Assembly (NCBI RefSeq): GCF_018118585.1
Contig: NZ_CP069421.1
Coordinates: 248,001 to 312,000 of the forward strand
From: Aristaeella lactis
GTDB taxonomy: Bacteria; Bacillota; Clostridia; Christensenellales; Aristaeellaceae
Reading direction: 5' to 3'
Length of the DNA: 64,000 nucleotides
Under the pieces are notes generated by a model. The model saw nothing but the letters and a program-made list of their open reading frames with translations, did not search any database and was not told where the DNA came from. Within the stretch, counting starts at the first letter, position 1; every line of letters starts with the position of its first letter. The translations under genes were made by a program, and so were the position numbers. Shown one piece after another: positions 1 to 64,000 of this stretch.

Positions 1-69
1 CCGATATATTCGTTTCCGATTGATGTCGGATATCTATTCAACGATTCAACTGTTACAATTATTGCATAG
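1..69 (+). CDS. possible 3' end of an upstream gene (partial)
   Basis: The first frame is open from the window edge to a TAG at 67-69, giving 22 residues rich in hydrophobic and aromatic amino acids. It runs into a hairpin that would serve as a terminator for both strands. The stretch is AT-rich compared with its neighbours, and a 22-codon open frame can arise by chance, so this is only a possibility. No family can be recognised. Confidence 0.25.
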   Translation, partial: PIYSFPIDVGYLFNDSTVTIIA

Positions 70-116
70 AAAAGGAAAAATGTAACCATATATTTTTATT
101 GTATACAGAGCAGCAA

Positions 117-156
117 ACAAAAAACAGGCGCCGGTCATGCCGACCGGCACCTGTTT
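117..156. terminator. bidirectional rho-independent terminator
   Basis: A 14-bp stem (AACAGGCGCCGGTC with its near-complement) closes a 5-nt loop and is flanked by an A-run on the left, which is a T-run on the minus strand. It lies just after the stop of the minus-strand methyltransferase at 191. Confidence 0.85.
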
Positions 157-190
157 ATACGTGTAAAGGGGATACAGCGGCAGCCTGCTT

Positions 191-625
191 TTATACAGCA
201 ATCCGGACGATCAGGAAATCGTCCTTCATGACGGCTTTATCACCGAAGGTATCCCGGATCAGACCTGTGTCCAGCGACCAGGTGCTGACAATGATAATGG
301 TCCCGTTCTCCTTCGTGACACGCCTGCATTCTTTCACTATTTCTTTCCACTGGGGATAAATATGGCTGAAAGCATTATAGATGAAGACGGTATCAAATGT
401 GTGATCAGCATAATCCATCCGGGACGCGTCCATCACCTGAAAGTGAAGGCCGTTCTGACGGGCCTGCGGATTCAGCCGGCTGTCATCCAGATCGATACAG
501 GCAGCCGTGCGGGCAAACGGCAGAGCTGAAAGGGAAAAATCCGCTGTTCCGCAGGCTGCTTCGAGGATATCCCTGTTTTCAATATCCGCCATCAGCAGGC
601 GGACAAGTTTATCCGTTTTTTTCAT
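191..625 (-). CDS. small class I SAM-dependent methyltransferase
   Basis: This 144-residue protein has a Rossmann-type SAM-binding motif I near residue 18-28 (ILEAACGTADF), an acidic residue ending strand 2 (CIDLDD), a motif II/III-like segment (MDASRMDYADHTFDTVF) and a post-motif strand (ENGTIIIVST). It is shorter than the usual 200-250 residues of type-11 methyltransferases, lacking most of the N-terminal helix region and the end of the fold, so it may be a minimal or decayed member. ATG at 625 follows AAGGA. It is the last gene of a minus-strand run and ends at a terminator. The substrate is unknown. Confidence 0.75.
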   Translation of the reverse strand: MKKTDKLVRLLMADIENRDILEAACGTADFSLSALPFARTAACIDLDDSRLNPQARQNGLHFQVMDASRMDYADHTFDTVFIYNAFSHIYPQWKEIVKECRRVTKENGTIIIVSTWSLDTGLIRDTFGDKAVMKDDFLIVRIAV

Positions 626-634
626 GCCGGTTCC

Positions 635-1117
635 TTACCTGAATATTTCCATGCAGACATGTTCGGCGGTGCGTTTGAATTCCCGGAAGCCGCACTTTTC
701 ATAGACATGGATCGCCCGGTAATTATCGAGGTTGGTCCTGAGACAGACCCGGTTCAGCCCGAGGGTGTTCATACCGTATGCTGTGATGGCTTTGACAGCC
801 TCTGTGCCATATCCTTTTTCCTGCATGGCCGCGGTAATGGCAATGCCAAGCTCCCCGGCGGAACCGGTGATGTTCATCAGCTCAACGTTTCCGATAAACC
901 GGCCGCTCTTCTTTTCGATCATGGAAAAGACCGGCTTTTTCTCCCGCAGCTGTTCCTGAACCCATTCCGCTTCCTGCGCTTCGGTGTAAAGCTCGTGCGC
1001 ACCGCCGATGAAACGGTCCACGTGTTCGATATCATTGACCATGGTGAGGTAATCCGGAATCAGTTCTGCCGAAACCTCCACATAGCTGATGTTTTCCGAT
1101 TCAAAAATCTTTTTCAT
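635..1117 (-). CDS. GNAT-family N-acetyltransferase
   Basis: A 160-residue GNAT fold protein of the RimJ/RimL-like type. The acetyl-CoA pyrophosphate loop is seen as QEKGYGTEAV near residue 100, and the C-terminal NYRAIHVYEKCGF segment is the usual motif B. ATG at 1117 is preceded by GGAGG at good spacing. It would transfer an acetyl group from acetyl-CoA to an amine on a protein terminus or small molecule; the acceptor cannot be inferred. It sits 9 bp upstream of the methyltransferase and is probably co-transcribed with it. Confidence 0.88.
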   Translation of the reverse strand: MKKIFESENISYVEVSAELIPDYLTMVNDIEHVDRFIGGAHELYTEAQEAEWVQEQLREKKPVFSMIEKKSGRFIGNVELMNITGSAGELGIAITAAMQEKGYGTEAVKAITAYGMNTLGLNRVCLRTNLDNYRAIHVYEKCGFREFKRTAEHVCMEIFR

Positions 1118-1141
1118 TCTTTTCCTCCAGAACCTGGACTG

Positions 1142-1654
1142 TCATAGTCCAATCTCTTTATAGATCTTTTCGATGACCGGGGACTTATGCCCTATATACT
1201 GATCAATATCATACGGGTAAAAGGAAGCCGCTTCTTCCTTGATCCGGCTGTATTCCTGTACCGCATCGGGATGAGATCGAAGGTAATCCCTGAAGGCAAT
1301 GTGCCTTTTCAGCTCCGGTGAATCCTCCGGGCAGACATACAGGTGATGTTCTTTCAGGTGCTCTTTTCCCTCATAGCCGAAGGCTTCCCGGCCTGCGATG
1401 CCCAGGTTGCCTTCATGCTGATAACCGATCTTTGCCAGCCGGGAAATCACCTCATCCAGCACGGAATGATCCCGGATGACCACATCGATATCGATGACCG
1501 GCTTGGCGGACAACCCGGGCACGGAGGTGCTTCCGACATGCTCAATCCGCAGGGCCAGTTCACCCAGGGCATCCCGGATCTCATTGCTGATACTGATAAA
1601 GTCCTGTTTCCACATCTCGTCGTAAGGCTGAACGATGATATGTCTTCTGTGCAT
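1142..1654 (-). CDS. GrpB/UPF0157 nucleotidyltransferase-fold protein
   Basis: This 170-residue protein matches the GrpB (UPF0157) family: an N-terminal VxxYDxxW-type start (IIVQPYDEMWK), the hallmark EHVGSTSVPGL followed by KPVIDIDV, and a late H-x-R-D-Y-L segment. The family has a nucleotidyltransferase-like fold and no settled function. The frame stays open upstream of 1654, but ATG at 1652-1654 is preceded by AAGGAG and starts the conserved domain, so the shorter form is used. The upstream HAD gene ends at 1659, overlapping this ribosome binding site, which suggests translational coupling. Confidence 0.85.
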   Translation of the reverse strand: MHRRHIIVQPYDEMWKQDFISISNEIRDALGELALRIEHVGSTSVPGLSAKPVIDIDVVIRDHSVLDEVISRLAKIGYQHEGNLGIAGREAFGYEGKEHLKEHHLYVCPEDSPELKRHIAFRDYLRSHPDAVQEYSRIKEEAASFYPYDIDQYIGHKSPVIEKIYKEIGL

Positions 1655-1658
1655 CAGC

Positions 1659-2291
1659 TCAACACTCCTTATTCGTTTGGTCCAGCAGTGCCGCCAGTTC
1701 CGGGAAAGAAGTGACGACTGTTCCGTCATATTCCTCGTGATCCCTGTTGAACAGGATCGGTTCAATGTCCAGTTCGGCGGCAGCCAGGAGGTTTTTGACA
1801 CTGTTGTCAACAAAGAAACATTCCTCAGGCTTCTTCCCGGTGACCGACAGGGCAGTCTCATAGATCTTCCTGTCCGGCTTGCGGCATTTCACATCCCCGC
1901 TGACGATCTTGTGACTGAAGAATCTGTCCAGTCCGTGGTGCTCGGTGATATATGCGCTCCACTCCGAAACGTCATTGGAAAGCAGCACAAAATCGTACAG
2001 GGAAGCATATTTTTCGGCAAAGGGCAGAAACCCTTTATCCAGCGTCAGGCAATGATCGATATAGTTGACCATATGGAAGCGGGGATCATCGAAACCAAGC
2101 CGGGTCAGGAATTCATCCGAGGTCAGTTCACCGTTTGACGCTTTTGTAAACAGGTTTTCCTCTCTGAACTGCCTGGTCAGCCTGTCATATTCCGACTGAT
2201 CGAAAGCATTGAAGGTGTAGGGGATAAAGAAACCTTTGCTCTCCTCCAGGATGACGCCGTACATATCGATCAGGATTGTCGTCTTTTTCAT
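1659..2291 (-). CDS. HAD-superfamily hydrolase
   Basis: A 210-residue HAD-like phosphatase. Motif I is IDMYGVILEE near the N terminus, where the first aspartate is the expected nucleophile; the second position is Y-G rather than the usual D-G-T/V. Motif II is the LLSNDVSEW strand, motif III the lysine in HKIVSGDVKCRKPD, and motif IV VDNSVKN. The cap appears to be the helical four-helix type. An upstream in-frame start at 2327 exists, but the ATG at 2291 begins the fold. The substrate is unknown; the protein belongs to the minus-strand small-enzyme run. Confidence 0.82.
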   Translation of the reverse strand: MKKTTILIDMYGVILEESKGFFIPYTFNAFDQSEYDRLTRQFREENLFTKASNGELTSDEFLTRLGFDDPRFHMVNYIDHCLTLDKGFLPFAEKYASLYDFVLLSNDVSEWSAYITEHHGLDRFFSHKIVSGDVKCRKPDRKIYETALSVTGKKPEECFFVDNSVKNLLAAAELDIEPILFNRDHEEYDGTVVTSFPELAALLDQTNKEC

Positions 2292-2345
2292 CCGAATTAT
2301 TTCCTTTTCATCACATGGTCCTGCCAAAAGAAACGGGGAGACCTG

Positions 2346-3134
2346 TCACTGCTTCCGGCAGATGTATAAAAGATGATTGGTCGCGCCTAACAGTTCCCGC
2401 TTTTCTGAAAAGGCCAGGTACCAGTCCACAAAAGCCGGAAAGTCCTCGTCCGTGATCTCAAAATCCGGACGCACTTCAATGGGCTCCAGCACGCCGTCTG
2501 TACCGGTGGTGGTGATCCACTGAACCGGTTTGTCCTCAAACAGTTTTTCAAATTCAACAATATCGTATCCGGTGAACAGCTGTTCCTTAAAGTGCTTAAC
2601 TTTGTAATCCTTTGTAAAGTTTTCCTCCTGGCCTTCCGCCCAGTCGCCGCTGAGGTAATTGGCATACATGATACCGAAGACGGAGAGGAACGCGAAGAGG
2701 ATGACGCCGCCCTTCCTGGTGACACGGATGGCTTCGTCAATGGCTTTATGGATATCCGCCGCGTCATACAGGTGATAGAGCGGTCCCAGAACAAGCGTGA
2801 TGTCAAAGGCCTGATCCTCAAACCGGCCCAGGTCTGTCGCGTCTCCCTGGAAGGAACTGATATGGTCCACACCCCGGCTGTTCTGCTTCAGAACATCGAG
2901 GTTTTTCTCCACCAGCTCCACAGCTGTCACGTCCATGCCTTCCTTTGCCAGGGCAATGGAGTACCTGCCGGTTCCGGCGCCTACTTCCAGCACTTTGGAA
3001 CCGGGCGCGGCAAAGCGGTGGATATAATGCATGGTCACGGTATATTCCAGCTGTCCGTGACGGTTATTCTGAAGCCGGCTGTCTTCGTCAACCTGGTTAT
3101 AGAATCCGCTGATGATCTCTTCTCTCGTGCTCAT
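2346..3134 (-). CDS. class I SAM-dependent methyltransferase
   Basis: A full-length 262-residue methyltransferase. Motif I is VLEVGAGTGRYS near residue 50, strand 2 ends with the acidic VELVE, motif II is QGDATDLGRFEDQAFDITLVLG, and a GG-V-ILF strand follows. It resembles its paralogue at 10238-11086 in the N-terminal H-G-x-LEY-xx-TM segment, so the two are related copies. Its ATG overlaps the stop of the upstream 2H phosphoesterase gene (ATGA), with GGAGG inside that gene. The substrate is unknown. Confidence 0.88.
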   Translation of the reverse strand: MSTREEIISGFYNQVDEDSRLQNNRHGQLEYTVTMHYIHRFAAPGSKVLEVGAGTGRYSIALAKEGMDVTAVELVEKNLDVLKQNSRGVDHISSFQGDATDLGRFEDQAFDITLVLGPLYHLYDAADIHKAIDEAIRVTRKGGVILFAFLSVFGIMYANYLSGDWAEGQEENFTKDYKVKHFKEQLFTGYDIVEFEKLFEDKPVQWITTTGTDGVLEPIEVRPDFEITDEDFPAFVDWYLAFSEKRELLGATNHLLYICRKQ

Positions 3135-3655
3135 AGTTTATCATCCTCCAAAGTTTTCAGCTGTACTGAAAGAATATGCCGCGCGGGCCAGAATTCATAC
3201 AGATGCAGGACGGATACTTTCCCTTCAAAGGGAGAGAAACCGCCGAGCACAGGGGAGAGGGCCTCCCGGATCACATCCGGCCTGTCGATCAGCAGTGTGG
3301 TATGGGCTGACCAGCTGAAGGTGTCCAGGCTGTCATTGAAGCTGTCCTTCAGGTCCAGCATTTCCCGGCCGGCCTCCGGTTTAATGAACAGCACGTCATT
3401 CTCCGGCAGCCGGAAAAGCCCGACATGGTTAAAAGAAACATCGAAAGCCCGCTGTGTATCCGCGATCCTCCGAAGGCGTTCCTTCAGGGCTTCTTCCTGA
3501 TCGGTATGATATGAGCCCAGGGTGAAATGCATGGGAATGTTCTTTGTCTGGACACCGGAGAATCCCAGTTTATACAGCTTCTCCTGCATCCCGGCCAACG
3601 TCTTTTCCGTCCGGTCGTCATATCCGGCGAGGACGTATAATGCTTTGCCTGCCAT
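3131..3655 (-). CDS. 2H phosphoesterase / 2'-5' RNA ligase-family protein
   Basis: This 174-residue protein carries the two H-x-T-x motifs that define the 2H phosphoesterase superfamily: HFTLG near residue 43 and HTTLL near residue 122. The superfamily acts on 2',3'-cyclic phosphates or 2'-5' linkages in RNA or on cyclic nucleotides. The sequence gives no further hint of substrate. AGAGGTG precedes ATG 3655. The 4-bp overlap with the downstream methyltransferase indicates a shared transcript. Confidence 0.83.
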   Translation of the reverse strand: MAGKALYVLAGYDDRTEKTLAGMQEKLYKLGFSGVQTKNIPMHFTLGSYHTDQEEALKERLRRIADTQRAFDVSFNHVGLFRLPENDVLFIKPEAGREMLDLKDSFNDSLDTFSWSAHTTLLIDRPDVIREALSPVLGGFSPFEGKVSVLHLYEFWPARHILSVQLKTLEDDKL

Positions 3656-3692
3656 ACTTTTTCACCTCTGTCATCCAAAAGTTTTCTGTGCT

Positions 3693-4295
3693 TTACACAC
3701 CGAAACGGTATTCTTTTTCGCTTTTATCATTGGGCACCAGGCCGAAGACTTCAATCACCCGGTCCGCGGCCCGGTCGGGAGTCAGATCCGTATTGTCGAT
3801 CTTCAGATGGTTTTCAAACCAAACCTCGTTTTCATCCGAATTCAACTTGTGTCTTCGGGCATCCTTCAGCAGGTTATCCCTGCTCCAGGTTACATCCCGC
3901 TTGGAGGCTTTCCGCTCCATGCGGTGCGGGGTTTCGTTCCTCGCCAGCCTGGTTTCAAGGTCCGCGCTTAATTCAACAAAATAGAAACGGCCGCCGCCCT
4001 GCTCAAAAAGATCCTTCAGCTTTGACAGGTACTCCCGCTCTTCCGGAATATCAAAAGCGCAGACATAGGTGAAGATCAGGTCCACATTGTGCTTTACGGC
4101 CAGCTCAAAGGCCTTTTCCCTGAAAAAGGCGTTGAATTCCTTCTGGGCAGGGGTGGCAAACCCGAAGATCCGGTCTGACACCTCAATGCTGTCATGATTC
4201 ATCATCATGTTATAGCGGAGCTTGTCCCGCAGGCTTTCCGCGACGGTCATTTTGCCGACTGCCTGGGGCCCGCAGATTACGATCAGATTTGCCAT
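3693..4295 (-). CDS. P-loop kinase-like NTPase
   Basis: A 200-residue protein that opens with a P-loop, GPQAVGKMT, at about residues 8-16. The residue after the invariant lysine is Met instead of Ser/Thr, a variant I recall as common in small 'AAA family ATPase' kinases of Firmicutes. A conserved NHDS segment, a Walker B-like strand (VDLIFTYV) and a basic lid (RNETPHRMERKASKRD) follow, as in shikimate/adenylylsulfate-kinase-like folds. GTG at 4304 and ATG at 4295 are both possible; ATG has the better spacing from AGGTG. It probably phosphorylates a small molecule. Confidence 0.78.
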   Translation of the reverse strand: MANLIVICGPQAVGKMTVAESLRDKLRYNMMMNHDSIEVSDRIFGFATPAQKEFNAFFREKAFELAVKHNVDLIFTYVCAFDIPEEREYLSKLKDLFEQGGGRFYFVELSADLETRLARNETPHRMERKASKRDVTWSRDNLLKDARRHKLNSDENEVWFENHLKIDNTDLTPDRAADRVIEVFGLVPNDKSEKEYRFGV

Positions 4296-4459
4296 GTGAT
4301 TCACCTGCCTTTCGGTTCTGTGAGGGTACGATGAACGAAAACCCGTAATACCGGTATATCCATGGAACTGAAAGTATTTCGCGCATCATAACAGAACACC
4401 ATCGGCCTGTCAAGGGAAAAAACAGGGAATGGCTTTTTTATGTTTTCCGGAAAAACATC

Positions 4460-4488
4460 TTGTATTCTTCCCGGCGCAGGCATATAAT
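4460..4488 (+). promoter_or_regulatory. probable promoter of the thiamine operon
   Basis: TTGTAT at 4460-4465 and a consensus TATAAT at 4483-4488 are separated by 17 bp, placing the transcript start near 4495, about 45 nt before the TPP aptamer. The -35 is weak and the -10 perfect. Confidence 0.65.
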
Positions 4489-4540
4489 CCATTTCCGGAG
4501 CAGGTACGGGACAGCATCCCGTTCCCGCACACCAACTGAA

Positions 4541-4636
4541 TATGCAGGGGAGCTTGTGATGACAGGCTGAGAGGAAGGTTTCACCTTCGACCCTTAAACC
4601 TGATGTGGGTAATGCCGCCGTAGGAAGCTGAAGAAC
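4541..4636 (+). ncRNA. TPP riboswitch (THI element)
   Basis: The diagnostic THI-box blocks occur in order: AGGGGAGC, the GGCTGAGAGG pyrimidine-sensing segment at about 4566-4575, a variable hairpin (AAGG-TTTC-ACCTT), GACCCTTAAACCTGATGTGG and the closing GTAATGCCGCCGTAGG-AAGC. It lies upstream of thiamine synthesis and transport genes and is followed by an intrinsic terminator, so TPP binding should favour early termination. Confidence 0.96.
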
Positions 4637-4648
4637 GGATACGTTTGT

Positions 4649-4685
4649 GCAGGAGAAAACCCCTGAAGGTTTTCTCCTGCTTTTT
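4649..4685 (+). terminator. riboswitch-controlled intrinsic terminator
   Basis: GCAGGAGAAAACC and GGTTTTCTCCTGC form a perfect 13-bp stem followed by TTTTT. It lies 12 nt after the TPP aptamer and about 155 nt before thiW, the expected place for the expression platform. Confidence 0.93.
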
Positions 4686-4839
4686 CATTATCCGCGTGAG
4701 CGGCGGGCTGAGGGGGAGCGCCCTGGGCTTTGTAATCCTGCGATGGGAACCCGTGTTTCGGGGTGAGAGGGGAAAAGTGATTCCCGACCGGGCGAAGCGT
4801 ACAAGCTTCGTATTTCATATCGAAAAGGGGTTCACAAAA

Positions 4840-5574
4840 ATGAGGAAGTCCGACGTTATCCTGAAACTGGTTGTCCTGTCCCTGCTGATTGCTCTTGGCG
4901 TGGTGATCTCGCCGATCCTTCGGGTGGAGGGAATGTGTCCGATGGCGCACCTGATCAATATTGTCTGTTCAGTTCTGATGGGTCCCTGGTATTCGCTGCT
5001 GTGCGCGACGGTGATCGGAATCATCCGCATGCTGACGATGGGGATTCCCCCGCTGGCGCTGACAGGCGCGGTTTTCGGGGCTTTCCTGTCCGGGGTATTC
5101 TATCGCATGTCCAAAGGAAAGATCCTTATAGCTGTGGCGGGTGAGATTATCGGAACCGGGATCATCGGCGCTCTGGCATCCTATCCGGTGATGACCCTGC
5201 TGTGGGGAAAGGAAGGGCTGAGCTGGCTTTTCTATGTGCCCTCCTTTATCTGCGGAACGCTGATTGGCGGAAGCATCGCGTATGTGTTCCTGCGCAAGCT
5301 GGCATCCAACGGTATGCTGGCCAGGATGCAGCGGTCTGTGGGATCCGCGGCCTATCACGACCAGATGAGCGTACGGGCTGACGCGCTGACCATCGCAGCA
5401 TTGGGAGGAATTCTCTGGGTGGTAATCAAGGTGGCTTCCACCGCTTTCGGCCTGACATCTCCCGCCTGGAATACCGCTGCTTATGCTGCTCCTGCAGCCG
5501 CGGCGGCTGCGGGTTTGATCTACTATGTATGCAAAACAAAGAAGGTAAGGGAAGCAAATGCGAAGACTGAGTGA
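4840..5574 (+). CDS. thiW: ThiW-like thiazole transporter S component with C-terminal extension
   Basis: The first 165 residues match ThiW, the substrate-binding membrane subunit of an energy-coupling-factor transporter for the thiamine precursor hydroxyethylthiazole: ISPILRVEGMCPMAHLINI, then GPWYSLLCATVIGIIRM and several membrane helices. The protein is 244 residues, well beyond the roughly 160 usual for ThiW; the extra part adds about two helices and an alanine-rich stretch. ATG 4840 follows AAAGGGG and is the first good start after the riboswitch. It overlaps thiM by 17 nt. The ECF ATPase and T subunits are not in the window. Confidence 0.88.
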   Translation: MRKSDVILKLVVLSLLIALGVVISPILRVEGMCPMAHLINIVCSVLMGPWYSLLCATVIGIIRMLTMGIPPLALTGAVFGAFLSGVFYRMSKGKILIAVAGEIIGTGIIGALASYPVMTLLWGKEGLSWLFYVPSFICGTLIGGSIAYVFLRKLASNGMLARMQRSVGSAAYHDQMSVRADALTIAALGGILWVVIKVASTAFGLTSPAWNTAAYAAPAAAAAAGLIYYVCKTKKVREANAKTE

Positions 5575-6358
5575 AATACGCGGCGCGGTGAGGGAAAACA
5601 GACCGCTGATTCACTGCATCACCAATCCGATCTCCATCAACCAGTGCGCCAACACGGTGCTGGCTGCCGGTGCGCGCCCGATCATGGCGGAGCATCCGGC
5701 GGAGGTGGATGAGATCACGGAATCAGCGGACGCGCTGGTGCTGAATACCGGAAACATCACTGACGTGAGGATGGTTTCCATGGAAATCTCCCTGCAGGCA
5801 GCTGCCAGAGAAGGAATCCCGGTTGTTCTTGACGCGGTGGGCACCGCGTGCTCCGGACTGCGGCGCGGCTTTGTGCTGAAGCTGCTGGAGACGGCGGCTC
5901 CGGCAGTGCTCAAGGGAAACTATTCGGAGATCTATGCGCTGTATCATGCGGCTTATCATTCCCCCGGGGTGGACGCGGACGGCGAACTGGATGAGGCTAC
6001 GGTGCTGGATGCGGCCCGTGAACTGGCAAAGAGATATGGTACGGTGGTCCTGGCCAGCGGAAAAACGGATATCGTCACGGACGGCGTAAAAACCGCAAGG
6101 ATCAAAAACGGTACGCCGCAGCTTGCGGCTGTGACAGGCACAGGATGCATGCTCGGGGTGCTTTGCGGCGTATTCCTGTCCGCCTGCCCGGGAATGGAAG
6201 CGGCTTCTGCCGCCTGCGTCATGCTGGGCGTCTGCGGGCAGCTTGCTGAAACGGAAAAGGGCAGCGGTACCTTTATGGTCAGCCTGCTGGATGCCCTGTC
6301 CACGGTTACGGACGCACAGCTGGAAAACAATATGAGCACGGAGGAAACAGCATTGTGA
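5558..6358 (+). CDS. thiM: hydroxyethylthiazole kinase
   Basis: A 266-residue ribokinase-like enzyme that phosphorylates the thiazole alcohol taken up by ThiW. Typical features are HCITNPISINQCANT near the N terminus, MAEHPAEV, LDAVGTAC, LKGNYSEI, and the anion-hole/catalytic TGTGCMLG near residue 197, where the cysteine is the ThiM-specific residue in place of the aspartate of ribokinases. Its start lies inside the end of thiW and its end overlaps thiE by 4 nt, so translation is coupled. Confidence 0.95.
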   Translation: MRRLSEIRGAVRENRPLIHCITNPISINQCANTVLAAGARPIMAEHPAEVDEITESADALVLNTGNITDVRMVSMEISLQAAAREGIPVVLDAVGTACSGLRRGFVLKLLETAAPAVLKGNYSEIYALYHAAYHSPGVDADGELDEATVLDAARELAKRYGTVVLASGKTDIVTDGVKTARIKNGTPQLAAVTGTGCMLGVLCGVFLSACPGMEAASAACVMLGVCGQLAETEKGSGTFMVSLLDALSTVTDAQLENNMSTEETAL

Positions 6359-7014
6359 AGCAGTTTGATACAAGCCTGTATTTCATCACTGACAGCACAG
6401 GATTCGGAGAGGAGGAATTCCTCAGCCGGGTGGAGGCGGCCCTGCAGGGCGGTGTGACCATCCTGCAGATCCGTGAGAAGAGCAGGAGTACCCGGGAATA
6501 CATTGCCCTTGCTGAAAAAGTTCACGCGCTCACCCGGCAGTACGGCGTTCCGCTGATTATTGACGACCGGGTGGACGTTGCGCTGGCCGTGGACGCGGAG
6601 GGCGTGCACCTGGGCGCGGAGGACATGACAGTTGCCGCGGCCCGGAAGATCCTGGGGACGGAAAAGATCATCGGGGCAACGGCCAAAACGGTGCCCTGGG
6701 CGCTGGATGAGGAAGCCCAGGGAGCGGACTACCTGGGCGTTGGCGCCATCTATCCCACAACCACGAAAGTGAAGACCGTCCTGACATCTACCGATACCCT
6801 GCGGGATATCTGTGAGGCTGTTTCCATTCCGGTCAACGCCATCGGCGGCCTGAACCGGGATAACATTGACGTACTTGCCGGAATCCCCATTGCCGGCATC
6901 TGTGCCGTATCGGCCATCATGAAGGCGGAAAACCCGAGGACAGCCGCTGAAGGACTGAAAGCCAGAGCCCGGGAGCTCGGCCTGATCCGGGGGAAAGGAG
7001 AAACAGGGGCATGA
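6355..7014 (+). CDS. thiE: thiamine-phosphate synthase
   Basis: A 219-residue TIM-barrel enzyme joining HMP-PP and thiazole phosphate. Seen motifs are LQIREKSRSTREY (pyrophosphate-binding), IIDDRVDVALAVDAEGVHLG, GVGAIYPTTTK and VNAIGGLNRDN, all in the order and spacing of ThiE. ATG overlaps the thiM stop (ATGA...TGA arrangement) and thiD begins 4 nt before its stop. Confidence 0.96.
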   Translation: MKQFDTSLYFITDSTGFGEEEFLSRVEAALQGGVTILQIREKSRSTREYIALAEKVHALTRQYGVPLIIDDRVDVALAVDAEGVHLGAEDMTVAAARKILGTEKIIGATAKTVPWALDEEAQGADYLGVGAIYPTTTKVKTVLTSTDTLRDICEAVSIPVNAIGGLNRDNIDVLAGIPIAGICAVSAIMKAENPRTAAEGLKARARELGLIRGKGETGA

Positions 7015-7817
7015 AAACAGCTTTGACCATCGCGGGAAGCGATTCCAGCGGAGGCGCCGGGATCCAGGCGGACCTGAAGACCATGACGATGAACGGTGTT
7101 TATGCCATGAGCGCGATCACAGCCCTGACAGCCCAGAATACCACCGGCGTGAGGGCCATCATGGAGGTGACACCCGAATTCCTGCAGCAGCAGATTGACG
7201 CGGTGTTTGAGGATATCCGGCCGGATGCGGTGAAGATCGGCATGGTATCCTCCGGGGAGCTGATCCGGGTGATCGCGGAACGGCTGCGGTTTTACCGGGC
7301 AGGGAATGTGGTGGTTGATCCTGTGATGGTGGCTACTTCCGGTTCCGCCCTGATGAAAACAGACGCGGTGCAGACCCTGATGGATGAGCTGCTGCCCCTG
7401 GCTGAGCTGGTCACGCCCAATATTCCAGAGGCGGAGATCCTCTCCGGCATGAGCATCCGTACCGCGGAGGACATGGAAAAGGCGGCAAAGCAGATCAGTG
7501 GTGACCGTCACTGCGCGGTGCTGCTGAAGGGCGGTCACAGCATTAACGATGCCAATGACCTGCTCTGCGAAGACGGGAAAATCACCTGGTTTGAAGGGAA
7601 GCGGATCGATAATCCCAATACCCATGGGACCGGCTGTACGCTGTCCAGCGCCATTGCCGCCAACCTGGCGAAAGGATTTGCCCTGGATGAGTCTGTACGG
7701 AGGGCAAAGGAATACATTTCCGGCGCGCTGGGGGCGATGCTGGACCTGGGAAAAGGCGCCGGTCCGATGAAGCATAATTTTGACCTGAATTCCCGGTTTG
7801 CCGAAGAAGCAAATTAA
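7011..7817 (+). CDS. thiD: hydroxymethylpyrimidine/phosphomethylpyrimidine kinase
   Basis: A 268-residue ribokinase-family enzyme performing both phosphorylations of the pyrimidine moiety. The N-terminal GSDSSGGAGIQADLKTM, the DPVMVATSG strand, TPNIPEAEIL and the C-terminal NTHGTGCTLSSAIAA are all diagnostic for ThiD. It is translationally coupled to thiE by a 4-nt overlap and followed 20 bp later by thiC. Confidence 0.96.
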   Translation: MKTALTIAGSDSSGGAGIQADLKTMTMNGVYAMSAITALTAQNTTGVRAIMEVTPEFLQQQIDAVFEDIRPDAVKIGMVSSGELIRVIAERLRFYRAGNVVVDPVMVATSGSALMKTDAVQTLMDELLPLAELVTPNIPEAEILSGMSIRTAEDMEKAAKQISGDRHCAVLLKGGHSINDANDLLCEDGKITWFEGKRIDNPNTHGTGCTLSSAIAANLAKGFALDESVRRAKEYISGALGAMLDLGKGAGPMKHNFDLNSRFAEEAN

Positions 7818-7837
7818 CCTGAAAGGAACGAAGACCA

Positions 7838-9142
7838 ATGAGAGATTACACGACCCAGATGGATGCCGCACGGAAGGGCATCATTACCCCGGAAATGAAG
7901 GCGGTTGCCGCTAAGGAATACAGGACAGAGCAGGAGATCCGGGAACTGGTCGCCAAAGGCCAGGTTGCCATCTGCGCCAACCGGCTTCATACCTGTATCA
8001 ACCCGAACGGCGTAGGCTCCATGCTCAGGACGAAGATCAACGTGAACCTGGGGGTGTCCCGGGACTGCAAGGATTATGACATTGAGATGCAGAAGGTGAT
8101 GGCCGCTGTGGACATGGGCGCGGAAGCGATCATGGACCTGTCCAGCCACGGCAACACACAGCCTTTCCGGCGGAAACTGACCGCGGAGTGCCCTGCCATG
8201 ATCGGAACGGTACCGGTTTATGACAGCGTGATCCATTACCAGCGGGACCTGGCGACCCTGACCGCGAAGGATTTCATTGACGTGGTCCGCCTGCACGCGG
8301 AGGACGGTGTGGACTTTGTGACCCTGCACTGCGGTATTACCCGCAAGACCATTGAACAGATCAAAAAGCACAAGCGGAAGATGAATATCGTTTCCCGCGG
8401 CGGCTCCCTGGTCTTTGCCTGGATGAGCATGACAGGAGAGGAGAACCCGTTCTATAAATACTATGACGAGATCCTGGAAATCTGCCGGGAATATGACGTG
8501 ACCATCTCCCTGGGGGATGCCTGCCGCCCAGGCTGCCTGGCGGATGCCAGCGACGTGTGCCAGATCGAGGAACTTGTCCGCCTGGGCGAACTGACCAAGC
8601 GGGCCTGGGAGAAGGATGTGCAGGTGATGGTGGAAGGCCCCGGACACATGCCGATGGACCAGATCGAAGCCAATATGAAGCTGCAGCAGACCATCTGCAT
8701 GGGAGCGCCTTTCTATGTGCTCGGGCCGCTGGTGACGGATATCGCTCCCGGATACGATCATATCACTTCCGCCATCGGCGGGGCGATCGCCGCTGCATCC
8801 GGCGCGGCGTTCCTCTGCTATGTCACCCCGGCGGAGCATCTGGCCCTTCCGAATGTGGAAGATGTGAAGCAGGGCATCATCGCCTCCAGGATCGCTGCCC
8901 ATGCGGCGGATATTGCCAAAAAGATCCCGCATGCCAGAGATATGGATGACCGGATGGCGGAGGCCAGGCGGACCTTTGACTGGGAACAGCAGTGGGAATG
9001 CTCCATTGATCCGGCAACCGCCAAAGCGATCCGGGACAGCAGGGCCCCCGAACACGAGGATACCTGTTCCATGTGCGGCAAATTCTGCGCGGTCAGGAGC
9101 ATGAACAAGGCCCTGAACGGCGAGTATATTGATATCCTGTAA
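7838..9142 (+). CDS. thiC: phosphomethylpyrimidine synthase (short form)
   Basis: A radical-SAM enzyme turning aminoimidazole ribotide into HMP phosphate. At 434 residues it is the compact form without the N-terminal domain of proteobacterial enzymes. Conserved segments include [53 protein letters not shown] and a C-terminal cluster motif. That motif reads CSMCGKFC, a C-x2-C-x3-C spacing, one residue shorter than the C-x2-C-x4-C of E. coli ThiC. AAAGGAACG precedes ATG 7838. It is the last gene of the operon. Confidence 0.96.
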
Positions 9143-9154
9143 GCGGAAAAGAAA

Positions 9155-9193
9155 GAAGGCCGCCGGTTCGTTTTTTCGAACCGGCGGCCTTTG
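9155..9193. terminator. bidirectional terminator after thiC
   Basis: AAGGCCGCCGGTTCG and its exact complement enclose a T-loop, followed by TTT on the plus strand and preceded by A-rich sequence that serves the convergent Nudix gene. It is one of the strongest hairpins in the window. Confidence 0.9.
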
Positions 9194-9197
9194 GTAT

Positions 9198-9713
9198 TTA
9201 CAGGTATTTTTCGGCGATCAGCATTTCCAGGATCCGGGCTTCCCGTTCAAACATCAGCCCGTTGTAAGGGCTGGATTTTACATTCCGGTTCTTTTGGATC
9301 GCAGACTGCGGATCCATGAACTCCAGCCGATACCCTTCACCGGATTCATAGCTGTCCAGATCCTGGGAAACCGTTTCATCCAGCGCGTCACAGAGGTAGT
9401 AATAGTTGTCCTGCACAAAGCACTCGGCGGGATCACTGTCGCTTTTCTGGATCCTGTGAACAAGACTGTATTCCTTCACAGAATCCAGAATAACGGTCAA
9501 ACCTGCTTCTTCCCGGGTTTCCCGGATCATGGCCTCCACCGGGTTTTCCCCGACTTCGATGCCGCCGCCGGGGAATTTGTAATAATCATATTTCAGGCTG
9601 TGGACCATCGCCACTTTCCCGTTCCGGATAATAATGCTCCTGGCGGAGTTCCGGACAAAGGAGCGGGTGCATTCCGCGTAATCGTGCAGGTCCATTTCAA
9701 ACAGAAGACGCAT
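9198..9713 (-). CDS. Nudix hydrolase
   Basis: A 171-residue protein with an intact Nudix box, GGIEVGE-x7-REtrEEAGL, near residues 50-72, so it should hydrolyse a nucleoside-diphosphate-linked substrate with divalent metal. The C-terminal third (SSPYNGLMFEREARILEML) is outside the core fold. GGAGG precedes ATG 9713. It is the last gene of a minus-strand group with the GNAT and methyltransferase genes upstream. The substrate cannot be told from sequence. Confidence 0.9.
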   Translation of the reverse strand: MRLLFEMDLHDYAECTRSFVRNSARSIIIRNGKVAMVHSLKYDYYKFPGGGIEVGENPVEAMIRETREEAGLTVILDSVKEYSLVHRIQKSDSDPAECFVQDNYYYLCDALDETVSQDLDSYESGEGYRLEFMDPQSAIQKNRNVKSSPYNGLMFEREARILEMLIAEKYL

Positions 9714-9731
9714 TGTTCAGCCTCCGGATGT

Positions 9732-10241
9732 TTATTCTGCCGGTTCTCCGATGATTTTGCCCATATAGTACTCATCTATGAGAGAACCATTGACCTTCAT
9801 GGCTTTGGGACGTATGCCTTCCACCCGGAAACCGTTCTTTTCATACAGGGCTTTGGCGCTCCCGTTCGGGCACTCAACGGTGAGCTCCAGACGGACAATA
9901 CCGCTTGCTGCGGCCCATTCATCCAGCTGCCGGAAAAACGCTGTTCCGATGCCCCGGTGCCGGTAAGATTCACGGATCCCGACAACAATATAAGCTGTAT
10001 GCCGGATCCGGTTCATCTTTCCGCGCTCTGCCCAGAGAAAGCCGACGAGCTCCCCGTTTTTGCTTTCAGCGGCCAGCAGGAAATCGCCTCCGGACAGTGC
10101 CTCAAGCACACGAGTCCGGAAACCTTCCGGATCGCGGCGTTCTCCGGGCTCGTACATCATATATTCCGTCTCTTCATCCAGCAAGCACATCATATGATAG
10201 AATGCCGGGATATCTTTTTCTGTCAGTTCCCTGATGGTCAT
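9732..10241 (-). CDS. GNAT-family N-acetyltransferase
   Basis: A 169-residue acetyltransferase. The acetyl-CoA loop is SYRHRGIGTAFF near residue 110 and motif B is SAKALYEKNGF. The start overlaps the stop of the upstream methyltransferase by 4 nt, with GGGGAG inside that gene, so the two are translated together. The acceptor is unknown. Confidence 0.88.
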   Translation of the reverse strand: MTIRELTEKDIPAFYHMMCLLDEETEYMMYEPGERRDPEGFRTRVLEALSGGDFLLAAESKNGELVGFLWAERGKMNRIRHTAYIVVGIRESYRHRGIGTAFFRQLDEWAAASGIVRLELTVECPNGSAKALYEKNGFRVEGIRPKAMKVNGSLIDEYYMGKIIGEPAE

Positions 10242-11086
10242 GCAATCTCCCCAAAGGCCTGCTTATGCCTGGTGCCGATATAGACGGCATGGCAGCAGGT
10301 TTCGATGATGGCTTTGTCTTCCGCGGTTTGGTTGATCAGCCCGATAATGATATTGAACATCTCCGGGTCTTTTTCAGCCAGGCTGCAGAGCATTTCTTCC
10401 CGGCCGTAACCGAAGCTGCGGAGGGAACGGATCAGCTTTTTGCTGAAACCGCAGTTTTTAAACAGCTCATCAATTTCGTCGGAAGAAGGATAATATCCTT
10501 CCTGGAAGCCCCAGGGAGCCATATTGTTGAACTTGCCGGAACGGAAAACCCCCACCATATTTTCCCTGTTAACCTGGCGCGGGTCGCGGAAGAACCTGTC
10601 AACAATGGCAATGCTGCCGGTGAGATATGGGATAAAGCTGGCGATAACTGTTCCGCCGGGCTTCAATACCCTGTACACCTCGGACACGCACTGTTTCCGC
10701 TCGGATTCCTCGATCAGGTGGTACAACGGCCCGAGCAGCAATACGGCATCGAACTGACCATCGCTGTACATATTCAGATCTGTCGCGTTCACAACGTCAC
10801 AGGCGATGAGATTATCGGCTCCGGTCTCTGCCTTTTCCTGCTTTGCCTGTTCGATCAGGTCGGGGGACAGGTCGGCCAGGACGACCTTATATCCTTCCGC
10901 GGCGAGGGGGAAGGCATAGGCACCGGCGCCGCCGCCCAGGTCGAGTATGGTGCCGCCTTTGGGCAGATGCTCCTTCAGAATATCCATGGTCATCATATAT
11001 TCCAGCTTGCCATGGCTGCTGTTGGCCAGGCGGTTCTTTTCATCGAAGTTTTTGTAGTAATCCTTTACCCTTTCAAAATTCGTCAT
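10238..11086 (-). CDS. class I SAM-dependent methyltransferase
   Basis: A 282-residue methyltransferase with motif I ILDLGGGAGAYAF near residue 47, acidic strand-2 end (LADLS), a VNATDLNMYSDGQFDAVLLLG motif II and LKPGGTVIASF. It is a paralogue of the gene at 2346-3134. ATG 11086 is chosen over an in-frame start at 11161 because GGAGG sits 8 nt before it and the conserved N terminus starts there. Its first 14 nt overlap the end of the upstream GNAT gene. Confidence 0.88.
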   Translation of the reverse strand: MTNFERVKDYYKNFDEKNRLANSSHGKLEYMMTMDILKEHLPKGGTILDLGGGAGAYAFPLAAEGYKVVLADLSPDLIEQAKQEKAETGADNLIACDVVNATDLNMYSDGQFDAVLLLGPLYHLIEESERKQCVSEVYRVLKPGGTVIASFIPYLTGSIAIVDRFFRDPRQVNRENMVGVFRSGKFNNMAPWGFQEGYYPSSDEIDELFKNCGFSKKLIRSLRSFGYGREEMLCSLAEKDPEMFNIIIGLINQTAEDKAIIETCCHAVYIGTRHKQAFGEIA

Positions 11087-11615
11087 TTTCTTTTCCTCCT
11101 TCAGAATATAAGTGACTGGGAAGTGTACTGTGTTTACAGGTTCCTGGCCAGAAACAATCATCCGGCGCGGGATTCATATCCGCGTCCATGGCGCAGGGAT
11201 CAGCATGGCAGTCCTTGATCTTTTCGGTGAAGCCCATGCGGTGATACAGCCTGACGTTGAGCTCCTCTTCCGGGCCGACACCGATGGTGACACGCCGGAA
11301 ACCGGCGGCTTTCAGGTCGGCCAGGACGGTCTCCATGAGCCGTGTGCCAAGGCCGCGGCCCCGGTATTCCTTTTCGATCCGGAAGGCACACAGGTAGGCG
11401 GTGGTTTTTCCGTCCGCGAAATCCCGGTCAAAGGGGATATCCCGGAAGACATACAGTTCGCCGATCAGCTTTCCGTCATGCTCCATCGTCCAGAAAACCG
11501 CGTTTCCTGATTCGATGTTCTGATAAAAGTATTTCGCCGTATTGGATGCTTTGCTGAGATCATCGTATTCCCAAAGACTCAGCATTTCACCGGCGGACGC
11601 TTTCCTGATCTGCAT
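11073..11615 (-). CDS. GNAT-family N-acetyltransferase with Cys-containing tail
   Basis: A 180-residue GNAT with the acetyl-CoA loop EYRGRGLGTRLM and a motif B of NVRLYHRMGF. Beyond the fold there is a tail of about 40 residues with four cysteines or near neighbours (DCHADPC, DDCFWPGTC) that is not part of standard GNATs. Part of the tail is encoded by the ribosome binding site of the next gene, so it may be a by-product of overlap. ATG 11615 follows GGAG; a TTG start 15 nt upstream is less likely. Confidence 0.83.
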   Translation of the reverse strand: MQIRKASAGEMLSLWEYDDLSKASNTAKYFYQNIESGNAVFWTMEHDGKLIGELYVFRDIPFDRDFADGKTTAYLCAFRIEKEYRGRGLGTRLMETVLADLKAAGFRRVTIGVGPEEELNVRLYHRMGFTEKIKDCHADPCAMDADMNPAPDDCFWPGTCKHSTLPSHLYSEGGKENDEF

Positions 11616-11699
11616 TTTGTTTCTCTCCAATGTATCTGATAGGGAAAAGATTTACCGCATCATTATACAGGAGAGAACCGCCGCGGAAAAGCCTTTTGA

Positions 11700-12479
11700 T
11701 CAGAACATATCAAACCGGCCGGTGCGCTGCGCGGTGCGCTCCGCAAAACCGAACACCGCCCGTGCCAGCAGCGCGTACGCGGCACCGGTGGCCAGCTCTC
11801 CCAGCAGCAGGACCGCAAACCGGCTGTGATCCGGCTGGAACAGCAGGTTCATAGCGGAGATCGATTTGGTCAGCGGCATAAGCTGTGAGATGATCCGGCC
11901 GATGAGCGGAAGCTGCGATACCGGGAATTCGGCGCCGGTGAAGATCATCAGCAGATAGCTGACCACATTCAGCACCAGGTGCATGCTGTCGCTGATCAGG
12001 CCGAATACCGACAGGAACAGGCCGAAGCAGGCAGCCGATCCCATGGCACAGAGGATGGCCAGGGCGGCAAGACCGAGATTAACACCGGAAAAGTCCACAC
12101 CGAAAACGCAGGATCCGACGATGAAGCCACACACGGAAGCGCAGATGGCAAACAGCGCGGGGTACATGCCGTTGGCAAGGATCAGCGGAAGCTTTCCGGA
12201 AGGGGAGGCAATGATCGAACGCAGGCGTCCGTAGTACCGCTCTCCGGCAAAGATGCCGCCCAGTCCGAAGATGCAGGCATTTGTGCATAGCAGGAAAGCA
12301 TTGCCGATCACCCAGCTTGTCAGGTTTGTGGTGCGGAAACTGTAGGAAGCGATCAGGCAATAGAAAACCAGTGTGATCAGGGGATAACCAATTTGCATCA
12401 GGGCGAATTCCTCAGCCTGGAAGGCTGCGCGGCGTCCTTTGTGGTACAGGTAAGCCTGGTCAAAAAAACGATAGATCAT
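11700..12479 (-). CDS. ABC-2 type transporter permease
   Basis: A 259-residue membrane protein with about six hydrophobic segments, typical of ABC-2 (drug/antibiotic exporter) permeases. The conserved ABC-2 pattern YLLMIFTGAEFPVSQLP lies in the fifth-helix region and the cytoplasmic loop with AGERYYGRLRSIIASP precedes the middle helices. Its ATG overlaps the stop of the other permease by one base (TGATG). It forms a heterodimeric exporter with that gene and the ATPase at 13255. Confidence 0.9.
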   Translation of the reverse strand: MIYRFFDQAYLYHKGRRAAFQAEEFALMQIGYPLITLVFYCLIASYSFRTTNLTSWVIGNAFLLCTNACIFGLGGIFAGERYYGRLRSIIASPSGKLPLILANGMYPALFAICASVCGFIVGSCVFGVDFSGVNLGLAALAILCAMGSAACFGLFLSVFGLISDSMHLVLNVVSYLLMIFTGAEFPVSQLPLIGRIISQLMPLTKSISAMNLLFQPDHSRFAVLLLGELATGAAYALLARAVFGFAERTAQRTGRFDMF

Positions 12480-13258
12480 CAGGCCACCTCCAGTGTTGCG
12501 GCGATGCGTACGCGGCGGTCGATCTTCCGGTACAGCAGCGCGGACAAAAGCGTATACAGGACCGTGAGGCCCATCAGGATACCGAGTTTCTGCCAGAAGA
12601 CCGCCGGATCATCTACACCCCATACGGCCATGCGCAGGAGTTCCACAGCGTAGGTGGGGGAGAGGACACGGCTGATCACCTGTACGGCATCCGGCAGTAC
12701 CGAAACGGGAAACACAAAGCCGCAGAGCAGGATGATCGGGATCTCGATACAGTTCATATACAGCTCCGTTTTGCGGGAGAGCGTCAGCAGGCACGCGACA
12801 ACGGAGGAAATGACCACGAAGGAGAGAATGGCGGCCAGCAGCGCCAGCAGGAAGTACAGCGGGCTTGCGAGCATCAGCGGGATCCGGAACAGGACAACCG
12901 CAGTCACCAGGGAAATACCGAGGGTCAGCAGGGACATCAGCGTATTGCCGATGATCTTGCCGAGAATGATGGCGGGGAAACGCGCGGGGGCAGCAAAGAT
13001 CAGCGCCAGGGTGCCGCTGTAGCGTTCCCGGTTGATGTCACCGGCGGAAGAAAAGCAGATGCAGCCCCAGAGCCCCATAAGGCCGGACCCCAGGACCACA
13101 TAGGCCATGAAGTTGTCCTCACCGGAACCGCGGTACATTTCATACAGCAGGATCGTGTTGAGGATCGGGTTGGCAAGGAGGCAGAAGCGGAACATAGGAC
13201 GGGCAAAGGACTGCTTCATTTGTACCCGCATGGTGCTGAGCAGGATACTGAGATTCAC
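12479..13258 (-). CDS. ABC-2 type transporter permease
   Basis: A 259-residue ABC-2 permease, partner of the preceding entry. It has about six helices, the cytoplasmic signature DINRERYSGTLALIFAAP and the ABC-2 segment LLCGFVFPVSVLPDAV. Translation probably begins at a GTG (13256-13258) overlapping the stop of the ATPase gene, so expression depends on coupling. The substrate is unknown. Confidence 0.9.
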   Translation of the reverse strand: MNLSILLSTMRVQMKQSFARPMFRFCLLANPILNTILLYEMYRGSGEDNFMAYVVLGSGLMGLWGCICFSSAGDINRERYSGTLALIFAAPARFPAIILGKIIGNTLMSLLTLGISLVTAVVLFRIPLMLASPLYFLLALLAAILSFVVISSVVACLLTLSRKTELYMNCIEIPIILLCGFVFPVSVLPDAVQVISRVLSPTYAVELLRMAVWGVDDPAVFWQKLGILMGLTVLYTLLSALLYRKIDRRVRIAATLEVA

Positions 13259-14019
13259 GCGGACACCCCCTCAACCAGTTTGACATAAGCGTCCTCCAGG
13301 GAATCATAGCTGCCCCTGATCCCGGACGGCGTACCGCTGGCAATCACTTTGCCCTTGTTGATGATGACCAGCCGGTCACACAGTTCCTCTACTTCGGCAA
13401 GGTTGTGGGTGGTAAGCAGGACGGTTTTGCCTTCCTCCTTCAGCCGGCGGATGATGTCCCGCAGCATCCTGGCCCCGACGGGATCCAGGCCGACGGTGGG
13501 TTCATCCATAAACAGGATCTCCGGGTCGTTGATGAGCCCGCGGGCGATCTGCAGGCGCTGGATCATGCCTTTGGAATAGGTTTCCGCCAGGTCATCCGCC
13601 CGCCCGGCCAGGTCCACCAGCTCCAGGATCTTCCTGATACGTTCATCGCGCTGGTCACGGGGAATCATGTACAGATTCGCGAAATACCGGAGGTTGTCCC
13701 GGGCGGAAAGCCGGCGGTATACGCCCATTTCCCCGCCGAAGATGAAATTGATCCGTGTGCGGATAAGCTTTTCCTCTCCGAAGGTATTCCGGTCCAGTAC
13801 TTTGCAGATTCCGGCTGTAGGCGCGAGCAGGGTGGTCAGCATTTTGATGGTGGTGGTCTTTCCCGCTCCGTTCTGCCCCAGCAGCCCGAAGACCTCCCCC
13901 TGTTTTACATCGAAGGAAATACCGTCCACCGCTTTGACTACATTCTTTTCCCTTTTCCAGAATCCGCGGCGGGTCACATATTCCCGTCTGAGGTCCCTGG
14001 CTTCAATCACTGTTTCCAT
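13255..14019 (-). CDS. ABC transporter ATP-binding protein (DrrA/CcmA type)
   Basis: A 254-residue ATPase with Walker A GQNGAGKTTT, Q-loop region, signature YSKGMIQRL, Walker B ILFMDEPTVGLDP and the switch histidine in TTHNLAE. It matches the daunorubicin-type exporter ATPases that pair with two ABC-2 permeases, as here. ATG 14019 is preferred over the GTG at 14028 because of the distance to AGAGGG. The ArsR-type regulator lies directly upstream on the same strand, separated by a terminator. Confidence 0.93.
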   Translation of the reverse strand: METVIEARDLRREYVTRRGFWKREKNVVKAVDGISFDVKQGEVFGLLGQNGAGKTTTIKMLTTLLAPTAGICKVLDRNTFGEEKLIRTRINFIFGGEMGVYRRLSARDNLRYFANLYMIPRDQRDERIRKILELVDLAGRADDLAETYSKGMIQRLQIARGLINDPEILFMDEPTVGLDPVGARMLRDIIRRLKEEGKTVLLTTHNLAEVEELCDRLVIINKGKVIASGTPSGIRGSYDSLEDAYVKLVEGVSA

Positions 14020-14095
14020 CTGATTCACACCCTCTCATATAAATACGATGATCATCTAATAAGATAATAATCGAACAAAGAACGAATGTCAAGAC

Positions 14096-14122
14096 AAAAA
14101 AATCAGCCTGCGCGGCAGGCTG
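14096..14122 (-). terminator. terminator of the ArsR-type regulator gene
   Basis: On the minus strand TCAGCCTG-CCGC-CAGGCTGA is followed by seven T residues. It separates the regulator gene (stop at 14164) from the downstream ABC exporter. Confidence 0.88.
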
Positions 14123-14163
14123 ACGGAAATGACCAGTATGAAGAATCTGTGAATCTTTTGTAT

Positions 14164-15216
14164 TCAGTAAACGGAGTCCAGCTTCAGGTCCTTTGCGATA
14201 GCGGAAAGCAGGTTTTGTAAAGCCTTTCCGGAAATGCCATAGTATTTTGCTGTCCGAATCGGTTCTTCTGTAACGAGACCGCACTGACGGAGCTCCGTCA
14301 TATGATGCGATACGGTGGAGGGGGTCAGCTTCAGCATACGCGCGATATCCTGTCCCTTTGCCGGACCCTGCTCCGCCAGGAACATCAGGATCTGGTAGCG
14401 GGTTTCATCCGAAAGCGCTTTCAGCGCGGCAACGGTATTCTCACGCGGCGTTTTCTGATCACGGATGCTGCAGACCAGGATCTGTTTGTTATGAGGCGTG
14501 TTGTTTTCATAGAAATAGCGCAGCGCGTTGAACGGTACAAGCAGGGAAGGCATAAAGAAGAACTGTTCATAGGGTCCGCGGTTGTAAAAGTTTTTACCCA
14601 TCAGCTTCTGCGAGCTTTCCAGACCGTCTGAAGTTTTAAGGATATCAATGACCCTTGCGCGGAAGGCTTCGACATCACTGCTGTGTGCCTGCAGCGCTTC
14701 CTGCAGCGCGGGAGTATCCAGTTCGGCGGACATGGCAAAAAACTCCTCAAAAAAGCGGCCGCTTTGCCGGACAAAGGAAGAAAAACCGAGGAAGCTGGGA
14801 CACTTGTCTTCAATATGCGCGTAAAGCGAGCCCAGGACATCGTCATCCCGGAGCGCCTTCAGGATATCTTCTTTGGATGCTTTGCAAAGGTATTCCCAGG
14901 GCAGCTGGCGGAAAACCCTTTCCTCTTCCGGCAGGGAGAGGATGTAGTTCCGGAAGCTTTCCAGCGTAAAGGACGGACTGACGGTATCGAGCAGGAAGTC
15001 CAGAATGCCATAGCCGGCGAGATCCTTTATGGCACTGAAGGTCTCAAACAAAAAGCGGTACGTGCGTTTCCAGGCCGCAATCTGTTCGGCACCGTAAAGC
15101 GCTGTGCAGAGCTGGTGCCTGGGTTCTCCGTAGAGCAGGCTGAGCACGCCGTGCATGGGTTCCGCTTCCGGCGAGAAAGCAAATATACAGCTGTCATTCA
15201 GCACTTCCCAGCGCAT
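14164..15216 (-). CDS. ArsR-type winged-helix regulator with large N-terminal domain
   Basis: A 350-residue protein. The last 80 residues are an ArsR-like winged helix: TVAALKALSDETRYQILMFL, then AKGQDIARMLKLTPSTVSHHM as recognition helix and a wing (EEPIRTAKYYGI). The first 265 residues are helical and have no motif I recognise; they may sense a ligand. Its position next to the ABC exporter suggests it controls that operon, which is inference. GGAGG precedes ATG 15216. Confidence 0.85.
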   Translation of the reverse strand: MRWEVLNDSCIFAFSPEAEPMHGVLSLLYGEPRHQLCTALYGAEQIAAWKRTYRFLFETFSAIKDLAGYGILDFLLDTVSPSFTLESFRNYILSLPEEERVFRQLPWEYLCKASKEDILKALRDDDVLGSLYAHIEDKCPSFLGFSSFVRQSGRFFEEFFAMSAELDTPALQEALQAHSSDVEAFRARVIDILKTSDGLESSQKLMGKNFYNRGPYEQFFFMPSLLVPFNALRYFYENNTPHNKQILVCSIRDQKTPRENTVAALKALSDETRYQILMFLAEQGPAKGQDIARMLKLTPSTVSHHMTELRQCGLVTEEPIRTAKYYGISGKALQNLLSAIAKDLKLDSVY

Positions 15217-15244
15217 GCCGGTCCCTCCTTTGCTTGATGTGGAT

Positions 15245-15272
15245 ATTATATCACGCTCATCGAAAAAAGCAA
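15245..15272 (-). promoter_or_regulatory. probable promoter of the ArsR-type gene
   Basis: On the minus strand TTGCTT (15272-15267) and a consensus TATAAT (15250-15245) are spaced 16 bp apart, about 30 nt before the start codon. Confidence 0.6.
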
Positions 15273-15273
15273 C

Positions 15274-15741
15274 TTACCGCCCGACGTACAGGAAATTGCC
15301 CTGCTTTGTTGTCTGGTAGGGTGTGAGTTCAAAACCCGTTTCTTTCAGCGCCTGTTCGATCATGGTCTTGGTGAGGCCGGGGACGGTTTCATCCTTCAGG
15401 GCTTCCTCAACGTCCATCCAGACGACTTCGCTGTTTTCATCCCCGTCGGACCGGGCTTCGCCTTCCACATATTCCGCGGCAAACACAGCATACCAGTCCT
15501 TTGCGCTGAACCGTATACCGAGAAGCCGGCCGGCTTTGACCCGTACACCGGTTTCCTCCAGATATTCCCGGACCAGTGTTTCTTCCGGCACCTCCCCGAA
15601 TTTGACATAACCGCCCGGGATGATCAGCTTTCCGTTTCCGCTGCCGTAAGTATGGCGGGCAAGCAGTACTTTCCCTTCTTTCAGGCAGACACCGGCCACA
15701 GACTGGCTCCAGTTGGTGCTGTTGATCTCTTCCTGTGTCAT
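15274..15741 (-). CDS. Nudix hydrolase
   Basis: A 155-residue protein with an intact Nudix box (GGYVKFGE-x7-REYLEETGV) near residues 45-66. The preceding SGNGKLIIP and the following FSAKDWYAVFAAEY strands complete the fold. Substrate is not predictable. It is the last gene in a minus-strand set with a methyltransferase, a peptidase-like gene and a kinase. GGAAGG precedes ATG 15741. Confidence 0.9.
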   Translation of the reverse strand: MTQEEINSTNWSQSVAGVCLKEGKVLLARHTYGSGNGKLIIPGGYVKFGEVPEETLVREYLEETGVRVKAGRLLGIRFSAKDWYAVFAAEYVEGEARSDGDENSEVVWMDVEEALKDETVPGLTKTMIEQALKETGFELTPYQTTKQGNFLYVGR

Positions 15742-15762
15742 ATGCTTTTTCCTTCCTTTCTG

Positions 15763-16524
15763 TTATTCGGGTTTGCGCCCGATCAGCCTGTACCATTCCA
15801 TTTCGCTGAAATCCTTAGCCGGAAAGCCGGAGGGTACAGGGCGGATCTCAAAATCTGTGTATCCCAGGGCTTTCAGTTTATCCAGGACCGGGTCCAGGCT
15901 GAAGGGATGATAATGCTCCTGAAATTCCTCTTTCTGGAAGATCCGGTTATCCTTTTCAAAGGTGTACAGCAGGTTGAAGGTGATGGAACCGTCCGGGTTA
16001 TGGTCCCAGACCTGGACCAGGTTGATCCGGTTCCCGTCCCGGAAAAAGGGGTTATAGAGATAAAAGCGCTGTTTGTTCCGCCGGATCTTTTCCCAGTTGC
16101 GGGAATCATAGCAGAGATAGCCGCCGGGTTTTACCAGGCGGTCCATTTTTTCAAGGGCCAGAAGCACATCGTTGTTTTCGACATAACCCAGGGAGTTGCC
16201 GGTGCTGGCGACGCAGTCAAACTGCCGGCCTTCCCAGCAGGAAAGGTCCCGGAAGTCACTGCATTTCAGTTCGACCGGTTTTCCTTTGGCGGCCGCTTTC
16301 GTTTCACAGCGGGACAGCATGGCTTCGCTCAGGTCTGAACCGCATAAGGAGATGCCCAGCTCCTGCAGGGCCAGGGTCATGCTGCCTGTGCCGATGCTGA
16401 CATCCAGCAGGGTGTGTATCTCCCGGTCTCCCAGGAAATCCGCCCAGTCTTTGCGGATGATTTCGGTCCGCTGGTCGGATTCGACCAGGTCATAGATATC
16501 TGTCCGGTCATAGAGTTGTGACAT
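15763..16524 (-). CDS. class I SAM-dependent methyltransferase
   Basis: A 253-residue methyltransferase: motif I LLDVSIGTGSMTLAL near residue 40, GSDLSEAML at strand 2, then a motif II segment FDCVASTGNSLGYV. The Tyr/Arg-rich middle (RNKQRFYLYNPFFRDG) resembles glycine/sarcosine-type N-methyltransferases, but I would not assign a substrate. GGAGG lies 7 nt before ATG 16524. Confidence 0.87.
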   Translation of the reverse strand: MSQLYDRTDIYDLVESDQRTEIIRKDWADFLGDREIHTLLDVSIGTGSMTLALQELGISLCGSDLSEAMLSRCETKAAAKGKPVELKCSDFRDLSCWEGRQFDCVASTGNSLGYVENNDVLLALEKMDRLVKPGGYLCYDSRNWEKIRRNKQRFYLYNPFFRDGNRINLVQVWDHNPDGSITFNLLYTFEKDNRIFQKEEFQEHYHPFSLDPVLDKLKALGYTDFEIRPVPSGFPAKDFSEMEWYRLIGRKPE

Positions 16525-16563
16525 GGTAAACCTCCGTTTATCTGAATGGATTATTTTCGGGAA

Positions 16564-17280
16564 TCAGAGTATTTCGGCTTCCTGCAGCAGGTCTTTGATC
16601 CGTGCCTCAACCGCGGGATCTGTACCAAAGAGGCGAATATAGCCGGTAAAGGCGGAATCCATCTCTTCCGGTGTTTTTCCATAGACAGACTGCAGCGCTT
16701 CGGCAGGGTTTCCTTCCGTCCGGTAAAACGCGAGATACCGGTCCATTCCGAAGGAGGAGATTAGCCATTCTGTGAAAGCGCCCACAACGGGGTAGGACAA
16801 AGTGCAGTCCGTGGAATAGAAGCAATCTTCGTCCAACAGCCCGGGGACCGGTTTGTATCTGTCTGTCTTCAGGTAGAACGCCACCCATTCCTGGTTGGGA
16901 ATGTTCCACCATTTGCGGTCAAAGTACATGGCCAGGCCTTCCTTTACGGCAGGGCTTTCATTATGGGCGATGAGCCAGCTGACAAGGTGGGCGTCCTCGT
17001 GGAATCCGATGCACCGGGTTTTGTCGTTATACACAGCATAGATCTTATCCGGCGCATAGGCAAAGCCGTTGCAGGGCTCGCAGTCGCCATAGACGCGGGC
17101 GACTTCTTCAGGGGTTTCGCAAAGGAAGTAATTCAGTTTATAGTCCGGCTCTACCCGCAGCACATCGCAGATATACCGGAAACAGGCCTCCTGTGTCTGA
17201 ACAATCAGGGACAGGTCCCGCTCGGCGGTGGAGTGTTCATTATAGTGAAAGAGATAGTGCTCGCTTTCATACTGTTTCAT
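16564..17280 (-). CDS. gluzincin-like metallopeptidase, cytoplasmic
   Basis: This 238-residue protein has HEDAH at residues 94-98 and a glutamate at 114 in KEGLAMYF, the H-E-x-x-H plus downstream E arrangement of MA-clan zinc peptidases (peptidase MA-like). There is no signal peptide or membrane helix. Three cysteines occur close together before the motif (FLCET, GDCEPCNG). ATG 17280 is chosen because GGAGG sits 6 nt before it; the longer start at 17325 would overlap the upstream gene. Function in the cell is unknown. Confidence 0.72.
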   Translation of the reverse strand: MKQYESEHYLFHYNEHSTAERDLSLIVQTQEACFRYICDVLRVEPDYKLNYFLCETPEEVARVYGDCEPCNGFAYAPDKIYAVYNDKTRCIGFHEDAHLVSWLIAHNESPAVKEGLAMYFDRKWWNIPNQEWVAFYLKTDRYKPVPGLLDEDCFYSTDCTLSYPVVGAFTEWLISSFGMDRYLAFYRTEGNPAEALQSVYGKTPEEMDSAFTGYIRLFGTDPAVEARIKDLLQEAEIL

Positions 17281-17302
17281 GAGGAACCTCCATAAAGCAG
17301 GA

Positions 17303-18085
17303 TCATAATCCGGCGATGTCTTCATCCGTATACGCTTTGGACGTAAGGATCACTGATTTGTCAGGGAAGATCTCTTTGCAGATCCGGAGTTCCAGGTCAC
17401 GGCGGTGGATAAAATGACGGATCAGCGCCTCTTCACCTTCAAGACCCTTCTTTTTTGCGTAAGGGGAATCGTTGAAGTACTGAAGCATCAGGGGGAACCA
17501 CAGCTCATTGCCGTTTTCATCGGACCGCTCCTTCCGGATCACGGACAGATTACCGCTGACGTCTTCAGCGTTCAGATAGACGATCCGGTAGTCTTTGCCT
17601 TCCAGCGCCTTCCGCGCAAGACGGTAAAACCCGATGATCTCCTCGTCGGAAAAGCACCGGAACAGGATCATGTCCTCCACTGTGTTCTGGAGAAGGGAAC
17701 ATTCAAAGATCATCCGGTCCGTGTTCCACTGCCGGTAACGGTCCAGGACAATGGTTTTGAAGTTTTCAAAGGAAACCCGGCCGTTATAGATCTCATACTG
17801 CTCCAGGTCCTGATAGAAAGCGTGATTATCCGTCCGGACCTGCGTATAGCAGATGATCCGTTTATTCCCTTCGGCGAAGGTCTTTTCTTCAATGGCAGAA
17901 CGGAGGTCCGGATACTTTGTGAGAATCTCACGGTATTTCGATTCATCTGTATAGGCACACCAGGCCAGTTCCACGGGAGAGTAATCGCCTTCCCGTACGG
18001 CTGTATAACCGGGCCGGGCTTCAGCAAGCTTCTGCACCACTGTGCTCTTGCCGCTGCCCTGAAGGCCCTCGATAAAGTAATTCAT
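17303..18085 (-). CDS. P-loop kinase-like protein
   Basis: A 260-residue protein starting with a P-loop GLQGSGKST at residues 7-15. The rest resembles small-molecule or nucleoside kinases: LDRYRQWNTDRMIFECSLLQN provides a Walker B-like strand, and a lid-like basic region follows. ATG 18085 has GGAGG 5 nt upstream; an earlier in-frame start at 18136 lacks one. The substrate is unknown. It is the first gene of the four-gene minus-strand set. Confidence 0.78.
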   Translation of the reverse strand: MNYFIEGLQGSGKSTVVQKLAEARPGYTAVREGDYSPVELAWCAYTDESKYREILTKYPDLRSAIEEKTFAEGNKRIICYTQVRTDNHAFYQDLEQYEIYNGRVSFENFKTIVLDRYRQWNTDRMIFECSLLQNTVEDMILFRCFSDEEIIGFYRLARKALEGKDYRIVYLNAEDVSGNLSVIRKERSDENGNELWFPLMLQYFNDSPYAKKKGLEGEEALIRHFIHRRDLELRICKEIFPDKSVILTSKAYTDEDIAGL

Positions 18086-18164
18086 TTTTCCTCCCTGAAA
18101 AAGCAAATGATCATTGTGAAGATGCTGACTGTGCAATCATACCAAAACAGAAAGGAGACGTCAA

Positions 18165-18195
18165 AAAGATCCGCCGGAGCTGCCGGCGGATCTTT
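18165..18195 (-). terminator. terminator after the XRE regulator
   Basis: AAAGATCCGCCGG and CCGGCGGATCTTT pair in a 13-bp stem with a short loop; on the minus strand the stem is followed by TTTTT. It closes the XRE transcript before the kinase gene. Confidence 0.88.
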
Positions 18196-18209
18196 GGACT
18201 GGAGAAGGT

Positions 18210-19286
18210 TTATCTGCTGAGAGCGGTAAGACGTTCCACAACAGCCCGGAAACGCGGGGTATTATGGATCGGGTCATATCGGTCCTGGTTCATACAGGAC
18301 AGGCAGTACCATGCGAGGTTATGGGATTCATTATCCGGCACCAGCGGCTTCCGGACGCCGGGCGCGGGTTCACCGGGTACCTTTCCGGCATGATCACACA
18401 TCGCTTCCAGGGCGGAAAGGGCTTCGTCCGCCTCTCCCAGGGCCACATAATAGGTGGCTTTATACCGGTGCAGCACGGCGATGTTCCCTTCCAGCATGCC
18501 GGCATCCTTTCCGCTGACCAGCCGCATGCACTGTTCGCAGAAGCTGATCACCCAGTCCAGCCAGTCAAGCTTGCTGTTCCAGGTTTCAGGCTCGTTGGGG
18601 AGACCGAAGCACACATAATCCCGCAGCACGCAGCTGAACCACTGGGACAGTTTCCGGAGGACATCCTGTTGCACAACCTCTGTCTGGTTTGCTCCACCGA
18701 AATAGTCTGACAGGAAAAACTCTCTGCAGGAACTGATCTCAGGCAGCATGCTGACAATCTCCTCATAGCCGTGCTCATCATGCCAGTAGTCCTTATACAT
18801 CACAGCCAGCCGTTTGATACAGGAAAAACGGAAGTCATCGTGATCCGCCTGGCGGACCAGGTCCCACAGGATCTTTTCCGCTTCCTGCACACCGGCTTTT
18901 TCCGGCTGACGGTCGCCGCTGCCGGAGGCCAGCGCGTTGGCCAGAGCGAAACGGATGGTCTGGTCCCCGGGAAATTCCGCATGGGCGTCCCGCAGGAACC
19001 CGACATCATCCGGAACGTATCCGCGGTCTTCAATCCGCGAGACGGCGTTATAAATCTCCTCCCGCCTGGCTTCCCGTTCCGAAAGCTTGACGCCCAGCAG
19101 TTCATCCACACTGATGCCGAAGAAGCCGGCCAGGTCGGGCAGGTACTCGATGGCCGGGAAACCGGCTTCGGATTCCCAGCGGCTGATGGCCTGGGGTGTC
19201 ACATTCAGGCGGTCGGCAAGCGCTTCCTGGGTGACGCCCCTGAGTTTTCTGAGTTTTCTGATATTTTCACCAATCGTTATGTTCAT
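18210..19286 (-). CDS. XRE-family regulator with helical C-terminal domain
   Basis: A 358-residue protein with an N-terminal HTH_3 domain (residues 5-60: RKLRGVTQEALADRLNVTPQAISRWES). The remainder is all-helical and TPR-like, with repeated Tyr/Trp-rich helices; this layout is common in Firmicutes XRE regulators that sense peptides or small ligands. AAGGAG precedes ATG 19286. It is monocistronic with its own promoter and terminator. Its targets are unknown. Confidence 0.88.
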   Translation of the reverse strand: MNITIGENIRKLRKLRGVTQEALADRLNVTPQAISRWESEAGFPAIEYLPDLAGFFGISVDELLGVKLSEREARREEIYNAVSRIEDRGYVPDDVGFLRDAHAEFPGDQTIRFALANALASGSGDRQPEKAGVQEAEKILWDLVRQADHDDFRFSCIKRLAVMYKDYWHDEHGYEEIVSMLPEISSCREFFLSDYFGGANQTEVVQQDVLRKLSQWFSCVLRDYVCFGLPNEPETWNSKLDWLDWVISFCEQCMRLVSGKDAGMLEGNIAVLHRYKATYYVALGEADEALSALEAMCDHAGKVPGEPAPGVRKPLVPDNESHNLAWYCLSCMNQDRYDPIHNTPRFRAVVERLTALSR

Positions 19287-19374
19287 CTGATCATTCTCCT
19301 TTCAGGGCAAAGGCCCCGTCCGTCTCCCCGGCAGGGGAGATATCCTGAAAAAGTGCTGTAAGCTTACACAAATC

Positions 19375-19421
19375 AGTATACGGACGGAAAAAAGAAAAAC
19401 AATTATCAATTTATTGTTGAT
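19375..19421 (-). promoter_or_regulatory. promoter and possible operator of the XRE gene
   Basis: On the minus strand TTGTTT (19402-19397) and TATACT (19380-19375) are 16 bp apart. Just upstream, ATCAA-N7-TTGAT (19405-19421) is an inverted repeat that could bind the XRE protein itself; that part is inference. Confidence 0.5.
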
Positions 19422-19448
19422 TTATAAACGAAACGTTGATATATGGCA

Positions 19449-19481
19449 AATAAATAACTGCCGGATCAGCCGGCAGTTACT
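19449..19481 (-). terminator. terminator after pyruvate kinase
   Basis: TAACTGCCGG and CCGGCAGTTA pair with a 5-nt loop, and the minus-strand continuation is TTTATTTG. It lies 14 nt after the pyk stop. Confidence 0.82.
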
Positions 19482-19494
19482 GTGAGCCTGTTTG

Positions 19495-20913
19495 TTATTT
19501 GACGCTTTCGACCTTGATGATGTTGGTGTTGCCGGGTTCGCCGTTGATCAGGCCGCCGGTCAGCACCACGTTGTCGCCTTTTTCCAGGCTGCAGACTTCC
19601 TGAGCGATCTTCATATCCTGCCAGAACATCACATCGATGGAGGAATAGTTTTCCGTCAGCACGGGGAAAACGCCCCAGGACAGGTTCAGTTTCCGCCAGG
19701 CCCGTTCATTGGTGGTGGTACCGATGATGCTGACCGGGCAGCGGAAGCGGGAAACCATCCGGACCGTACGGCCGGAGAGGGAGTTGACAACGATCGCCTT
19801 TGCGTTGACGTCCACGGCCATGGAACAGGTGGCATGGGAAATGGCGTCCAGGTTGCTGTGGATGGTGAACTCCATGTTCTTGAAGCGCTTGGTATAGTTG
19901 ATACCGGCTTCGGTGAACTTCGCGGTGTCCGCCATGGTCTGCACGGCCTGCACCGGGAATTTGCCCGCGGCGGTCTCGCCGCTGAGCATGATGGCGGAAG
20001 AACCGTCATACACCGCGTTGGCCACGTCGGAGATTTCGGCGCGGGTGGGACGCGGGTTCTTGATCATGCTTTCCAGCATTTCGGTGGCGGTGATGACCCG
20101 CTTGCCCAGCATACGACACTGGCTGATCAGGTATTTTTGCAGGGCGGGCACTTCCATGAAGGGGATTTCCACACCCAGGTCGCCGCGGGCAACCATGATG
20201 CCGTCCGCCACTTCGCAGATCTCTTCCACGTTGTCCACGCCGCTGCGGTTTTCAATCTTGGCGATCAGGTCAATATCCTTACCGCCGTTCTGGTCCAGCA
20301 GATCCCGCATAGCCTGCACATCCGCCTTGCAGGAGACAAAGGAGGCGGCCACGAAGTCGATCCCGTTCTGGATGCCGAAGAGCACGTCCTTCTTGTCCTG
20401 CTCGGACAGGAAATCCTGGCGGAGCACTTTGCCGGGGAAGTTCATACTCTTCCGGTCAGACAGAACGCCGCCGTTCTGCACGCGGCAGATCACATCGCTT
20501 CCCTTGACTTCCTCCACCGTCAGGATGACCAGTCCGTTGTTGATGAGGACCGTATCCCCGGGGAAGAGTTCTTTGGTCAGATTGGTATAGGTGACGGCAA
20601 CCCGGGTCTCGTCGCCCTGAATGTCCTCGGTGGTGAGGGTGAACAGGTCTCCGTCATGAAGGGTTACCGGGCCGTTCGCAAATGTCTTGATCCTGTATTC
20701 CGGCCCTTTGGTATCCAACATGATGGCGATGGGGAGGTTCAGCTTCTCCCGAACGCTGCGGATGAGGTTGATCCGCCGCAGGTGTTCCTCATGTGATCCA
20801 TGGGAAAAATTCAGCCGGGCAACGTTCATGCCCGCTTCGCACATGGCGGTGAGGGTTTCTTCGTTTTCACTCGCCGGGCCGATGGTACAGATGATCTTTG
20901 TTTTCCTAAGCAT
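19495..20913 (-). CDS. pyk: pyruvate kinase
   Basis: A 472-residue glycolytic enzyme making pyruvate and ATP from PEP and ADP. Clear motifs: KTKIICTIGPAS at the N terminus, NFSHGSHEEH, LDTKGPEYR, IAKIENRSGVDN, GDLGVEIPF and the signature ITATEMLESM followed by PTRAEISDVANAV. It lacks the extra C-terminal PEP-utiliser-like domain of many Bacillus/Clostridium pyruvate kinases. ATG 20913 follows GGAG; the frame is open further upstream but only this start fits the family. It has its own promoter and terminator. Confidence 0.97.
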   Translation of the reverse strand: MLRKTKIICTIGPASENEETLTAMCEAGMNVARLNFSHGSHEEHLRRINLIRSVREKLNLPIAIMLDTKGPEYRIKTFANGPVTLHDGDLFTLTTEDIQGDETRVAVTYTNLTKELFPGDTVLINNGLVILTVEEVKGSDVICRVQNGGVLSDRKSMNFPGKVLRQDFLSEQDKKDVLFGIQNGIDFVAASFVSCKADVQAMRDLLDQNGGKDIDLIAKIENRSGVDNVEEICEVADGIMVARGDLGVEIPFMEVPALQKYLISQCRMLGKRVITATEMLESMIKNPRPTRAEISDVANAVYDGSSAIMLSGETAAGKFPVQAVQTMADTAKFTEAGINYTKRFKNMEFTIHSNLDAISHATCSMAVDVNAKAIVVNSLSGRTVRMVSRFRCPVSIIGTTTNERAWRKLNLSWGVFPVLTENYSSIDVMFWQDMKIAQEVCSLEKGDNVVLTGGLINGEPGNTNIIKVESVK

Positions 20914-20979
20914 ATTCTTCTCCTTTGTTACCTGAAAACCGAACCAAAACAGGAGCTGTGCCTGTTTTCGCACGGCCTG

Positions 20980-21039
20980 AAACCCCGGATCCATCTCCGG
21001 GGTAAATTCAATCATATTACATTTTTGCAGAAATGTCTA
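20980..21039 (-). promoter_or_regulatory. pyk promoter and 5' leader hairpin
   Basis: On the minus strand TAGACA (21039-21034) and TATGAT (21016-21011) are exactly 17 bp apart. The transcript would start near 21004 and immediately fold a hairpin, ACCCCGGA-N6-TCCGGGGT (about 21003-20982). The hairpin has no T-run, so it may stabilise the mRNA. Confidence 0.65.
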
Positions 21040-21073
21040 TTCGAAACAGTACTAAAATGCGGGGGAAGTTTCA

Positions 21074-23251
21074 TCAGCCATGCCTTTCCTGCTTCCGGGC
21101 ACCGGGATGGATAAACCGGTCCAGGGCTGCCAGAACGCCGGGCAGGACAAAGACGATGAGCAGGGTGGCGGAGATGGCGCCGCGGGAGATGGTCAGACAG
21201 ATCTCCCCGATGGCCGGATTGGCAAACACATAGCCCAGGATGCCGGCCGCGATGATCATGATCAGGGCGGAGGTCAGGATGGTATGCAGGGCACCGTCAT
21301 ACGCCCCGCGGACAGCGGCTGTTCTGTCTCCGTTCCGCCGGTGCTCCCGGTAATAGGAGGTATAGAGGATCGCATAGTCTATCGTGGCGCCCATGAGGAT
21401 ACACTGCACCATGAGAATGGCCAGGTAGTACATGCCGCTGCCGCTCAGCCCGATGAAGGCCATGGTGAGATAGATACCGCACTGTACCGTCAGCACCAGC
21501 ACCAGCGGAATGACCAGGGAACGGAAGGTAAGCGCGACAACGATGAAGATCGCCGCGGCGGAAATGAGGGTGATGCGGTTCAGCTCCGAATCGAAGGTTT
21601 GGGACATTTCCGCGTTCATGGCGGAGGTGCCGATCAGCCAGGTTTTCCCCGCCAGGAGTTCATCGCATCTTTCGGACAGGGAGGAGATAAACGCCCGGGT
21701 TTCGGCAGAATCGTCCGGATACACCGTGGTGAGGATGATCCGTCCGTAATGCTCTCCCTCCAGCTTTGCGGCATTTTTCTCCAGCAGGTCACCGGCATCC
21801 GCGATCTGCTGTTTCATTTCGCCGGTGATCATCATTCCCATACGGGGATCCTGAAGCACATGTTCCTGCAGGAAGGAGATCAGCTCCGGAAGCGTGAGGG
21901 TATCAATGGTTTCTCCGCCGTTCTGCGCGGCATAAAGCTGGTAGATCATCCGGATCATCTGCGGATTACCGCCGAACATTTCAGCCGTCTCTTCCGCTGT
22001 GCAGGCTTTGCCGATGGTGTTGTAATACCCTGTGATCCCGGTGACTTTTTCATCCTGCTCAAAGGGGGCCATCACCTCGGCTATTTTATCCCTGTCCTTT
22101 GTTTCATAGAGCAGGACCAGGGAATGCTGTTCCTCAAACACCTTTTCCACCGGGTTGTTGGTCTGGAGCATATACAGGATATCTGTATTGTTCTTCAGGA
22201 AAAACATGCCGACGAACAGAACCAGGAAAAGCACCGCGAACACAAACCGGTGCCGGACCGCGAAACGGGAATAACCGGCAGTCGGGATGTGCAGGGCCTT
22301 CTTCCGGGTTTTGACGATCAGCTTATCACTGATGAGAATCAGGGAGGGCAGCACGGTAAAGATGCATACCAGGCTGATGATGACGCCCTTGGCCAGCGCC
22401 AGGCCCATATCCGCGCCCAGGCGGAAGCTCATGAACAGCAGGCAGAGCAGGCCGGCAAAGGTGGTCAGTGAGCTGCCCGCGACAGCGGGGAAGGCAGCGG
22501 AGACGGCGGCCTTCATGGCAGCAAGGTTGTCGGGCGCTTGTTCCTTTTCCTGGGTATAGCGGTTCAGCAGGATGATGGAGTAATCCATGGAAAGAACCAG
22601 CTGCATAATACCCACAATGGAATTGGTGTAATAGGAAATGGCGGGGAGGAGAACGTTGGTGCCCAGGTTGACGGCTACCGCAATGCCGATATTGACCATG
22701 AAAATGACCGGCTCAAACCAGGAATTGCACATCATCAGCAGGATCAGCAGCACGAGGCCGACAGACACGATGATGATGTACAGGGGGAGAATGGGCACGT
22801 TGGATTCGTGAATGTCTCCGCCGGTAACAACGCCGCGGCTGTCATACCGGTCATGTACGGCGCGGTACAGGGAGGCGGCTTCCGCAGAATGGCTGTCGTA
22901 TTCCGTTGTGAGTTCATAGAGGGTGTAACCGTCCCGGTTATACTTTTCCCCGGGTTCCCATCGGACTTCAGAAACCTGCTCCAGGCCGGAAAGCCAGGAA
23001 TGAATCTCATCCTTTTCTTCTTCTTCCAGCCCGGAAAACATAACACGCAGTCCGGAAGACGCGGCGGACCCGAATTCCTGTTCCATGAGCTGCATACCCT
23101 GCTTCATCCGTGAATCAGAGCCCAGGTATTCCGTCAGGTCATAGTTGATATTAACCATTCCGGCCAGCGGCAGGGATACCGCTGCCAGCACCAGGAAAAA
23201 ACACAGCAGGATCTTTCTTTTATCTACAAGGAATGACGCGAACTTTTTCAT
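21074..23251 (-). CDS. MMPL/RND-family membrane transporter
   Basis: A 725-residue protein of the MMPL (YdfJ-like) family, proton-driven exporters of lipids or drugs. It shows the two-fold RND layout: one N-terminal helix, an extracellular loop domain, five to six helices (with SMDYSIILLNRYTQE as the conserved GxxxDY-type segment), a second loop domain, then the repeat (GATIDYAILYTSYYREH). ATG 23251 is the only start near the hydrophobic N terminus, even though the frame continues upstream. It is divergent from the TetR gene. Confidence 0.92.
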   Translation of the reverse strand: MKKFASFLVDKRKILLCFFLVLAAVSLPLAGMVNINYDLTEYLGSDSRMKQGMQLMEQEFGSAASSGLRVMFSGLEEEEKDEIHSWLSGLEQVSEVRWEPGEKYNRDGYTLYELTTEYDSHSAEAASLYRAVHDRYDSRGVVTGGDIHESNVPILPLYIIIVSVGLVLLILLMMCNSWFEPVIFMVNIGIAVAVNLGTNVLLPAISYYTNSIVGIMQLVLSMDYSIILLNRYTQEKEQAPDNLAAMKAAVSAAFPAVAGSSLTTFAGLLCLLFMSFRLGADMGLALAKGVIISLVCIFTVLPSLILISDKLIVKTRKKALHIPTAGYSRFAVRHRFVFAVLFLVLFVGMFFLKNNTDILYMLQTNNPVEKVFEEQHSLVLLYETKDRDKIAEVMAPFEQDEKVTGITGYYNTIGKACTAEETAEMFGGNPQMIRMIYQLYAAQNGGETIDTLTLPELISFLQEHVLQDPRMGMMITGEMKQQIADAGDLLEKNAAKLEGEHYGRIILTTVYPDDSAETRAFISSLSERCDELLAGKTWLIGTSAMNAEMSQTFDSELNRITLISAAAIFIVVALTFRSLVIPLVLVLTVQCGIYLTMAFIGLSGSGMYYLAILMVQCILMGATIDYAILYTSYYREHRRNGDRTAAVRGAYDGALHTILTSALIMIIAAGILGYVFANPAIGEICLTISRGAISATLLIVFVLPGVLAALDRFIHPGARKQERHG

Positions 23252-23356
23252 CTCTTTATCTCTCCCGTCTTTTGCATGCTTCCTGTCCCTTCGGACGGGT
23301 TTGTTTGACCGTCTTGACAGCGGGTGATTCACCCAATACAATGATAAAACAACAAG

Positions 23357-23406
23357 TGTTGACAAAACAACCGACAGATGATGTTCGTTTGTATCGTTTG
23401 TCAACA
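23357..23406. promoter_or_regulatory. divergent promoter/operator between MMPL and TetR genes
   Basis: TGTTGACAAA (23357-23366) and TTTGTCAACA (23397-23406) are exact inverted repeats 30 bp apart; each contains a TTGACA -35 element reading inward, one for each gene. CGTTTGT occurs twice between them. The layout fits divergent promoters controlled by the TetR protein, although the -10 boxes are weak. Confidence 0.5.
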
Positions 23407-23455
23407 TCCGGCAAAAAAGTGTTGACGATCCATGAAAAAAGCAGGGGGAAAAGAG

Positions 23456-23995
23456 ATGGAGAAAAAAGAAGACCGCCGGGTGGCAATGACGAAGCGGATG
23501 CTGAAGGAAGCCCTGACGGAGATGCTCCGGGAAGTGGATATTTATCACGTTTCCATCCGGGAACTCTGCCAGCGGGCGGATATCAACCGCACAACCTTTT
23601 ATAAGTATTACGGAAGCCAGTTTGACCTGCTGGCGGACATGGAAAACGACCTGGTGGAGTTCCTTTCCAACACCATAAGGGAATACGCCTCGAATCCGAA
23701 GATCATCATCCGGACGGTCTGCGAATATATGGAGAGCCACCTGGAATTCGGCCGGCTGATCATCAACAACAACGTGGATCCGCTCTTTCCGCAGAAGATC
23801 TTTTCCCTGGCAGTGCTGCGGGAGACTGTGATGGAAAAAACTCCCGGACAGCAGGATGATGCCGTCCGGGAGTATCTGTTCAATTACCTGACTTACGGAG
23901 CCTACCGTGTGATCAGCATGTGGCTGAATAAGGAACAGCGGGAATCGCCGGACCAGATCGCCCGGCTGCTGATGAACCTGACCCAGCTGGAATAA
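23456..23995 (+). CDS. TetR-family transcriptional regulator
   Basis: A 179-residue regulator with an N-terminal TetR HTH (about residues 10-57: TKRMLKEALTEML, then ISIRELCQRADINRTTFYKYYGS-like recognition helix) and a helical C-terminal ligand domain resembling the TetR_C_7/DhaS-like group (YLTYGAYRVISMWL). ATG 23456 follows GGGGGAAAAGAG; an ATG 24 nt upstream is less well placed. It likely represses the divergent MMPL exporter, inferred from position. Confidence 0.9.
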   Translation: MEKKEDRRVAMTKRMLKEALTEMLREVDIYHVSIRELCQRADINRTTFYKYYGSQFDLLADMENDLVEFLSNTIREYASNPKIIIRTVCEYMESHLEFGRLIINNNVDPLFPQKIFSLAVLRETVMEKTPGQQDDAVREYLFNYLTYGAYRVISMWLNKEQRESPDQIARLLMNLTQLE

Positions 23996-23998
23996 GGA

Positions 23999-25138
23999 TC
24001 AGAAGAAGGGCCAGCCACTCAGCAGCAGGCCGGGGATGACCACGATGAGGAAGAAGGCCCAGCTGATCAGGGTGAAAACCTTGATGAACTTTCTTCCCTG
24101 ACCGGGATAGGAACGGACATAGATCCGGTAGTTGATCACGGAGGCCAGGGAACCGATCAGGGAGCACAGGCCTGCGGTATCCGCTCCGTAGATCAGGCCG
24201 GCAAAGTTACCGGAGAAGGGATACAGCACAATGGTGGCCGGAACGTTGGAGATCAGCTGGCTCAGGCCGATGGCCCACCAGTATTCATGACCGGCAACCG
24301 CTTTGGTCAGTACGCCGGAAATGCCCGGATGGGCAGCGATCGAAGAGGAGAAGATAAAGAAGCAAAGGAAGGTTACGATCAGCACATAGTCCACCTGGAG
24401 GAGCAGTTTCCGGTCCACCAGCAGGATGGTGCCGATAACCAGCGCCACGGCCCAGGGCCAGAGGGTGGTGCGGGTCACAATGACGGCGATGATCAGCGCG
24501 AAAAGCGCCAGGTAAACGATCCGCCGGGTCTTTCCTTCCGGTGCCCAGGGGGTATCCTCAGTTCCGGAGCAGATTGCTTCCCGGGGATCTTTCCGGTACA
24601 GGAAGAAGATAAAACCGATCAGCAGCGCGGCGGACAGGACGCACAGCGGCAGCATATGCAGCATGAAGTGCCAGGCGGTGACGTTCGCCTGCCCATAGAG
24701 AAACAGGTTCTGCGGGCTGCCGAAGGGCATGAGCAGGGAACCGCGGATGGCGGCGATGTTCTGGAACGTCAGCACGGGAAGGATGTACTTTTCCTTTCCG
24801 GCACCGCTGAACAGCAGGATCGTCAGCGGTACGAAGATGATCAGCGAGACATCGTTGGTCACAAACATGGACGTGAAGAAGACACCGAAGACCAGGAAAA
24901 GGGTCAGGGTGGTCATCCGTTTCATCCGTGACGCCAGGCGGATCAGCGGGCGGAAGATGTTCTCCTTCTTGAAGCCCTCCAGTACGCACAGCATCATCAG
25001 CAGCGTGCCCAGGGTACGCCAGTCGATATCACTGAGCAGGCGCTCAGAAGGCGGAGTGATGATCATGGCCGCGGCTGCCGCCAGCAGCGACAGGGTCAGC
25101 ATCATTTCCCGCCTGAAAAAACCAAGTACTTTCTTCAT
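23999..25138 (-). CDS. SLC13/ArsB-type anion permease
   Basis: A 379-residue membrane protein with about 10-11 helices. TNDVSLIIFVPLTILLFS and the later SNVPATIVLYPFSGNF are the paired hairpin motifs of the ion-transporter superfamily (SLC13, CitMHS, ArsB), and GSPQNLFLYGQ marks the first one. Substrate could be a dicarboxylate, citrate or an oxyanion. It ends 3 bp from the convergent TetR gene with no terminator between. Confidence 0.87.
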   Translation of the reverse strand: MKKVLGFFRREMMLTLSLLAAAAAMIITPPSERLLSDIDWRTLGTLLMMLCVLEGFKKENIFRPLIRLASRMKRMTTLTLFLVFGVFFTSMFVTNDVSLIIFVPLTILLFSGAGKEKYILPVLTFQNIAAIRGSLLMPFGSPQNLFLYGQANVTAWHFMLHMLPLCVLSAALLIGFIFFLYRKDPREAICSGTEDTPWAPEGKTRRIVYLALFALIIAVIVTRTTLWPWAVALVIGTILLVDRKLLLQVDYVLIVTFLCFFIFSSSIAAHPGISGVLTKAVAGHEYWWAIGLSQLISNVPATIVLYPFSGNFAGLIYGADTAGLCSLIGSLASVINYRIYVRSYPGQGRKFIKVFTLISWAFFLIVVIPGLLLSGWPFF

Positions 25139-25180
25139 AAATCCGCATCCTTATCCATTCGTGTCCGGAATGGTTCCGGG

Positions 25181-25211
25181 CCGGTCCGCACCGGGACCGG
25201 AAGAGACTATA
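25181..25211 (-). promoter_or_regulatory. probable promoter and leader hairpin of the SLC13 gene
   Basis: On the minus strand an extended -10, TGATATAGT (TATAGT at 25211-25206), lies about 68 nt before the start; the -35 is not obvious. The leader then forms CCGGTCC-N6-GGACCGG (25200-25181). Confidence 0.45.
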
Positions 25212-25290
25212 TCACTTGTGCGTGTTTCTGAACAGCTTTTTTTTCAAAAACAGGAAAAACCGGCAGGAACGCCGCAATATCCCGGTGAAC

Positions 25291-25349
25291 CTTACGAAAT
25301 CGTAAGCTAAAAGTCACCTGATAGTAAGATTGACCTGGTAAAGTATACT
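25291..25349 (+). promoter_or_regulatory. palindromic operator and promoter of the FtsX-type permease gene
   Basis: CTTACGA-AA-TCGTAAG (25291-25306) is a perfect inverted repeat, followed by a half-site-like GATAGTAAG (25319-25327) and a consensus-like -10 TATACT (25344-25349). No -35 hexamer is seen at 16-18 bp, which suggests activation by a bound regulator. Operators of this kind precede peptide-resistance ABC transporters controlled by OmpR-family regulators in other Firmicutes, from memory; none is encoded nearby. Confidence 0.55.
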
Positions 25350-25420
25350 CAACGGGGGAATAAGTCATGTCTGTAATTCGCTGTAAAAGCTGCCCGCCCC
25401 CGATGGTGAGGTGACTGAAT

Positions 25421-28246
25421 ATGAAGCGTCTGACAATGAACCAGGTGGCGAAAGCCGGCCTGAAAGCAAACAAAAGAGCATACCTGAGCCTTGTGATCAC
25501 CGTCTTCCTGGCGGTATACCTGGCCGCGGCGGCCACCCTTGGCTGCTACTGCACCTGGAAGGCCCGCCAGGATGAGATGGCGGACAGGATCGGGTATATT
25601 AACTGTTTTGTTACCGATAAATCGGAGATCACGGATGTACAGCTGCGGCGAAGCGGCCTGTTCTCCCGGATCGGACATGTTTATCTTTCCGCCGTCATTG
25701 AAGAAACAGGGATCTATACAGGCTGGTATGACGAAGAAGCAGAGTATCTCCTGAACCGGAGGTGCGTTGAAGGACGCATGCCGGAGAAAGCCGGGGAGAT
25801 CGCCATTGAACGGAGCGCACTCGAAAGTATGCGTTCCGGCCTGCGTGTGGGGGATACGGTCACCTGGAAAATGCATCCCCAGCAGGGGGTACCGGAGGAG
25901 CGATCCTATACCCTGACGGGTATCCTGAATGAACAGACAAGAAACCTGGATACGTCCTACAGGTATTCCTATCTGGAAAAGGAAAAAGCCTGGCCCGCGG
26001 CACTGGTGTCGCAGGAGGAACCGCCCTATGAAGTGGGCAGCACGCGGATCACCCGGGTGATGACCTATGCACCCCTGGTGACCTACAGCCGGGTGGATGA
26101 ATACAGTTGGAAACGGTGGAACAGGGCGAATGTCTATGGTGTTAACCGTGCCTATGGGCAGGTGGAAATGCATGATTCCCTGGAAGATGAAGTGCAGAAT
26201 GCCATCGCGCAGATGATCCTGTGGCTGATCATGGGTGGATGCCTGCTTCTGGCCACGTGTATCGGTATTTCCGGGGCCATGGAGGGAGTCCTGTCCCAGA
26301 GAACGGAAGAGATCGGTATGCTGCGGGCTGTCGGCGCGACCCGCCGGCAGGTCCGGCGGCTTTTCAGCCGGGATGCCTGGCTGATCGCAGGGGCGTCGCT
26401 GCTGCCGGGAATCGGCCTGGGAATCCTGACGGTTTGGGCAGCCGGGAGACTGGTGGATAATGAAATGAGCTTTGGCTTTTCCCCCTGGCTCCTGCTGCCG
26501 GTGCTGGCCCTGTCCGCACTGTGCATCTTCCTTTCCTCCTTTGCGCCGCTGCGGCGGGCTTCCCGGCAGATGCCCATGGGTGTCCTGCGGGATACGGGAA
26601 TGCTGCGCAAAGCCAAAAAGTTCAGGAGTCGGAAACAGTTCCGGGCTACCGGCCTGATCGCGGGGCGGCAGGCCCGGCTGCACCCCTTCCGCCAGGCCGG
26701 CGCGGCGGTGATGATCGCCCTGATGCTGATCGGTGCTTTTTTCGTGGTGGAGATTGGTCTGGGAATGATGAACGATGTATCGGGCAGATCATATGATTTC
26801 AAAGTAAGCAAGCGAAACTGGTCAGACGACAGCGCACTGGTGTTTTCCACGGATACTGAAACAGCAGAACTGACAGAACAGGACCTGGCTCAGATCGCCG
26901 CGATCCCGGAGATGGATTATATGAAATACTCCCGCGGGGGAGTAATAAATCTGATCCTCCGGGATGAAATCCCGGCATACCTGCGGGATACTTATGCGGG
27001 GGAAGACGAGGTTTTTAATACCGGCGAGGATGACCAGGTCTTTTTCTGGGTCCAGCCGTTTGTGTTCAATGTATCCAAACTTCGCGGAACGCTGGATTAC
27101 CTGCTGGCAGAGGAAGAACCGGAAAAACCGGCGGAGAATGAAGCGAACTTCGATGGGATATATCAATACTACAAGGAGATGCAGGCAGTTCAGGAAGTGT
27201 CCGGGGAAACCGGAAAACTTCTGCCTGTGAGAATATTCACGGTCGATCCGGAGGATGAAATGATCCGGCAGGCCGTAAGGGAAGGAACGATCAGCGGGGA
27301 AAAGCTGGATGCCGGGCTGGAAGTGCTTGTTTACGCACCGGACCAGTATGTGGGACGAATAACGAGTAAAAGACCGAACGAAATCGCATATATCTGTCAG
27401 GCGGATCAGGAGACAAGGGAAGCTGTGGAGTGGATCGCGGAAAACCACAATGATTATTTCCACCCGGGACAGCAGCTGGAATTCCTGCAGATGATCGATC
27501 ATGAACCAACTGGTTATGCATCGGTGGATGCGGAAAAAAACAAAGAGACCTATGCCCGCATGGAACAGCGGAGGACATCAGCTGCTGTGGGCGCGGTACT
27601 GGCAGGAGATCTGTCAGGGAGTGAGGCGATCACTTCCGGTCAGCTGACGATCCTGACCACCGAAGCGGGGGCAGCATCGCTGGGTCTGTATACACACAGC
27701 CCAAATGTCATTGATGTGACGCTGGACGGAGAAGTGGATAATGAAACGGAGAAAGCCATCCAGGACCGGCTGGAACGGATCGCCATGCGGGCGGATATGG
27801 GCGTATACAACCATATTCAGGGACGTCGCGAATCACGTGATGCCTTACGAAAGGGGATTACGTTATTTGCGGGGATCATGGTTCTGTTCTTCGCGGTTTC
27901 GGTTGCCATGCAGGTGGGAAACACAGGACGCAGGATCCGGGCGGACCGGCGGATGCTCGGTACCCTGCGGGCGGTCGGCGCGGACAGGAACACGCTGGTG
28001 GGATGCTACCGCCTGCCGATGATACTGGCATCCCTTGCGGGACTGATCCTGGGAACTGCCTTTTATCTGGTTTTCAGGTACAGTGATATGACCGGCACGG
28101 CATTCCCGGCTTATCATCCGGAGATCGTGCTGCCGCTGTTCGTGGTGCTGAGCGGCCTGTGCTTGCTTTGCTGCCTGGCAGGCGTCCGGGCCAGGCTGGG
28201 ACAGGTGCTGAAGAACAGTATTGTGGAGAATATAAGGGAACTATGA
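25421..28246 (+). CDS. large FtsX-type ABC transporter permease without adjacent ATPase
   Basis: A 941-residue permease with two FtsX domains. The N-terminal helix (ITVFLAVYLAAAATLGCY) is followed by an extracellular region, the first FtsX core (IGISGAMEGVLSQRTEEIGMLRAVGATRRQ and three helices), another N-terminal-like helix near 415, a long extracellular domain to about 800, and a second core (RIRADRRMLGTLRAVGADRNT). Such proteins extrude or sense peptides and normally pair with a MacB/LolD-type ATPase encoded next door. Neither flank has one. GAGGTG precedes ATG 25421. Confidence 0.9.
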   Translation: MKRLTMNQVAKAGLKANKRAYLSLVITVFLAVYLAAAATLGCYCTWKARQDEMADRIGYINCFVTDKSEITDVQLRRSGLFSRIGHVYLSAVIEETGIYTGWYDEEAEYLLNRRCVEGRMPEKAGEIAIERSALESMRSGLRVGDTVTWKMHPQQGVPEERSYTLTGILNEQTRNLDTSYRYSYLEKEKAWPAALVSQEEPPYEVGSTRITRVMTYAPLVTYSRVDEYSWKRWNRANVYGVNRAYGQVEMHDSLEDEVQNAIAQMILWLIMGGCLLLATCIGISGAMEGVLSQRTEEIGMLRAVGATRRQVRRLFSRDAWLIAGASLLPGIGLGILTVWAAGRLVDNEMSFGFSPWLLLPVLALSALCIFLSSFAPLRRASRQMPMGVLRDTGMLRKAKKFRSRKQFRATGLIAGRQARLHPFRQAGAAVMIALMLIGAFFVVEIGLGMMNDVSGRSYDFKVSKRNWSDDSALVFSTDTETAELTEQDLAQIAAIPEMDYMKYSRGGVINLILRDEIPAYLRDTYAGEDEVFNTGEDDQVFFWVQPFVFNVSKLRGTLDYLLAEEEPEKPAENEANFDGIYQYYKEMQAVQEVSGETGKLLPVRIFTVDPEDEMIRQAVREGTISGEKLDAGLEVLVYAPDQYVGRITSKRPNEIAYICQADQETREAVEWIAENHNDYFHPGQQLEFLQMIDHEPTGYASVDAEKNKETYARMEQRRTSAAVGAVLAGDLSGSEAITSGQLTILTTEAGAASLGLYTHSPNVIDVTLDGEVDNETEKAIQDRLERIAMRADMGVYNHIQGRRESRDALRKGITLFAGIMVLFFAVSVAMQVGNTGRRIRADRRMLGTLRAVGADRNTLVGCYRLPMILASLAGLILGTAFYLVFRYSDMTGTAFPAYHPEIVLPLFVVLSGLCLLCCLAGVRARLGQVLKNSIVENIREL

Positions 28247-28247
28247 T

Positions 28248-28511
28248 GTGCCTGTTTGGGGGTGTGTTCCTTAGGTGTTGGTAAGTGAAATATGCCTTCG
28301 GCATGTGAAATGTTTGCTTCGCAAACGTGAAATGTGCCTTCGGCACGTGAAATATTGGCCTTGCGGAGTACCGCAAGGCCAATGTTACAGTTGCTGGATA
28401 CCGGGGAACCAGGGGGTGCCTGTTTTGGAGTACGTTCCTTAGGTGCTGGTAAGTGAAATACGCCTTCGGCGTGTGAAATATTGGCCTTGCGGTTGCCGCA
28501 AGGCCAATGTT
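28248..28511. repeat. modular palindrome repeat in the convergent gap, two units
   Basis: The 293-bp gap between convergent genes holds two related units (28248-28386 and 28416-28511) that both start GTGCCTGTTT and reach TTGGTAAGTGAAATA. Within them the word GTGAAAT alternates with short palindromes: TATGCC-TTC-GGCATG, TTTGC-TTC-GCAAA, GTGCC-TTC-GGCAC and ACGCC-TTC-GGCGT. Each unit ends in a 12-13 bp stem, TTGGCCTTGCGG with its complement. The palindrome arms differ between copies but keep pairing. The end stems could also stop transcription from both sides. Confidence 0.85.
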
Positions 28512-28539
28512 GTATTTACTCTTTCTGATAACCAATGGT

Positions 28540-29181
28540 TTAGAATTCTTTTTTGCGGATCCAGCGGACGCTGAGGGTGTAGCTGATCGCGATGATGACC
28601 AGGGTAAGGGCGGCCAGGAGGGCAAAGACAGCCGGGAGGGACAAGCCGGCCAGGCCGGTGGCCAGGACTTCGGTACCATTCGGCATAGCCCGGGAAAGGA
28701 CAGCCGCGGACAGCATACCGACACCCATGAGGATTCCTATCGCAATACGGCCCTGGTCACCGGGGAAACGGATGCGGAGAGGAACCATGATGGAGATGAA
28801 GATCAGGCCCAGGAAGAAACAGATGCCTACGGTCTGCAGTACTTCAGGCATGTTCACATCGTGCACAGCGAGCTGACGGCCCAGGCAGCTGAGAAACGCG
28901 AGCGCCAGGGCCGCAACCAGCAGGATGACACCGAGGACGAATTTCCCGGTCGCGTAGGTTTTCCGGTCGAAAGGCATGGCAAACAGGTGGGTCTGGCAGT
29001 TGTCCAGTTCATCATAGCTGCAGGTGCTCATGGCCAGAATGGCGGACATCATGGTCAGGAAGGAGATGCAGAAGGTAATCTGATTCATAACGGCAAACCA
29101 GACGGCCAGGACCAGGAAGATAGGGACAGTTCGGTTCTGGTTGCGCAGCAGGCAGAAATCTTTTATCAGCAGGCCTTTCAT
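28540..29181 (-). CDS. ABC-2 type transporter permease
   Basis: A 213-residue membrane protein with about six hydrophobic helices and a short charged stretch (DELDNCQTHLFAMPFDRKTYATGKF) typical of the ABC-2 permeases in GntR/ABC (YtrABC-like) modules. Its start overlaps the stop of the ATPase gene by 4 nt. With that gene it forms a small exporter that probably responds to cell-envelope stress. Confidence 0.87.
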   Translation of the reverse strand: MKGLLIKDFCLLRNQNRTVPIFLVLAVWFAVMNQITFCISFLTMMSAILAMSTCSYDELDNCQTHLFAMPFDRKTYATGKFVLGVILLVAALALAFLSCLGRQLAVHDVNMPEVLQTVGICFFLGLIFISIMVPLRIRFPGDQGRIAIGILMGVGMLSAAVLSRAMPNGTEVLATGLAGLSLPAVFALLAALTLVIIAISYTLSVRWIRKKEF

Positions 29182-30029
29182 AGTTTTTCTCCTTTGAGCA
29201 TAATCATCATAAATTCATCCATGGAGATCCGGTCGACCACCATGCGGGGGTAGTTTTCAATGTAAAAACGTTTCTGATCGGTCAGCAGGCTCCAGCCGAA
29301 GCTTTCCTGCCTGCGGTACAGGATATACTGTTTATCCAGGGTTTCGTATTCCTGGGGGCTGACTTTGAGGATGGCATAATCGCTGAGCAGGCGGTCCGTT
29401 TCCTCGTGGCAGAGGATCTTTCCACCGCTGATCATATAAAAGTCATCGCAAAGCTGTTCCAGGTCGCCGGAAATATGGGAACTGATGAGGATGGAACTGT
29501 TTTCCCGGTTCTCGATGTATTCACGCAGCATTTCCAGGATCTGGTCCCGGGCCAGGACGTCCAGGCCGGCGGTGGGTTCATCCAGGATCAGCAGATCCGC
29601 GTTGTGGGAAATGGCACTGAGGACCTTCACTTTGGCCTTCATGCCGGTGGAGAATTCCTTCAGCTTTTTCTTCATGGGCAGGGAAAGGGCTTCGGCTTTT
29701 TCCCTGAACCAGTCGGCGTCGAAATCAGGATAGAAGGCGGCAAGGATTCTGCTGATATCGGTTACTGTCAGCTCACCGCTGAAGCCGGATTCAGCCATGA
29801 CCACGCCGATGCGCTGCAGGTCGGAAGGACGAATGGTATCCGCCTTCCGGCCGAAAAGTTCAACTGTGCCGCCGTCGGAATGGATCAGTCCCAGAACAGC
29901 CTTGAAGGTGGTGCTTTTGCCGGCTCCGTTGGGGCCGATAAAGCCGGTGATCCGGCCAGGCAACGCTTCCAGGGAACAATCCAGGGAAAAATCCGGATAG
30001 TTCTTTTGAAGGTTCGTGAGTTTCAACAT
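29178..30029 (-). CDS. ABC transporter ATP-binding protein
   Basis: A 283-residue ATPase: Walker A GPNGAGKST, signature FSTGMKAKV, Walker B LLILDEPTAGLD and the switch histidine in ISSHISGD. The C-terminal 60 residues (after KILCHEETDRLLSDY) form the extra domain common in YtrB/BcrA-like ATPases. GGAGG lies before ATG 30029, and the GntR gene ends 3 nt upstream. Confidence 0.93.
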   Translation of the reverse strand: MLKLTNLQKNYPDFSLDCSLEALPGRITGFIGPNGAGKSTTFKAVLGLIHSDGGTVELFGRKADTIRPSDLQRIGVVMAESGFSGELTVTDISRILAAFYPDFDADWFREKAEALSLPMKKKLKEFSTGMKAKVKVLSAISHNADLLILDEPTAGLDVLARDQILEMLREYIENRENSSILISSHISGDLEQLCDDFYMISGGKILCHEETDRLLSDYAILKVSPQEYETLDKQYILYRRQESFGWSLLTDQKRFYIENYPRMVVDRISMDEFMMIMLKGEKL

Positions 30030-30032
30030 GGT

Positions 30033-30404
30033 TTATTCCTCCGTGATGATATCGAGCATATTGCGCAGTTCTTCCGGACTGATCCCGTAGCGCTTTGCCT
30101 TTTCGGCGACGGCCTCCAGGTCCTGTTCCAGGTCCCGCCGCTGCTCCTCCTGGATCATCAGGCGGTTCGGGGTGCGGACAAAGGTGCCCTTTCCGTGGAC
30201 GGTGGCGGTGAGTCCCTCTTCCTCCAGGAAGTCATAAGCCTTTTTCACCGTCAGGGCGCTGATCTTCAGATCCCGGGAAAGGACCCGGACGGAGGGAAGA
30301 GGCTCGTTTTCCGTCAGTTCACCGGACAGAATCATGTGCTTGATGGACTCCACGATCTGCTCATAGATCGGGGTCATAGACGTAGTGCTGATAATGATAT
30401 TCAT
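30033..30404 (-). CDS. GntR-family regulator, YtrA type
   Basis: A 123-residue regulator with the GntR winged helix at residues 8-75 (PIYEQIVESIKHMIL, then LPSVRVLSRDLKISALTVKKAYDFLEEEG and HGKGTFV). It has only a short helical tail, which defines the YtrA subfamily. These repress their own operons with ABC transporters. ATG 30404 follows GGAGG; the longer in-frame start has none. It leads the three-gene operon down to 28540. Confidence 0.92.
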   Translation of the reverse strand: MNIIISTTSMTPIYEQIVESIKHMILSGELTENEPLPSVRVLSRDLKISALTVKKAYDFLEEEGLTATVHGKGTFVRTPNRLMIQEEQRRDLEQDLEAVAEKAKRYGISPEELRNMLDIITEE

Positions 30405-30441
30405 GAAAATCCTCCTCGCGAGTGGGGGTTTCAGCATAAAC

Positions 30442-30470
30442 AGTATATAACAGTGCAGAACTGTTGTCAA
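30442..30470 (-). promoter_or_regulatory. promoter and operator of the GntR/ABC operon
   Basis: On the minus strand a perfect -35 TTGACA (30470-30465) and TATACT (30447-30442) are 17 bp apart. The spacer contains AACAGT-N5-ACTGTT (30449-30465), an inverted repeat placed where a repressor would block RNA polymerase. A further AACAGTT lies just upstream of the -35. Confidence 0.78.
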
Positions 30471-30677
30471 CTGTTATACGGTGTTTATTCGAAAAAAGAT
30501 GCCGGAATGGCATACGGCCCGGATAGAAACAAAGGATACACAGGGGAATGATCAAAGGGCCGGGAGAAGCTGACATCCAAAACGGAACATTTTCAGGGGC
30601 GGATACGTTTATATATATGTATGGATCAGGAAACCATGCATTCCGGAACGGGAGTATGCAGGGGAGGTGCAGTGTGA

Positions 30678-30683
30678 TATAAT
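30678..30683 (+). promoter_or_regulatory. extended -10 promoter of the YczE-like gene
   Basis: TGATATAAT (consensus -10 at 30678-30683 with TG extension) lies 35 nt before the start codon. No convincing -35 box is seen. The remainder of the 30471-30677 gap shows nothing identifiable. Confidence 0.5.
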
Positions 30684-30718
30684 GCTCGCTGTATTCCGGA
30701 TACATGGAGGCGGTCGAT

Positions 30719-31384
30719 ATGCGTAAGAAGGTTTTTATTCAGTGGTTACAGATTATTTTGGGACTTCTGGTATTTGCCTTCGGCGTGCATCTGACCATCT
30801 TTGCCAATATCGGACTGGCACCCTGGGACTGCCTAGGCATGGGGATCGCGAGGCATACCCCGCTGAATTACGGCCTTTCCATGACGCTTATGTCCCTGGT
30901 GATCCTCTGTATCGACCTGCTGCTGAAGGAGCGGATCGGTTTCGGAACAATCATCGACGCGCTGCTGACCGGCAACTTTGTTCAGATGTTCAATGATCTG
31001 AACCCGCTGGCGGAAAACAGCAATATTTGGCTCGGCATCCTGATCATGGTGACGGGCTTCGTGTTTATGGCCCTGGGAATGTGGATCTATATGAAGGGTG
31101 AGCAGTGCTGCGGCCCGCGGGATTCCCTGCTGGTCGGCCTGGGCAAGCGGCTTCCGAAAATACCGATCGGTATCGTGGAAGTGATGCTCTGGGCAGTGGT
31201 GCTGCTGGTCGGATGGTTGCTGGGCGGACCGGTGGGCATCGGAACGCTGATCAGCACCTTCGGCGCGGGAATCGTGATGCAGGTGGTCTATAACCTGCTG
31301 CATTTTGAACCCCGTCAGATCCGGCACAGGGATGTGCTGAACACGATCCGGATCCTGTTTTCCTATAAAACAGAAGGAGCATAA
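30719..31384 (+). CDS. YczE/YitT-like membrane protein
   Basis: A 221-residue protein with five to six membrane helices. The start (GLLVFAFGVHLTIFANIGLAPWDCLGMGIA) and the central CCGPRDSLLVGLGKRL are typical of the YczE/YyaS family, whose molecular role is not settled; a YczE member is linked to surfactin regulation in Bacillus. ATG 30719 lies 8 nt after GGAGG; an ATG at 30704 overlaps that site. The next gene starts 8 nt after the stop. Confidence 0.8.
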   Translation: MRKKVFIQWLQIILGLLVFAFGVHLTIFANIGLAPWDCLGMGIARHTPLNYGLSMTLMSLVILCIDLLLKERIGFGTIIDALLTGNFVQMFNDLNPLAENSNIWLGILIMVTGFVFMALGMWIYMKGEQCCGPRDSLLVGLGKRLPKIPIGIVEVMLWAVVLLVGWLLGGPVGIGTLISTFGAGIVMQVVYNLLHFEPRQIRHRDVLNTIRILFSYKTEGA

Positions 31385-31392
31385 AACAGATT

Positions 31393-32328
31393 ATGAAGAA
31401 ATTGATCATATGTATGACTGCCGCGCTGCTTGCGCTGGCGATGTGTATCGGTGTACTGGCGGAATCCGCTTCGGAGCCCGCCGCGGAACTGTATGATTCC
31501 CTGGTAAACCTGCTTTTCAATACGAGCAACGTGACCCTGAAGGGTACTGCCGAGTTCAAACTGGACGGCGAATGGTTCAAGACTGCCGAAGGAACCTGGC
31601 AGCAGGATGGTGACCGGGCCTTCCGGCAGCTGCTGCTGAAGGCGCCCGGAAAGAACGGCACAGAGAAGAAAAACGGTTATACGATCTTTGTTTCCGGTGA
31701 TGATTACAATCTGATCGAGGAGTTTACGCCCAGCGTGTACACGACCGGTGCCACAGCCGGACGGAATTCCATTCTCCGTAAGTCCGTAGGCGCAGAGAAG
31801 TTTATCAGCCTGGGCAAGATGCTGGCTTCACAGGCCAACACCCTGCTGGGCGAAAACGTGATCACGAAGACCTCGGACGGATACAGCATCAAGCTGGACG
31901 GAAACCTGCCTTACTTCGCGGATACAGCGCTGAACATGTTCGCGCAGTTCGCGGCGAACCGCTATTTCGGTATGGACTATGACAAGATCAGTGCCGGCGC
32001 CCAGTACTCCATGCAGAGTTTCCGCACCGTGACGGAAAGCCTTGTGTACTGCATGCGGAGCGTTTCCCTCAAAAAGGCTGAGGTGAACGTGACGAATGAT
32101 GCGAACGGTGCCGTGAAGCACATTGAGGGAACGATCGCCATCGATGTCAATACGGCCGCGGACGGCATAAAGCTGCTGGAAGTGTCTTTCAGCGCGGACG
32201 TGACGGACCTGGGAAACACCATGGTGAAGAAGTTTGATCCGAACGCGTACAATGTTGTGCCTGCATACACCTATAACAATACCAATCCTGTGGACGAGGG
32301 AGCAGAGGCTCCCACCGCCGGAATCTGA
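31393..32328 (+). CDS. secreted protein of unknown function
   Basis: A 311-residue protein with a clear signal peptide: Lys-Lys, a hydrophobic core, and a likely signal-peptidase I site after VLA at about residue 23. The mature part contains repeated beta-rich segments of the form K-G-T-A-E-F and K-H-I-E-G-T-I, and an acidic, proline-containing C terminus. I recognise no domain. The layout is reminiscent of exported lipid-binding or uncharacterised surface proteins of gut Clostridia. It is followed by a terminator. Confidence 0.75.
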   Translation: MKKLIICMTAALLALAMCIGVLAESASEPAAELYDSLVNLLFNTSNVTLKGTAEFKLDGEWFKTAEGTWQQDGDRAFRQLLLKAPGKNGTEKKNGYTIFVSGDDYNLIEEFTPSVYTTGATAGRNSILRKSVGAEKFISLGKMLASQANTLLGENVITKTSDGYSIKLDGNLPYFADTALNMFAQFAANRYFGMDYDKISAGAQYSMQSFRTVTESLVYCMRSVSLKKAEVNVTNDANGAVKHIEGTIAIDVNTAADGIKLLEVSFSADVTDLGNTMVKKFDPNAYNVVPAYTYNNTNPVDEGAEAPTAGI

Positions 32329-32367
32329 TCGGATCTGAAGGATGAAGCCCCGGATCTATTGATAATA

Positions 32368-32393
32368 AACAGGTCGAAAGGCCTGTTTTTTTG
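32368..32393 (+). terminator. rho-independent terminator
   Basis: AACAGG and CCTGTT enclose an 8-nt loop and are followed by a run of seven T residues. It closes the transcript of the YczE-like and secreted-protein genes. Confidence 0.88.
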
Positions 32394-32431
32394 TTGTATA
32401 AAAATATTATTGTAAAGATGACTAAAAATAC

Positions 32432-32460
32432 TTGACATCTCGTGTAAACGTGCTTATGAT
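32432..32460 (+). promoter_or_regulatory. promoter of the NrtR-NAD operon
   Basis: A perfect -35 TTGACA (32432-32437) and TATGAT (32455-32460) are separated by 17 bp. The transcript would start about 30 nt before the nrtR start codon. I could not find a clear palindrome for NrtR binding in or around the promoter. Confidence 0.8.
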
Positions 32461-32497
32461 GAATATGGTCAAAGTGACAATAAAGGAGGCGATGGAG

Positions 32498-33214
32498 ATG
32501 CATGACTCACTGCACCAGGGTCAGCTGTACGTGACGGTGGACATGCTGATCCTGACGATTCGGGAAGGGGAACTCAACCTGCTTCTTTCCAGGAGAAAGG
32601 ATACTCCCTATGCCGGAAGATGGGCCTTGCCGGGACGGTTTGTCGGGCTGGATGAATCAGCGGAAACAACGGTCCGGAATCTGCTGGAGGAGATGCTTCC
32701 GGTGGAGAAGCCGTTCCTGGAGCAGCTGTATACCTTCTCCGAAGTCAACCGGGATCCCCGGGGACGGGTCATCTCCACCGCATACCTGGTCATCGTACCG
32801 GGGAAACAGCTGGATGCCCTGATGAAGGAAAAACAAACACCCTTTACCCGCTTTGAGGTGTCAACGGGAGACGGCGGGCTTCGCCTGGCGGGGGAAAACG
32901 GTACTGTCCTGATCGGCAGCGACCTGGCCTTTGACCATGGCCGGATCATCGAGACAGGCGTGCAGCGACTGCAAGGGAAGATTGATTACACAGACGTGGG
33001 ATTCCGGTTCCTGAACGACCTGAACGCCTTTACATTAGGGGAACTGCAGACCGTGTTTGAAGCGGTCCTGGGGGAAAAGCAGGACAGCAGCAATTTCCGC
33101 CGCGACATCCGGAAACGGTATGAGGAATCGGGCAGGCTGGTCCTGACAGACCGGGAAGACAAACAGAAAAGGGGCCGTCCGGCCTCACTTTATCAACTGA
33201 AAGATATCAACTGA
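32498..33214 (+). CDS. nrtR: NrtR-type Nudix-related transcriptional regulator of NAD metabolism
   Basis: A 238-residue protein with an N-terminal Nudix-like domain and a C-terminal winged helix (FTLGELQTVFEAVLG, then FRRDIRKRYEESGRLV and RGRPASLYQL). The Nudix box is degenerate: residues 46-68 keep E53 and E65 but lose the R-E pair, one catalytic E and the final Gly, so it should bind rather than hydrolyse ADP-ribose. This is the known character of NrtR regulators. Three NAD-salvage genes follow. ATG 32498 is chosen for its 8-nt distance from GGAGG. Confidence 0.9.
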   Translation: MHDSLHQGQLYVTVDMLILTIREGELNLLLSRRKDTPYAGRWALPGRFVGLDESAETTVRNLLEEMLPVEKPFLEQLYTFSEVNRDPRGRVISTAYLVIVPGKQLDALMKEKQTPFTRFEVSTGDGGLRLAGENGTVLIGSDLAFDHGRIIETGVQRLQGKIDYTDVGFRFLNDLNAFTLGELQTVFEAVLGEKQDSSNFRRDIRKRYEESGRLVLTDREDKQKRGRPASLYQLKDIN

Positions 33215-33235
33215 AGGGACAGAGGTGATCCGGAT

Positions 33236-33766
33236 ATGAAAAAGATACTGATTGCGGTGGACCTGCAGAATGATTTTATTGACGGCGCGCTTGGCACAAA
33301 GGAAGCGGAAGCGATCGTTCCCGCGGCCGCGGCGCGGATCCGTGAATACCGGAAGGAAGGGGCAGAGATCATCGCCACCCTGGATACCCATGGCGAAGAC
33401 TATATGCAGACCCGGGAAGGTAAAAAGCTTCCGGTGCCTCACTGCATCCGGGGCACGGAAGGCTGGCAGCTGAACCCTGTGATCCGGGAAGCACTGGGAG
33501 ACTGCACCCTGGTGGAAAAACCCACCTTCGGAAGCGTCCGGCTGCCGGAGCTGGTCCGGGAACGGATCGGACAGGATGAGAACGTGACGATCGAGCTGCT
33601 GGGCCTGTGTACGGATATCTGCGTTGTCTCCAACGCGCTGCTGCTGAAAGCGGCGTTTCCGGAGGCGGAGATCCGGGTCAGCAGCGCGTGCTGCGCCGGC
33701 GTGACACCGGAAAAGCACCGGGCCGCGCTGGAAACCATGGCGAGCTGCCAGATCGATATTCTGTAA
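33236..33766 (+). CDS. pncA: nicotinamidase
   Basis: A 176-residue cysteine hydrolase of the isochorismatase fold. The catalytic triad is visible as D9 (VDLQNDF), K95 (EKPTFGS) and C129 (GLCTDICV), and metal ligands as D50, H52 (TLDTHG) and H69. It deamidates nicotinamide to nicotinic acid, feeding the PncB domain encoded two genes later. GAGGTG precedes ATG 33236. Confidence 0.94.
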   Translation: MKKILIAVDLQNDFIDGALGTKEAEAIVPAAAARIREYRKEGAEIIATLDTHGEDYMQTREGKKLPVPHCIRGTEGWQLNPVIREALGDCTLVEKPTFGSVRLPELVRERIGQDENVTIELLGLCTDICVVSNALLLKAAFPEAEIRVSSACCAGVTPEKHRAALETMASCQIDIL

Positions 33767-33789
33767 TCTGCGACAGGAGGATATAGAAG

Positions 33790-34569
33790 ATGAGCACTTA
33801 TCAGTTTAACGCGGAAGCAACCCGGGACCGGCTGGTGGAACTGATCCGGAAAACAGCGGAGCGGCAGGGATTCAGCCGCGTGGTGATCGGCATTTCCGGC
33901 GGCAAGGATTCCACCGTGACCGCGGCGCTGTGCGCGCGGGCGCTGGGGAAGGAAAACGTCTACGGCGTGATGCTGCCGGACGGGGAACAGAAGGATATCA
34001 GTGACAGCCGCAAGGTATGTGAATCCCTGGGAATCAACCAGCGGACGGTGAACATCGGTGCGATCCACCAGGCCCTGAAGGCCGTGACCGACCAGAACGG
34101 GATAACGGCGGAAGCCGGGGAGTTCTCCGTTGAATACAGCCGCCAGGCGGATATCAACGTGGGCCCGCGCCTGCGGATGACGGTTCTGCGCTATATTGCC
34201 CAGGCACTGAACGCCCGGCTGGCCGGCACAGGCAACCTGAGCGAAGCCACCACGGGCTACTGCACCAAGGACGGGGATACCTCCTGCGACTTTGCTGTCC
34301 TGGGGAAGCTGACCAGCGTTGAAGTGGTGGAAGTGGGTAAGACCATCGCTGAACTGCCCCGGGAACTGGTGGAAAAGACTCCCTCAGACGGGCTGAGCGG
34401 CAAGAGCGATGAAGAGAACATGGGCCTGCGGTACGCGGATATCCACCTGTACCTGCGGGAAGGAACCTGCGGCAATCCGGAGACCGATGAAAAGATCCGC
34501 AGAAGGGAAGCGGCCAACATGCATAAACGGCGGATGCCGCTGACGCTGGATCCCTTTGAAAAGGAGTGA
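33790..34569 (+). CDS. nadE: NAD synthetase, ammonia-dependent
   Basis: A 259-residue enzyme amidating nicotinic acid adenine dinucleotide to NAD. The PP-loop SGGKDST is at residues 36-42; GTGNLSEATTGYCTKDGD and VEKTPSDGLSGKSDEE are NadE-specific. No glutaminase domain is present, so it uses free ammonia. GGAGG precedes the ATG, and the stop overlaps the ribosome binding site of the next gene. Confidence 0.96.
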   Translation: MSTYQFNAEATRDRLVELIRKTAERQGFSRVVIGISGGKDSTVTAALCARALGKENVYGVMLPDGEQKDISDSRKVCESLGINQRTVNIGAIHQALKAVTDQNGITAEAGEFSVEYSRQADINVGPRLRMTVLRYIAQALNARLAGTGNLSEATTGYCTKDGDTSCDFAVLGKLTSVEVVEVGKTIAELPRELVEKTPSDGLSGKSDEENMGLRYADIHLYLREGTCGNPETDEKIRRREAANMHKRRMPLTLDPFEKE

Positions 34570-34574
34570 GTCAT

Positions 34575-36389
34575 ATGAAGAAGGCACTGGCATTTTTCGG
34601 AGCGTTCAATCCTCCCACAACCGCGCACCTGGAACTGGCGCGTTACGCGATGGAGCAGACCGGACGGGAGAGCGTTGTGTTTGTTCCTTCCCGGTCGGCC
34701 TATATCCGGGAAGAGCAGGGAAAAGATTATGCCTATTCCGACCGTGCCCGCCTGGCGATGCTCCGGGCTGCCCGGGAAAAGCGGCCGTGGATGGCGGTGA
34801 CGGATTACGAGCTGACCCTGGATCACCAGCCCAGGTCCTATGAGACCCTGTGCCGCCTGAAGGAAGAAGGATACGAAGCGGCACTTCTGATGGGTTCCGA
34901 CAAGCTGGCGGAACTGGAAACCCGCTGGAAATACGTGCGGGAGATCGCTGAGGAATTCGGCATTGTCTGCATGGAACGGGCCGGGGATGACTGCGGGGAG
35001 ATCATCCGGAACAGCTCCTTCCTGACGGAACTGATGCCCTATATCACCGTCCTGAAGACGCCGGAAGAGACAAAGAACATCTCCTCCACCCAGGTCCGGG
35101 AACTGATCACCCGGGGCGAAAACCCGGAGGGACTGGTTCCGGGAGAGATTCTTGAGCTGCTCGGCACCGAAAAGAAAGAGCACGCGATGAAACTGGATCC
35201 CATCATTACGTCCCTGCTGGATACGGACCTGTACAAGTTCAACATGGACCAGGTTATCTTCCATAAGCACACGGACCTGAGCGGAGAATACTACTTCCGC
35301 TGCCGGAATGAGGGCGTTGTGTTTACGCCGGAGATGTTTGAGGAGATCAACGCGCAGATCGACCACCTGTGCTCGCTGACCTTCACGAAGGACGAGCTGG
35401 ATTACCTGCGTTCCATCCGGTTCCTGAAGAGCGACTATGTGGAATTCCTGCGCCTCTGGCGTCCGATCCGCGACTATGTGCAAACCAGGCTGACCAAGGA
35501 CGGCACCCTGAAGATCGTGGTGCGGGGACCGCTGTTCTCCGCCATGCAGTTTGAGATCTACCTGCTGGAGATCGTCAATGAGGTCTATTTCCGCCTGAAA
35601 TATGACTATGCCGAGTTGCGGAAGTCCGCGGAGGAGCGGCTGAATGAAAAGATCAAGGCGTTCCAGAAAGGCAAATACACCTTCAGCTTTGCTGAATTCG
35701 GCTGCCGCCGCAGGCTTTCCCGGGAATGGGAGGACGAGGTGGTCAGGCGGCTGGCTACGGAAACCACCAACTGCGTGGGTACCTCCAACGTGATGCTGGC
35801 CAAGAAATACGGCCTGAAGCCCATCGGAACCTATGCCCACGAGTTTGTGCAGATGTACCAGGGCATCGACTCCATCCCGCTGGCCTATACAAACCATTAC
35901 GCGCTGGAAGACTGGTACAATGAGTATCGCGGCGATAACGGAACCGCCCTGACGGATACCGTGACCACGGATCTGTTCCTGCTGGACTTCAACCGGGCGA
36001 TGGTGAACAACTTCACCGGCGTGCGGCATGACAGCGGCGATCCCTATGAGTGGGGCGAAAAGATGATCGCGCACTATAAGAAGTACGGCGCGGATCCCAA
36101 AACCAAGCTGCTGCTGTTCAGCGACAGCCTGGATTTTGATCGGGCCCAGGCACTGTATGACTACTTTAAGGACCGGGCAAAGGTGTCCTTCGGCATTGGT
36201 ACGTTCTGCTCCAACGACACCAGCGAGGAAGCGCTGAATATCGTTATCAAGCTGCAGACGGTGAACGGCCGAGCTGTCGCAAAACTGTCCGACTCCGCCG
36301 GGAAAACCATGTGCCGGGATGATGAGTATATGGAATACCTGGAACGCTCTGTCGCTTTCCGCCTGAACCGGGAGAAAGAAGCGGAATAA
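34575..36389 (+). CDS. fusion of nicotinate-nucleotide adenylyltransferase (NadD) and nicotinate phosphoribosyltransferase (PncB)
   Basis: One 604-residue frame holds two enzymes. Residues 1-200 are NadD-like: FFGAFNPPTTAHL (a T-x-A-H version of the H/T-x-G-H motif), a PSR-type strand, LLMGSDKL and the ISSTQVREL signature. From residue 205 (MKLDPIITSLLDTDLYKFNM) to the end it is PncB: TYAHEFVQMYQG with the phosphorylatable histidine, and VRHDSGDPYEWGEK. The linker is only about seven residues. The two activities are consecutive steps of NAD salvage. Translation starts at ATG 34575 behind AAAAGGAG; an internal ATG at 35187 starts PncB exactly and may allow separate translation. Confidence 0.93.
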   Translation: MKKALAFFGAFNPPTTAHLELARYAMEQTGRESVVFVPSRSAYIREEQGKDYAYSDRARLAMLRAAREKRPWMAVTDYELTLDHQPRSYETLCRLKEEGYEAALLMGSDKLAELETRWKYVREIAEEFGIVCMERAGDDCGEIIRNSSFLTELMPYITVLKTPEETKNISSTQVRELITRGENPEGLVPGEILELLGTEKKEHAMKLDPIITSLLDTDLYKFNMDQVIFHKHTDLSGEYYFRCRNEGVVFTPEMFEEINAQIDHLCSLTFTKDELDYLRSIRFLKSDYVEFLRLWRPIRDYVQTRLTKDGTLKIVVRGPLFSAMQFEIYLLEIVNEVYFRLKYDYAELRKSAEERLNEKIKAFQKGKYTFSFAEFGCRRRLSREWEDEVVRRLATETTNCVGTSNVMLAKKYGLKPIGTYAHEFVQMYQGIDSIPLAYTNHYALEDWYNEYRGDNGTALTDTVTTDLFLLDFNRAMVNNFTGVRHDSGDPYEWGEKMIAHYKKYGADPKTKLLLFSDSLDFDRAQALYDYFKDRAKVSFGIGTFCSNDTSEEALNIVIKLQTVNGRAVAKLSDSAGKTMCRDDEYMEYLERSVAFRLNREKEAE

Positions 36390-36402
36390 AGGAAAATCAA
36401 CC

Positions 36403-36437
36403 GGGAAATGCTGCCATAAACGGCGTTTCCCTTTTTT
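36403..36437 (+). terminator. terminator of the NAD operon
   Basis: GGGAAA-TGC and GCG-TTTCCC pair around a loop with an inner GCC/GGC, followed by six T residues. It lies 13 nt after the fusion gene. Confidence 0.85.
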
Positions 36438-36478
36438 CATCGGGAGAGGCAAAATAAGTACGCATAAATTTCGCAGGA

Positions 36479-36512
36479 TTGCATTTTTTGTCCAAAGGAA
36501 GTATGCTATCAT
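36479..36512 (+). promoter_or_regulatory. probable promoter of the ABC exporter operon
   Basis: TTGCAT (36479-36484) and TATGCT (36502-36507) are 17 bp apart; an overlapping TATCAT (36507-36512) is an alternative -10. Either starts the transcript about 50 nt before the ATPase gene. Confidence 0.5.
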
Positions 36513-36562
36513 GCGAAGTGTCAAAAACAAGCAAGGGCGGAAATACCGTCGGAGGAGGACCC

Positions 36563-37306
36563 ATGATTGAGATTCAGAATGTAACCAAAACATACTCCAA
36601 AAACAAGAAAAAGGCCGTGGACGGCCTGACGCTGAACGTGGAGGGCGGAGAGCTCTTCGGTTTCATCGGGCCCAACGGCGCCGGTAAGACCACCACGATC
36701 AAGATGCTGACCGGCGTGCTGAAGCCCGATGAAGGCTCCATCACCATGGCGGGCCACCGCATGGATACGGACCGGCTGGAAGCCCAAAAGCTGATCGGCT
36801 TTGTGCCGGACGGCAATGACCTGTATGACCGGCTGAGCGGCATGGAGTACCTGAACTTCATGGCGGATGTCTATCAGGTGAGTGCCTCCCGCCGGAAGGC
36901 ACACATTGAAAAATACCTGCACATCTTCGAACTGGAAGACGCCATCAACAGCCAGGTGCGTACCTATTCCAAGGGTATGAAGCAGAAGCTGGTCGTTATC
37001 GGCGCGCTGATCCACAATCCGCCGATCTGGATCCTGGACGAGCCCCTGGGAGGCCTTGATCCCCGTGCTGCCCACCTGCTGAAGGAAGAAATGATCCGTC
37101 ACTGCAACGAGGGCAATACCGTCTTCTTCTCTACCCACGTGCTGGAAGTTGCTGAAAAACTGTGCACCCGCATCGGCGTGATCGATCACGGCACCCTGCG
37201 GGCCCAGGGCACCCTGGAAGAACTACGCTCCGGCGAAAAGGGCGCCAGCCTGGAAGACCTGTTCCTGCAGCTGACGGAAAAGGATGACGGAGGCGAAAAC
37301 GAATGA
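36563..37306 (+). CDS. ABC transporter ATP-binding protein
   Basis: A 247-residue ATPase: Walker A GPNGAGKTTT, signature YSKGMKQKL, Walker B WILDEPLGGLDP (a Leu-Gly replaces the more common Thr-x), and the switch histidine in STHVLEV. GGAGGAGG precedes ATG 36563; the open frame upstream has no support. It overlaps the permease gene by 4 nt. Confidence 0.94.
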   Translation: MIEIQNVTKTYSKNKKKAVDGLTLNVEGGELFGFIGPNGAGKTTTIKMLTGVLKPDEGSITMAGHRMDTDRLEAQKLIGFVPDGNDLYDRLSGMEYLNFMADVYQVSASRRKAHIEKYLHIFELEDAINSQVRTYSKGMKQKLVVIGALIHNPPIWILDEPLGGLDPRAAHLLKEEMIRHCNEGNTVFFSTHVLEVAEKLCTRIGVIDHGTLRAQGTLEELRSGEKGASLEDLFLQLTEKDDGGENE

Positions 37307-39012
37307 AGCAATTCATGGCATTGCTGCGGCTGCAGCTGCTGTCGAAGTACGCGGACCTGAAACCGCGTAACCTGAAGACGGCGCTGAAGGAAAAGAAAGG
37401 CCGCACCATTGGAATGTTTATAGCCATCCTTTTCCTGGTCCTGTATCTCGGAGGCATGCTCTTTTATATCGAAACACAGATGATCGATACCCTGCTGAAA
37501 TTCGGTATGGCGGATATGCTGATCACCCTGGCGGTTGTGTTTGCCACGGTGGGTACAATCATCCTTTCCTTCTTCTTTGTACTCAGTTCCCTGTTCCTGG
37601 GACGGGACGCGGCCTATCTGGCCTCGCTGCCCATTAAACCCAGGACGCTTCTGAGTGCCAAGCTGACCCAGGTGTGGATTTCCGAAACCGGGATCAACGC
37701 GCTGATCATCCTGCCGGCCTGCATCCTGTATGGAATCAAGACCGGCGCGGCGGCGATCTTCTACGTCCGGATGGTTGTGGTATGGCTGCTGATCGCAATC
37801 CTGCCCATCTGCCTGATCGCCATTCTGTCCACCCTGCTGATCCGCCTTTCCGCCCTGTGGAAGCATAAGGAAATGCTGCTGACTGTCGGCGGTATCGTGT
37901 TCCTGATCGGATACATGTATCTGATGATGAATCTGAGCACCATCAGCAGTGACGCTGCCGACGGCGGAAGCATGATACAGAACCTGCTGATGAACAACAC
38001 CGAACGGATCACTTCCATGACGAAGCTGTTCCCGCCGACTGCCTGGGCGGCGGAAGGCATGCTGGGACAGAACGATACCATGTTCCTGGTCTGGATCCTG
38101 GTTTCCCTGGCTGCTCCGGTGCTGCTGGTGTGGCTGCTTGGCTACGGCTACCGGAAACTGTCCATGCTGCAGTCTGAAACACCCGCATCCCCGAAGAAGA
38201 AGTTTACCGGCCGGGAATCCTTTAAGTCCGGCGGCCAGCTGAAGGCCTGCATCCTGCGTGAGATCAAGACGATCCTGCGGGTGCCGTCCTACGCGACCAA
38301 TATCCTGCCTATAAGCTTTATGCCCGTGATCATGATCGTCATGATGAACGTGGTGGTAGGGAAGATCACTGCCAACCAGGCTCCGGTGGATGCGGCCACG
38401 GTAGACGCGGCCGCGACTGCCGGAAAAAGCATCGGCAGTCTGTTCGCAACAATGTTCCCGGTCCAGATTATGTGTATTATGGCCGGTGTAATGGCCTACA
38501 TGGGAGGCCTGAGCCCCGCCCTGTGCACGGCGGTTACCCGGGAAGGCAAGGGGCACGGTTTCCTGACTGCGCTGCCTGTGCCGACCAGTACCTTTATCCG
38601 CGCCAAGTTTATTGTGGGTTACGGTCTGAGCGTGATCGGCCTGGCTGCCGCGACTGTCGCGCTGATCGTACTGTTCCCCGGATTTGAACTTCAGGCTGTC
38701 CTGGCCCTGGTTCTGTGCCTGCTGTTCCTTTACGCGAATGCCTGCCTTGCCCTGAGCCGGGATATCAAAAAACCCCGCCTGGACTGGGTGACCGAGCAGG
38801 AAGCTGTGAAGCAGAACTTCGGTGTCATGATCTCCATGGCCATTTCCTGGGTGATCCTGGTTACGCTGGGTATCCTGGCTTACTTCCTGATCTCCCGCGG
38901 CCTGGAAATGTGGCCGGTCTTCGGCATCCTCGGCGGGATCCTGCTGGTCCTGTGCATCGTAACGCGCAGTTACCTGTATAAGACCGCGGAAAAGTACTAC
39001 TGCGAGAAATAA
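37303..39012 (+). CDS. ABC transporter permease, large ABC-2-like
   Basis: A 569-residue membrane protein with about 12 helices in two halves joined by a charged loop (ASPKKKFTGRESFKSGGQLK). It is the type of long ABC-2-like permease found alone with one ATPase in Clostridia. The alanine-rich segment near 365-380 (VDAATVDAAATA) lies in an extracellular loop. The substrate is unknown. It starts within the ATPase stop (ATGA) and is followed by a terminator. Confidence 0.85.
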   Translation: MKQFMALLRLQLLSKYADLKPRNLKTALKEKKGRTIGMFIAILFLVLYLGGMLFYIETQMIDTLLKFGMADMLITLAVVFATVGTIILSFFFVLSSLFLGRDAAYLASLPIKPRTLLSAKLTQVWISETGINALIILPACILYGIKTGAAAIFYVRMVVVWLLIAILPICLIAILSTLLIRLSALWKHKEMLLTVGGIVFLIGYMYLMMNLSTISSDAADGGSMIQNLLMNNTERITSMTKLFPPTAWAAEGMLGQNDTMFLVWILVSLAAPVLLVWLLGYGYRKLSMLQSETPASPKKKFTGRESFKSGGQLKACILREIKTILRVPSYATNILPISFMPVIMIVMMNVVVGKITANQAPVDAATVDAAATAGKSIGSLFATMFPVQIMCIMAGVMAYMGGLSPALCTAVTREGKGHGFLTALPVPTSTFIRAKFIVGYGLSVIGLAAATVALIVLFPGFELQAVLALVLCLLFLYANACLALSRDIKKPRLDWVTEQEAVKQNFGVMISMAISWVILVTLGILAYFLISRGLEMWPVFGILGGILLVLCIVTRSYLYKTAEKYYCEK

Positions 39013-39026
39013 AACAAAAAACCGGC

Positions 39027-39053
39027 GCAGCCCGTATGGGCTGCACCATTTTT
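39027..39053 (+). terminator. rho-independent terminator
   Basis: GCAGCCC-GTAT-GGGCTGC followed after four bases by TTTTT. It ends the ABC exporter transcript. Confidence 0.85.
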
Positions 39054-39055
39054 AT

Positions 39056-39090
39056 AATGAACAATGAAGAATGAACAATGAACAATTGTT
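39056..39090. repeat. AT-rich heptad repeat
   Basis: A chain of the word AATGAAC/AATGAAG (ATAATGAACAATGAAGAATG...) about 35 bp long. The same type of word recurs at several other intergenic sites in the window. Confidence 0.8.
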
Positions 39091-39105
39091 TACTGCTTCC
39101 GCTCA

Positions 39106-39135
39106 TTGACAGAGCGAATGCGGGAAAAGTATAAT
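39106..39135 (+). promoter_or_regulatory. promoter of the small secreted protein gene
   Basis: Consensus TTGACA (39106-39111) and TATAAT (39130-39135) with an 18-bp spacer, 32 nt before the start codon. Confidence 0.85.
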
Positions 39136-39167
39136 CGAAGAAAAGAAACTGAAAGAGGAACAGGCGT

Positions 39168-39632
39168 ATGAAGAAGATTGTGTCTTTGTTCATCTGTATG
39201 ATCCTGCTGTGCGGAACCGCGGCGGCGCAGACTGTATCCCTGCCGAACAGCGGGTACGTGCTTGAACTGCCGGACGGGATGAAATACAGTATGCCGGAAC
39301 CGGAAGACTACGGCATGGCTGCCTATACCTCCGAAACGCTGGAGATGGACTATGTTTCCTACCTGAAAGCGGACGCTTTCCGGCAGGGAATGGCGGAAAC
39401 GCTGCGGGAGACCGCAGAAAATCTTGCCGCAAGCGGGGAAGAAGCCGAACTGCGGGACGTGAACGGGGTTCAGATGCTGATCTTCCGGATGACGGATGAC
39501 GCGGACGGCGCTTCCGGAATCGGTTATGTTTTTGAGGACGGGGAGTGGATCATCGAGATCAACTTCTGGTACGCAACACAGGAAGCGGCGGAAGAAACGG
39601 AAAAGATCATTTCCTCCATCAGGAAAAAATGA
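39168..39632 (+). CDS. small secreted protein of unknown function
   Basis: A 154-residue protein with an N-terminal signal peptide and a likely cleavage after GTAAA at about residue 20. The mature part has a short beta segment (YVLELPDGMKYS) and acidic helices, followed by GIGYVFEDGEWIIEINFWY; this pattern is seen in small extracytoplasmic proteins of gut Clostridia but has no named domain I recognise. It has its own strong promoter and a terminator. Confidence 0.75.
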   Translation: MKKIVSLFICMILLCGTAAAQTVSLPNSGYVLELPDGMKYSMPEPEDYGMAAYTSETLEMDYVSYLKADAFRQGMAETLRETAENLAASGEEAELRDVNGVQMLIFRMTDDADGASGIGYVFEDGEWIIEINFWYATQEAAEETEKIISSIRKK

Positions 39633-39652
39633 TTATTGAACAATCAATTGTG

Positions 39653-39683
39653 AACCGGATCCTTTGGATCCGGTTTTGTCTTT
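39653..39683 (+). terminator. rho-independent terminator
   Basis: AACCGGATCC-TTT-GGATCCGGTT followed by TTGTCTTTG. The stem is perfect; the T-tract is interrupted. Confidence 0.78.
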
Positions 39684-39705
39684 GCGGGTTTGTTTGTGGT
39701 ATAAT
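39676..39705 (+). promoter_or_regulatory. promoter of dnaE
   Basis: TTGTCT (39676-39681) and an extended -10 TGGTATAAT (TATAAT at 39700-39705), 18 bp apart. It overlaps the end of the preceding terminator and lies 50 nt before dnaE. Confidence 0.7.
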
Positions 39706-39755
39706 AAAGTGTTCATATTTGCACAGAAAAGGCGGCAAAAACCGCCGGAGGGACT

Positions 39756-42700
39756 ATGAGCTTTACGCATCTTCACCTGCACACGGAGTACAGCCTGCTG
39801 GACGGTGCCTGCCGGATCAGCTCCCTTGTGGAACGGCTGAAAGAACTGGGTATGGACTCCTGCGCGATCACTGATCACGGCGTTCTGTACGGCGCGATCG
39901 ATTTCTATACCACGATGAAGGATGCCGGGATCAAACCGATCATCGGCTGTGAAGCGTATGTCTGCCGCGACCGGACGGACAAGTCCCTGGCCGGGCGGGA
40001 AAACAGCCACCTGATCCTGCTGTGCGAGAACAATACCGGCTACCAGAACCTGATGTACCTGATCAGCGAAGGTTTCCTGACAGGATATTACTATAAGCCG
40101 AGAATCGACTACAACCTGATCCGGGAACATCATGAGGGCCTGATCTGCCTGAGCGCGTGCCTGAGCGGCGACCTGCCGAAGCTGCTGCTGAACGGGCAGG
40201 ATGAAAGCGCCCATGCCTATGTGCGGGAAATGCAGGAGATCTTCGGCAAAGATAATTTCTATATTGAGATCATGGATCACAACCTGCGGGAGGAGAAAAC
40301 CGTGCTGCCGCGGCTGATCGCTCTGGCCCGGGAAATGGACGTTCCGCTGGTCGCGACCAATGACTGCCACTACCTGGAAAAGAAAGACGCCCATGCGCAG
40401 GAAGTGCTGATGTGCATCCAGACCGGCAAAACACTGGCGGATGAACAGCGCATGCGGATGGAAACGGAAGAGCTCTACGTTAAAAGTGAAGAGGAAATGC
40501 GGGCATTGTTCCGCCAGGTGCCGGATGCCGTTGACCGGACCCGAGAGATCGCGGACCGGTGCAATGTGGAATTTGAGTTTGGCGTAACACGCCTGCCGCA
40601 CTATCCGGTGCCGGAAGGCGAAACGGCGAAGAGCATGCTGCGCCGCCTTTGCGGGGAAGGCATGAAGCGGCTCTATCCGGACGCGAAAGAGGGGGACGAA
40701 CCCTATACGCGACTGGAATATGAGCTTTCCACCATTGAACACATGGGCTATGTGGATTACTTCCTGATCGTCTGGGACTTCATTCACTATGCCAAATCCC
40801 ACGGGATCATGGTGGGCCCGGGCCGCGGCAGCGGCGCAGGCTCCATTGTGGCCTATACGCTGGGAATCACCATGCTGGATCCGCTGAAGTACCAGCTGCT
40901 GTTTGAACGCTTCCTGAACCCGGAACGGGTCAGCATGCCCGATATTGACGTGGACTTCTGCTACGAACGGCGGCAGGAGGTCATTGACTATGTGGCCCGG
41001 AAATACGGATCGGACCACGTGAGCCAGATCATCACCTTCGGTACCATGGCGGCAAAGGGCGTTGTGCGCGATGTCGGCCGGGTGCTGGGTATGAGCTACC
41101 AGGAAACAGACGCGGTGGCCAAAGCCATTCCGTTTGATCTCGGGATGACACTGAACAAGGCGCTGAAGATCAGCCCGGTGCTGCGGGAAATGTATGATAA
41201 CCAGCCCAAGGTGAAGGAACTGATCGATACGGCGCTGACCCTGGAAGGAATGCCGCGGCATGCTTCCACCCACGCAGCAGGTGTGCTGATCACCGGTAAG
41301 CCGGTGGTGGAGTTTGTGCCCCTGCAGCGGAATGATGAGGTCATCACCACCCAGTATCCGATGGGCACCATTGAGCGCCTGGGCCTGCTGAAGATGGACT
41401 TCCTGGGCCTGCGTACGCTGACGGTGATCCGGGATACGCTGGATATGATGCGGGAAACCGGGAAGGATATGAAACCGGAAGAGATCCCGCTGGATGACCC
41501 GGAAGTGTATGAGATGATCAGCCGGGGAGATACGGACGGCGTGTTCCAGATGGAAGGCGCGGGCATGACCGGCTTCCTGACAAACATGAAGCCCAGCTGC
41601 TTTGAGGACATCATCGCGGCCATTTCCCTGTACCGTCCGGGCCCCATGGAATCCATTCCGCGCTATATTGCCGGCAAGGCGAACCCTGCCAGCGTGAAAT
41701 ACAAAACAGAAAAACTGCGGCCCATCCTGGACGTGACCTACGGCTGTATGGTGTACCAGGAGCAGGTTATGCAGATCGTGCGGGACCTGGCGGGCTACAG
41801 CTACGGCCGGAGCGACCTGGTGCGCCGCGCCATGGCGAAGAAAAAGCATAAGGTCATGGAGGAGGAACGGCAGATCTTCGTTCACGGCCTGACGGATAAG
41901 GACGGCAACGTCACGGTACCCGGCTGCGTGCGCAACGGGGTGCCGGAAAACGTGGCCAATGAGATCTATGACGAAATGATCGCTTTCGCCAGCTACGCCT
42001 TCAACAAGTCTCATGCCGCGGCTTACGGTGTGGTGGCTATGCAGACAGCCTGGCTGAAGCGGTATTACCCGGTGCAGTTCATGGCGGCCATGCTGAACAG
42101 CGTATACGGCAATACCGGCAAGATCGCCGGGTATATTCAGTACTGCCGGGGCCGGGATATCTCCGTGCTGCCGCCCAATGTGAATCGGAGCCGCTGGAAG
42201 TTCACCGTTGATACGGATGAACGGGGCAAAGCCGCGATCCTCTTTGGCCTGGGTGCCATCAAGAGCGTCGGGGAAAACGCAGTGAACGCGATCATCCGGG
42301 AACGGGAAGCTGCCGGACCTTTCAGGGATATCTTTGATTTCTGCCGCCGGATCGATACTACGGAATGCAACAAGCGGGTGACAGAAAGCCTGGTCAAGGC
42401 AGGCGCCTTCGACGGCATGGGTGCCAACCGGCCGCAGATGCTGGCGGTGTATGAGGCAGCCATGGACGCGAACCAGGCCATGAAAAAGAAGAACGTTTCC
42501 GGCCAGGTCAGCCTGTTTGATATGTTCGGCGGCGGGGAAGAACAGCCCATGTTTGACGCCGAACTGCGGCTCCCGCCCCTTCCGGACTGCCCGGCCAAGG
42601 TCAAGCTGAAGATGGAAAAGGATGCTGCGGGAGTATATATGACCGGTCATCCGTTGGATGATTATAGGGAGAAGCTGAAGAAGCTCACCTATACAGCGGC

Positions 42701-43310
42701 GGAGATCACCGAACCGGAAGAGGAAGCCGAAACGGCAGACATGGACGGGGTCTTTGTGGACCTGGGCGGTATCCTGACGGAGGTCAAGGAGAAAGCCACC
42801 AAGAAAGGCGACTACATGGCCTTTGTGACCCTGGAGGATATGACCGGGCAGATCGAGTGCTTGGTGTTCCCGCGGGTGTTTGAAAAATACAGGCTGCTGC
42901 TGAACGCGGATGAAGCTGTGGTGATCAGCGGCAAGATCAGCGTGCGGGAGGATGAAGCTCCCAAACTGCTGGCGGAGCGCATTACCCGGCTGGAAGAGTG
43001 GACGGCACAGCCCTCCATGCTGCGGCTGGACGATTTCCGGAAAAAGAACGAGGCGCAGAAAACCGACGCGCAGCTGGCCCAGGAGGCGGACCGGAAGGTC
43101 TTCCTGAGGCTGGCACGGAAGGATATGGACCGGGCGGGCGCCGTGCTGGCGCTGTGTGCCGGGAATGTGCCGGTTTATATGCATATTCCGGAGGAGAAGA
43201 TCACCCTGCTGTGTCCGCGTGAAAACTGGTGCAGCGCGGACGAAAACTGCCTTCAGAGACTGCGGGACGCGCTGGGCGCGGAGAACGTGGTCCTGAAGCA
43301 GAAAGGATGA
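39756..43310 (+). CDS. dnaE: DNA polymerase III alpha subunit (DnaE)
   Basis: An 1184-residue replicative polymerase of the C family. The N-terminal PHP domain (THLHLHTEYSLLDG, ITDHG) is followed by the polymerase core with GPGRGSGAGS and the catalytic PDIDVDF near residue 400, helix-hairpin-helix sequences near 820-860, and an OB-fold (DMTGQIECLVFPRVFEKY). It has no PolC-type exonuclease insertion. This is the DnaE form that Clostridia carry next to PolC. GGAGGG precedes ATG 39756. gtrA starts 6 nt after the stop. Confidence 0.97.
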   Translation: MSFTHLHLHTEYSLLDGACRISSLVERLKELGMDSCAITDHGVLYGAIDFYTTMKDAGIKPIIGCEAYVCRDRTDKSLAGRENSHLILLCENNTGYQNLMYLISEGFLTGYYYKPRIDYNLIREHHEGLICLSACLSGDLPKLLLNGQDESAHAYVREMQEIFGKDNFYIEIMDHNLREEKTVLPRLIALAREMDVPLVATNDCHYLEKKDAHAQEVLMCIQTGKTLADEQRMRMETEELYVKSEEEMRALFRQVPDAVDRTREIADRCNVEFEFGVTRLPHYPVPEGETAKSMLRRLCGEGMKRLYPDAKEGDEPYTRLEYELSTIEHMGYVDYFLIVWDFIHYAKSHGIMVGPGRGSGAGSIVAYTLGITMLDPLKYQLLFERFLNPERVSMPDIDVDFCYERRQEVIDYVARKYGSDHVSQIITFGTMAAKGVVRDVGRVLGMSYQETDAVAKAIPFDLGMTLNKALKISPVLREMYDNQPKVKELIDTALTLEGMPRHASTHAAGVLITGKPVVEFVPLQRNDEVITTQYPMGTIERLGLLKMDFLGLRTLTVIRDTLDMMRETGKDMKPEEIPLDDPEVYEMISRGDTDGVFQMEGAGMTGFLTNMKPSCFEDIIAAISLYRPGPMESIPRYIAGKANPASVKYKTEKLRPILDVTYGCMVYQEQVMQIVRDLAGYSYGRSDLVRRAMAKKKHKVMEEERQIFVHGLTDKDGNVTVPGCVRNGVPENVANEIYDEMIAFASYAFNKSHAAAYGVVAMQTAWLKRYYPVQFMAAMLNSVYGNTGKIAGYIQYCRGRDISVLPPNVNRSRWKFTVDTDERGKAAILFGLGAIKSVGENAVNAIIREREAAGPFRDIFDFCRRIDTTECNKRVTESLVKAGAFDGMGANRPQMLAVYEAAMDANQAMKKKNVSGQVSLFDMFGGGEEQPMFDAELRLPPLPDCPAKVKLKMEKDAAGVYMTGHPLDDYREKLKKLTYTAAEITEPEEEAETADMDGVFVDLGGILTEVKEKATKKGDYMAFVTLEDMTGQIECLVFPRVFEKYRLLLNADEAVVISGKISVREDEAPKLLAERITRLEEWTAQPSMLRLDDFRKKNEAQKTDAQLAQEADRKVFLRLARKDMDRAGAVLALCAGNVPVYMHIPEEKITLLCPRENWCSADENCLQRLRDALGAENVVLKQKG

Positions 43311-43316
43311 TAGAAC

Positions 43317-43757
43317 ATGGAACAGAAAACGAACCGGACAGCGGAGGTGATCCGCTTTGCCCTGACGGGCGGGATCTGTTTTCTGGTTGAACTGGCGGTA
43401 CTGATCCTGCTGAAAGGGAAGTTCGGTGTGGATACGCTGATCGCGACGCCGATCGCGTTCCTGGTTTCCGTAATCCTGAACTACCTGCTGTGTGTGGTAT
43501 GGGTGTTCCGCGGGGCGAAAAACCACGGAGCCGGCGCCAAGGCAGGTTTCCTGATCACCAGCGTGATCGGTCTGGGACTGAATGAGCTGCTGATGCTGGT
43601 CTTCCGCCTGATCCTGGGCGAGGATGCTGTGATCCTGACCCTGGGAAGCAGGCAGGTCAACATGTATGTGCTGAACAAGTGCCTGGCCACGCTGATCGTG
43701 ATGATCTGGAATTATTTCTCGAAACGGGCGGTTTTGTACCGTAAGGTGAAGCAATGA
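43317..43757 (+). CDS. GtrA-family membrane protein
   Basis: A 146-residue protein with four membrane helices in the GtrA pattern: FALTGGICFLVELAVL, the helix-2 VSVILNYLLCVVWVF with the family's F-x-x-N-Y-x-x-x-x-x-W-V-F, and the last NKCLATLIVMIWNYF. GtrA proteins are thought to help polyprenyl-linked sugars cross membranes. It is translationally coupled to the following ABC gene by a 4-nt overlap. Confidence 0.88.
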   Translation: MEQKTNRTAEVIRFALTGGICFLVELAVLILLKGKFGVDTLIATPIAFLVSVILNYLLCVVWVFRGAKNHGAGAKAGFLITSVIGLGLNELLMLVFRLILGEDAVILTLGSRQVNMYVLNKCLATLIVMIWNYFSKRAVLYRKVKQ

Positions 43758-44680
43758 TCAGACTGGAACATGTGACAAAAATGTATGGCAGCATTCCGGG
43801 ACTCCGGGATGTTTCGCTTCATGTTCCCAAAGGGCAGATCGTGGGCCTGCTGGGCCGGAACGGTGCGGGGAAAACCACGGCACTGAACCTGATAACCGGC
43901 TATTTCCCGCCGACGGAAGGAACGGTTCGCATCGGGGACAAGGATATGCTCGCGGATCCGCGGGCCTGCAAGCGGATGATCGGCTACCTGCCGGAGAAGC
44001 CGCCGCTGTATGACGAGATGACGGTGGAGGACTTCCTGTCCTTTGTCTGTGAACTGCGGGAGGTTGTCCGGAAGGCAAGCCGCGCGCATGTGGATGAGAT
44101 CATTGAGCTGTGCGCACTGAAGGAGGTCAGGCACCGGGTAATCGGCCACCTGAGTAAGGGATACCGCCAGCGGGTGGGTATTGCCCAGGCACTGTGCGGC
44201 TCACCGGAGATCCTGATCCTGGACGAGCCTACAGTGGGCCTGGATCCCCGGCAGACTGTTGAGATGCGGGAACTGATCCGGAAGCTGGGAGAAGCGCATA
44301 CGGTGCTGTTTTCCAGCCATATCCTCAGCGAGGTGCAGCAGCTTTGCTCCCGGGTGATCATCCTTAATGAAGGCCGGATGGTGCAGAGCATTGACCTGAC
44401 GGAAAAGCCGAAGGATACCGTGCGGCTCCGTGTACGCGCTGTGGGTCGGAAAGAGGCACTGCTCAATGCCCTGAAGGGTCTGCAGTGCGTTCAGCAGGCG
44501 GAAAGCGTGAACAGCCCGGAAGAAGGAACAGCGGAGTTGGTGCTGACCTGCCTGGCCGCGGATGAACAGGGCAGGGCTACGGACCAGATATTCCAGCTGC
44601 TGGCCGGGATCAATGCCCCGATCCGGATGATGGGAGAAGAGAGGGACAGCCTGGAGGAAATATTCCTGCGAAATACATGA
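43754..44680 (+). CDS. GldA-like ABC transporter ATP-binding protein
   Basis: A 308-residue ATPase: Walker A GRNGAGKTT, signature LSKGYRQRVG, Walker B LILDEPTVGLDP, switch histidine in SSHILSE. The C-terminal extension after 215 (RLRVRAVGRKEALL) is the regulatory domain typical of GldA-like gliding-family ATPases. The next three genes complete a GldF/GldG/DUF4340 set. In Clostridia the substrate is not known; gliding is not implied. Confidence 0.93.
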   Translation: MIRLEHVTKMYGSIPGLRDVSLHVPKGQIVGLLGRNGAGKTTALNLITGYFPPTEGTVRIGDKDMLADPRACKRMIGYLPEKPPLYDEMTVEDFLSFVCELREVVRKASRAHVDEIIELCALKEVRHRVIGHLSKGYRQRVGIAQALCGSPEILILDEPTVGLDPRQTVEMRELIRKLGEAHTVLFSSHILSEVQQLCSRVIILNEGRMVQSIDLTEKPKDTVRLRVRAVGRKEALLNALKGLQCVQQAESVNSPEEGTAELVLTCLAADEQGRATDQIFQLLAGINAPIRMMGEERDSLEEIFLRNT

Positions 44681-44688
44681 GGAATAAT

Positions 44689-44937
44689 TCAGAATTCAGA
44701 ATTCAGAATTATAGTGCCTGCAAGCAGGCACTTACTGAAAACTGAAGATTTAAAACTGAAGGATGAATAATGGTGGAAAAAACAGCACAGAGTGCTGTTT
44801 TCAGAAATTGAATCAGATCTCTCCACGCGGCCTGCGGCCTTGGTCGAGATGACAAAGTGAAGAGTGAAGAGTTGAGAGTGAAAAGATTCCAGTGAAAAGT
44901 TGCCCGCGTACGTGCGGGCGGGCAGGAGGCAAACAAT
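44689..44937. repeat. composite intergenic repeat, copy R1
   Basis: The gap between gldA-like and gldF-like genes holds, in order: AATTCAG heptads; a hairpin TGCCTGC-AAGCAGGCA; a stem AAAACAGCAC-AGA-GTGCTGTTTT (44777-44802); GAATTGAATC; a hairpin core ATCTC...GAGAT with inserted GGCC blocks; GTGAAGA heptads; and a terminal palindrome GCCCGC-GTAC-GTGCGGGC. It ends in the GGAGG ribosome binding site of the next gene. Confidence 0.85.
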
Positions 44938-45648
44938 ATGAACACGATACGGAAGCGGGAGATGCAGGGGTACTTTTATACGCCTGTGGGCTACGTTTTT
45001 ATCGGCGTGTTCCTGGCGGTTTCCTCCGTTATGTTTTATGTGGACATCCTGAGGACGCGTAGCGGCGACCTGCCGGTTTTTATCAGCGATATGAGCTATC
45101 TGTGGATGCTGCTGTGCCCGATCCTGACCATGAGGCTGCTGGCGGAGGAAAGGCAGAAGAAGACGGACCAGCTGCTGCTGACCAGCCCGGTATCCCTGCC
45201 GGGCATTGTTATCGGAAAATACCTGGCCGCGGTAACCGTGCTGCTGATCACTGCCGGAATGACGCTGTTCTATGCCCTGGTGGTTGCGCTTTACGGGCAG
45301 GTTTATCCGGCGGAACTGGCGGTGAACTACCTGGGCTTTATCCTGCAGGGATGCGCACTGGTCGCCATGGATATGTTCCTTTCCGGCTGCGCGGCCACAC
45401 CGGTGATCGCGGCGGTGTTGGCCTACGGGGTTAACCTGCTGCTGTGGATCGTGGACCTGCTCTACAGCACGATCACCGTGGACTGGCTCTCGGGCATCCT
45501 GAAGTTTATTTCCCTGTACTGGCGGAATGAGAACTTCATCAAGCTGGGACAGCTGAGCTTCGCAACAATCCTGTTTGACCTGTCGTTTATCGCGGCGTTC
45601 CTGGCGCTGACGGTATTCAGGCTGGACCGGAGAAGGTACAGGCGCTGA
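44938..45648 (+). CDS. GldF-like ABC transporter permease
   Basis: A 236-residue membrane protein with six helices. The N-terminal cytoplasmic stretch (IRKREMQGYFYTPVGYVFIG), the EERQKKTDQLLLTSPVSLPGIVIGKY loop and the last helices match the GldF/NosY-like ABC-2 permease group. ATG 44938 follows GGAGG. It is separated from its ATPase by the repeat R1, unusual for a tightly linked module. Confidence 0.9.
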   Translation: MNTIRKREMQGYFYTPVGYVFIGVFLAVSSVMFYVDILRTRSGDLPVFISDMSYLWMLLCPILTMRLLAEERQKKTDQLLLTSPVSLPGIVIGKYLAAVTVLLITAGMTLFYALVVALYGQVYPAELAVNYLGFILQGCALVAMDMFLSGCAATPVIAAVLAYGVNLLLWIVDLLYSTITVDWLSGILKFISLYWRNENFIKLGQLSFATILFDLSFIAAFLALTVFRLDRRRYRR

Positions 45649-45655
45649 AGATTGC

Positions 45656-45855
45656 TGGGCAATCTTCAGCGCAATGAAGAATGCAGAATGCAGAATGAAT
45701 AATGGTGGAAAAAACAGCACGGAGTGCTGTTTTCCGGAATTGAATCCGCTGCGGCGGGGGAGATCCCTCGACTACGCTCGGGATGACAAAGTGAAGAGTT
45801 GCCCGTGCACGGGCAGTGAAGAGATTCCAGTGAAGAGTGAAGAGATAACAGTTGC
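45656..45855. repeat. composite intergenic repeat, copy R2
   Basis: The gap between gldF- and gldG-like genes has the same order as R1: AATGCAG heptads; AAAACAGCAC-GGA-GTGCTGTTTT (45712-45735); GAATTGAATC; the hairpin core ATCCC-N12-GGGAT (about 45766-45788) leading into GATGACA; GTGAAGA heptads; the perfect palindrome TGCCCGTGCACGGGCA. It starts with an extra hairpin, GATTGC-TGG-GCAATC. Confidence 0.85.
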
Positions 45856-45882
45856 CCTTAGCGGGCTAAGGAGCAGGAATAG

Positions 45883-47343
45883 ATGGGTAAGAAAGAAAAG
45901 CACGGGAACGGGAAGTGGAAATACAGCTCCATCTCGGCATTGATGCTGGCGATGGTGCTGATCGCGCTGCTCGCGCTGAACGTGGGTGCTTACACGCTGG
46001 AGAAAAACCAGGGCTGGCGTCTTGATTTCTCTTTCAACGGCATCCTGTCCCAGAGCGCTGAAACCAAAGCTGTGCTGGACAAAGTAACAGAGCCGGTTGA
46101 GATCTACGCGCTGTTCCGCAAGTCAAATGAGCGGGAGGAAGGCCTGGTTGAGATCCAGGAGCTGCTGGACAAGTATGCCGCAGCCAGCGACAAGATCAGC
46201 TGGAAGCTGGTGGACCCGGCACTGAATCCCACCCTTTTGCAGCGCTTTACTACAGAAAACGTGATCCCCGGTGAGAATACCCTGATCGTCTGGTGTGAAA
46301 AGACGGGACGGTTCCGCGTGGTCGGAGGCGAGGACTTTTTGAGCCAGAGCTTCGACATGGAAACCGGTGAGATCGTCCAGAGCGGACTGACCTACGAACG
46401 CGGCATCACTTCCGCCATCGCTTATGTGATCAGGGACAGGGTACCGGAAGCGGTTATCCTGCAGGGACATAAAGAGTATGGAAGTGATGAGCTCCAGTAC
46501 TTTGAGAACCTGCTGGAAGCCAACCAGTACAAGGTAAAATACCAGACCCTGAAGGAAAGCGCATACACACCGGATCCGGCCGACCTGCTGATCTTCTTCT
46601 GCCCGCAGATGGACCTGACTGAAACAGAACTGGAGAAGATGACGGATTTTGCCCAGAAGGGCGGAAGCTTCCTGTTTGTGAGCGATTACGATGATCCGCT
46701 GAGCAGTATGCCCAACTATACCACGCTGCTGCGCAACTACGGATTTATTCCGCTGGACGGCATGGTGGTCGCGGATACAGCGGACGCGGATTCCTATTAC
46801 CGGTATGTTTATGCGCTGCATCCCGAGATGTGTTCAACAGACCTGACGATCAGCCTGATTGCCACGGAATCGGATTACCTGCTGCTGAACGGATCGAGGG
46901 CTTTCGCTACACCGGAGGAAGGAGACCGCAACCTCAGTGTGGATGAAGTACTGCGCAGCGGTGAAACTGCTTACCTGAAGGATGCCAATGCCACAAGCAG
47001 CATGAAGGAGCCGGAGGACCCCACCGGGCCCTTCTCCCTGGCCTTACAGGCCCGCCGGGTGACAACTGACGGCTATGTTTCCCGGGCGTTTATCATCGGG
47101 GACAGCGCGGCCCTGACCAGCAGGGAACTGTATGAATATACCAACAGCATGCAGTTTGTCGTGCAGGTGATGGATTCTCTGCTGCAGGTGGAGGAATCCG
47201 GTGTGCAGGTTTCCCCGAAGGATATTATCCGCCCCGGACTGAAAGCAGCGAGTTCGTCCCTTGGCTCCATCCTGCTGGTCGCCATGCCCCTGCTGGTGCT
47301 GCTGGCGGCGCTGCTGGTGATGAGGCCGAGGAGAAACGCGTGA
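45883..47343 (+). CDS. GldG-like ABC transporter auxiliary protein
   Basis: A 486-residue protein with one N-terminal helix (about 18-42), a large extracytoplasmic domain and one C-terminal helix (about 455-480), as in GldG. The inner part matches the ABC-type GldG domain: a beta strand VEIYALFRKSN, KISWKLVDPALNP, VILQGHKEY and LLIFFCPQMDLTETELEKM. It is thought to couple with the GldF permease; its true role is unknown. AAGGAG lies 9 nt before ATG 45883, right after repeat R2. Confidence 0.86.
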   Translation: MGKKEKHGNGKWKYSSISALMLAMVLIALLALNVGAYTLEKNQGWRLDFSFNGILSQSAETKAVLDKVTEPVEIYALFRKSNEREEGLVEIQELLDKYAAASDKISWKLVDPALNPTLLQRFTTENVIPGENTLIVWCEKTGRFRVVGGEDFLSQSFDMETGEIVQSGLTYERGITSAIAYVIRDRVPEAVILQGHKEYGSDELQYFENLLEANQYKVKYQTLKESAYTPDPADLLIFFCPQMDLTETELEKMTDFAQKGGSFLFVSDYDDPLSSMPNYTTLLRNYGFIPLDGMVVADTADADSYYRYVYALHPEMCSTDLTISLIATESDYLLLNGSRAFATPEEGDRNLSVDEVLRSGETAYLKDANATSSMKEPEDPTGPFSLALQARRVTTDGYVSRAFIIGDSAALTSRELYEYTNSMQFVVQVMDSLLQVEESGVQVSPKDIIRPGLKAASSSLGSILLVAMPLLVLLAALLVMRPRRNA

Positions 47344-47351
47344 ACGCGTTT

Positions 47352-47510
47352 CTCCAATGAACAATTAACAATGAACAATGAACAATTGCGGATAAAACAG
47401 CACGGAGTGCTGTTTTCAGGAATTGAATCAGATCTCTCCGCTTCGGTCGAGATGACAAAGTGAAGAGTGAACAGTGAACAGTTGCTGTCGGTTTTGACAG
47501 CAACCGACAG
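47352..47510. repeat. composite intergenic repeat, copy R3
   Basis: Between gldG-like and DUF4340 genes: AATGAAC heptads (47356-47385); AAAACAGCAC-GGA-GTGCTGTTTT (47394-47416); GAATTGAATC; core ATCTC-TCCGCTTCGGTC-GAGAT (47431-47452) then GACAAA; GTGAAGA/GTGAACA heptads; a perfect palindromic hairpin GTTGCTGTC-GGTTTT-GACAGCAAC (about 47480-47503). It ends at the ribosome binding site of the next gene. Confidence 0.88.
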
Positions 47511-47530
47511 CGAAGGAGACGGGCAGTGGC

Positions 47531-49057
47531 ATGCAAAAGGTGGAAAGACAGAAACATAAGGACCGGCGGCGGGGAAGGCTGACCGGGATCATCCTGTGCG
47601 CTGTTTTGCTGGCTGCCTGTGTTACGGGAGGGCTCCTGCTGTTCCGTAAAGGAAAAGAACAGCAGCCTGTTGTTTCTGAAAAGGTGGATCGATCTGGAAC
47701 GATTATCCGGCGCGCTGAAGAGGAACTGGAAAGTATCACCGTGACGCGGCCGGAGAAAGATCCCTGGACAGTGGTTCGGGATGAAGAGGGGAATCTGCGG
47801 CTCCTGACGGATGGGGAGACTTCCTCCTGGAATGTGGACCGGACAATTGCCCGCATGCTGACGGACGTTGCTGTCAACCTGACTTACGAAGAAGTGTTTA
47901 CGGACAATCCGGAGGAGTGGAAACACGAAGCCCGGGCTTTCGGCCTGGAAGAACCGGCCGTGATTGCCGTATTCCGTTATACAGACGGAACAGAGAAAAC
48001 CGCGCGTATCGGACACTCCTCAGACGCGGAAGGGAATTCAGCCTACTATATGTCGATAGACGGAGATGACCGTCTGTATGCCGTTTCAGCAGGTACGCTG
48101 GAAGACCTGAACGTGGATATGGATATCCTTCATCCGGTTGCGCAGCCAGAAATAAAGAAAGCCCTTCTGGACCGGATCACGGTGAAGAACGGGGACGGAA
48201 CCATACGGCGTGAATGGGCACTTCAGGGCAGGATTACAGACCGTGATGCGGCTGAAAACTGGATCCTGACTACGCCCTATACCTACCTGGCGGATTATGA
48301 CTTTATCAAAGGTATCCTGGACACGACTGAGAATATCCGTCTGGGAGTCTATATCGGCGAGGCAAATGAGGAAAATGTGAAGGCCTGCGGGCTGGACCAG
48401 CCAACATCGATCATAGAGTTCCATATGGCCCAAGGATCCACCGGCACGGTGAGCAATTCAGGTGTATATGACGTTGTGGACTGGGAAGAATCCACTGTGA
48501 CGCTGACGATCGGTGGGCATAAAACCGATATGACGTCCTACGTCCTTTATAAAAACGAGATCTACACCATTACAGACTTTTCCCTGCAGGCTATTCTGGA
48601 GACGGAAATCCTTAGCACTGTTGCGCGGTATACGATCGCGACGCCGCTGACATCGCTGAAAAGCATTGTGGTGGAAAAACAGGGAGAGGAAGCAGTTCTT
48701 TATACTATTTACCAAAAAGAAGCTGAGGAAACCGAAGAAGCTGAAGAAACCGAAGATACTGAAAAAACGGAAGATCCGGGTTACGGGTGCCTGCGGAACG
48801 GAAAGGAAATATCCTATGATATGTTTTCCGCTGCCTGGGACCGCCTGCTGACCGTTACGGTGAGCGGAAAGCTGCCGAATGGATATGTGCCCGGCGAACC
48901 GCATACCCGGTATACGATCCATTCCGTGAGCGGCGCGGTTCACACAGTGGAACTGAGCGAACTGGATGCCATGCATGACGCGGTGACCCTGGATGGATAT
49001 ACGCTTTTCTACCTGATCAAAGGCGGAATGACGGATCTTCCGCAGGAAGAGCAATAA
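47531..49057 (+). CDS. DUF4340-domain protein
   Basis: A 508-residue protein with an N-terminal helix (about residues 18-38) and an extracytoplasmic part rich in beta strands with the DUF4340 pattern: ITVTRPEKDPWTVVRDEEGNLRLL, ALGLEEP-type turns (AFGLEEPAVIAVFRYTDGTEKTARIG) and a repeat of the same pattern later. A Glu/Thr-rich low-complexity stretch of about 20 residues lies near 398-418. It is usually linked to GldFG-like genes. AAGGAG lies 12 nt before ATG 47531. Confidence 0.85.
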   Translation: MQKVERQKHKDRRRGRLTGIILCAVLLAACVTGGLLLFRKGKEQQPVVSEKVDRSGTIIRRAEEELESITVTRPEKDPWTVVRDEEGNLRLLTDGETSSWNVDRTIARMLTDVAVNLTYEEVFTDNPEEWKHEARAFGLEEPAVIAVFRYTDGTEKTARIGHSSDAEGNSAYYMSIDGDDRLYAVSAGTLEDLNVDMDILHPVAQPEIKKALLDRITVKNGDGTIRREWALQGRITDRDAAENWILTTPYTYLADYDFIKGILDTTENIRLGVYIGEANEENVKACGLDQPTSIIEFHMAQGSTGTVSNSGVYDVVDWEESTVTLTIGGHKTDMTSYVLYKNEIYTITDFSLQAILETEILSTVARYTIATPLTSLKSIVVEKQGEEAVLYTIYQKEAEETEEAEETEDTEKTEDPGYGCLRNGKEISYDMFSAAWDRLLTVTVSGKLPNGYVPGEPHTRYTIHSVSGAVHTVELSELDAMHDAVTLDGYTLFYLIKGGMTDLPQEEQ

Positions 49058-49073
49058 AGAATAACAGAGACAG

Positions 49074-49107
49074 AAAAAAGCCCAATGCGTGATGCATTGG
49101 GTTTTTT
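49074..49107. terminator. bidirectional terminator
   Basis: AAAAAAGCCCAATGC-GTGA-TGCATTGGGTTTTTT is perfectly self-complementary, so it serves both the DUF4340 gene and the convergent minus-strand gene. Confidence 0.92.
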
Positions 49108-49120
49108 CACATATGGAAGA

Positions 49121-49594
49121 TCAGATGATTTCATAGCCAATGATATTTCGTCCGGTGTATTTTACAGTGACCTGGTCTCCGGCTTTAAAATCGGGGAGAG
49201 GAATCTCCAGATCCCAGTAATACCGCTGTTCCCGCGTGCCGTGCTTGTCAGCCTGGCCGAGGAAGATCAGACCCCTGCAGGCCACACCGTCCACGAAAGA
49301 GGATTCGCTTTCGGCTTCGCTGTATTCCAGCGTTTCTGTATGGTTACGGCCGGAAAGGGCGGAGGAGATCAGCTTCTTATACCGGTGAAGAGGCTTGCAG
49401 AACAGGTCGATCACAAAGGCTGTGACGGCGAAGATCAGGGCAAAGGAGACAATGCTCAGCCATTCCAGACGGATGATCATGGAATACACAAATACGGCCA
49501 GGATAACTGCCAGGATGATCCCCAGGATGATATAGCGCTTTTTCAACTGGGAAGAGACGGACTGAAGGTCGTTGGAAGAATACAGGTCTGTCAT
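49121..49594 (-). CDS. two-helix membrane protein of unknown function
   Basis: A 157-residue protein with two adjacent membrane helices (about residues 20-42 and 46-66) and a C-terminal beta-rich domain ending in DLEIPLPDFKAGDQVTVKYTGRN, which resembles the small beta-barrel end of DUF2500-like proteins, though I would not assign it. ATG 49594 follows GGAAAG. An AT-rich heptad repeat (AATTCATAATTT...) lies just upstream of the start. Confidence 0.7.
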   Translation of the reverse strand: MTDLYSSNDLQSVSSQLKKRYIILGIILAVILAVFVYSMIIRLEWLSIVSFALIFAVTAFVIDLFCKPLHRYKKLISSALSGRNHTETLEYSEAESESSFVDGVACRGLIFLGQADKHGTREQRYYWDLEIPLPDFKAGDQVTVKYTGRNIIGYEII

Positions 49595-49613
49595 TTGATC
49601 ACGCTTTCCAGAA

Positions 49614-49648
49614 TTCACAATTCATAATTTATAATTCATACATAATTC
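49614..49648. repeat. AT-rich heptad repeat
   Basis: Repeats of AATTCAT/AATTTAT (CACAATTCATAATTTATAATTCATAC...) about 35 bp long, 20 bp before the minus-strand start codon at 49594. Confidence 0.8.
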
Positions 49649-49746
49649 TTTACCGCTGTACAAGCGGTACTTTATTTCGAAACGTTGCTATATACAACAT
49701 TCATATCATGAAGGTAAACAAGGCAAAAGTCAAGCCAAAAAGGATA

Positions 49747-49782
49747 AAAAGAAACCGTCCTCCTTGTGCAGGGGAGGACGGT
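49747..49782 (-). terminator. terminator of the ribosomal operon
   Basis: ACCGTCCTCC and GGAGGACGGT pair with a loop; on the minus strand the stem is followed by TTCTTTTTAT. It lies 27 nt after the rplQ stop. The rest of the 49649-49744 gap shows nothing I can name. Confidence 0.85.
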
Positions 49783-49808
49783 ATGCTTGCTTGATGTGTC
49801 GGTTAATG

Positions 49809-50321
49809 TCAGACCAGCTCGAGAATGACCATCTCGGCGGCATCGCCGCGACGCGGTCCGAGCTTATAGATGCGGGTGTAGCCGCCGGAGCAGTTCTTTT
49901 CAGCGTTGCGGGCCTTGTACTTGGGTCCGAGTTCGCGGAAGAGCTTTTCCACCACAGGATGCTTGTTGTCCTTGGTGCGCTCACGGTAATCAGCCTTGTT
50001 CTCGTCGTCCTTCTTGGCTTCCTTCAGATCGTACAGATAAGCCATCATGATACGGCGGGCGTGCAGTTTGGACGGGGCATCGTTCACCACTTCCAGGGTG
50101 ACCAGCTGTCCCTTGTCGTTATGGGTTTCCTTGGTGGTGGAAACCGTATTTTCGCATTCGCGCACAGCCAGGGTGATCATTTTGTCGGCGATCCGGCGGA
50201 CTTCCTTGGCCTTGGCTTCGGTAGTCGTGATCCGGCCGTTCCAGATCAGGTTGGTCACCTGGTTACGAAGCAGCGCCTTGCGCTGATCCGCGGTGCGACC
50301 CAGCTTGCGTTGGTTAGCCAT
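49809..50321 (-). CDS. rplQ: ribosomal protein L17 (bL17)
   Basis: 170 residues. The N terminus [24 protein letters not shown] and the C-terminal [19 protein letters not shown] are hallmarks of bL17. It is longer than the E. coli protein because of a charged middle insertion (about residues 90-125), as in many Clostridia. It is the last gene of the alpha-type operon. Confidence 0.97.
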
Positions 50322-50338
50322 GGGAATTCCCTCCTAAA

Positions 50339-51286
50339 TTAGTCATCATTGGGGCGCAGGCCCAGACCCAGAGCGCTGAGCTTCTGCTCAACTTCTTCCA
50401 GGCTCTTACGGCCGAGATTGCGGACCTTCATCATGTCTTCCTGATTCTTCTGCACCAGCTCAGCAACGCTGTTGATGCCGGCACGCTTCAGGCAGTTGTA
50501 AGCACGGACGGAAAGATCCAGTTCTTCGATAGTCATCTCCAGAACCTTATCCTTCTTGTCGTCTTCGGGCTGGACCATGCTCACGGGCATGACCTGATCG
50601 GTCAGGCTGATGAACAGGTTCAGGTGCTCATTCAGAATCTTGGCGGCGCTGGAGATCGCCTCTTCAGGCTTCAGCGTGCCATTGGTCCAAATCTCAAGTG
50701 TCAGCTTGTCGTAGTCGGTGATCTGACCTACACGGGTATCTTCAACCGTGTAGTTGACCTTCTTCACGGGGGTGAAGATGGAGTCGATCGGGATCACGCC
50801 GATGGGCATGCTGGGTGTCTTGTTCTTGTCGGCGCTCACATATCCGCGGCCGCGATCGAGGGTCAGCTGCATCTGCAGGTGAGCATCCTCGTTCAGGGTG
50901 GCGATATGGAGATCCGGGTTGGCGATTTCAACCTCATCATCCGTCTTGATGTCGCCGGCCTTCAGTTCGCAGGGACCCTTCACATCAATCGTGAGCTGCT
51001 TGGGGCCGTCCGCAAACATCTTGCAGGCCATGGTCTTCAGATTCAGGATGATTTCCGTTACATCTTCCTTGACTCCCGGGATCGTGGAGAACTCATGCTG
51101 CACACCTTCAATGTGTACAGAAGAAACTGCCACGCCGGGGAGGGAGGAAAGAAGCACGCGGCGCAGGGAGTTGCCCAGGGTGTGGCCGAATCCGCGTTCA
51201 AGCGGCTCGATCACAAAGCGGCCATAGCAGCCGTTCTGTCCAACTTCGACGCATTCGATGCGGGCTTTTTCGATTTCGACGATCAT
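50339..51286 (-). CDS. rpoA: RNA polymerase alpha subunit
   Basis: 315 residues. The N-terminal dimerisation domain shows [23 protein letters not shown] and [22 protein letters not shown]; the C-terminal domain shows [23 protein letters not shown] and [15 protein letters not shown]. The size and both domains are typical. GGAGG precedes ATG 51286. Confidence 0.98.
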
Positions 51287-51327
51287 TTCGTTGTACCCTC
51301 CTCAAAAAACGGGTTGTCCGGTAGTTA

Positions 51328-51924
51328 TTAACGGGAGTAGAACTCGACGATCATGTTCTCCTGAACCTGCAGGTCGATATCCTCGCGGGTGGGAAGAGCG
51401 TTGACGGTGCCGGTGAGGTTCTGAGCGTCGAAGCTGAGCCACTTCGGGATCAGCGTGCTTGTACCTTCACGCAGGCTCTTGAACATCTCCATCTCTTCGC
51501 TGCGCTTGCGCAGAGTGATCTTATCGCCGACCTTCACCTGATAGGAGGGGATGTCGACTTTCATGTCATTGACCCGGATGTGGCCGTGGCAGACGATCTG
51601 ACGAGCCATGCGGCGGGTCTTGGCCAGGCCCAGACGGAACACCACGTTGTCCAGACGCTGCTCCAGCAGGCGGAGCATGTTGTCACCGGTGATGCCCTTC
51701 ATGTTGGCGGCCTTCAGGTAGTACTTGTGGAACTGCTTTTCCAGGACGCCGTATACGAACTTAACCTTCTGCTTCTCCTGCAGCTGGGCGCCGTATTCGG
51801 AGACCTTCTTGCGGCGGTTTCCGCCGGGATTGCGGGTGGATTTTTTATTGCCATAGCCCATAACGGCCGGGGAAATGTCGAACTTCCGGCATTTCTTGGC
51901 AATCGGATCTTTATTAACTGCCAT
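51328..51924 (-). CDS. rpsD: ribosomal protein S4 (uS4)
   Basis: 198 residues with the S4 RNA-binding domain (QRLDNVVFRLGLAKTRRMARQIVCHGHIRVN). The N terminus lacks the zinc-binding cysteine cluster; only one cysteine (KKCRKF) remains, so it is the C-minus form. In other bacteria S4 represses the operon that contains it. That gives a ready candidate for the binding partner of the long rpsM leader. Confidence 0.97.
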   Translation of the reverse strand: MAVNKDPIAKKCRKFDISPAVMGYGNKKSTRNPGGNRRKKVSEYGAQLQEKQKVKFVYGVLEKQFHKYYLKAANMKGITGDNMLRLLEQRLDNVVFRLGLAKTRRMARQIVCHGHIRVNDMKVDIPSYQVKVGDKITLRKRSEEMEMFKSLREGTSTLIPKWLSFDAQNLTGTVNALPTREDIDLQVQENMIVEFYSR

Positions 51925-51942
51925 TTCTGTCTGTCCTCCTTC

Positions 51943-52344
51943 TTACACGCGACGGCGTTTGGGCGGACGGCAACCGTTGTGAGGAATGGGCGTCACGTCC
52001 TTGATCATGTTCACATCCAGACCGGCGGCCTGAAGGGAACGGATAGCGGCTTCGCGTCCGGAACCGGGGCCTTTGACATACACTTCAACCGTGCGCAGAC
52101 CGTATTCCATAGCGGCCTTGGCAGCGGTCTCAGCGGCCATCTGAGCAGCGAAGGGCGTGGACTTCTTGCTTCCGCGGAAGCCCAGACCGCCGGCGCTGGC
52201 CCAGGAAAGAGCATTGCCCTGGGTGTCGGTGATGGTCACGATGGTATTGTTGAAAGAAGAACGGATATGGGCAGCGCCGCGCTCAACGAGCTTCCGTTCG
52301 CGGCGTTTACGCGTAGCCTTCTTCAGCTTTTGCTTAGGTGCCAT
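51943..52344 (-). CDS. rpsK: ribosomal protein S11 (uS11)
   Basis: 133 residues: [62 protein letters not shown] and the basic [12 protein letters not shown] end. All are diagnostic for uS11. The spacing to rpsM (56 bp) and rpsD (18 bp) fits one operon. Confidence 0.98.
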
Positions 52345-52400
52345 TGATTTTACTCCCTCCGTATTATCCGCATAAAAGCGGAATCAATTCAGTCAGAGAC

Positions 52401-52778
52401 TTACTTGGTGGCTTTCTTCTTGCCGGCGATGGTCTTCTTGGGTCCCTTACGGGTGCGGGCATTCTGTTTGGTGTTCTGTCCGCGAACGGGAAGACCATGA
52501 CGATGACGGACGCCACGATAGCAGCCGATTTCAATCAGACGCTTGATGTTGAGCGAAACTTCACGGCGAAGATCACCTTCAACCTTCAGGTTGTGCTCAA
52601 TGTATTCACGCAGCTTGCTGATTTCGGTCTCGGAGAGATCCTTTACCCGTGTGTCGGGGTTCACACCGACTTCCGCGAGCATCTTCTGCGAAGTGGTCAG
52701 GCCGATGCCGTAGATGTAGGTCAGGCCGATCTCAACGCGCTTTTCTCTGGGCAGGTCAACACCTGCAATGCGTGCCAT
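52401..52778 (-). CDS. rpsM: ribosomal protein S13 (uS13)
   Basis: 125 residues beginning [21 protein letters not shown] and containing the helix-turn-helix part [14 protein letters not shown] and the [22 protein letters not shown] tail. It is the first gene of this operon; rpmJ and infA, which often precede it, are not present here. The GGAGG lies 13 nt before ATG 52778, longer than usual, and a structured leader of about 260 nt lies upstream. Confidence 0.97.
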
Positions 52779-53039
52779 GTTAAGTAATACACCTCCGTAT
52801 GTTGTTTGACCGTATGGTCAACCGGGAAAAGTTTTGTTTCGCATGGGGCGAGGCAACCCAACCAGGCACCGCGAAACTCGACTCCATGTTGGCTCCTGGT
52901 GAAAGCAGGCGCACAACAACACTGACGGACTGCTATGGAAGGTGCAGTCTGCCAGCGCCTAAAGAGACGGGGTTTGATTTCCCACCGGAACACCCGTTTT
53001 TCAACGGATGCAGCCGCCCGGTGGCAAACCAGGGCTAAC
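52779..53039 (-). ncRNA. structured 5' leader RNA of the rpsM operon, likely cis-regulatory
   Basis: The 260-nt leader can form, from its 5' end: helix A GGTTTG/CAAACC (53030-53025 with 52976-52971); helix B CCACCGG/CCGGTGG (53024-53018 with 52988-52982); inner hairpin CATCCGTT-GAAA-AACGGGTG (53010-52991), a GNRA tetraloop; helix D AGGCG/CGCCT (52960-52956 with 52911-52907) around a 12-bp hairpin with one mismatch (52955-52944 with 52933-52922); two crossing helices ACCAGG/CCTGGT and GTTTCGC/GCGAAAC; and TTGACC-ATAC-GGTCAA (52821-52806) before the ribosome binding site. No open frame or T-run is present. The role in ribosomal feedback is inference. Confidence 0.72.
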
Positions 53040-53045
53040 TTCGAC

Positions 53046-53074
53046 AGTTTATCACAAGGAAAGAAAAATGGCAA
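53046..53074 (-). promoter_or_regulatory. promoter of the rpsM operon
   Basis: On the minus strand TTGCCA (53074-53069) and TAAACT with TG extension (TGATAAACT; -10 at 53051-53046) are exactly 17 bp apart. Transcription would start near 53039, just where the structured leader begins. Further upstream (53080-53140) is very AT-rich. Confidence 0.72.
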
Positions 53075-53140
53075 TGAAAAATTCAAATAAAATCTTAAAT
53101 TATTATAAAATATGTTACAAAATAATTAAATCGAACAATT

Positions 53141-53171
53141 AAAGAAAAGCCGGGAGAATCATCTCCCGGCT
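53141..53171 (-). terminator. rho-independent terminator
   Basis: AGCCGGGAGA-TGAT-TCTCCCGGCT on the minus strand followed by TTTCTTTAATT. It ends the DUF2500 transcript and isolates the rpsM promoter. Confidence 0.9.
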
Positions 53172-53187
53172 GGACTGCATGCAGTTA

Positions 53188-53541
53188 TTATATACTGCGG
53201 ATAAACCCCTTATATCTTGTGCCCTGGTAGGTCAGACTGCCGCAGTCACCTTCGGTAAGCATACCGTAATCCTTTCCGAGTACAGGGAATTCGATGCGCT
53301 CCCTGTTTTCCAGTTCGAAGGTGACATAATACCAGGTACTGGTTGAACTGTCAGAACCGGAAACATCCTGTCGCTTTGAGACTATACGGGCATCGACGGT
53401 CAGAATAGGGGAGTTATTGTTTCTGGACCATCTGATGAGTCCGGAAATGATGATATAGAGAAAGATGATGACAATAACCCCTACAACACAATACGCAGCC
53501 AGTTCACCAGGCTCGATATAGGTGCTTCTTCCGAAACGCAT
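53188..53541 (-). CDS. DUF2500-type membrane protein
   Basis: A 117-residue protein with one helix (about 13-37) and a C-terminal beta domain in the DUF2500 pattern: SPILTVDARIVSKRQDV, then STWYYVTFELENRERIEFPV and GDCGSLTYQGTRYKGF. The family has no known activity. It is a paralogue of the gene at 53616-54068. GGGGGA precedes ATG 53541. Confidence 0.8.
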   Translation of the reverse strand: MRFGRSTYIEPGELAAYCVVGVIVIIFLYIIISGLIRWSRNNNSPILTVDARIVSKRQDVSGSDSSTSTWYYVTFELENRERIEFPVLGKDYGMLTEGDCGSLTYQGTRYKGFIRSI

Positions 53542-53615
53542 ACGATTTCCCCCTTAAGAACTGCTCAATCCTCCGGGCAGGTGCAGCATTTGCCTGACTG
53601 ACAGGAGAATATGGC

Positions 53616-54068
53616 TTATTCCTGTCTGTATTTCAGTTCCTGTATGGATTCCTCCTGCGCTGTTTCCGCATGACGGATGCTACGTTCAAAGCCTTTATAC
53701 CTTGTGCCCTGGAATGTCAGTTTGCCGCTGTCACCTTCAGCAAGCAGACCGTACTCCTTCCCGGAGACATGGAGTTCCTTTCTTTCGCCGTTCTCCATCT
53801 CGAAGGTGACGTAGTATGTGGTGCTGGATGTGGTATGGTATCCGTGAGCTCCTGTAACATCGCCTGCGTTCCCATGACGATGAACGGAGACATCTTCCCG
53901 CTTTGAGACAATGACTGCGTCAACGGTCAGAATGGGGGAATTGTTGTTACTGATCCAGGTTTTTGTTCCTGAAACGATGGCATATATGAATCCGCCGATG
54001 ACAAGCGCGGCAATCAGGACAAAGAAAAACTGGAAACCTGCGGGGGCTGAAGAAAAACCACTAAACAT
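53616..54068 (-). CDS. DUF2500-type membrane protein, paralogue
   Basis: A 150-residue protein with one helix (about 13-35) and the same DUF2500 core as its neighbour: NNNSPILTVDAVIVSKREDV, YYVTFEMENGERKELHV, EGDSGKLTFQGTRYKGFERS. It has a His-rich insert (VHRHGNAGDVTGAHGYH) between the first and second strands and a longer acidic tail. GGAGG precedes ATG 54068. Confidence 0.8.
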   Translation of the reverse strand: MFSGFSSAPAGFQFFFVLIAALVIGGFIYAIVSGTKTWISNNNSPILTVDAVIVSKREDVSVHRHGNAGDVTGAHGYHTTSSTTYYVTFEMENGERKELHVSGKEYGLLAEGDSGKLTFQGTRYKGFERSIRHAETAQEESIQELKYRQE

Positions 54069-54085
54069 CCGGGCGACCTCCCTCT

Positions 54086-54112
54086 GAAATCAATTCATAA
54101 TTCATAATGACA
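54086..54112. repeat. AT-rich heptad repeat
   Basis: CAATTCATAATTCATAATGA, the same word type as the other heptad sites. It lies 20 bp upstream of the DUF2500 start codon; nothing else is recognisable in 54113-54245. Confidence 0.7.
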
Positions 54113-54245
54113 GATGCCTGCAGCTATTCCTTGCTGCCAGGATCAGTATACTGAATACATATAGTTAAATAAATGTTTTATATGGAAAAATATACAGGGA
54201 TATTTCGCCGGAGCTGAGAGGGCAGGGAAAAGGACTGCCGGTTCC

Positions 54246-55274
54246 TTACTCTGCTTCTGTAAGTTTCTGATTGATCAGATCTATATAAACACTCCTGATA
54301 TGACTTCCGATTTCACACTCCCCGATGATTTGTCCCTTTGAATCGATGAAATAATTGGTGGGGAAAGCAGAAACCGGGAGCATGCTCTCTATTCCCTCCC
54401 AGGGAATGAGATTGATATAATGAACACCCTTCTCAGATAGAATATCCCTGGCTTTGCTGATCATTTCGCTGTTTACCGGATCACGGATATCCATTACAAT
54501 ACCGACAATCGCGACATTCTTTTCTTTCAGTTTCCAATTCCGGGTCAGCTTTTCAAGATCAGGAAGTTCAGATATGCATGGTCCGCACCAGGTGGTCCAG
54601 ATGTTCAGCATTGTCAGGGCATGACTTCCGAACAGATCTTCAGAATGAATCTCTTCTCCGTTAAGATCAACGGTTTCAAATATCACAGGCGGAAGGCTTT
54701 CTTTTCCTGGCTCGAAGAGACGGATCCGGCCGGGCTCCCTGCAGATTTCCACGAGGGATTCAAATTCCTGCTTTGATTCCGCGGACATCTTCCAGGCAAA
54801 ATCATATCCTTCCGGAATATACCGGATGTAGAAGTTGTGTTCTCCAGCAGAGCCCAATTCTTCAAAATACTCAACCTCGAATTGCTTTTTGTATTCAGGG
54901 TGGAGATCATCAAGGGTTTTTCCGTTGTCCAGACTCAATACTGTCAATAAGCACGGCGTTAAGCCTTCGGTAAGGGCATCCAGTTCAGATGAATAGGCGT
55001 ATTTGCTTTGGGTAATAAATTCGCTCTTTTCCTTTGGAACGGCAATATAATACAACATCGCCAAACGGACGTCTTCGTCAAGCCGTGTATCACATGCGAT
55101 CTGAAGCGTTCCGCTGATCTCTGAAGCGGGAGGCAGATCAATTTCAAAACCGGTTCCGGGAAATCTCAGCGTTTCCCGGGATGATTCGGAGGACGCGCAG
55201 ACGGGAGAAATGCCGCAGAGCACGATCAGTATCATGACCGGCAGGAGGCAGACTGCCTTACGAAGCTTCATCAT
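54246..55274 (-). CDS. secreted thioredoxin-like protein (TlpA/ResA type)
   Basis: A 342-residue protein with an N-terminal signal sequence and a C-terminal thioredoxin-like domain. The active site is WCGPC (NIWTTWCGPCISEL) near residue 240, and the cis-proline is in SAFPTNYFID. The N-terminal 170 residues form an extra domain with no motif I recognise. The site after CGISPVCAS suggests signal cleavage; a lipoprotein is possible since a cysteine lies near the cleavage region. It probably reduces or isomerises disulphides outside the cell. ATG 55274 follows GAGGA. Confidence 0.86.
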   Translation of the reverse strand: MMKLRKAVCLLPVMILIVLCGISPVCASSESSRETLRFPGTGFEIDLPPASEISGTLQIACDTRLDEDVRLAMLYYIAVPKEKSEFITQSKYAYSSELDALTEGLTPCLLTVLSLDNGKTLDDLHPEYKKQFEVEYFEELGSAGEHNFYIRYIPEGYDFAWKMSAESKQEFESLVEICREPGRIRLFEPGKESLPPVIFETVDLNGEEIHSEDLFGSHALTMLNIWTTWCGPCISELPDLEKLTRNWKLKEKNVAIVGIVMDIRDPVNSEMISKARDILSEKGVHYINLIPWEGIESMLPVSAFPTNYFIDSKGQIIGECEIGSHIRSVYIDLINQKLTEAE

Positions 55275-55301
55275 ATAAGTCCTCATTTCTGCCTGCTTCT
55301 T

Positions 55302-55736
55302 TTACAGCCACTGGATGAAAGCAGTTTTATCACTGCTGTTGTAACCGGCAGACTCGTAGAACCGCAGGGTTTTCGGATCTTTGGAACCGGTGAGCAGCAT
55401 CATCTTATAGCAGTTTTCTTTCAGGGCAATTTCCTTTGCGTAGTTGAGGCAGGCGGTGGCCAGGCCTTTTCCCCGGTAATCCTCACGGGTCACCACGTTC
55501 TCCACAAACGCGTAGGGCCTGACGTTCCTCGTCAGGTTCGGGATAATGACGCAGACGCAGGAAGAGACGATCTGCCCGTCCACTTCATTCACGATCAGGT
55601 GATGGTTTTCATCTTCCGTGATCAGGGCCCAGGTATCCCGCAGATGCTGGTCATGCTCCGGGATACTGTCCTCGTGCAGGAACAGATACAGGTTCAGCAG
55701 GGCATCAAGATCGTCTTTGCGTGCTTCGCGTACCAT
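55302..55736 (-). CDS. GNAT-family N-acetyltransferase
   Basis: A 144-residue acetyltransferase with the loop DYRGKGLATACLNYA near 90-102 and the terminal KTLRFYESAGYN. The opening MVREARKDDLDALLNLY is typical of GNAT N termini. GGAG precedes ATG 55736. The thioredoxin-like gene follows 27 bp downstream; no functional link is evident. Confidence 0.88.
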   Translation of the reverse strand: MVREARKDDLDALLNLYLFLHEDSIPEHDQHLRDTWALITEDENHHLIVNEVDGQIVSSCVCVIIPNLTRNVRPYAFVENVVTREDYRGKGLATACLNYAKEIALKENCYKMMLLTGSKDPKTLRFYESAGYNSSDKTAFIQWL

Positions 55737-55750
55737 ATATAACTCTCCTG

Positions 55751-57109
55751 TCAGATTTGATTCAGGTAGTTCAGAAGCTTTTCCTTTTTATTGGATACTT
55801 TGCCGTCCATAACGGCTTCCAGCAGGGTCTGCAGGGCTTCGCCCACGGCCTTGCCCTTCAGCCCGGCCGCCAGCAGGTCCCGGCCGTTGACAGCCAGGTC
55901 CTTTAGGGTGAAGCAGGGCTGTTCCGCCAGCAGGGCATCCAGGGCAGCCATCCGCTCTTTCAGCCGGAGATCCTCCCGCTCCCGGGTGGTATAGCCTGTG
56001 GCCGTCCGGTCGGAACAGTGAATGAGGAAAATGGCCCGCAGGTCCTCTTCTCCGAACTTGTTAAGCCGGCGCAGGAGGAAGGAACGGTCGGTATTGATCT
56101 CTCCGCTCTGGGTGCGCAGGGGAATGTCGTGATGCAGCACCAGGTTGCAGAGCCGGTCACGGAAGGCGTTGTCCAGCCGCAGGGTATCCGCGGCCTTCCG
56201 GGCAATCTGTTCGGAAATCTTCGGATGACCGAAGTAGTGGCCTTCGCCTTTTTCGTCTGTGGTACGGGCGGCAGGCTTGCCTGTATCATGCAGGAGCATG
56301 GTGAGACGAAGTACCGGATCCGGCGGGACGCCCTCAACGCCCCGGACAGTATGCTCCCACAGGTCATAGCTGTGATGATGGTTCTGCTGGTCGTAGCCGA
56401 TCATGGGCCGGATCTCCGGGATGATCTCCGCCAGCACTTCCGGATACTCCCGGAGGATACGCCCGGCGGCTTTGCCGCACAGGAGCTTGAGCAGTTCCTC
56501 CCGGATCCGTTCCCCGGCGACCCGGGAAAGGTCCGGAGCCATTTTCCGCAGGGCGGCGGAGGTGGAAGGCTCAATGGCAAAATCATAGACGGAGGCGAAA
56601 CGCAGGGCCCGGAGAATGCGCAGGGCGTCCTCATCGAAGCGTTTTTCCGCTTCGCCAACGCAGCGGATGAGACCGGCGGCCAGGTCAGTCTGTCCGTCAA
56701 AGGGATCCGCAAGACCGGTTTCGGGATTCCAGGCCATGGCATTGACGGTGAAATCCCGCCGGGCCAGGTCTTCCGTCAGGTTGTCCACAAAGTGGACAGA
56801 GTCCGGATGACGGTGGTCGGTATAGTCCCCGTCGATCCGGTAGGTGGTTACCTCATAGGGAACATGATCCACCACAACGGTCAGTGTGCCGTGCTTCAGG
56901 CCGGTTTCCACGGTATGAAGATCATGAAAGACTTCCTGCATCTGCTCCGGCAGGGCGGAGGTACAGATATCCCAGTCATGGGGCTCCAGACCCAGCATGG
57001 AATCCCGGACGCAGCCGCCGACCACATAAGCAGAGAAGCCGGATTCATTCAGCCGGCGGAGCAGGACGGTGACGGGAGCGGGAAGCTGCAAAAACAATTC
57101 ACAATTCAT
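55751..57109 (-). CDS. CCA-adding tRNA nucleotidyltransferase with HD domain
   Basis: A 452-residue enzyme adding or repairing the CCA end of tRNA. The nucleotidyltransferase head has VVGGCVRDSMLGLEPHDWDI (G-G-x-V-R-D and D-x-D), followed by RRDFTVNAMAWN, the neck RILRALRFA and an HD domain (MLLHDTGKP). The first residues (MNCELF) are encoded by the AT-rich heptad repeat, and no ribosome binding site is visible before the ATG; other starts (TTG inside) cannot be excluded. It is a class II CCA enzyme. Confidence 0.93.
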   Translation of the reverse strand: MNCELFLQLPAPVTVLLRRLNESGFSAYVVGGCVRDSMLGLEPHDWDICTSALPEQMQEVFHDLHTVETGLKHGTLTVVVDHVPYEVTTYRIDGDYTDHRHPDSVHFVDNLTEDLARRDFTVNAMAWNPETGLADPFDGQTDLAAGLIRCVGEAEKRFDEDALRILRALRFASVYDFAIEPSTSAALRKMAPDLSRVAGERIREELLKLLCGKAAGRILREYPEVLAEIIPEIRPMIGYDQQNHHHSYDLWEHTVRGVEGVPPDPVLRLTMLLHDTGKPAARTTDEKGEGHYFGHPKISEQIARKAADTLRLDNAFRDRLCNLVLHHDIPLRTQSGEINTDRSFLLRRLNKFGEEDLRAIFLIHCSDRTATGYTTREREDLRLKERMAALDALLAEQPCFTLKDLAVNGRDLLAAGLKGKAVGEALQTLLEAVMDGKVSNKKEKLLNYLNQI

Positions 57110-57160
57110 AATTCACATCGATTTAATTCAGAATTCAGAATTAAGAATTCAGAATTAATA
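57092..57160. repeat. AT-rich heptad repeat supplying the CCA enzyme start
   Basis: Chains of AATTCAT, AATTCAC and AATTCAG (57096-57160). The minus-strand sequence AATTATGAATTGTGAATTG contains the ATG at 57109 and the first codons of the CCA enzyme, so the repeat overlaps the coding region. Confidence 0.85.
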
Positions 57161-57238
57161 TTGGACGCTGCTGCAGAATGTTTACAAAATATTATAGCAT
57201 TACAGAGTAACAGTTCTCAAGAATAAAGAGTGAAAAGT

Positions 57239-57265
57239 AAAAAAGCCGAAAGCAGAGCTTTCGGC
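57239..57265 (-). terminator. terminator of the GH43 gene
   Basis: GCCGAAAGC-TCT-GCTTTCGGC followed on the minus strand by TTTTTTAC. Confidence 0.9.
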
Positions 57266-57279
57266 AATCGGCTGCGGCC

Positions 57280-57325
57280 GGGGAGATCCCTCCACTTCGG
57301 TCGGGATGACATCTGTGGGATGTCA
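57280..57325. repeat. composite repeat core, copy R4
   Basis: GGGGAGATCCCTCCACTTCGG then TCGGGATGACA, the same hairpin core as R1-R3 (ATCCC-N12-GGGAT), preceded by a CGGCTGCGGCCGG block. It is partial: the AAAACAGCAC stem is absent. Confidence 0.8.
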
Positions 57326-57352
57326 GTTAAGAGTTTCCGCGACAATGAACGG

Positions 57353-58768
57353 TTATTGGAGAGTGAAGCTGTGGAGAGCCGCAGAACCAGGACCAACATA
57401 GGTGAAGTACAGGGCGTTAACGCCATCGGGAATGGAGACTTCCGCGGTGTATTCCGTCCAGACATTGGTGAATTCCACCGGAATGGAAGCCAGGGCGAGA
57501 CCGTCCCAGGAAGTCTTCACTTCGAAGGCACCGGAACAGTAGCCTCGGACCTCAATGGTTACGGACTTCACGCCCTTGCAGTCGAAATACTTAAAGCCAC
57601 AGGTGGCGCCGTCCAGCATATTCATGATATAAGCCTGTTCTTCGTCCCCGTCTTTTCCGTCCTGGGTGATGCGGGGGAAACAGCCATCCGCCCAGACACC
57701 GCCGCCGTAGCCGCCGGTATAGACAGTATCCTTCTTTGTGAACAGGTTGCAGGCGATATAGGCGGGATAGGTGCCCCGGCCTTCCAGCGGTCCGCCGTTG
57801 AGGCCGCAGGAGGTCATCTCCACCTGGGGAATGGATCCGTCCGGCAGGAGGGTCACTTCCTGGGCCATACCCTGGCGGCTGTAAGTGGTGCCGTTGGTCT
57901 GGCGGTGATAGAAGATATAGGTCTTATCCCCGATGCCGACGAGGCCGCCGTGGTTGTTGCCGCCGTAATACATGGGCTTCCCCGCCGGTTTATAACTGCT
58001 GATGCCGATGTCGTTGTTGCTGACGACCACACCCTTATACTCAAAACCGTGATCCGGATATTTGCTGACTGCCAGGCACAGCTCATGCATCACAATGGAA
58101 GAATAGATGAAGTAATACAGGTCTCCGAACTTCCGGATGGAGGAGGCCTCGAAGAATTCATGGCCTTCATAGCCGGAACCTTCGCTGTAGGGTTTGCTAG
58201 GCATGATGAAGACGGGTTCCTGCTCAATGGTCAGCATGTCTTCCGCCAGTTTTGTGCACATGGGGCCATGGCGGCCTTTATCGAAGGGAGAGCAGAATCC
58301 GGTGTAGAGCCAGGTCTTTCCGTTTTCGGTGATCACACCGGGATCGAACTGGGGCTCGTCCCCGGGACGGTTGCCCAGCAGGCCGCCGTCCTTGTCATGC
58401 ACATGGCCGTAGAATTCATATTTGCCGGCGGGAGTGTCGCAGACGGCAACAGCAACGCGGCTCTGCTTGTCCAGCACATAATAGAGGTAATAACGGCCGT
58501 CCGGTCCCTGCGTAACGTCAGGCGCGTAGAGGCAGGCTTTTCCTTCCGGGTTGTCCGGGTCATCGGTCTTCCGGTAGATGACGCCTTCATAGCGCCAGTT
58601 TCCCAGGTCATCCACCGGCGCGGACCAGCAGACGTAATCGTTCAGGCAGAAAACATGGCCGTTGAACCGGTCATGGGAGCCGTAAACATAGACCCGGCCG
58701 CCAAATACATGGGGTTCGCCGTCGGGAATGTATTCCCATCCGGGAAGATAGGGGTTGAAAGCCTGCAT
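57353..58768 (-). CDS. glycoside hydrolase family 43-type enzyme
   Basis: A 471-residue five-bladed propeller enzyme. D16 (EYIPDGEPHVF) fits the general base, D in YAPDVTQGPDG the pKa modulator, and E in HEFFEASSIRK the general acid, all in the family 43 order. The C-terminal 130 residues look like a beta-sandwich carbohydrate-binding module (CBM6-like), starting near CGFKYFDCKGVKSVTIEV. No signal peptide is seen, so it acts inside the cell, probably on arabinose- or xylose-containing oligosaccharides. ATG 58768 follows AGGAGG. Confidence 0.88.
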   Translation of the reverse strand: MQAFNPYLPGWEYIPDGEPHVFGGRVYVYGSHDRFNGHVFCLNDYVCWSAPVDDLGNWRYEGVIYRKTDDPDNPEGKACLYAPDVTQGPDGRYYLYYVLDKQSRVAVAVCDTPAGKYEFYGHVHDKDGGLLGNRPGDEPQFDPGVITENGKTWLYTGFCSPFDKGRHGPMCTKLAEDMLTIEQEPVFIMPSKPYSEGSGYEGHEFFEASSIRKFGDLYYFIYSSIVMHELCLAVSKYPDHGFEYKGVVVSNNDIGISSYKPAGKPMYYGGNNHGGLVGIGDKTYIFYHRQTNGTTYSRQGMAQEVTLLPDGSIPQVEMTSCGLNGGPLEGRGTYPAYIACNLFTKKDTVYTGGYGGGVWADGCFPRITQDGKDGDEEQAYIMNMLDGATCGFKYFDCKGVKSVTIEVRGYCSGAFEVKTSWDGLALASIPVEFTNVWTEYTAEVSIPDGVNALYFTYVGPGSAALHSFTLQ

Positions 58769-58866
58769 ACCGTCATTCCTCCTGATACTCTGTTTGTTCA
58801 TATTATATATCAGGGAAAAGTGAAAATCATCAGACAAATCGGCGGTCAGGACAGGACAAAAACAGC

Positions 58867-58895
58867 AAAAAAAGGAGACGGATAAACCGTCTCCT
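58867..58895 (-). terminator. terminator of the VanZ gene
   Basis: AGGAGACGG-TTTAT-CCGTCTCCT followed by TTTTTTTG on the minus strand. Confidence 0.92.
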
Positions 58896-58897
58896 GA

Positions 58898-59380
58898 TCA
58901 ATCCTCTTTGGGAGCGGAAAGCTTCCGCATGAGGAGATAAAAACCGGTGCCGATCAAAACGCCCAGACCGTTTTCCAGCAGGTCATCTATATCGCAGATG
59001 CCCCGGTGGGACACCAGCTGGATCAGTTCGATCGCGATGATCACAAGGAAGCCGGAGATGACCGCGGCTTTGGGTGAAACCTTCCGGAAAGCTCCGCATA
59101 AGGCCGGCACAAAGGGGACAAAAATGAGAACGTTGCTTTTGATGTTAAAGAGGTTGTCATCCCGGAAGGGGATGAAATTGTACCGGGCGTCCATAAGCGG
59201 CGAACGCTCAAAAAATACCAGGTACGCGGTTCCGACAAGCCAGATCACCAGGATGATCCGCTGGTATATACGATTCTCCCTTTCCAGTCCGCTGAACATC
59301 AGCAGGGCTGTCAGGGCGAGATGAATGAGGATCAGCAGTCCGTTATGGTTATAGACAATATCAAGAATCGAATTGAGCAT
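58898..59380 (-). CDS. VanZ-family membrane protein
   Basis: A 160-residue protein with about four to five helices. The N-P-F/Y-type segment ARYNFIPFRDDNLFNIKSNVLIFVPF and the IELIQLVSHRGICDIDDLLENGLGVLIG helix are the defining VanZ motifs. VanZ-like proteins give low-level glycopeptide resistance in some Firmicutes, but most are uncharacterised. GGAGG precedes ATG 59380, 12 bp after the GNAT stop. Confidence 0.9.
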   Translation of the reverse strand: MLNSILDIVYNHNGLLILIHLALTALLMFSGLERENRIYQRIILVIWLVGTAYLVFFERSPLMDARYNFIPFRDDNLFNIKSNVLIFVPFVPALCGAFRKVSPKAAVISGFLVIIAIELIQLVSHRGICDIDDLLENGLGVLIGTGFYLLMRKLSAPKED

Positions 59381-59391
59381 CAGGCCCTCCT

Positions 59392-59844
59392 TTACAACTG
59401 AAGTACGTATTTCCAGGCACTTTCCTCCGGATCGTGGAAATAATGCTCCTCAACCCGGTCCAGCTTATAGCCGCATTTTTCAAAGGTTTGCTGCATGGCT
59501 TTGTTGGTGGATCTGGTTTCTCCGCAGAAACGGAACATGCCGTCGTTCTTCATTTCTTCGGTCACCCGGTTCAGCAGCCGGCCGGCGATGCCCTGGTTCC
59601 GGTAGTCCGGATGTACGGAAACGTTCATGATCTTGACGTAATCATGTTCACCTTTCCAGTTGTAGATGAATACATTACCGATCAGTTTGTCACCGTCGGT
59701 CATGGCGTAATAGACAGCCCGTTCGTCCTCCAGCAGTTCACGCCAGTCAGCTTCCTTCCAGCGGTCCGGAACGGGGAAACAGAGCTCTTCAAGCCCCAAA
59801 ATGGCATCCAGGCTTTCAATACCCAGTTTTTTGATTGTATACAT
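59392..59844 (-). CDS. GNAT-family N-acetyltransferase, RimI-like tandem copy 1
   Basis: A 150-residue acetyltransferase with the loop HPDYRNQGIAGRLL and a motif B of NKAMQQTFEKCGY. It is a tandem duplicate of the gene at 59867-60346. Near the 3' end both copies share an 85-bp DNA segment with no differences. GGAGAG precedes ATG 59844. Confidence 0.9.
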   Translation of the reverse strand: MYTIKKLGIESLDAILGLEELCFPVPDRWKEADWRELLEDERAVYYAMTDGDKLIGNVFIYNWKGEHDYVKIMNVSVHPDYRNQGIAGRLLNRVTEEMKNDGMFRFCGETRSTNKAMQQTFEKCGYKLDRVEEHYFHDPEESAWKYVLQL

Positions 59845-59866
59845 GATGATATCTCTCCAGTTTTGA

Positions 59867-60346
59867 TTAAATATCAGTTTTAGCGGACGGATCAGGGATG
59901 TTCAGCACATATTTCCAGGCGCTTTCGTCAGGATCGTGGAAATAATGCTCCTCAACCCGGTCCAGCTTATAGCCGCATTTTTCAAAGGTTTGCTGCATGG
60001 CTTTGTTGGTGGATCGGGTTTCCCCGCAGAAACGGTACATGCCGAGCTTTGTCATGTCCTCCGTTACCTGGTTCAGCAGCTGGCCGGCAATGCCCTGGTT
60101 CCGGTAATCCGGATGAACGGAAACATTCATGACCTTGACATAGTCGCGTACGCCCAGCCAGTTGCAGATGAATACGTTGCCGATCAGCTTGTCACCATCG
60201 GTCATGGCGTAATAGACATCCCTGTCCCGCTCCAGCAGCATGCGCCAGTCTTCTTCCTTCCAGCGGTCCGGGGCGGGAAAGCACAGTTTTTCCAGGTTCA
60301 GAATGGAATCAAGGCTTTCGATGCCCAGCTTTTTAATTGTGTACAT
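59867..60346 (-). CDS. GNAT-family N-acetyltransferase, RimI-like tandem copy 2
   Basis: A 159-residue sister of the preceding gene, alike over the whole length (HPDYRNQGIAGQLL, NKAMQQTFEKCGY) with a short extra C-terminal tail (PDPSAKTDI). The middle differs at many residues, while the 85-bp segment encoding the C-terminal part is identical. GGAG lies before ATG 60346. Confidence 0.9.
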   Translation of the reverse strand: MYTIKKLGIESLDSILNLEKLCFPAPDRWKEEDWRMLLERDRDVYYAMTDGDKLIGNVFICNWLGVRDYVKVMNVSVHPDYRNQGIAGQLLNQVTEDMTKLGMYRFCGETRSTNKAMQQTFEKCGYKLDRVEEHYFHDPDESAWKYVLNIPDPSAKTDI

Positions 60347-60369
60347 GATGATATATCTCCAATCAGTGT

Positions 60370-60840
60370 TTACAGGATTTTTTCCATTCCCACTTTGTAG
60401 GGAACGAGGCCCAGTTTTTCATAGAAAGCCATGGCGCCGGGGTTGCAGCTCCAGACGTTCAGGGTGACGTTATAGGCACCCTTTTCCCGGGCAAAGGCAA
60501 GGATATGCTCATACAGCGCCCGGCCGGCACCCCAGCCGCGGGCAGCTTCGTCCACACAGATATCGTCAATGTAGACAGTGGTGTGTTCCACAAGCAGCTG
60601 GCCGCCGGAATGCTGCATGATACAGAAGCCGTGTCCCAGGACGCGGTCTCCGTCATCCACGCAGACGAAGACAGGCGTTTCGTCATCCGCGAGGATTATT
60701 TCCAGTTCCGCGGCGCTGTATTTGGTGGCCGGCCCCTTGAAAAGATCGGGCCTGCCGTTATGATGGACCATATCTACCTGCAGCAGCAGGTTCAGGATCA
60801 CGGGAATATCCCGTGGTTCAGCGCGTCGTACAGTCAGCAT
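60370..60840 (-). CDS. GNAT-family N-acetyltransferase
   Basis: A 156-residue acetyltransferase not closely related to the tandem pair. Loop motif AARGWGAGRALYEHIL and an N-terminal MLTVRRAEPRDIPVILNLLLQ are typical; the C terminus has NPGAMAFYEKLGL. GGAG precedes ATG 60840. It is the first gene of a minus-strand run with the two GNAT copies and vanZ. Confidence 0.88.
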   Translation of the reverse strand: MLTVRRAEPRDIPVILNLLLQVDMVHHNGRPDLFKGPATKYSAAELEIILADDETPVFVCVDDGDRVLGHGFCIMQHSGGQLLVEHTTVYIDDICVDEAARGWGAGRALYEHILAFAREKGAYNVTLNVWSCNPGAMAFYEKLGLVPYKVGMEKIL

Positions 60841-60978
60841 GGCAGGTTGGCTCCTTGCTTGGATTTGGTTCAGGCAAACCTGTCATACATATTATCAAAC
60901 GAAAAAGAATGCCGTCAATGTTCCGTTTTCAGGAAGGGAAATACAGGATTAAAACAGAAAAACAGATAAGGGTCTGTC

Positions 60979-61007
60979 ACGTTTTTCAGTCTGAAACGTT
61001 ATATAAT
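60979..61007 (+). promoter_or_regulatory. promoter with palindrome before the YjdF-like gene
   Basis: A consensus TATAAT lies at 61002-61007. The -35 region is covered by ACGTTT-TTCAGTCTG-AAACGT (60979-60999), an inverted repeat of 6-bp arms. No standard -35 hexamer is visible, so the palindrome may bind an activator or repressor. The rest of 60841-60978 shows nothing I can name. Confidence 0.55.
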
Positions 61008-61063
61008 GAGAACGGTATTGTGTGATCAGCGGGCAGGCCTGTCTGTATATAAACGGAGGAACA

Positions 61064-61906
61064 ATGATGAAAAGATCCGGCAAAAAGGTTTGGTACAGTC
61101 ACCGTGGAACGGTGATCGTTTTTATTATCCTCAGGGCGCTGGTGGTGCTGACCGGTGTGCTTTCCGCCCTGCGGGGAGATTATGAATCGGTTTTTATCTC
61201 GGTGATCACCTTTTTCCTGCTGCTGCTTCCCAGCATCATTTCCAGAAAGCTGCGGATCGAACTGCCCAGCACGCTGGAGATCATCCTGCTGTGCTTCATC
61301 TTCGCGTCAACCATCCTGGGGGAGATCAACAAGTTTTATGTGCGCGTACCCCACTGGGATACAGTGCTGCATACGATCAACGGATTCTGTTTTGCGGCAA
61401 TCGGTTTTTCGCTGGTGGATATGCTGAACAGGCACGAACGAGTATCGCTCCGCCTTTCGCCTCTTTTCCTGGCTATTGTGGCCTTCTGCTTTTCCATGAC
61501 CATCGGCGTACTGTGGGAGTTTTATGAATACGCGGGAGACCGGTTCTTTGTGCTGGATATGCAGAAGGATACGGTGATCAATGAATTCAATTCTGTTTCC
61601 CTGGATGAAACCCAGAACAATATTCCGATCCATGTTTCGGATATCACGGACGTGGCTGTCATTCATTCGGACGGCAGCACACAGGCCCTGGGACTGGGCG
61701 GGTACCTGGATGTGGGGATTCACGATACCATGAAGGACCTGCTGGTCAACATGGTCGGGGCGGTGGTGTTTTCCACCATCGGCTACTGCTTTGTGAAACA
61801 GAAGGGAAAAGGAAAATTCGCCCCGCGGTTCATTCCCCGTGTGCTGACAGACGGGGAGCAGGAAGAGAACCGTGAGACGAAGGAAGAACAGGATATTACC
61901 GGATAA
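61064..61906 (+). CDS. YjdF/DUF2238-like membrane protein
   Basis: A 280-residue protein with about six helices. The central WDTVLHTINGFCFAAIGFSLVDML resembles the DUF2238 (YjdF) pattern; a long charged extracellular loop (FNSVSLDETQNNIPIHVSD) and a glutamate-rich tail follow. ATG 61064 sits behind GGAGG with an adjacent ATG; the earlier in-frame start at 61022 overlaps the ribosome binding site region. Function is unknown. It ends 6 bp from the convergent amidase gene. Confidence 0.72.
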   Translation: MMKRSGKKVWYSHRGTVIVFIILRALVVLTGVLSALRGDYESVFISVITFFLLLLPSIISRKLRIELPSTLEIILLCFIFASTILGEINKFYVRVPHWDTVLHTINGFCFAAIGFSLVDMLNRHERVSLRLSPLFLAIVAFCFSMTIGVLWEFYEYAGDRFFVLDMQKDTVINEFNSVSLDETQNNIPIHVSDITDVAVIHSDGSTQALGLGGYLDVGIHDTMKDLLVNMVGAVVFSTIGYCFVKQKGKGKFAPRFIPRVLTDGEQEENRETKEEQDITG

Positions 61907-61912
61907 CGGGAT

Positions 61913-62680
61913 TCAGATAAGACTGTCGGAGATGGTCCTTCGGCCGAGCTCGCCGAAGTCAGGTTCTTTCTTTATAAAATCACAGATCATCAGGTTTTCC
62001 CTGCCGGGTTCAGCTTCGCTGAGCACCCTGCCGGAAGCGTCGAACAGCGCGGTGGGCGCCGTCTGGTGAGGGCTTGAAGTGTTGACGGTGAAAACCGGAC
62101 AGGCGTTTTCGACTGCCCGCGTCTGCACATGCCCCCGGATCAGGGCATAACGGTCCGGATCAGCGTGATCGGAAACGTCATGGAACAGGATGATGTTCAG
62201 ATCGGTTTTTGCACGGTAAAGCTCCCGGAAATACTCGGGGAAACGGACTTCAAAGCAGATGCGGATGCCGACCTTCAGGGAACCGATCCGCACAATGCCG
62301 TCCCGGCTGCCCGGATCAAAGTGATCCCTGTCCCAGCCCCAGAGGGCCCGCTTGTCATATTCCGTTACGGAGCCGTCCGGCGCGAAAAACAGGGCGGCGT
62401 TAACAAACGACGCGTTCCGGGAGAGGATGGTACCGGCCAGGAGAAAGATGTGGTGCCGGACCGCGGCATCCCTGAGCTGCCGGTGCGCTTCCTCCGAAAG
62501 GGCCTCATCAACAGCATCCGGGGAGGGGATTTCCAGCGGCGGATAACCCGTGACGGCGCACTCCGGAAAAACAAGCAGTTCAACGCCTTCCCGAACCGCC
62601 TGATCCACAGCGGCCAGGATACGGGACGTGTTTTCCGTGATGTTTCCGGTTACCGGAAACTGATAAGCACCGATCTTCAT
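61913..62680 (-). CDS. nitrilase-superfamily carbon-nitrogen hydrolase
   Basis: A 255-residue amidase with the Glu-Lys-Cys triad: E in FPECAVTGY, K in YDKRALWGW, C in RICFEVRFPE. The length and absence of a synthetase domain point to a small omega-amidase or carbamoylputrescine-type enzyme, but the exact amide is unknown. GGAG lies before ATG 62680. Confidence 0.9.
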   Translation of the reverse strand: MKIGAYQFPVTGNITENTSRILAAVDQAVREGVELLVFPECAVTGYPPLEIPSPDAVDEALSEEAHRQLRDAAVRHHIFLLAGTILSRNASFVNAALFFAPDGSVTEYDKRALWGWDRDHFDPGSRDGIVRIGSLKVGIRICFEVRFPEYFRELYRAKTDLNIILFHDVSDHADPDRYALIRGHVQTRAVENACPVFTVNTSSPHQTAPTALFDASGRVLSEAEPGRENLMICDFIKKEPDFGELGRRTISDSLI

Positions 62681-62704
62681 CAGGGGCTCCTTTCCACAGG
62701 CGTA

Positions 62705-63379
62705 TTACAGTACAAACATGAGATACAGGATCGGAAAAGCTTTCCTGATATCCCGGTTGAGCAGCAGCCAGGTGAGGCCGTAGAAAACGCTGACAATCAG
62801 CAGGGCCAGACCGCCGGTCAGGCTGCCTTTGGTCAGTATGTGCGCCAGGCCCCAGGTCAGCCCGGCGACAATCCCGCCATAGGGAATGAGCACATTGCTG
62901 CCGTGATGGAACCAGTTCTCAAAAGCCTTCTGGCCAAAGGAAATGATCAGGAGGACCAGACCGACTTCAAAGGCATAATAGATATACTGGAAAATGAATT
63001 TCAGCCAGCCGTTGTAGCGGAATTCCTTGATGACCTTGGAGCCGTTCCAGTCATACCAGGAGTAAACAAGCATCAGCACAAACAGAACGGCGACCACGGC
63101 CCACTGCCAGCCCTTCATCCGCGAACCGCGCGCGAGGACATCATAACCGAGCTCCGACTTCGCGGATCTGATCAGGAAGAAAATCATAAGGCCCCAGCAG
63201 ATGCAGGTAAGAACCCAGTGGCTGATGTTCTGCAGGTCGGACCACTCATTCATGGATCGTCCGTAGAGCAGCGGTTCAATAACGAACGCAAGCAGCAATT
63301 CTATTCCAAGGCAGGCAAAGGCCATCAGTGCATAGGACAGGAAAGGCCAGCCTTTGGTATTGTCAATACGTTTTTCCAT
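62705..63379 (-). CDS. membrane protein, possibly degenerate CPBP-type
   Basis: A 224-residue protein with about six helices. The C-terminal GGIVAGLTWGLAHIL resembles the H-containing motif of CPBP (Abi) intramembrane proteases, but the E-E-x-x-x-R and second histidine motifs are missing, so enzyme activity is doubtful. GGAGG precedes ATG 63379. The membrane topology is clear, the function is not. Confidence 0.65.
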   Translation of the reverse strand: MEKRIDNTKGWPFLSYALMAFACLGIELLLAFVIEPLLYGRSMNEWSDLQNISHWVLTCICWGLMIFFLIRSAKSELGYDVLARGSRMKGWQWAVVAVLFVLMLVYSWYDWNGSKVIKEFRYNGWLKFIFQYIYYAFEVGLVLLIISFGQKAFENWFHHGSNVLIPYGGIVAGLTWGLAHILTKGSLTGGLALLIVSVFYGLTWLLLNRDIRKAFPILYLMFVL

Positions 63380-63542
63380 TCGAAAAACCTCCTCCAGACC
63401 GGAAAATGATAAGGTAAACAATACCATTTTATTCCAGCCTGCGCAATGAGACGCGCTGTATGAAAAAAGCAATTATATCCAATACCGGCGGTATGGGACG
63501 GGATATGCTTTGCCTGTAAAAAACAAAAGGAGGAGGAACCCC

Positions 63543-63932
63543 ATGAACAACGAAACCTTTGAAGCCTTTAAAGCAGGGCGACTGTGCCTGGAGGACCGGA
63601 CGATCCCTTTTACGGACATTCCCTGGTCTGCCCATCCCGTATTTGAAGGAGTGGAGCTCAAGCACATCGTTACGGCCAGGGATACAGATGGCGCGTTCAG
63701 CTATCACCTGGTCCGTATTGCCCCCAACAAACGGATCGGGGACCACATCCATGAGACACAGCTGGAAACCCATGAGGTGATCGCGGGAGACGGAACCTGT
63801 ATCAACGGCGGGTTCAGCCAGCGGTATACCCCGGGCACGATTGCCATCCTGCCGGCAAAAGTGCACCATGAGGTGCAGGCGGGAGAACAGGGGCTTTACC
63901 TGTTTGCCAAGTTTTTTCCGGCACTTTGCTGA
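63543..63932 (+). CDS. cupin-domain protein
   Basis: A 129-residue single cupin. Motif 1 is IGDHIHETQLETHEVIAGDG (with two His and a Glu as metal ligands) and motif 2 PGTIAILPAKVHHEV. GGAGG lies before ATG 63543. The substrate is unknown. The convergent AraC gene overlaps its 3' end, and small cupins often accompany AraC regulators. Confidence 0.87.
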   Translation: MNNETFEAFKAGRLCLEDRTIPFTDIPWSAHPVFEGVELKHIVTARDTDGAFSYHLVRIAPNKRIGDHIHETQLETHEVIAGDGTCINGGFSQRYTPGTIAILPAKVHHEVQAGEQGLYLFAKFFPALC

Positions 63933-64000
63933 TCTCCAGCCCGGATCGCGTCCCGGTACTGGGCGGGGGTAAGTCCCACGACTTTCTGAAAGCATCTGTC
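63896..64000 (-). CDS. AraC-family regulator, 3' end only
   Basis: The minus strand at the right edge encodes CFQKVVGLTPAQYRDAIR, the end of the second helix-turn-helix of AraC-type regulators, then a short tail to a TAA at 63896. The gene continues beyond the window. Its last 37 bp overlap the 3' end of the cupin gene. Confidence 0.8.
   Translation of the reverse strand, partial: DRCFQKVVGLTPAQYRDAIRAGDQQSAGKNLANR

Follow-up and report, generated by a model that had tools for sequence, protein, structure and literature searches.

A conserved structured core in the rpsM operon leader of Aristaeella lactis and related Clostridia, a candidate site of S4 autoregulation

The window analysed here is a 64,000-nt stretch of the Aristaeella lactis genome (contig NZ_CP069421.1, positions 248,001 to 312,000, forward strand) and carries a ribosomal protein operon on its minus strand. 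The first gene of the operon is rpsM, encoding S13, and the minus-strand reading frames that follow it are, in order, rpsK, rpsD, rpoA and rplQ. The presence of rpsD within this operon, as given by the sequence-only reading of the same DNA, is confirmed by its reading frame and by an S4 domain identified in Pfam; rpsK, rpoA and rplQ are named by recognition. The transcript probably starts near 53039, because a promoter-like site is located at 53074–53046. Sequence resembling this promoter was read by eye at the equivalent position in L002, L003, L005 and L006. Two adjoining DUF2500 proteins are encoded upstream of the ribosomal operon on the minus strand (53188–53541 and 53616–54068). A search of the whole window against Rfam also identified a TPP riboswitch (RF00059) at 4536–4643 on the plus strand (65.6 bits) and a Gut-1 RNA (RF01706) at 28283–28358 on the plus strand (70.6 bits), the latter belonging to an sRNA family with no established function. 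The features of the operon and its leader are as follows.

53046–53074, minus strand: predicted promoter, TTGCCA-17-TAAACT, in which TG precedes the -10 element, from a consensus scan (9 of 12 letters).
52779–53039, minus strand: 5' leader (untranslated region) of the rpsM operon, approximately 260 nt, with a probable 5' end.
53018–53030, minus strand: 5' arm of P1, GGUUUG plus CCACCGG, from the fold, stem fit and covariation.
53011–53017, minus strand: 5' bulge GCGGCUG, 7 nt, near-invariant among the members found.
52991–53010, minus strand: P2, the apical stem, a hairpin with a GAAA loop, from sequence, fold and covariation.
52989–52990, minus strand: linker UU between P2 and the 3' arm of P1.
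52971–52988, minus strand: 3' arm of P1, CCGGUGG, a GAAAU bulge and CAAACC, from sequence, fold and covariation.
52928–52949, minus strand: P3 hairpin GACUGC-ACCUUCCAUA-GCAGUC, the prediction also including a longer lower stem; 17 of the 18 extended leaders contain CCUUCC.
52895–52909, minus strand: P4 hairpin CCUG-CUUUCAC-CAGG with a conserved loop; UUUCACC is present in 15 and UCACC in all 18 of the extended leaders.
52852–52863, minus strand: P5 region GG-UUGGGUUG-CC, conserved in sequence; GGGUUG is present in 17 of 18 extended leaders.
52806–52821, minus strand: P6 hairpin UUGACC-AUAC-GGUCAA, directly 5' of the Shine-Dalgarno sequence and variable in sequence among relatives.
52790–52796, minus strand: Shine-Dalgarno sequence GGAGGUG, invariant in alignment A4.
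52401–52778, minus strand: rpsM (S13), first gene of the operon, with its ATG at 52778 and an S13 domain in Pfam.
51328–51924, minus strand: rpsD (S4), the proposed source of the regulator.

The sequence-only reading described this leader as highly structured and took the minus-strand RNA to be the folded species, and both statements hold. The minus-strand RNA from 52776 to 53039 folds at -104.3 kcal/mol (z -3.69), a value reached by one of 200 shuffles, whereas the plus strand over the same interval gives a z of -1.27 with 22 of 200 shuffles as good. The GAAA-capped hairpin claimed at 53010–52991 is exact, consisting of CAUCCGUU (53010–53003), the GAAA loop (53002–52999) and AACGGGUG (52998–52991), and it contains a single U-G pair (U53008–G52993) that would be A-C on the other strand. 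This hairpin, P2, is nested in a helix formed by CCACCGG (53024–53018) and CCGGUGG (52988–52982), which is extended outwards by GGUUUG (53030–53025) and CAAACC (52976–52971) to complete P1. The order of the core is thus P1, the 7-nt bulge GCGGCUG, P2, the linker and the returning strand P1', and in the window the GCGGCUG bulge lies 239 nt before the rpsM start codon.

The same arrangement occurs upstream of rpsM in relatives, where the sequence-only reading expected the segment to be found. The rpsM gene was located in 105 of 120 genomes of the family and 94 of 98 genomes of the class; 103 of the 105 family genomes (104 loci; G054 and G104 omitted) and, with the genome of the window excluded, 89 of 93 class genomes (G132, G161, G169 and G207 omitted) were used. 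The best 80 of 584 named contigs were added, some of which duplicate sampled genomes with identical sequence (e.g. L220 and L040, L200 and L049). The closest of these best 80 is L195, titled Clostridiales bacterium, with 98% RpsM identity. The core is present upstream of rpsM in 79/103 family, 31/89 class and 20/79 named loci, the last drawn from the best 80 of the 584. With a wider geometry and a cut-off reached by 3% of shuffles, it is found in 79 family, 35 class and 21 named loci. Of the 176 GCGGCTG sites in the 450 nt before rpsM, 131 reach a stem score of at least 24, compared to 3.4% of 3520 dinucleotide-shuffled versions. Good fits are concentrated in the leaders, with 131 per 122,220 leader bases against 6 per 1,234,950 other bases of the same loci on both strands; the locus of the window is counted twice in the 131/176 and in the leader totals (L001 repeats L004). 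Of the 103 family leaders, 95 have GCGGCUG no more than 450 nt from the ATG; the invariance of the heptamer is partly by construction, because it also served as the search pattern for core sites.

The bulge takes the variant form ACGGCUG in L015, and among the core members the linker 3' of P2 is short, often A or UU. Many members carry a CAUAUA-like element approximately 8–14 nt after the start of P1', which neither the window nor its nearest relatives have. The core is located between rpmJ and rpsM in some family and several class members, and in the clade of the window it lies 3' of its own promoter-like site. In the class sample, the median distance of the motif from the ATG is 103 nt. Two Alicyclobacillus contigs were also recovered, of which L246 fits with a score of 40 and L213 scores 23, just below the threshold. 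A search of a plasmid collection gave no match.

Other types of leader were observed upstream of rpsM. The class genomes L155 and L184 share a leader of the form GGAGCAGGGUCAGGC ... CCACUUU ... GGGUGAAAUUCUGCUCC, the first bases of which differ in L155; it is without the GCGGCUG core and contains GAAA. Another type is shared by L176 and L182 (CCUGUCUAUAUCAC ... GUGACGGAAGAUAGGAG), and a common AUUUUCCACU element is found in the long, core-less rpsM leaders of L197, L202, L206 (by title Candidatus Gallimonas caecicola), L216 and L231.

The conserved leader core is real, and its helices covary in homologous regions upstream of rpsM, as the sequence-only reading would require. A first alignment, A1, was set aside because the register shifted between linker types. 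A covariance model, R1, was built from 22 members. At E ≤0.1 its matches numbered 47 among the 100 family loci and 8 among the 89 class loci, counts that include the building sequences; R1 did not detect the leader of the window at E values up to 3. One hundred of the 131 core loci entered the second model search and alignment. Alignment A3 contains 74 matches, 73 of which are upstream of rpsM and on its strand; the remaining one (L010, 833–880, minus strand) does not lie in a leader and was retained in A3 and in the covariation test. The A3 covariation score is 0.811, compared to 0.216 for shuffled alignments (0 of 500 as high) and 0.066–0.209 for slid partners, and 90.4% of the cells are paired against 57.9% when shuffled. 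Among the five covariation measures, the number of pairs with changes on both sides (all 12) says little alone because the shuffled mean is 10.6 (27 of 500 as high). Fitting A3 to the structure biases it in favour of that structure, for which the slid and shuffled controls and the separate stem fit serve as counterweights. A further model, R2, built without the leader of the window, returns the rpsM leader as its best match in the genome of the window, at a modest E of 0.059, with the next match at 6.4. Under stricter filters, R2 gave weak matches in 24 of 249 genomes of the phylum, and the window's own genome is not among them. Only one of these matches is upstream of rpsM (L285), so the core is near background in the phylum and is not a general feature of it at this sensitivity.

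In 18 leaders from the genus of the window and its close relatives, the core is followed on its 3' side by further hairpins. The P3 stem exceeds the shuffled 95th percentile in 14 of the 18, the P4 stem in 8/17 and the P5 stem in 10/14; a P4 stem was not found in one of the 18 leaders, nor a P5 stem in four, the window being among these four. In the window itself, P3 scores 29 against a shuffled 95th percentile of 17, and P4 scores 11, below its percentile of 13. Alignment A4 holds 15 of the 18 extended leaders (L003, L012 and L019 omitted). A kissing interaction between the P4 and P5 loops found no support when A4 was inspected by eye. Open frames cross the leader, but a coding leader was judged unlikely: the distance from the motif to the ATG is 240, 241 or 243 nt in the closest relatives, and these distances give no sign of a kept reading frame. 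As a separate observation, seven loci (L038, L039, L044, L050, L052, L199 and L201) have CCUGGGUUGCG after the core, a sequence reminiscent of the GGGUUG loop in the clade of the window.

The core tracks the presence of rpsD in the operon. Enough downstream sequence for this test was available at 132 loci, with too little at 141. All 49 checkable core-positive loci have rpsD in the operon, and the core occurs in 49 of 114 loci with rpsD in the operon compared to 0 of 18 without it (Fisher p 1.3e-4). The 18 are, by title, 17 Bacilli and one Synergistales metagenome-assembled genome, so that with 17 of the 18 negatives in Bacilli and the loci interrelated the association is not phylogenetically independent. 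The two Alicyclobacillus loci are within Bacilli, yet have rpsD in the operon, and therefore fit the S4 reading. A further 65 loci have rpsD in the operon but no core at threshold, which indicates that many Clostridia are without the core or use another element; among these 65, the upstream sequence of L025 and L196 is shorter than 10 nt, and in some others GCGGCTG is present with a fit below threshold. Because the core tracks rpsD in this way, S4 would be its likeliest ligand, judging from gene content. In E. coli, S4 represses the alpha operon by binding the rpsM leader, and in B. subtilis it binds the untranslated leader of its own mRNA, from a separate rpsD gene, and represses translation, according to a review (PMC10931766), which agrees with the E. 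coli precedent given in the sequence-only reading. The association fits S4 since the protein acts on the alpha operon in one species and on rpsD in the other. The same review (PMC10931766) notes that rpsD has stayed within the alpha operon in Clostridia, unlike in Bacilli, and treats the cause of this diversity as an open question.

The reading preferred here, to which we assign a probability of roughly 0.6, is that the leader of the window is a long variant of a clostridial ribosomal protein leader through whose core S4 represses its own operon. When free S4, the product of the third gene, exceeds 16S rRNA, it would bind the core of its own mRNA, comprising P1, the GCGGCUG bulge and P2. Once bound, S4 would stabilise a leader conformation in which ribosomes are kept from loading at the start of rpsM, and expression of the remaining operon would then fall through translational coupling. 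We infer S4 as the ligand, translational rather than transcriptional control, and repression as its direction. The hairpins P3–P5 may perhaps connect the core with a start codon that lies far from it, for instance through the CCUUCC loop and GGAGG, a suggestion that finds little support in the pairing data. Pairing between leader and Shine-Dalgarno sequence was no better than in shuffles (the mean z is -0.58 for the 18 extended leaders and between -0.03 and 0.26 elsewhere), by which it was ruled out as a general feature, and nested folds gave no consistent partner for the Shine-Dalgarno sequence. RNAalifold, unprompted, paired a segment of the P3 loop with the Shine-Dalgarno sequence in the extended clade at ordinary energies. 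Because the Shine-Dalgarno sequence is invariant, this pairing is without two-sided change, and in the extended clade it is a possibility suggested by the predicted fold.

The length (approximately 260 nt) and structure of the leader would also suit transcriptional control, whether through attenuation or through termination by Rho, in which S4 might act on RNA polymerase, and S4 can act as an antitermination factor according to a review (PMC10931766). The leader is without an intrinsic terminator-like site, the sole such site in 52000–54500 being at 53171–53148, upstream of the promoter-like site, and the motif lies nearer to the gene in the class sample. Transcriptional control is thus judged unlikely, and translational control is the simpler reading because no intrinsic terminator-like site is present inside the leader. 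The effector could instead be another product of the operon (S11, S13 or L17). The genes for S13 and S11 precede rpsD in the window, and GCGGCUG also occurs in the sense orientation at approximately 1523 of the own 16S rRNA, towards its 3' end, in a region near S11. This sense match is weak, since approximately 9% of all 7-mers occur in the own 16S rRNA on each strand. The core is also absent from the 18 loci that have rpsM but lack rpsD in the operon, and S4 is the named regulator of both the E. coli alpha operon and B. subtilis rpsD in a review (PMC10931766), so that a different effector appears improbable. It is quite improbable that the structure serves outside ribosomal protein control, as an element of mRNA stability or processing or as a site for a general RNA-binding protein, when its fits are concentrated before one gene relative to the rest of the same loci, its 7-nt bulge is kept in distant members, and operons without rpsD do not carry it.

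Positions 522–528 of 16S rRNA (CAGCCGC), in the 530 loop inside the S4 site, are exactly complementary to the GCGGCUG bulge, whose complement occurs also at 1459. The leader of the window complements its own 16S rRNA at approximately 466–472, 476–485, 505–512, 516–522 and 541–548, and with the bulge masked, antisense 7-mers cluster at 451–540. Across the 79 family and 51 other leaders, 451–540 is not the top region, and the number of shared 8-mers antisense to 16S rRNA, 12, does not stand out from the shuffles (mean 7.5, with 76 of 500 as high). That the leader might pair or compete with nascent 16S rRNA, so that the operon senses both free 16S rRNA and free S4, is accordingly considered very improbable. 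As an observation in its own right, the segments of 53040–52840 that are complementary to 16S rRNA (L275) cluster at approximately 466–548, in h17–h18. The own 16S h18 reads GCCCC-GGCUAA-CUACG and shares with the core a 5' bulge having GGCU between two helices. Mimicry of the h18 bulge was judged unlikely, as the P2 loops are often 3–4 nt and variable; a pseudoknot of the h18 kind is unlikely in the core because these loops are too short.

A search of the whole window against Rfam gave no match at the leader, in keeping with the earlier expectation that no unrelated RNA family would be found there at Rfam thresholds. Relaxed thresholds over 52700–53400 gave three weak matches, among them Alpha_RBS (RF00140) at 12.2 bits and an E of 3.5, below its gathering cut-off of 38. 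This weak match (52826–52746) covers the last hairpin, the Shine-Dalgarno sequence and the start of rpsM, and the core lies outside it. Twenty class rpsM loci gave no match at the gathering threshold; 15 family and class loci searched at E up to 10 gave seven matches, all below cut-offs, and the only related family among them was Alpha_RBS in L119 (21.6 bits, E 0.5). The core has what is generally expected of a ribosomal protein leader, a conserved covarying structure 5' of a ribosomal protein operon. A description of it was not found in the open-licence literature searched, nor in the available parts of PMC8040213, PMC6429828, PMC11109978 and PMC10085705.

The closest precedent is the S4 leader proposed from comparative genomics by Eckert and Weinberg (2020) for rpsM-rpsK-rpsD-rpoA-rplQ in Clostridia, which is described (PMC7247131) as having a conserved GAAA at its 5' end and an unclear rRNA mimicry. 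It shares operon, bacterial class and proposed ligand with the window, where additional conserved hairpins accompany the core and GCGGCUG is placed 239 nt 5' of the rpsM ATG. Compared by text description, the conserved 5' GAAA of their leader is not enriched 5' of the core here: in the 25 nt 5' of P1, GAAA is seen in 10 of 79 family leaders, against 9.8 on average in shuffles, and in 13 of 51 class and named leaders, against 9.7 (36 of 200 shuffles reach this number). By the same text comparison, their motif may have been drawn in another way or may represent a different type of leader, and the mismatch in GAAA is compatible with identity because their 5' end may be drawn elsewhere. S4 autoregulation is the most likely explanation in this lineage and was already proposed in general (PMC7247131); the present analysis adds the definition of the core, its association with rpsD and the long form with its added hairpins. 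For the clostridial-type S4-responsive leader of the sequence-only reading, a regulatory leader unlike that of E. coli is well supported, and the case for S4 as its effector is circumstantial, coming from rpsD at 49/49 checkable core-positive loci and from the same proposal in PMC7247131.

Among the known S4 leaders, the E. coli pseudoknot (Alpha_RBS) has the same operon position and probably the same regulator. The B. subtilis leader is likewise bound by S4 on its own mRNA but precedes a separate rpsD gene (PMC10931766), and the Bacillus-type rpsD leader has a conserved GUAA that imitates rRNA (PMC7247131). GTAA is absent from the last 263 nt before rpsM in the window, and GUAA is not enriched 5' of the core in the family, class and named leaders. 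The core provides a handle on S4 control, since it covaries across the class sample, precedes the operon and is found only with rpsD, and the long form would show how additional hairpins build on a compact core that is distant from the start codon. The core would represent a further leader architecture alongside those of E. coli (the pseudoknot) and Bacillus rpsD and the remaining S4 leaders that have been proposed, and comparing these architectures may show how one protein recognises unlike RNAs.
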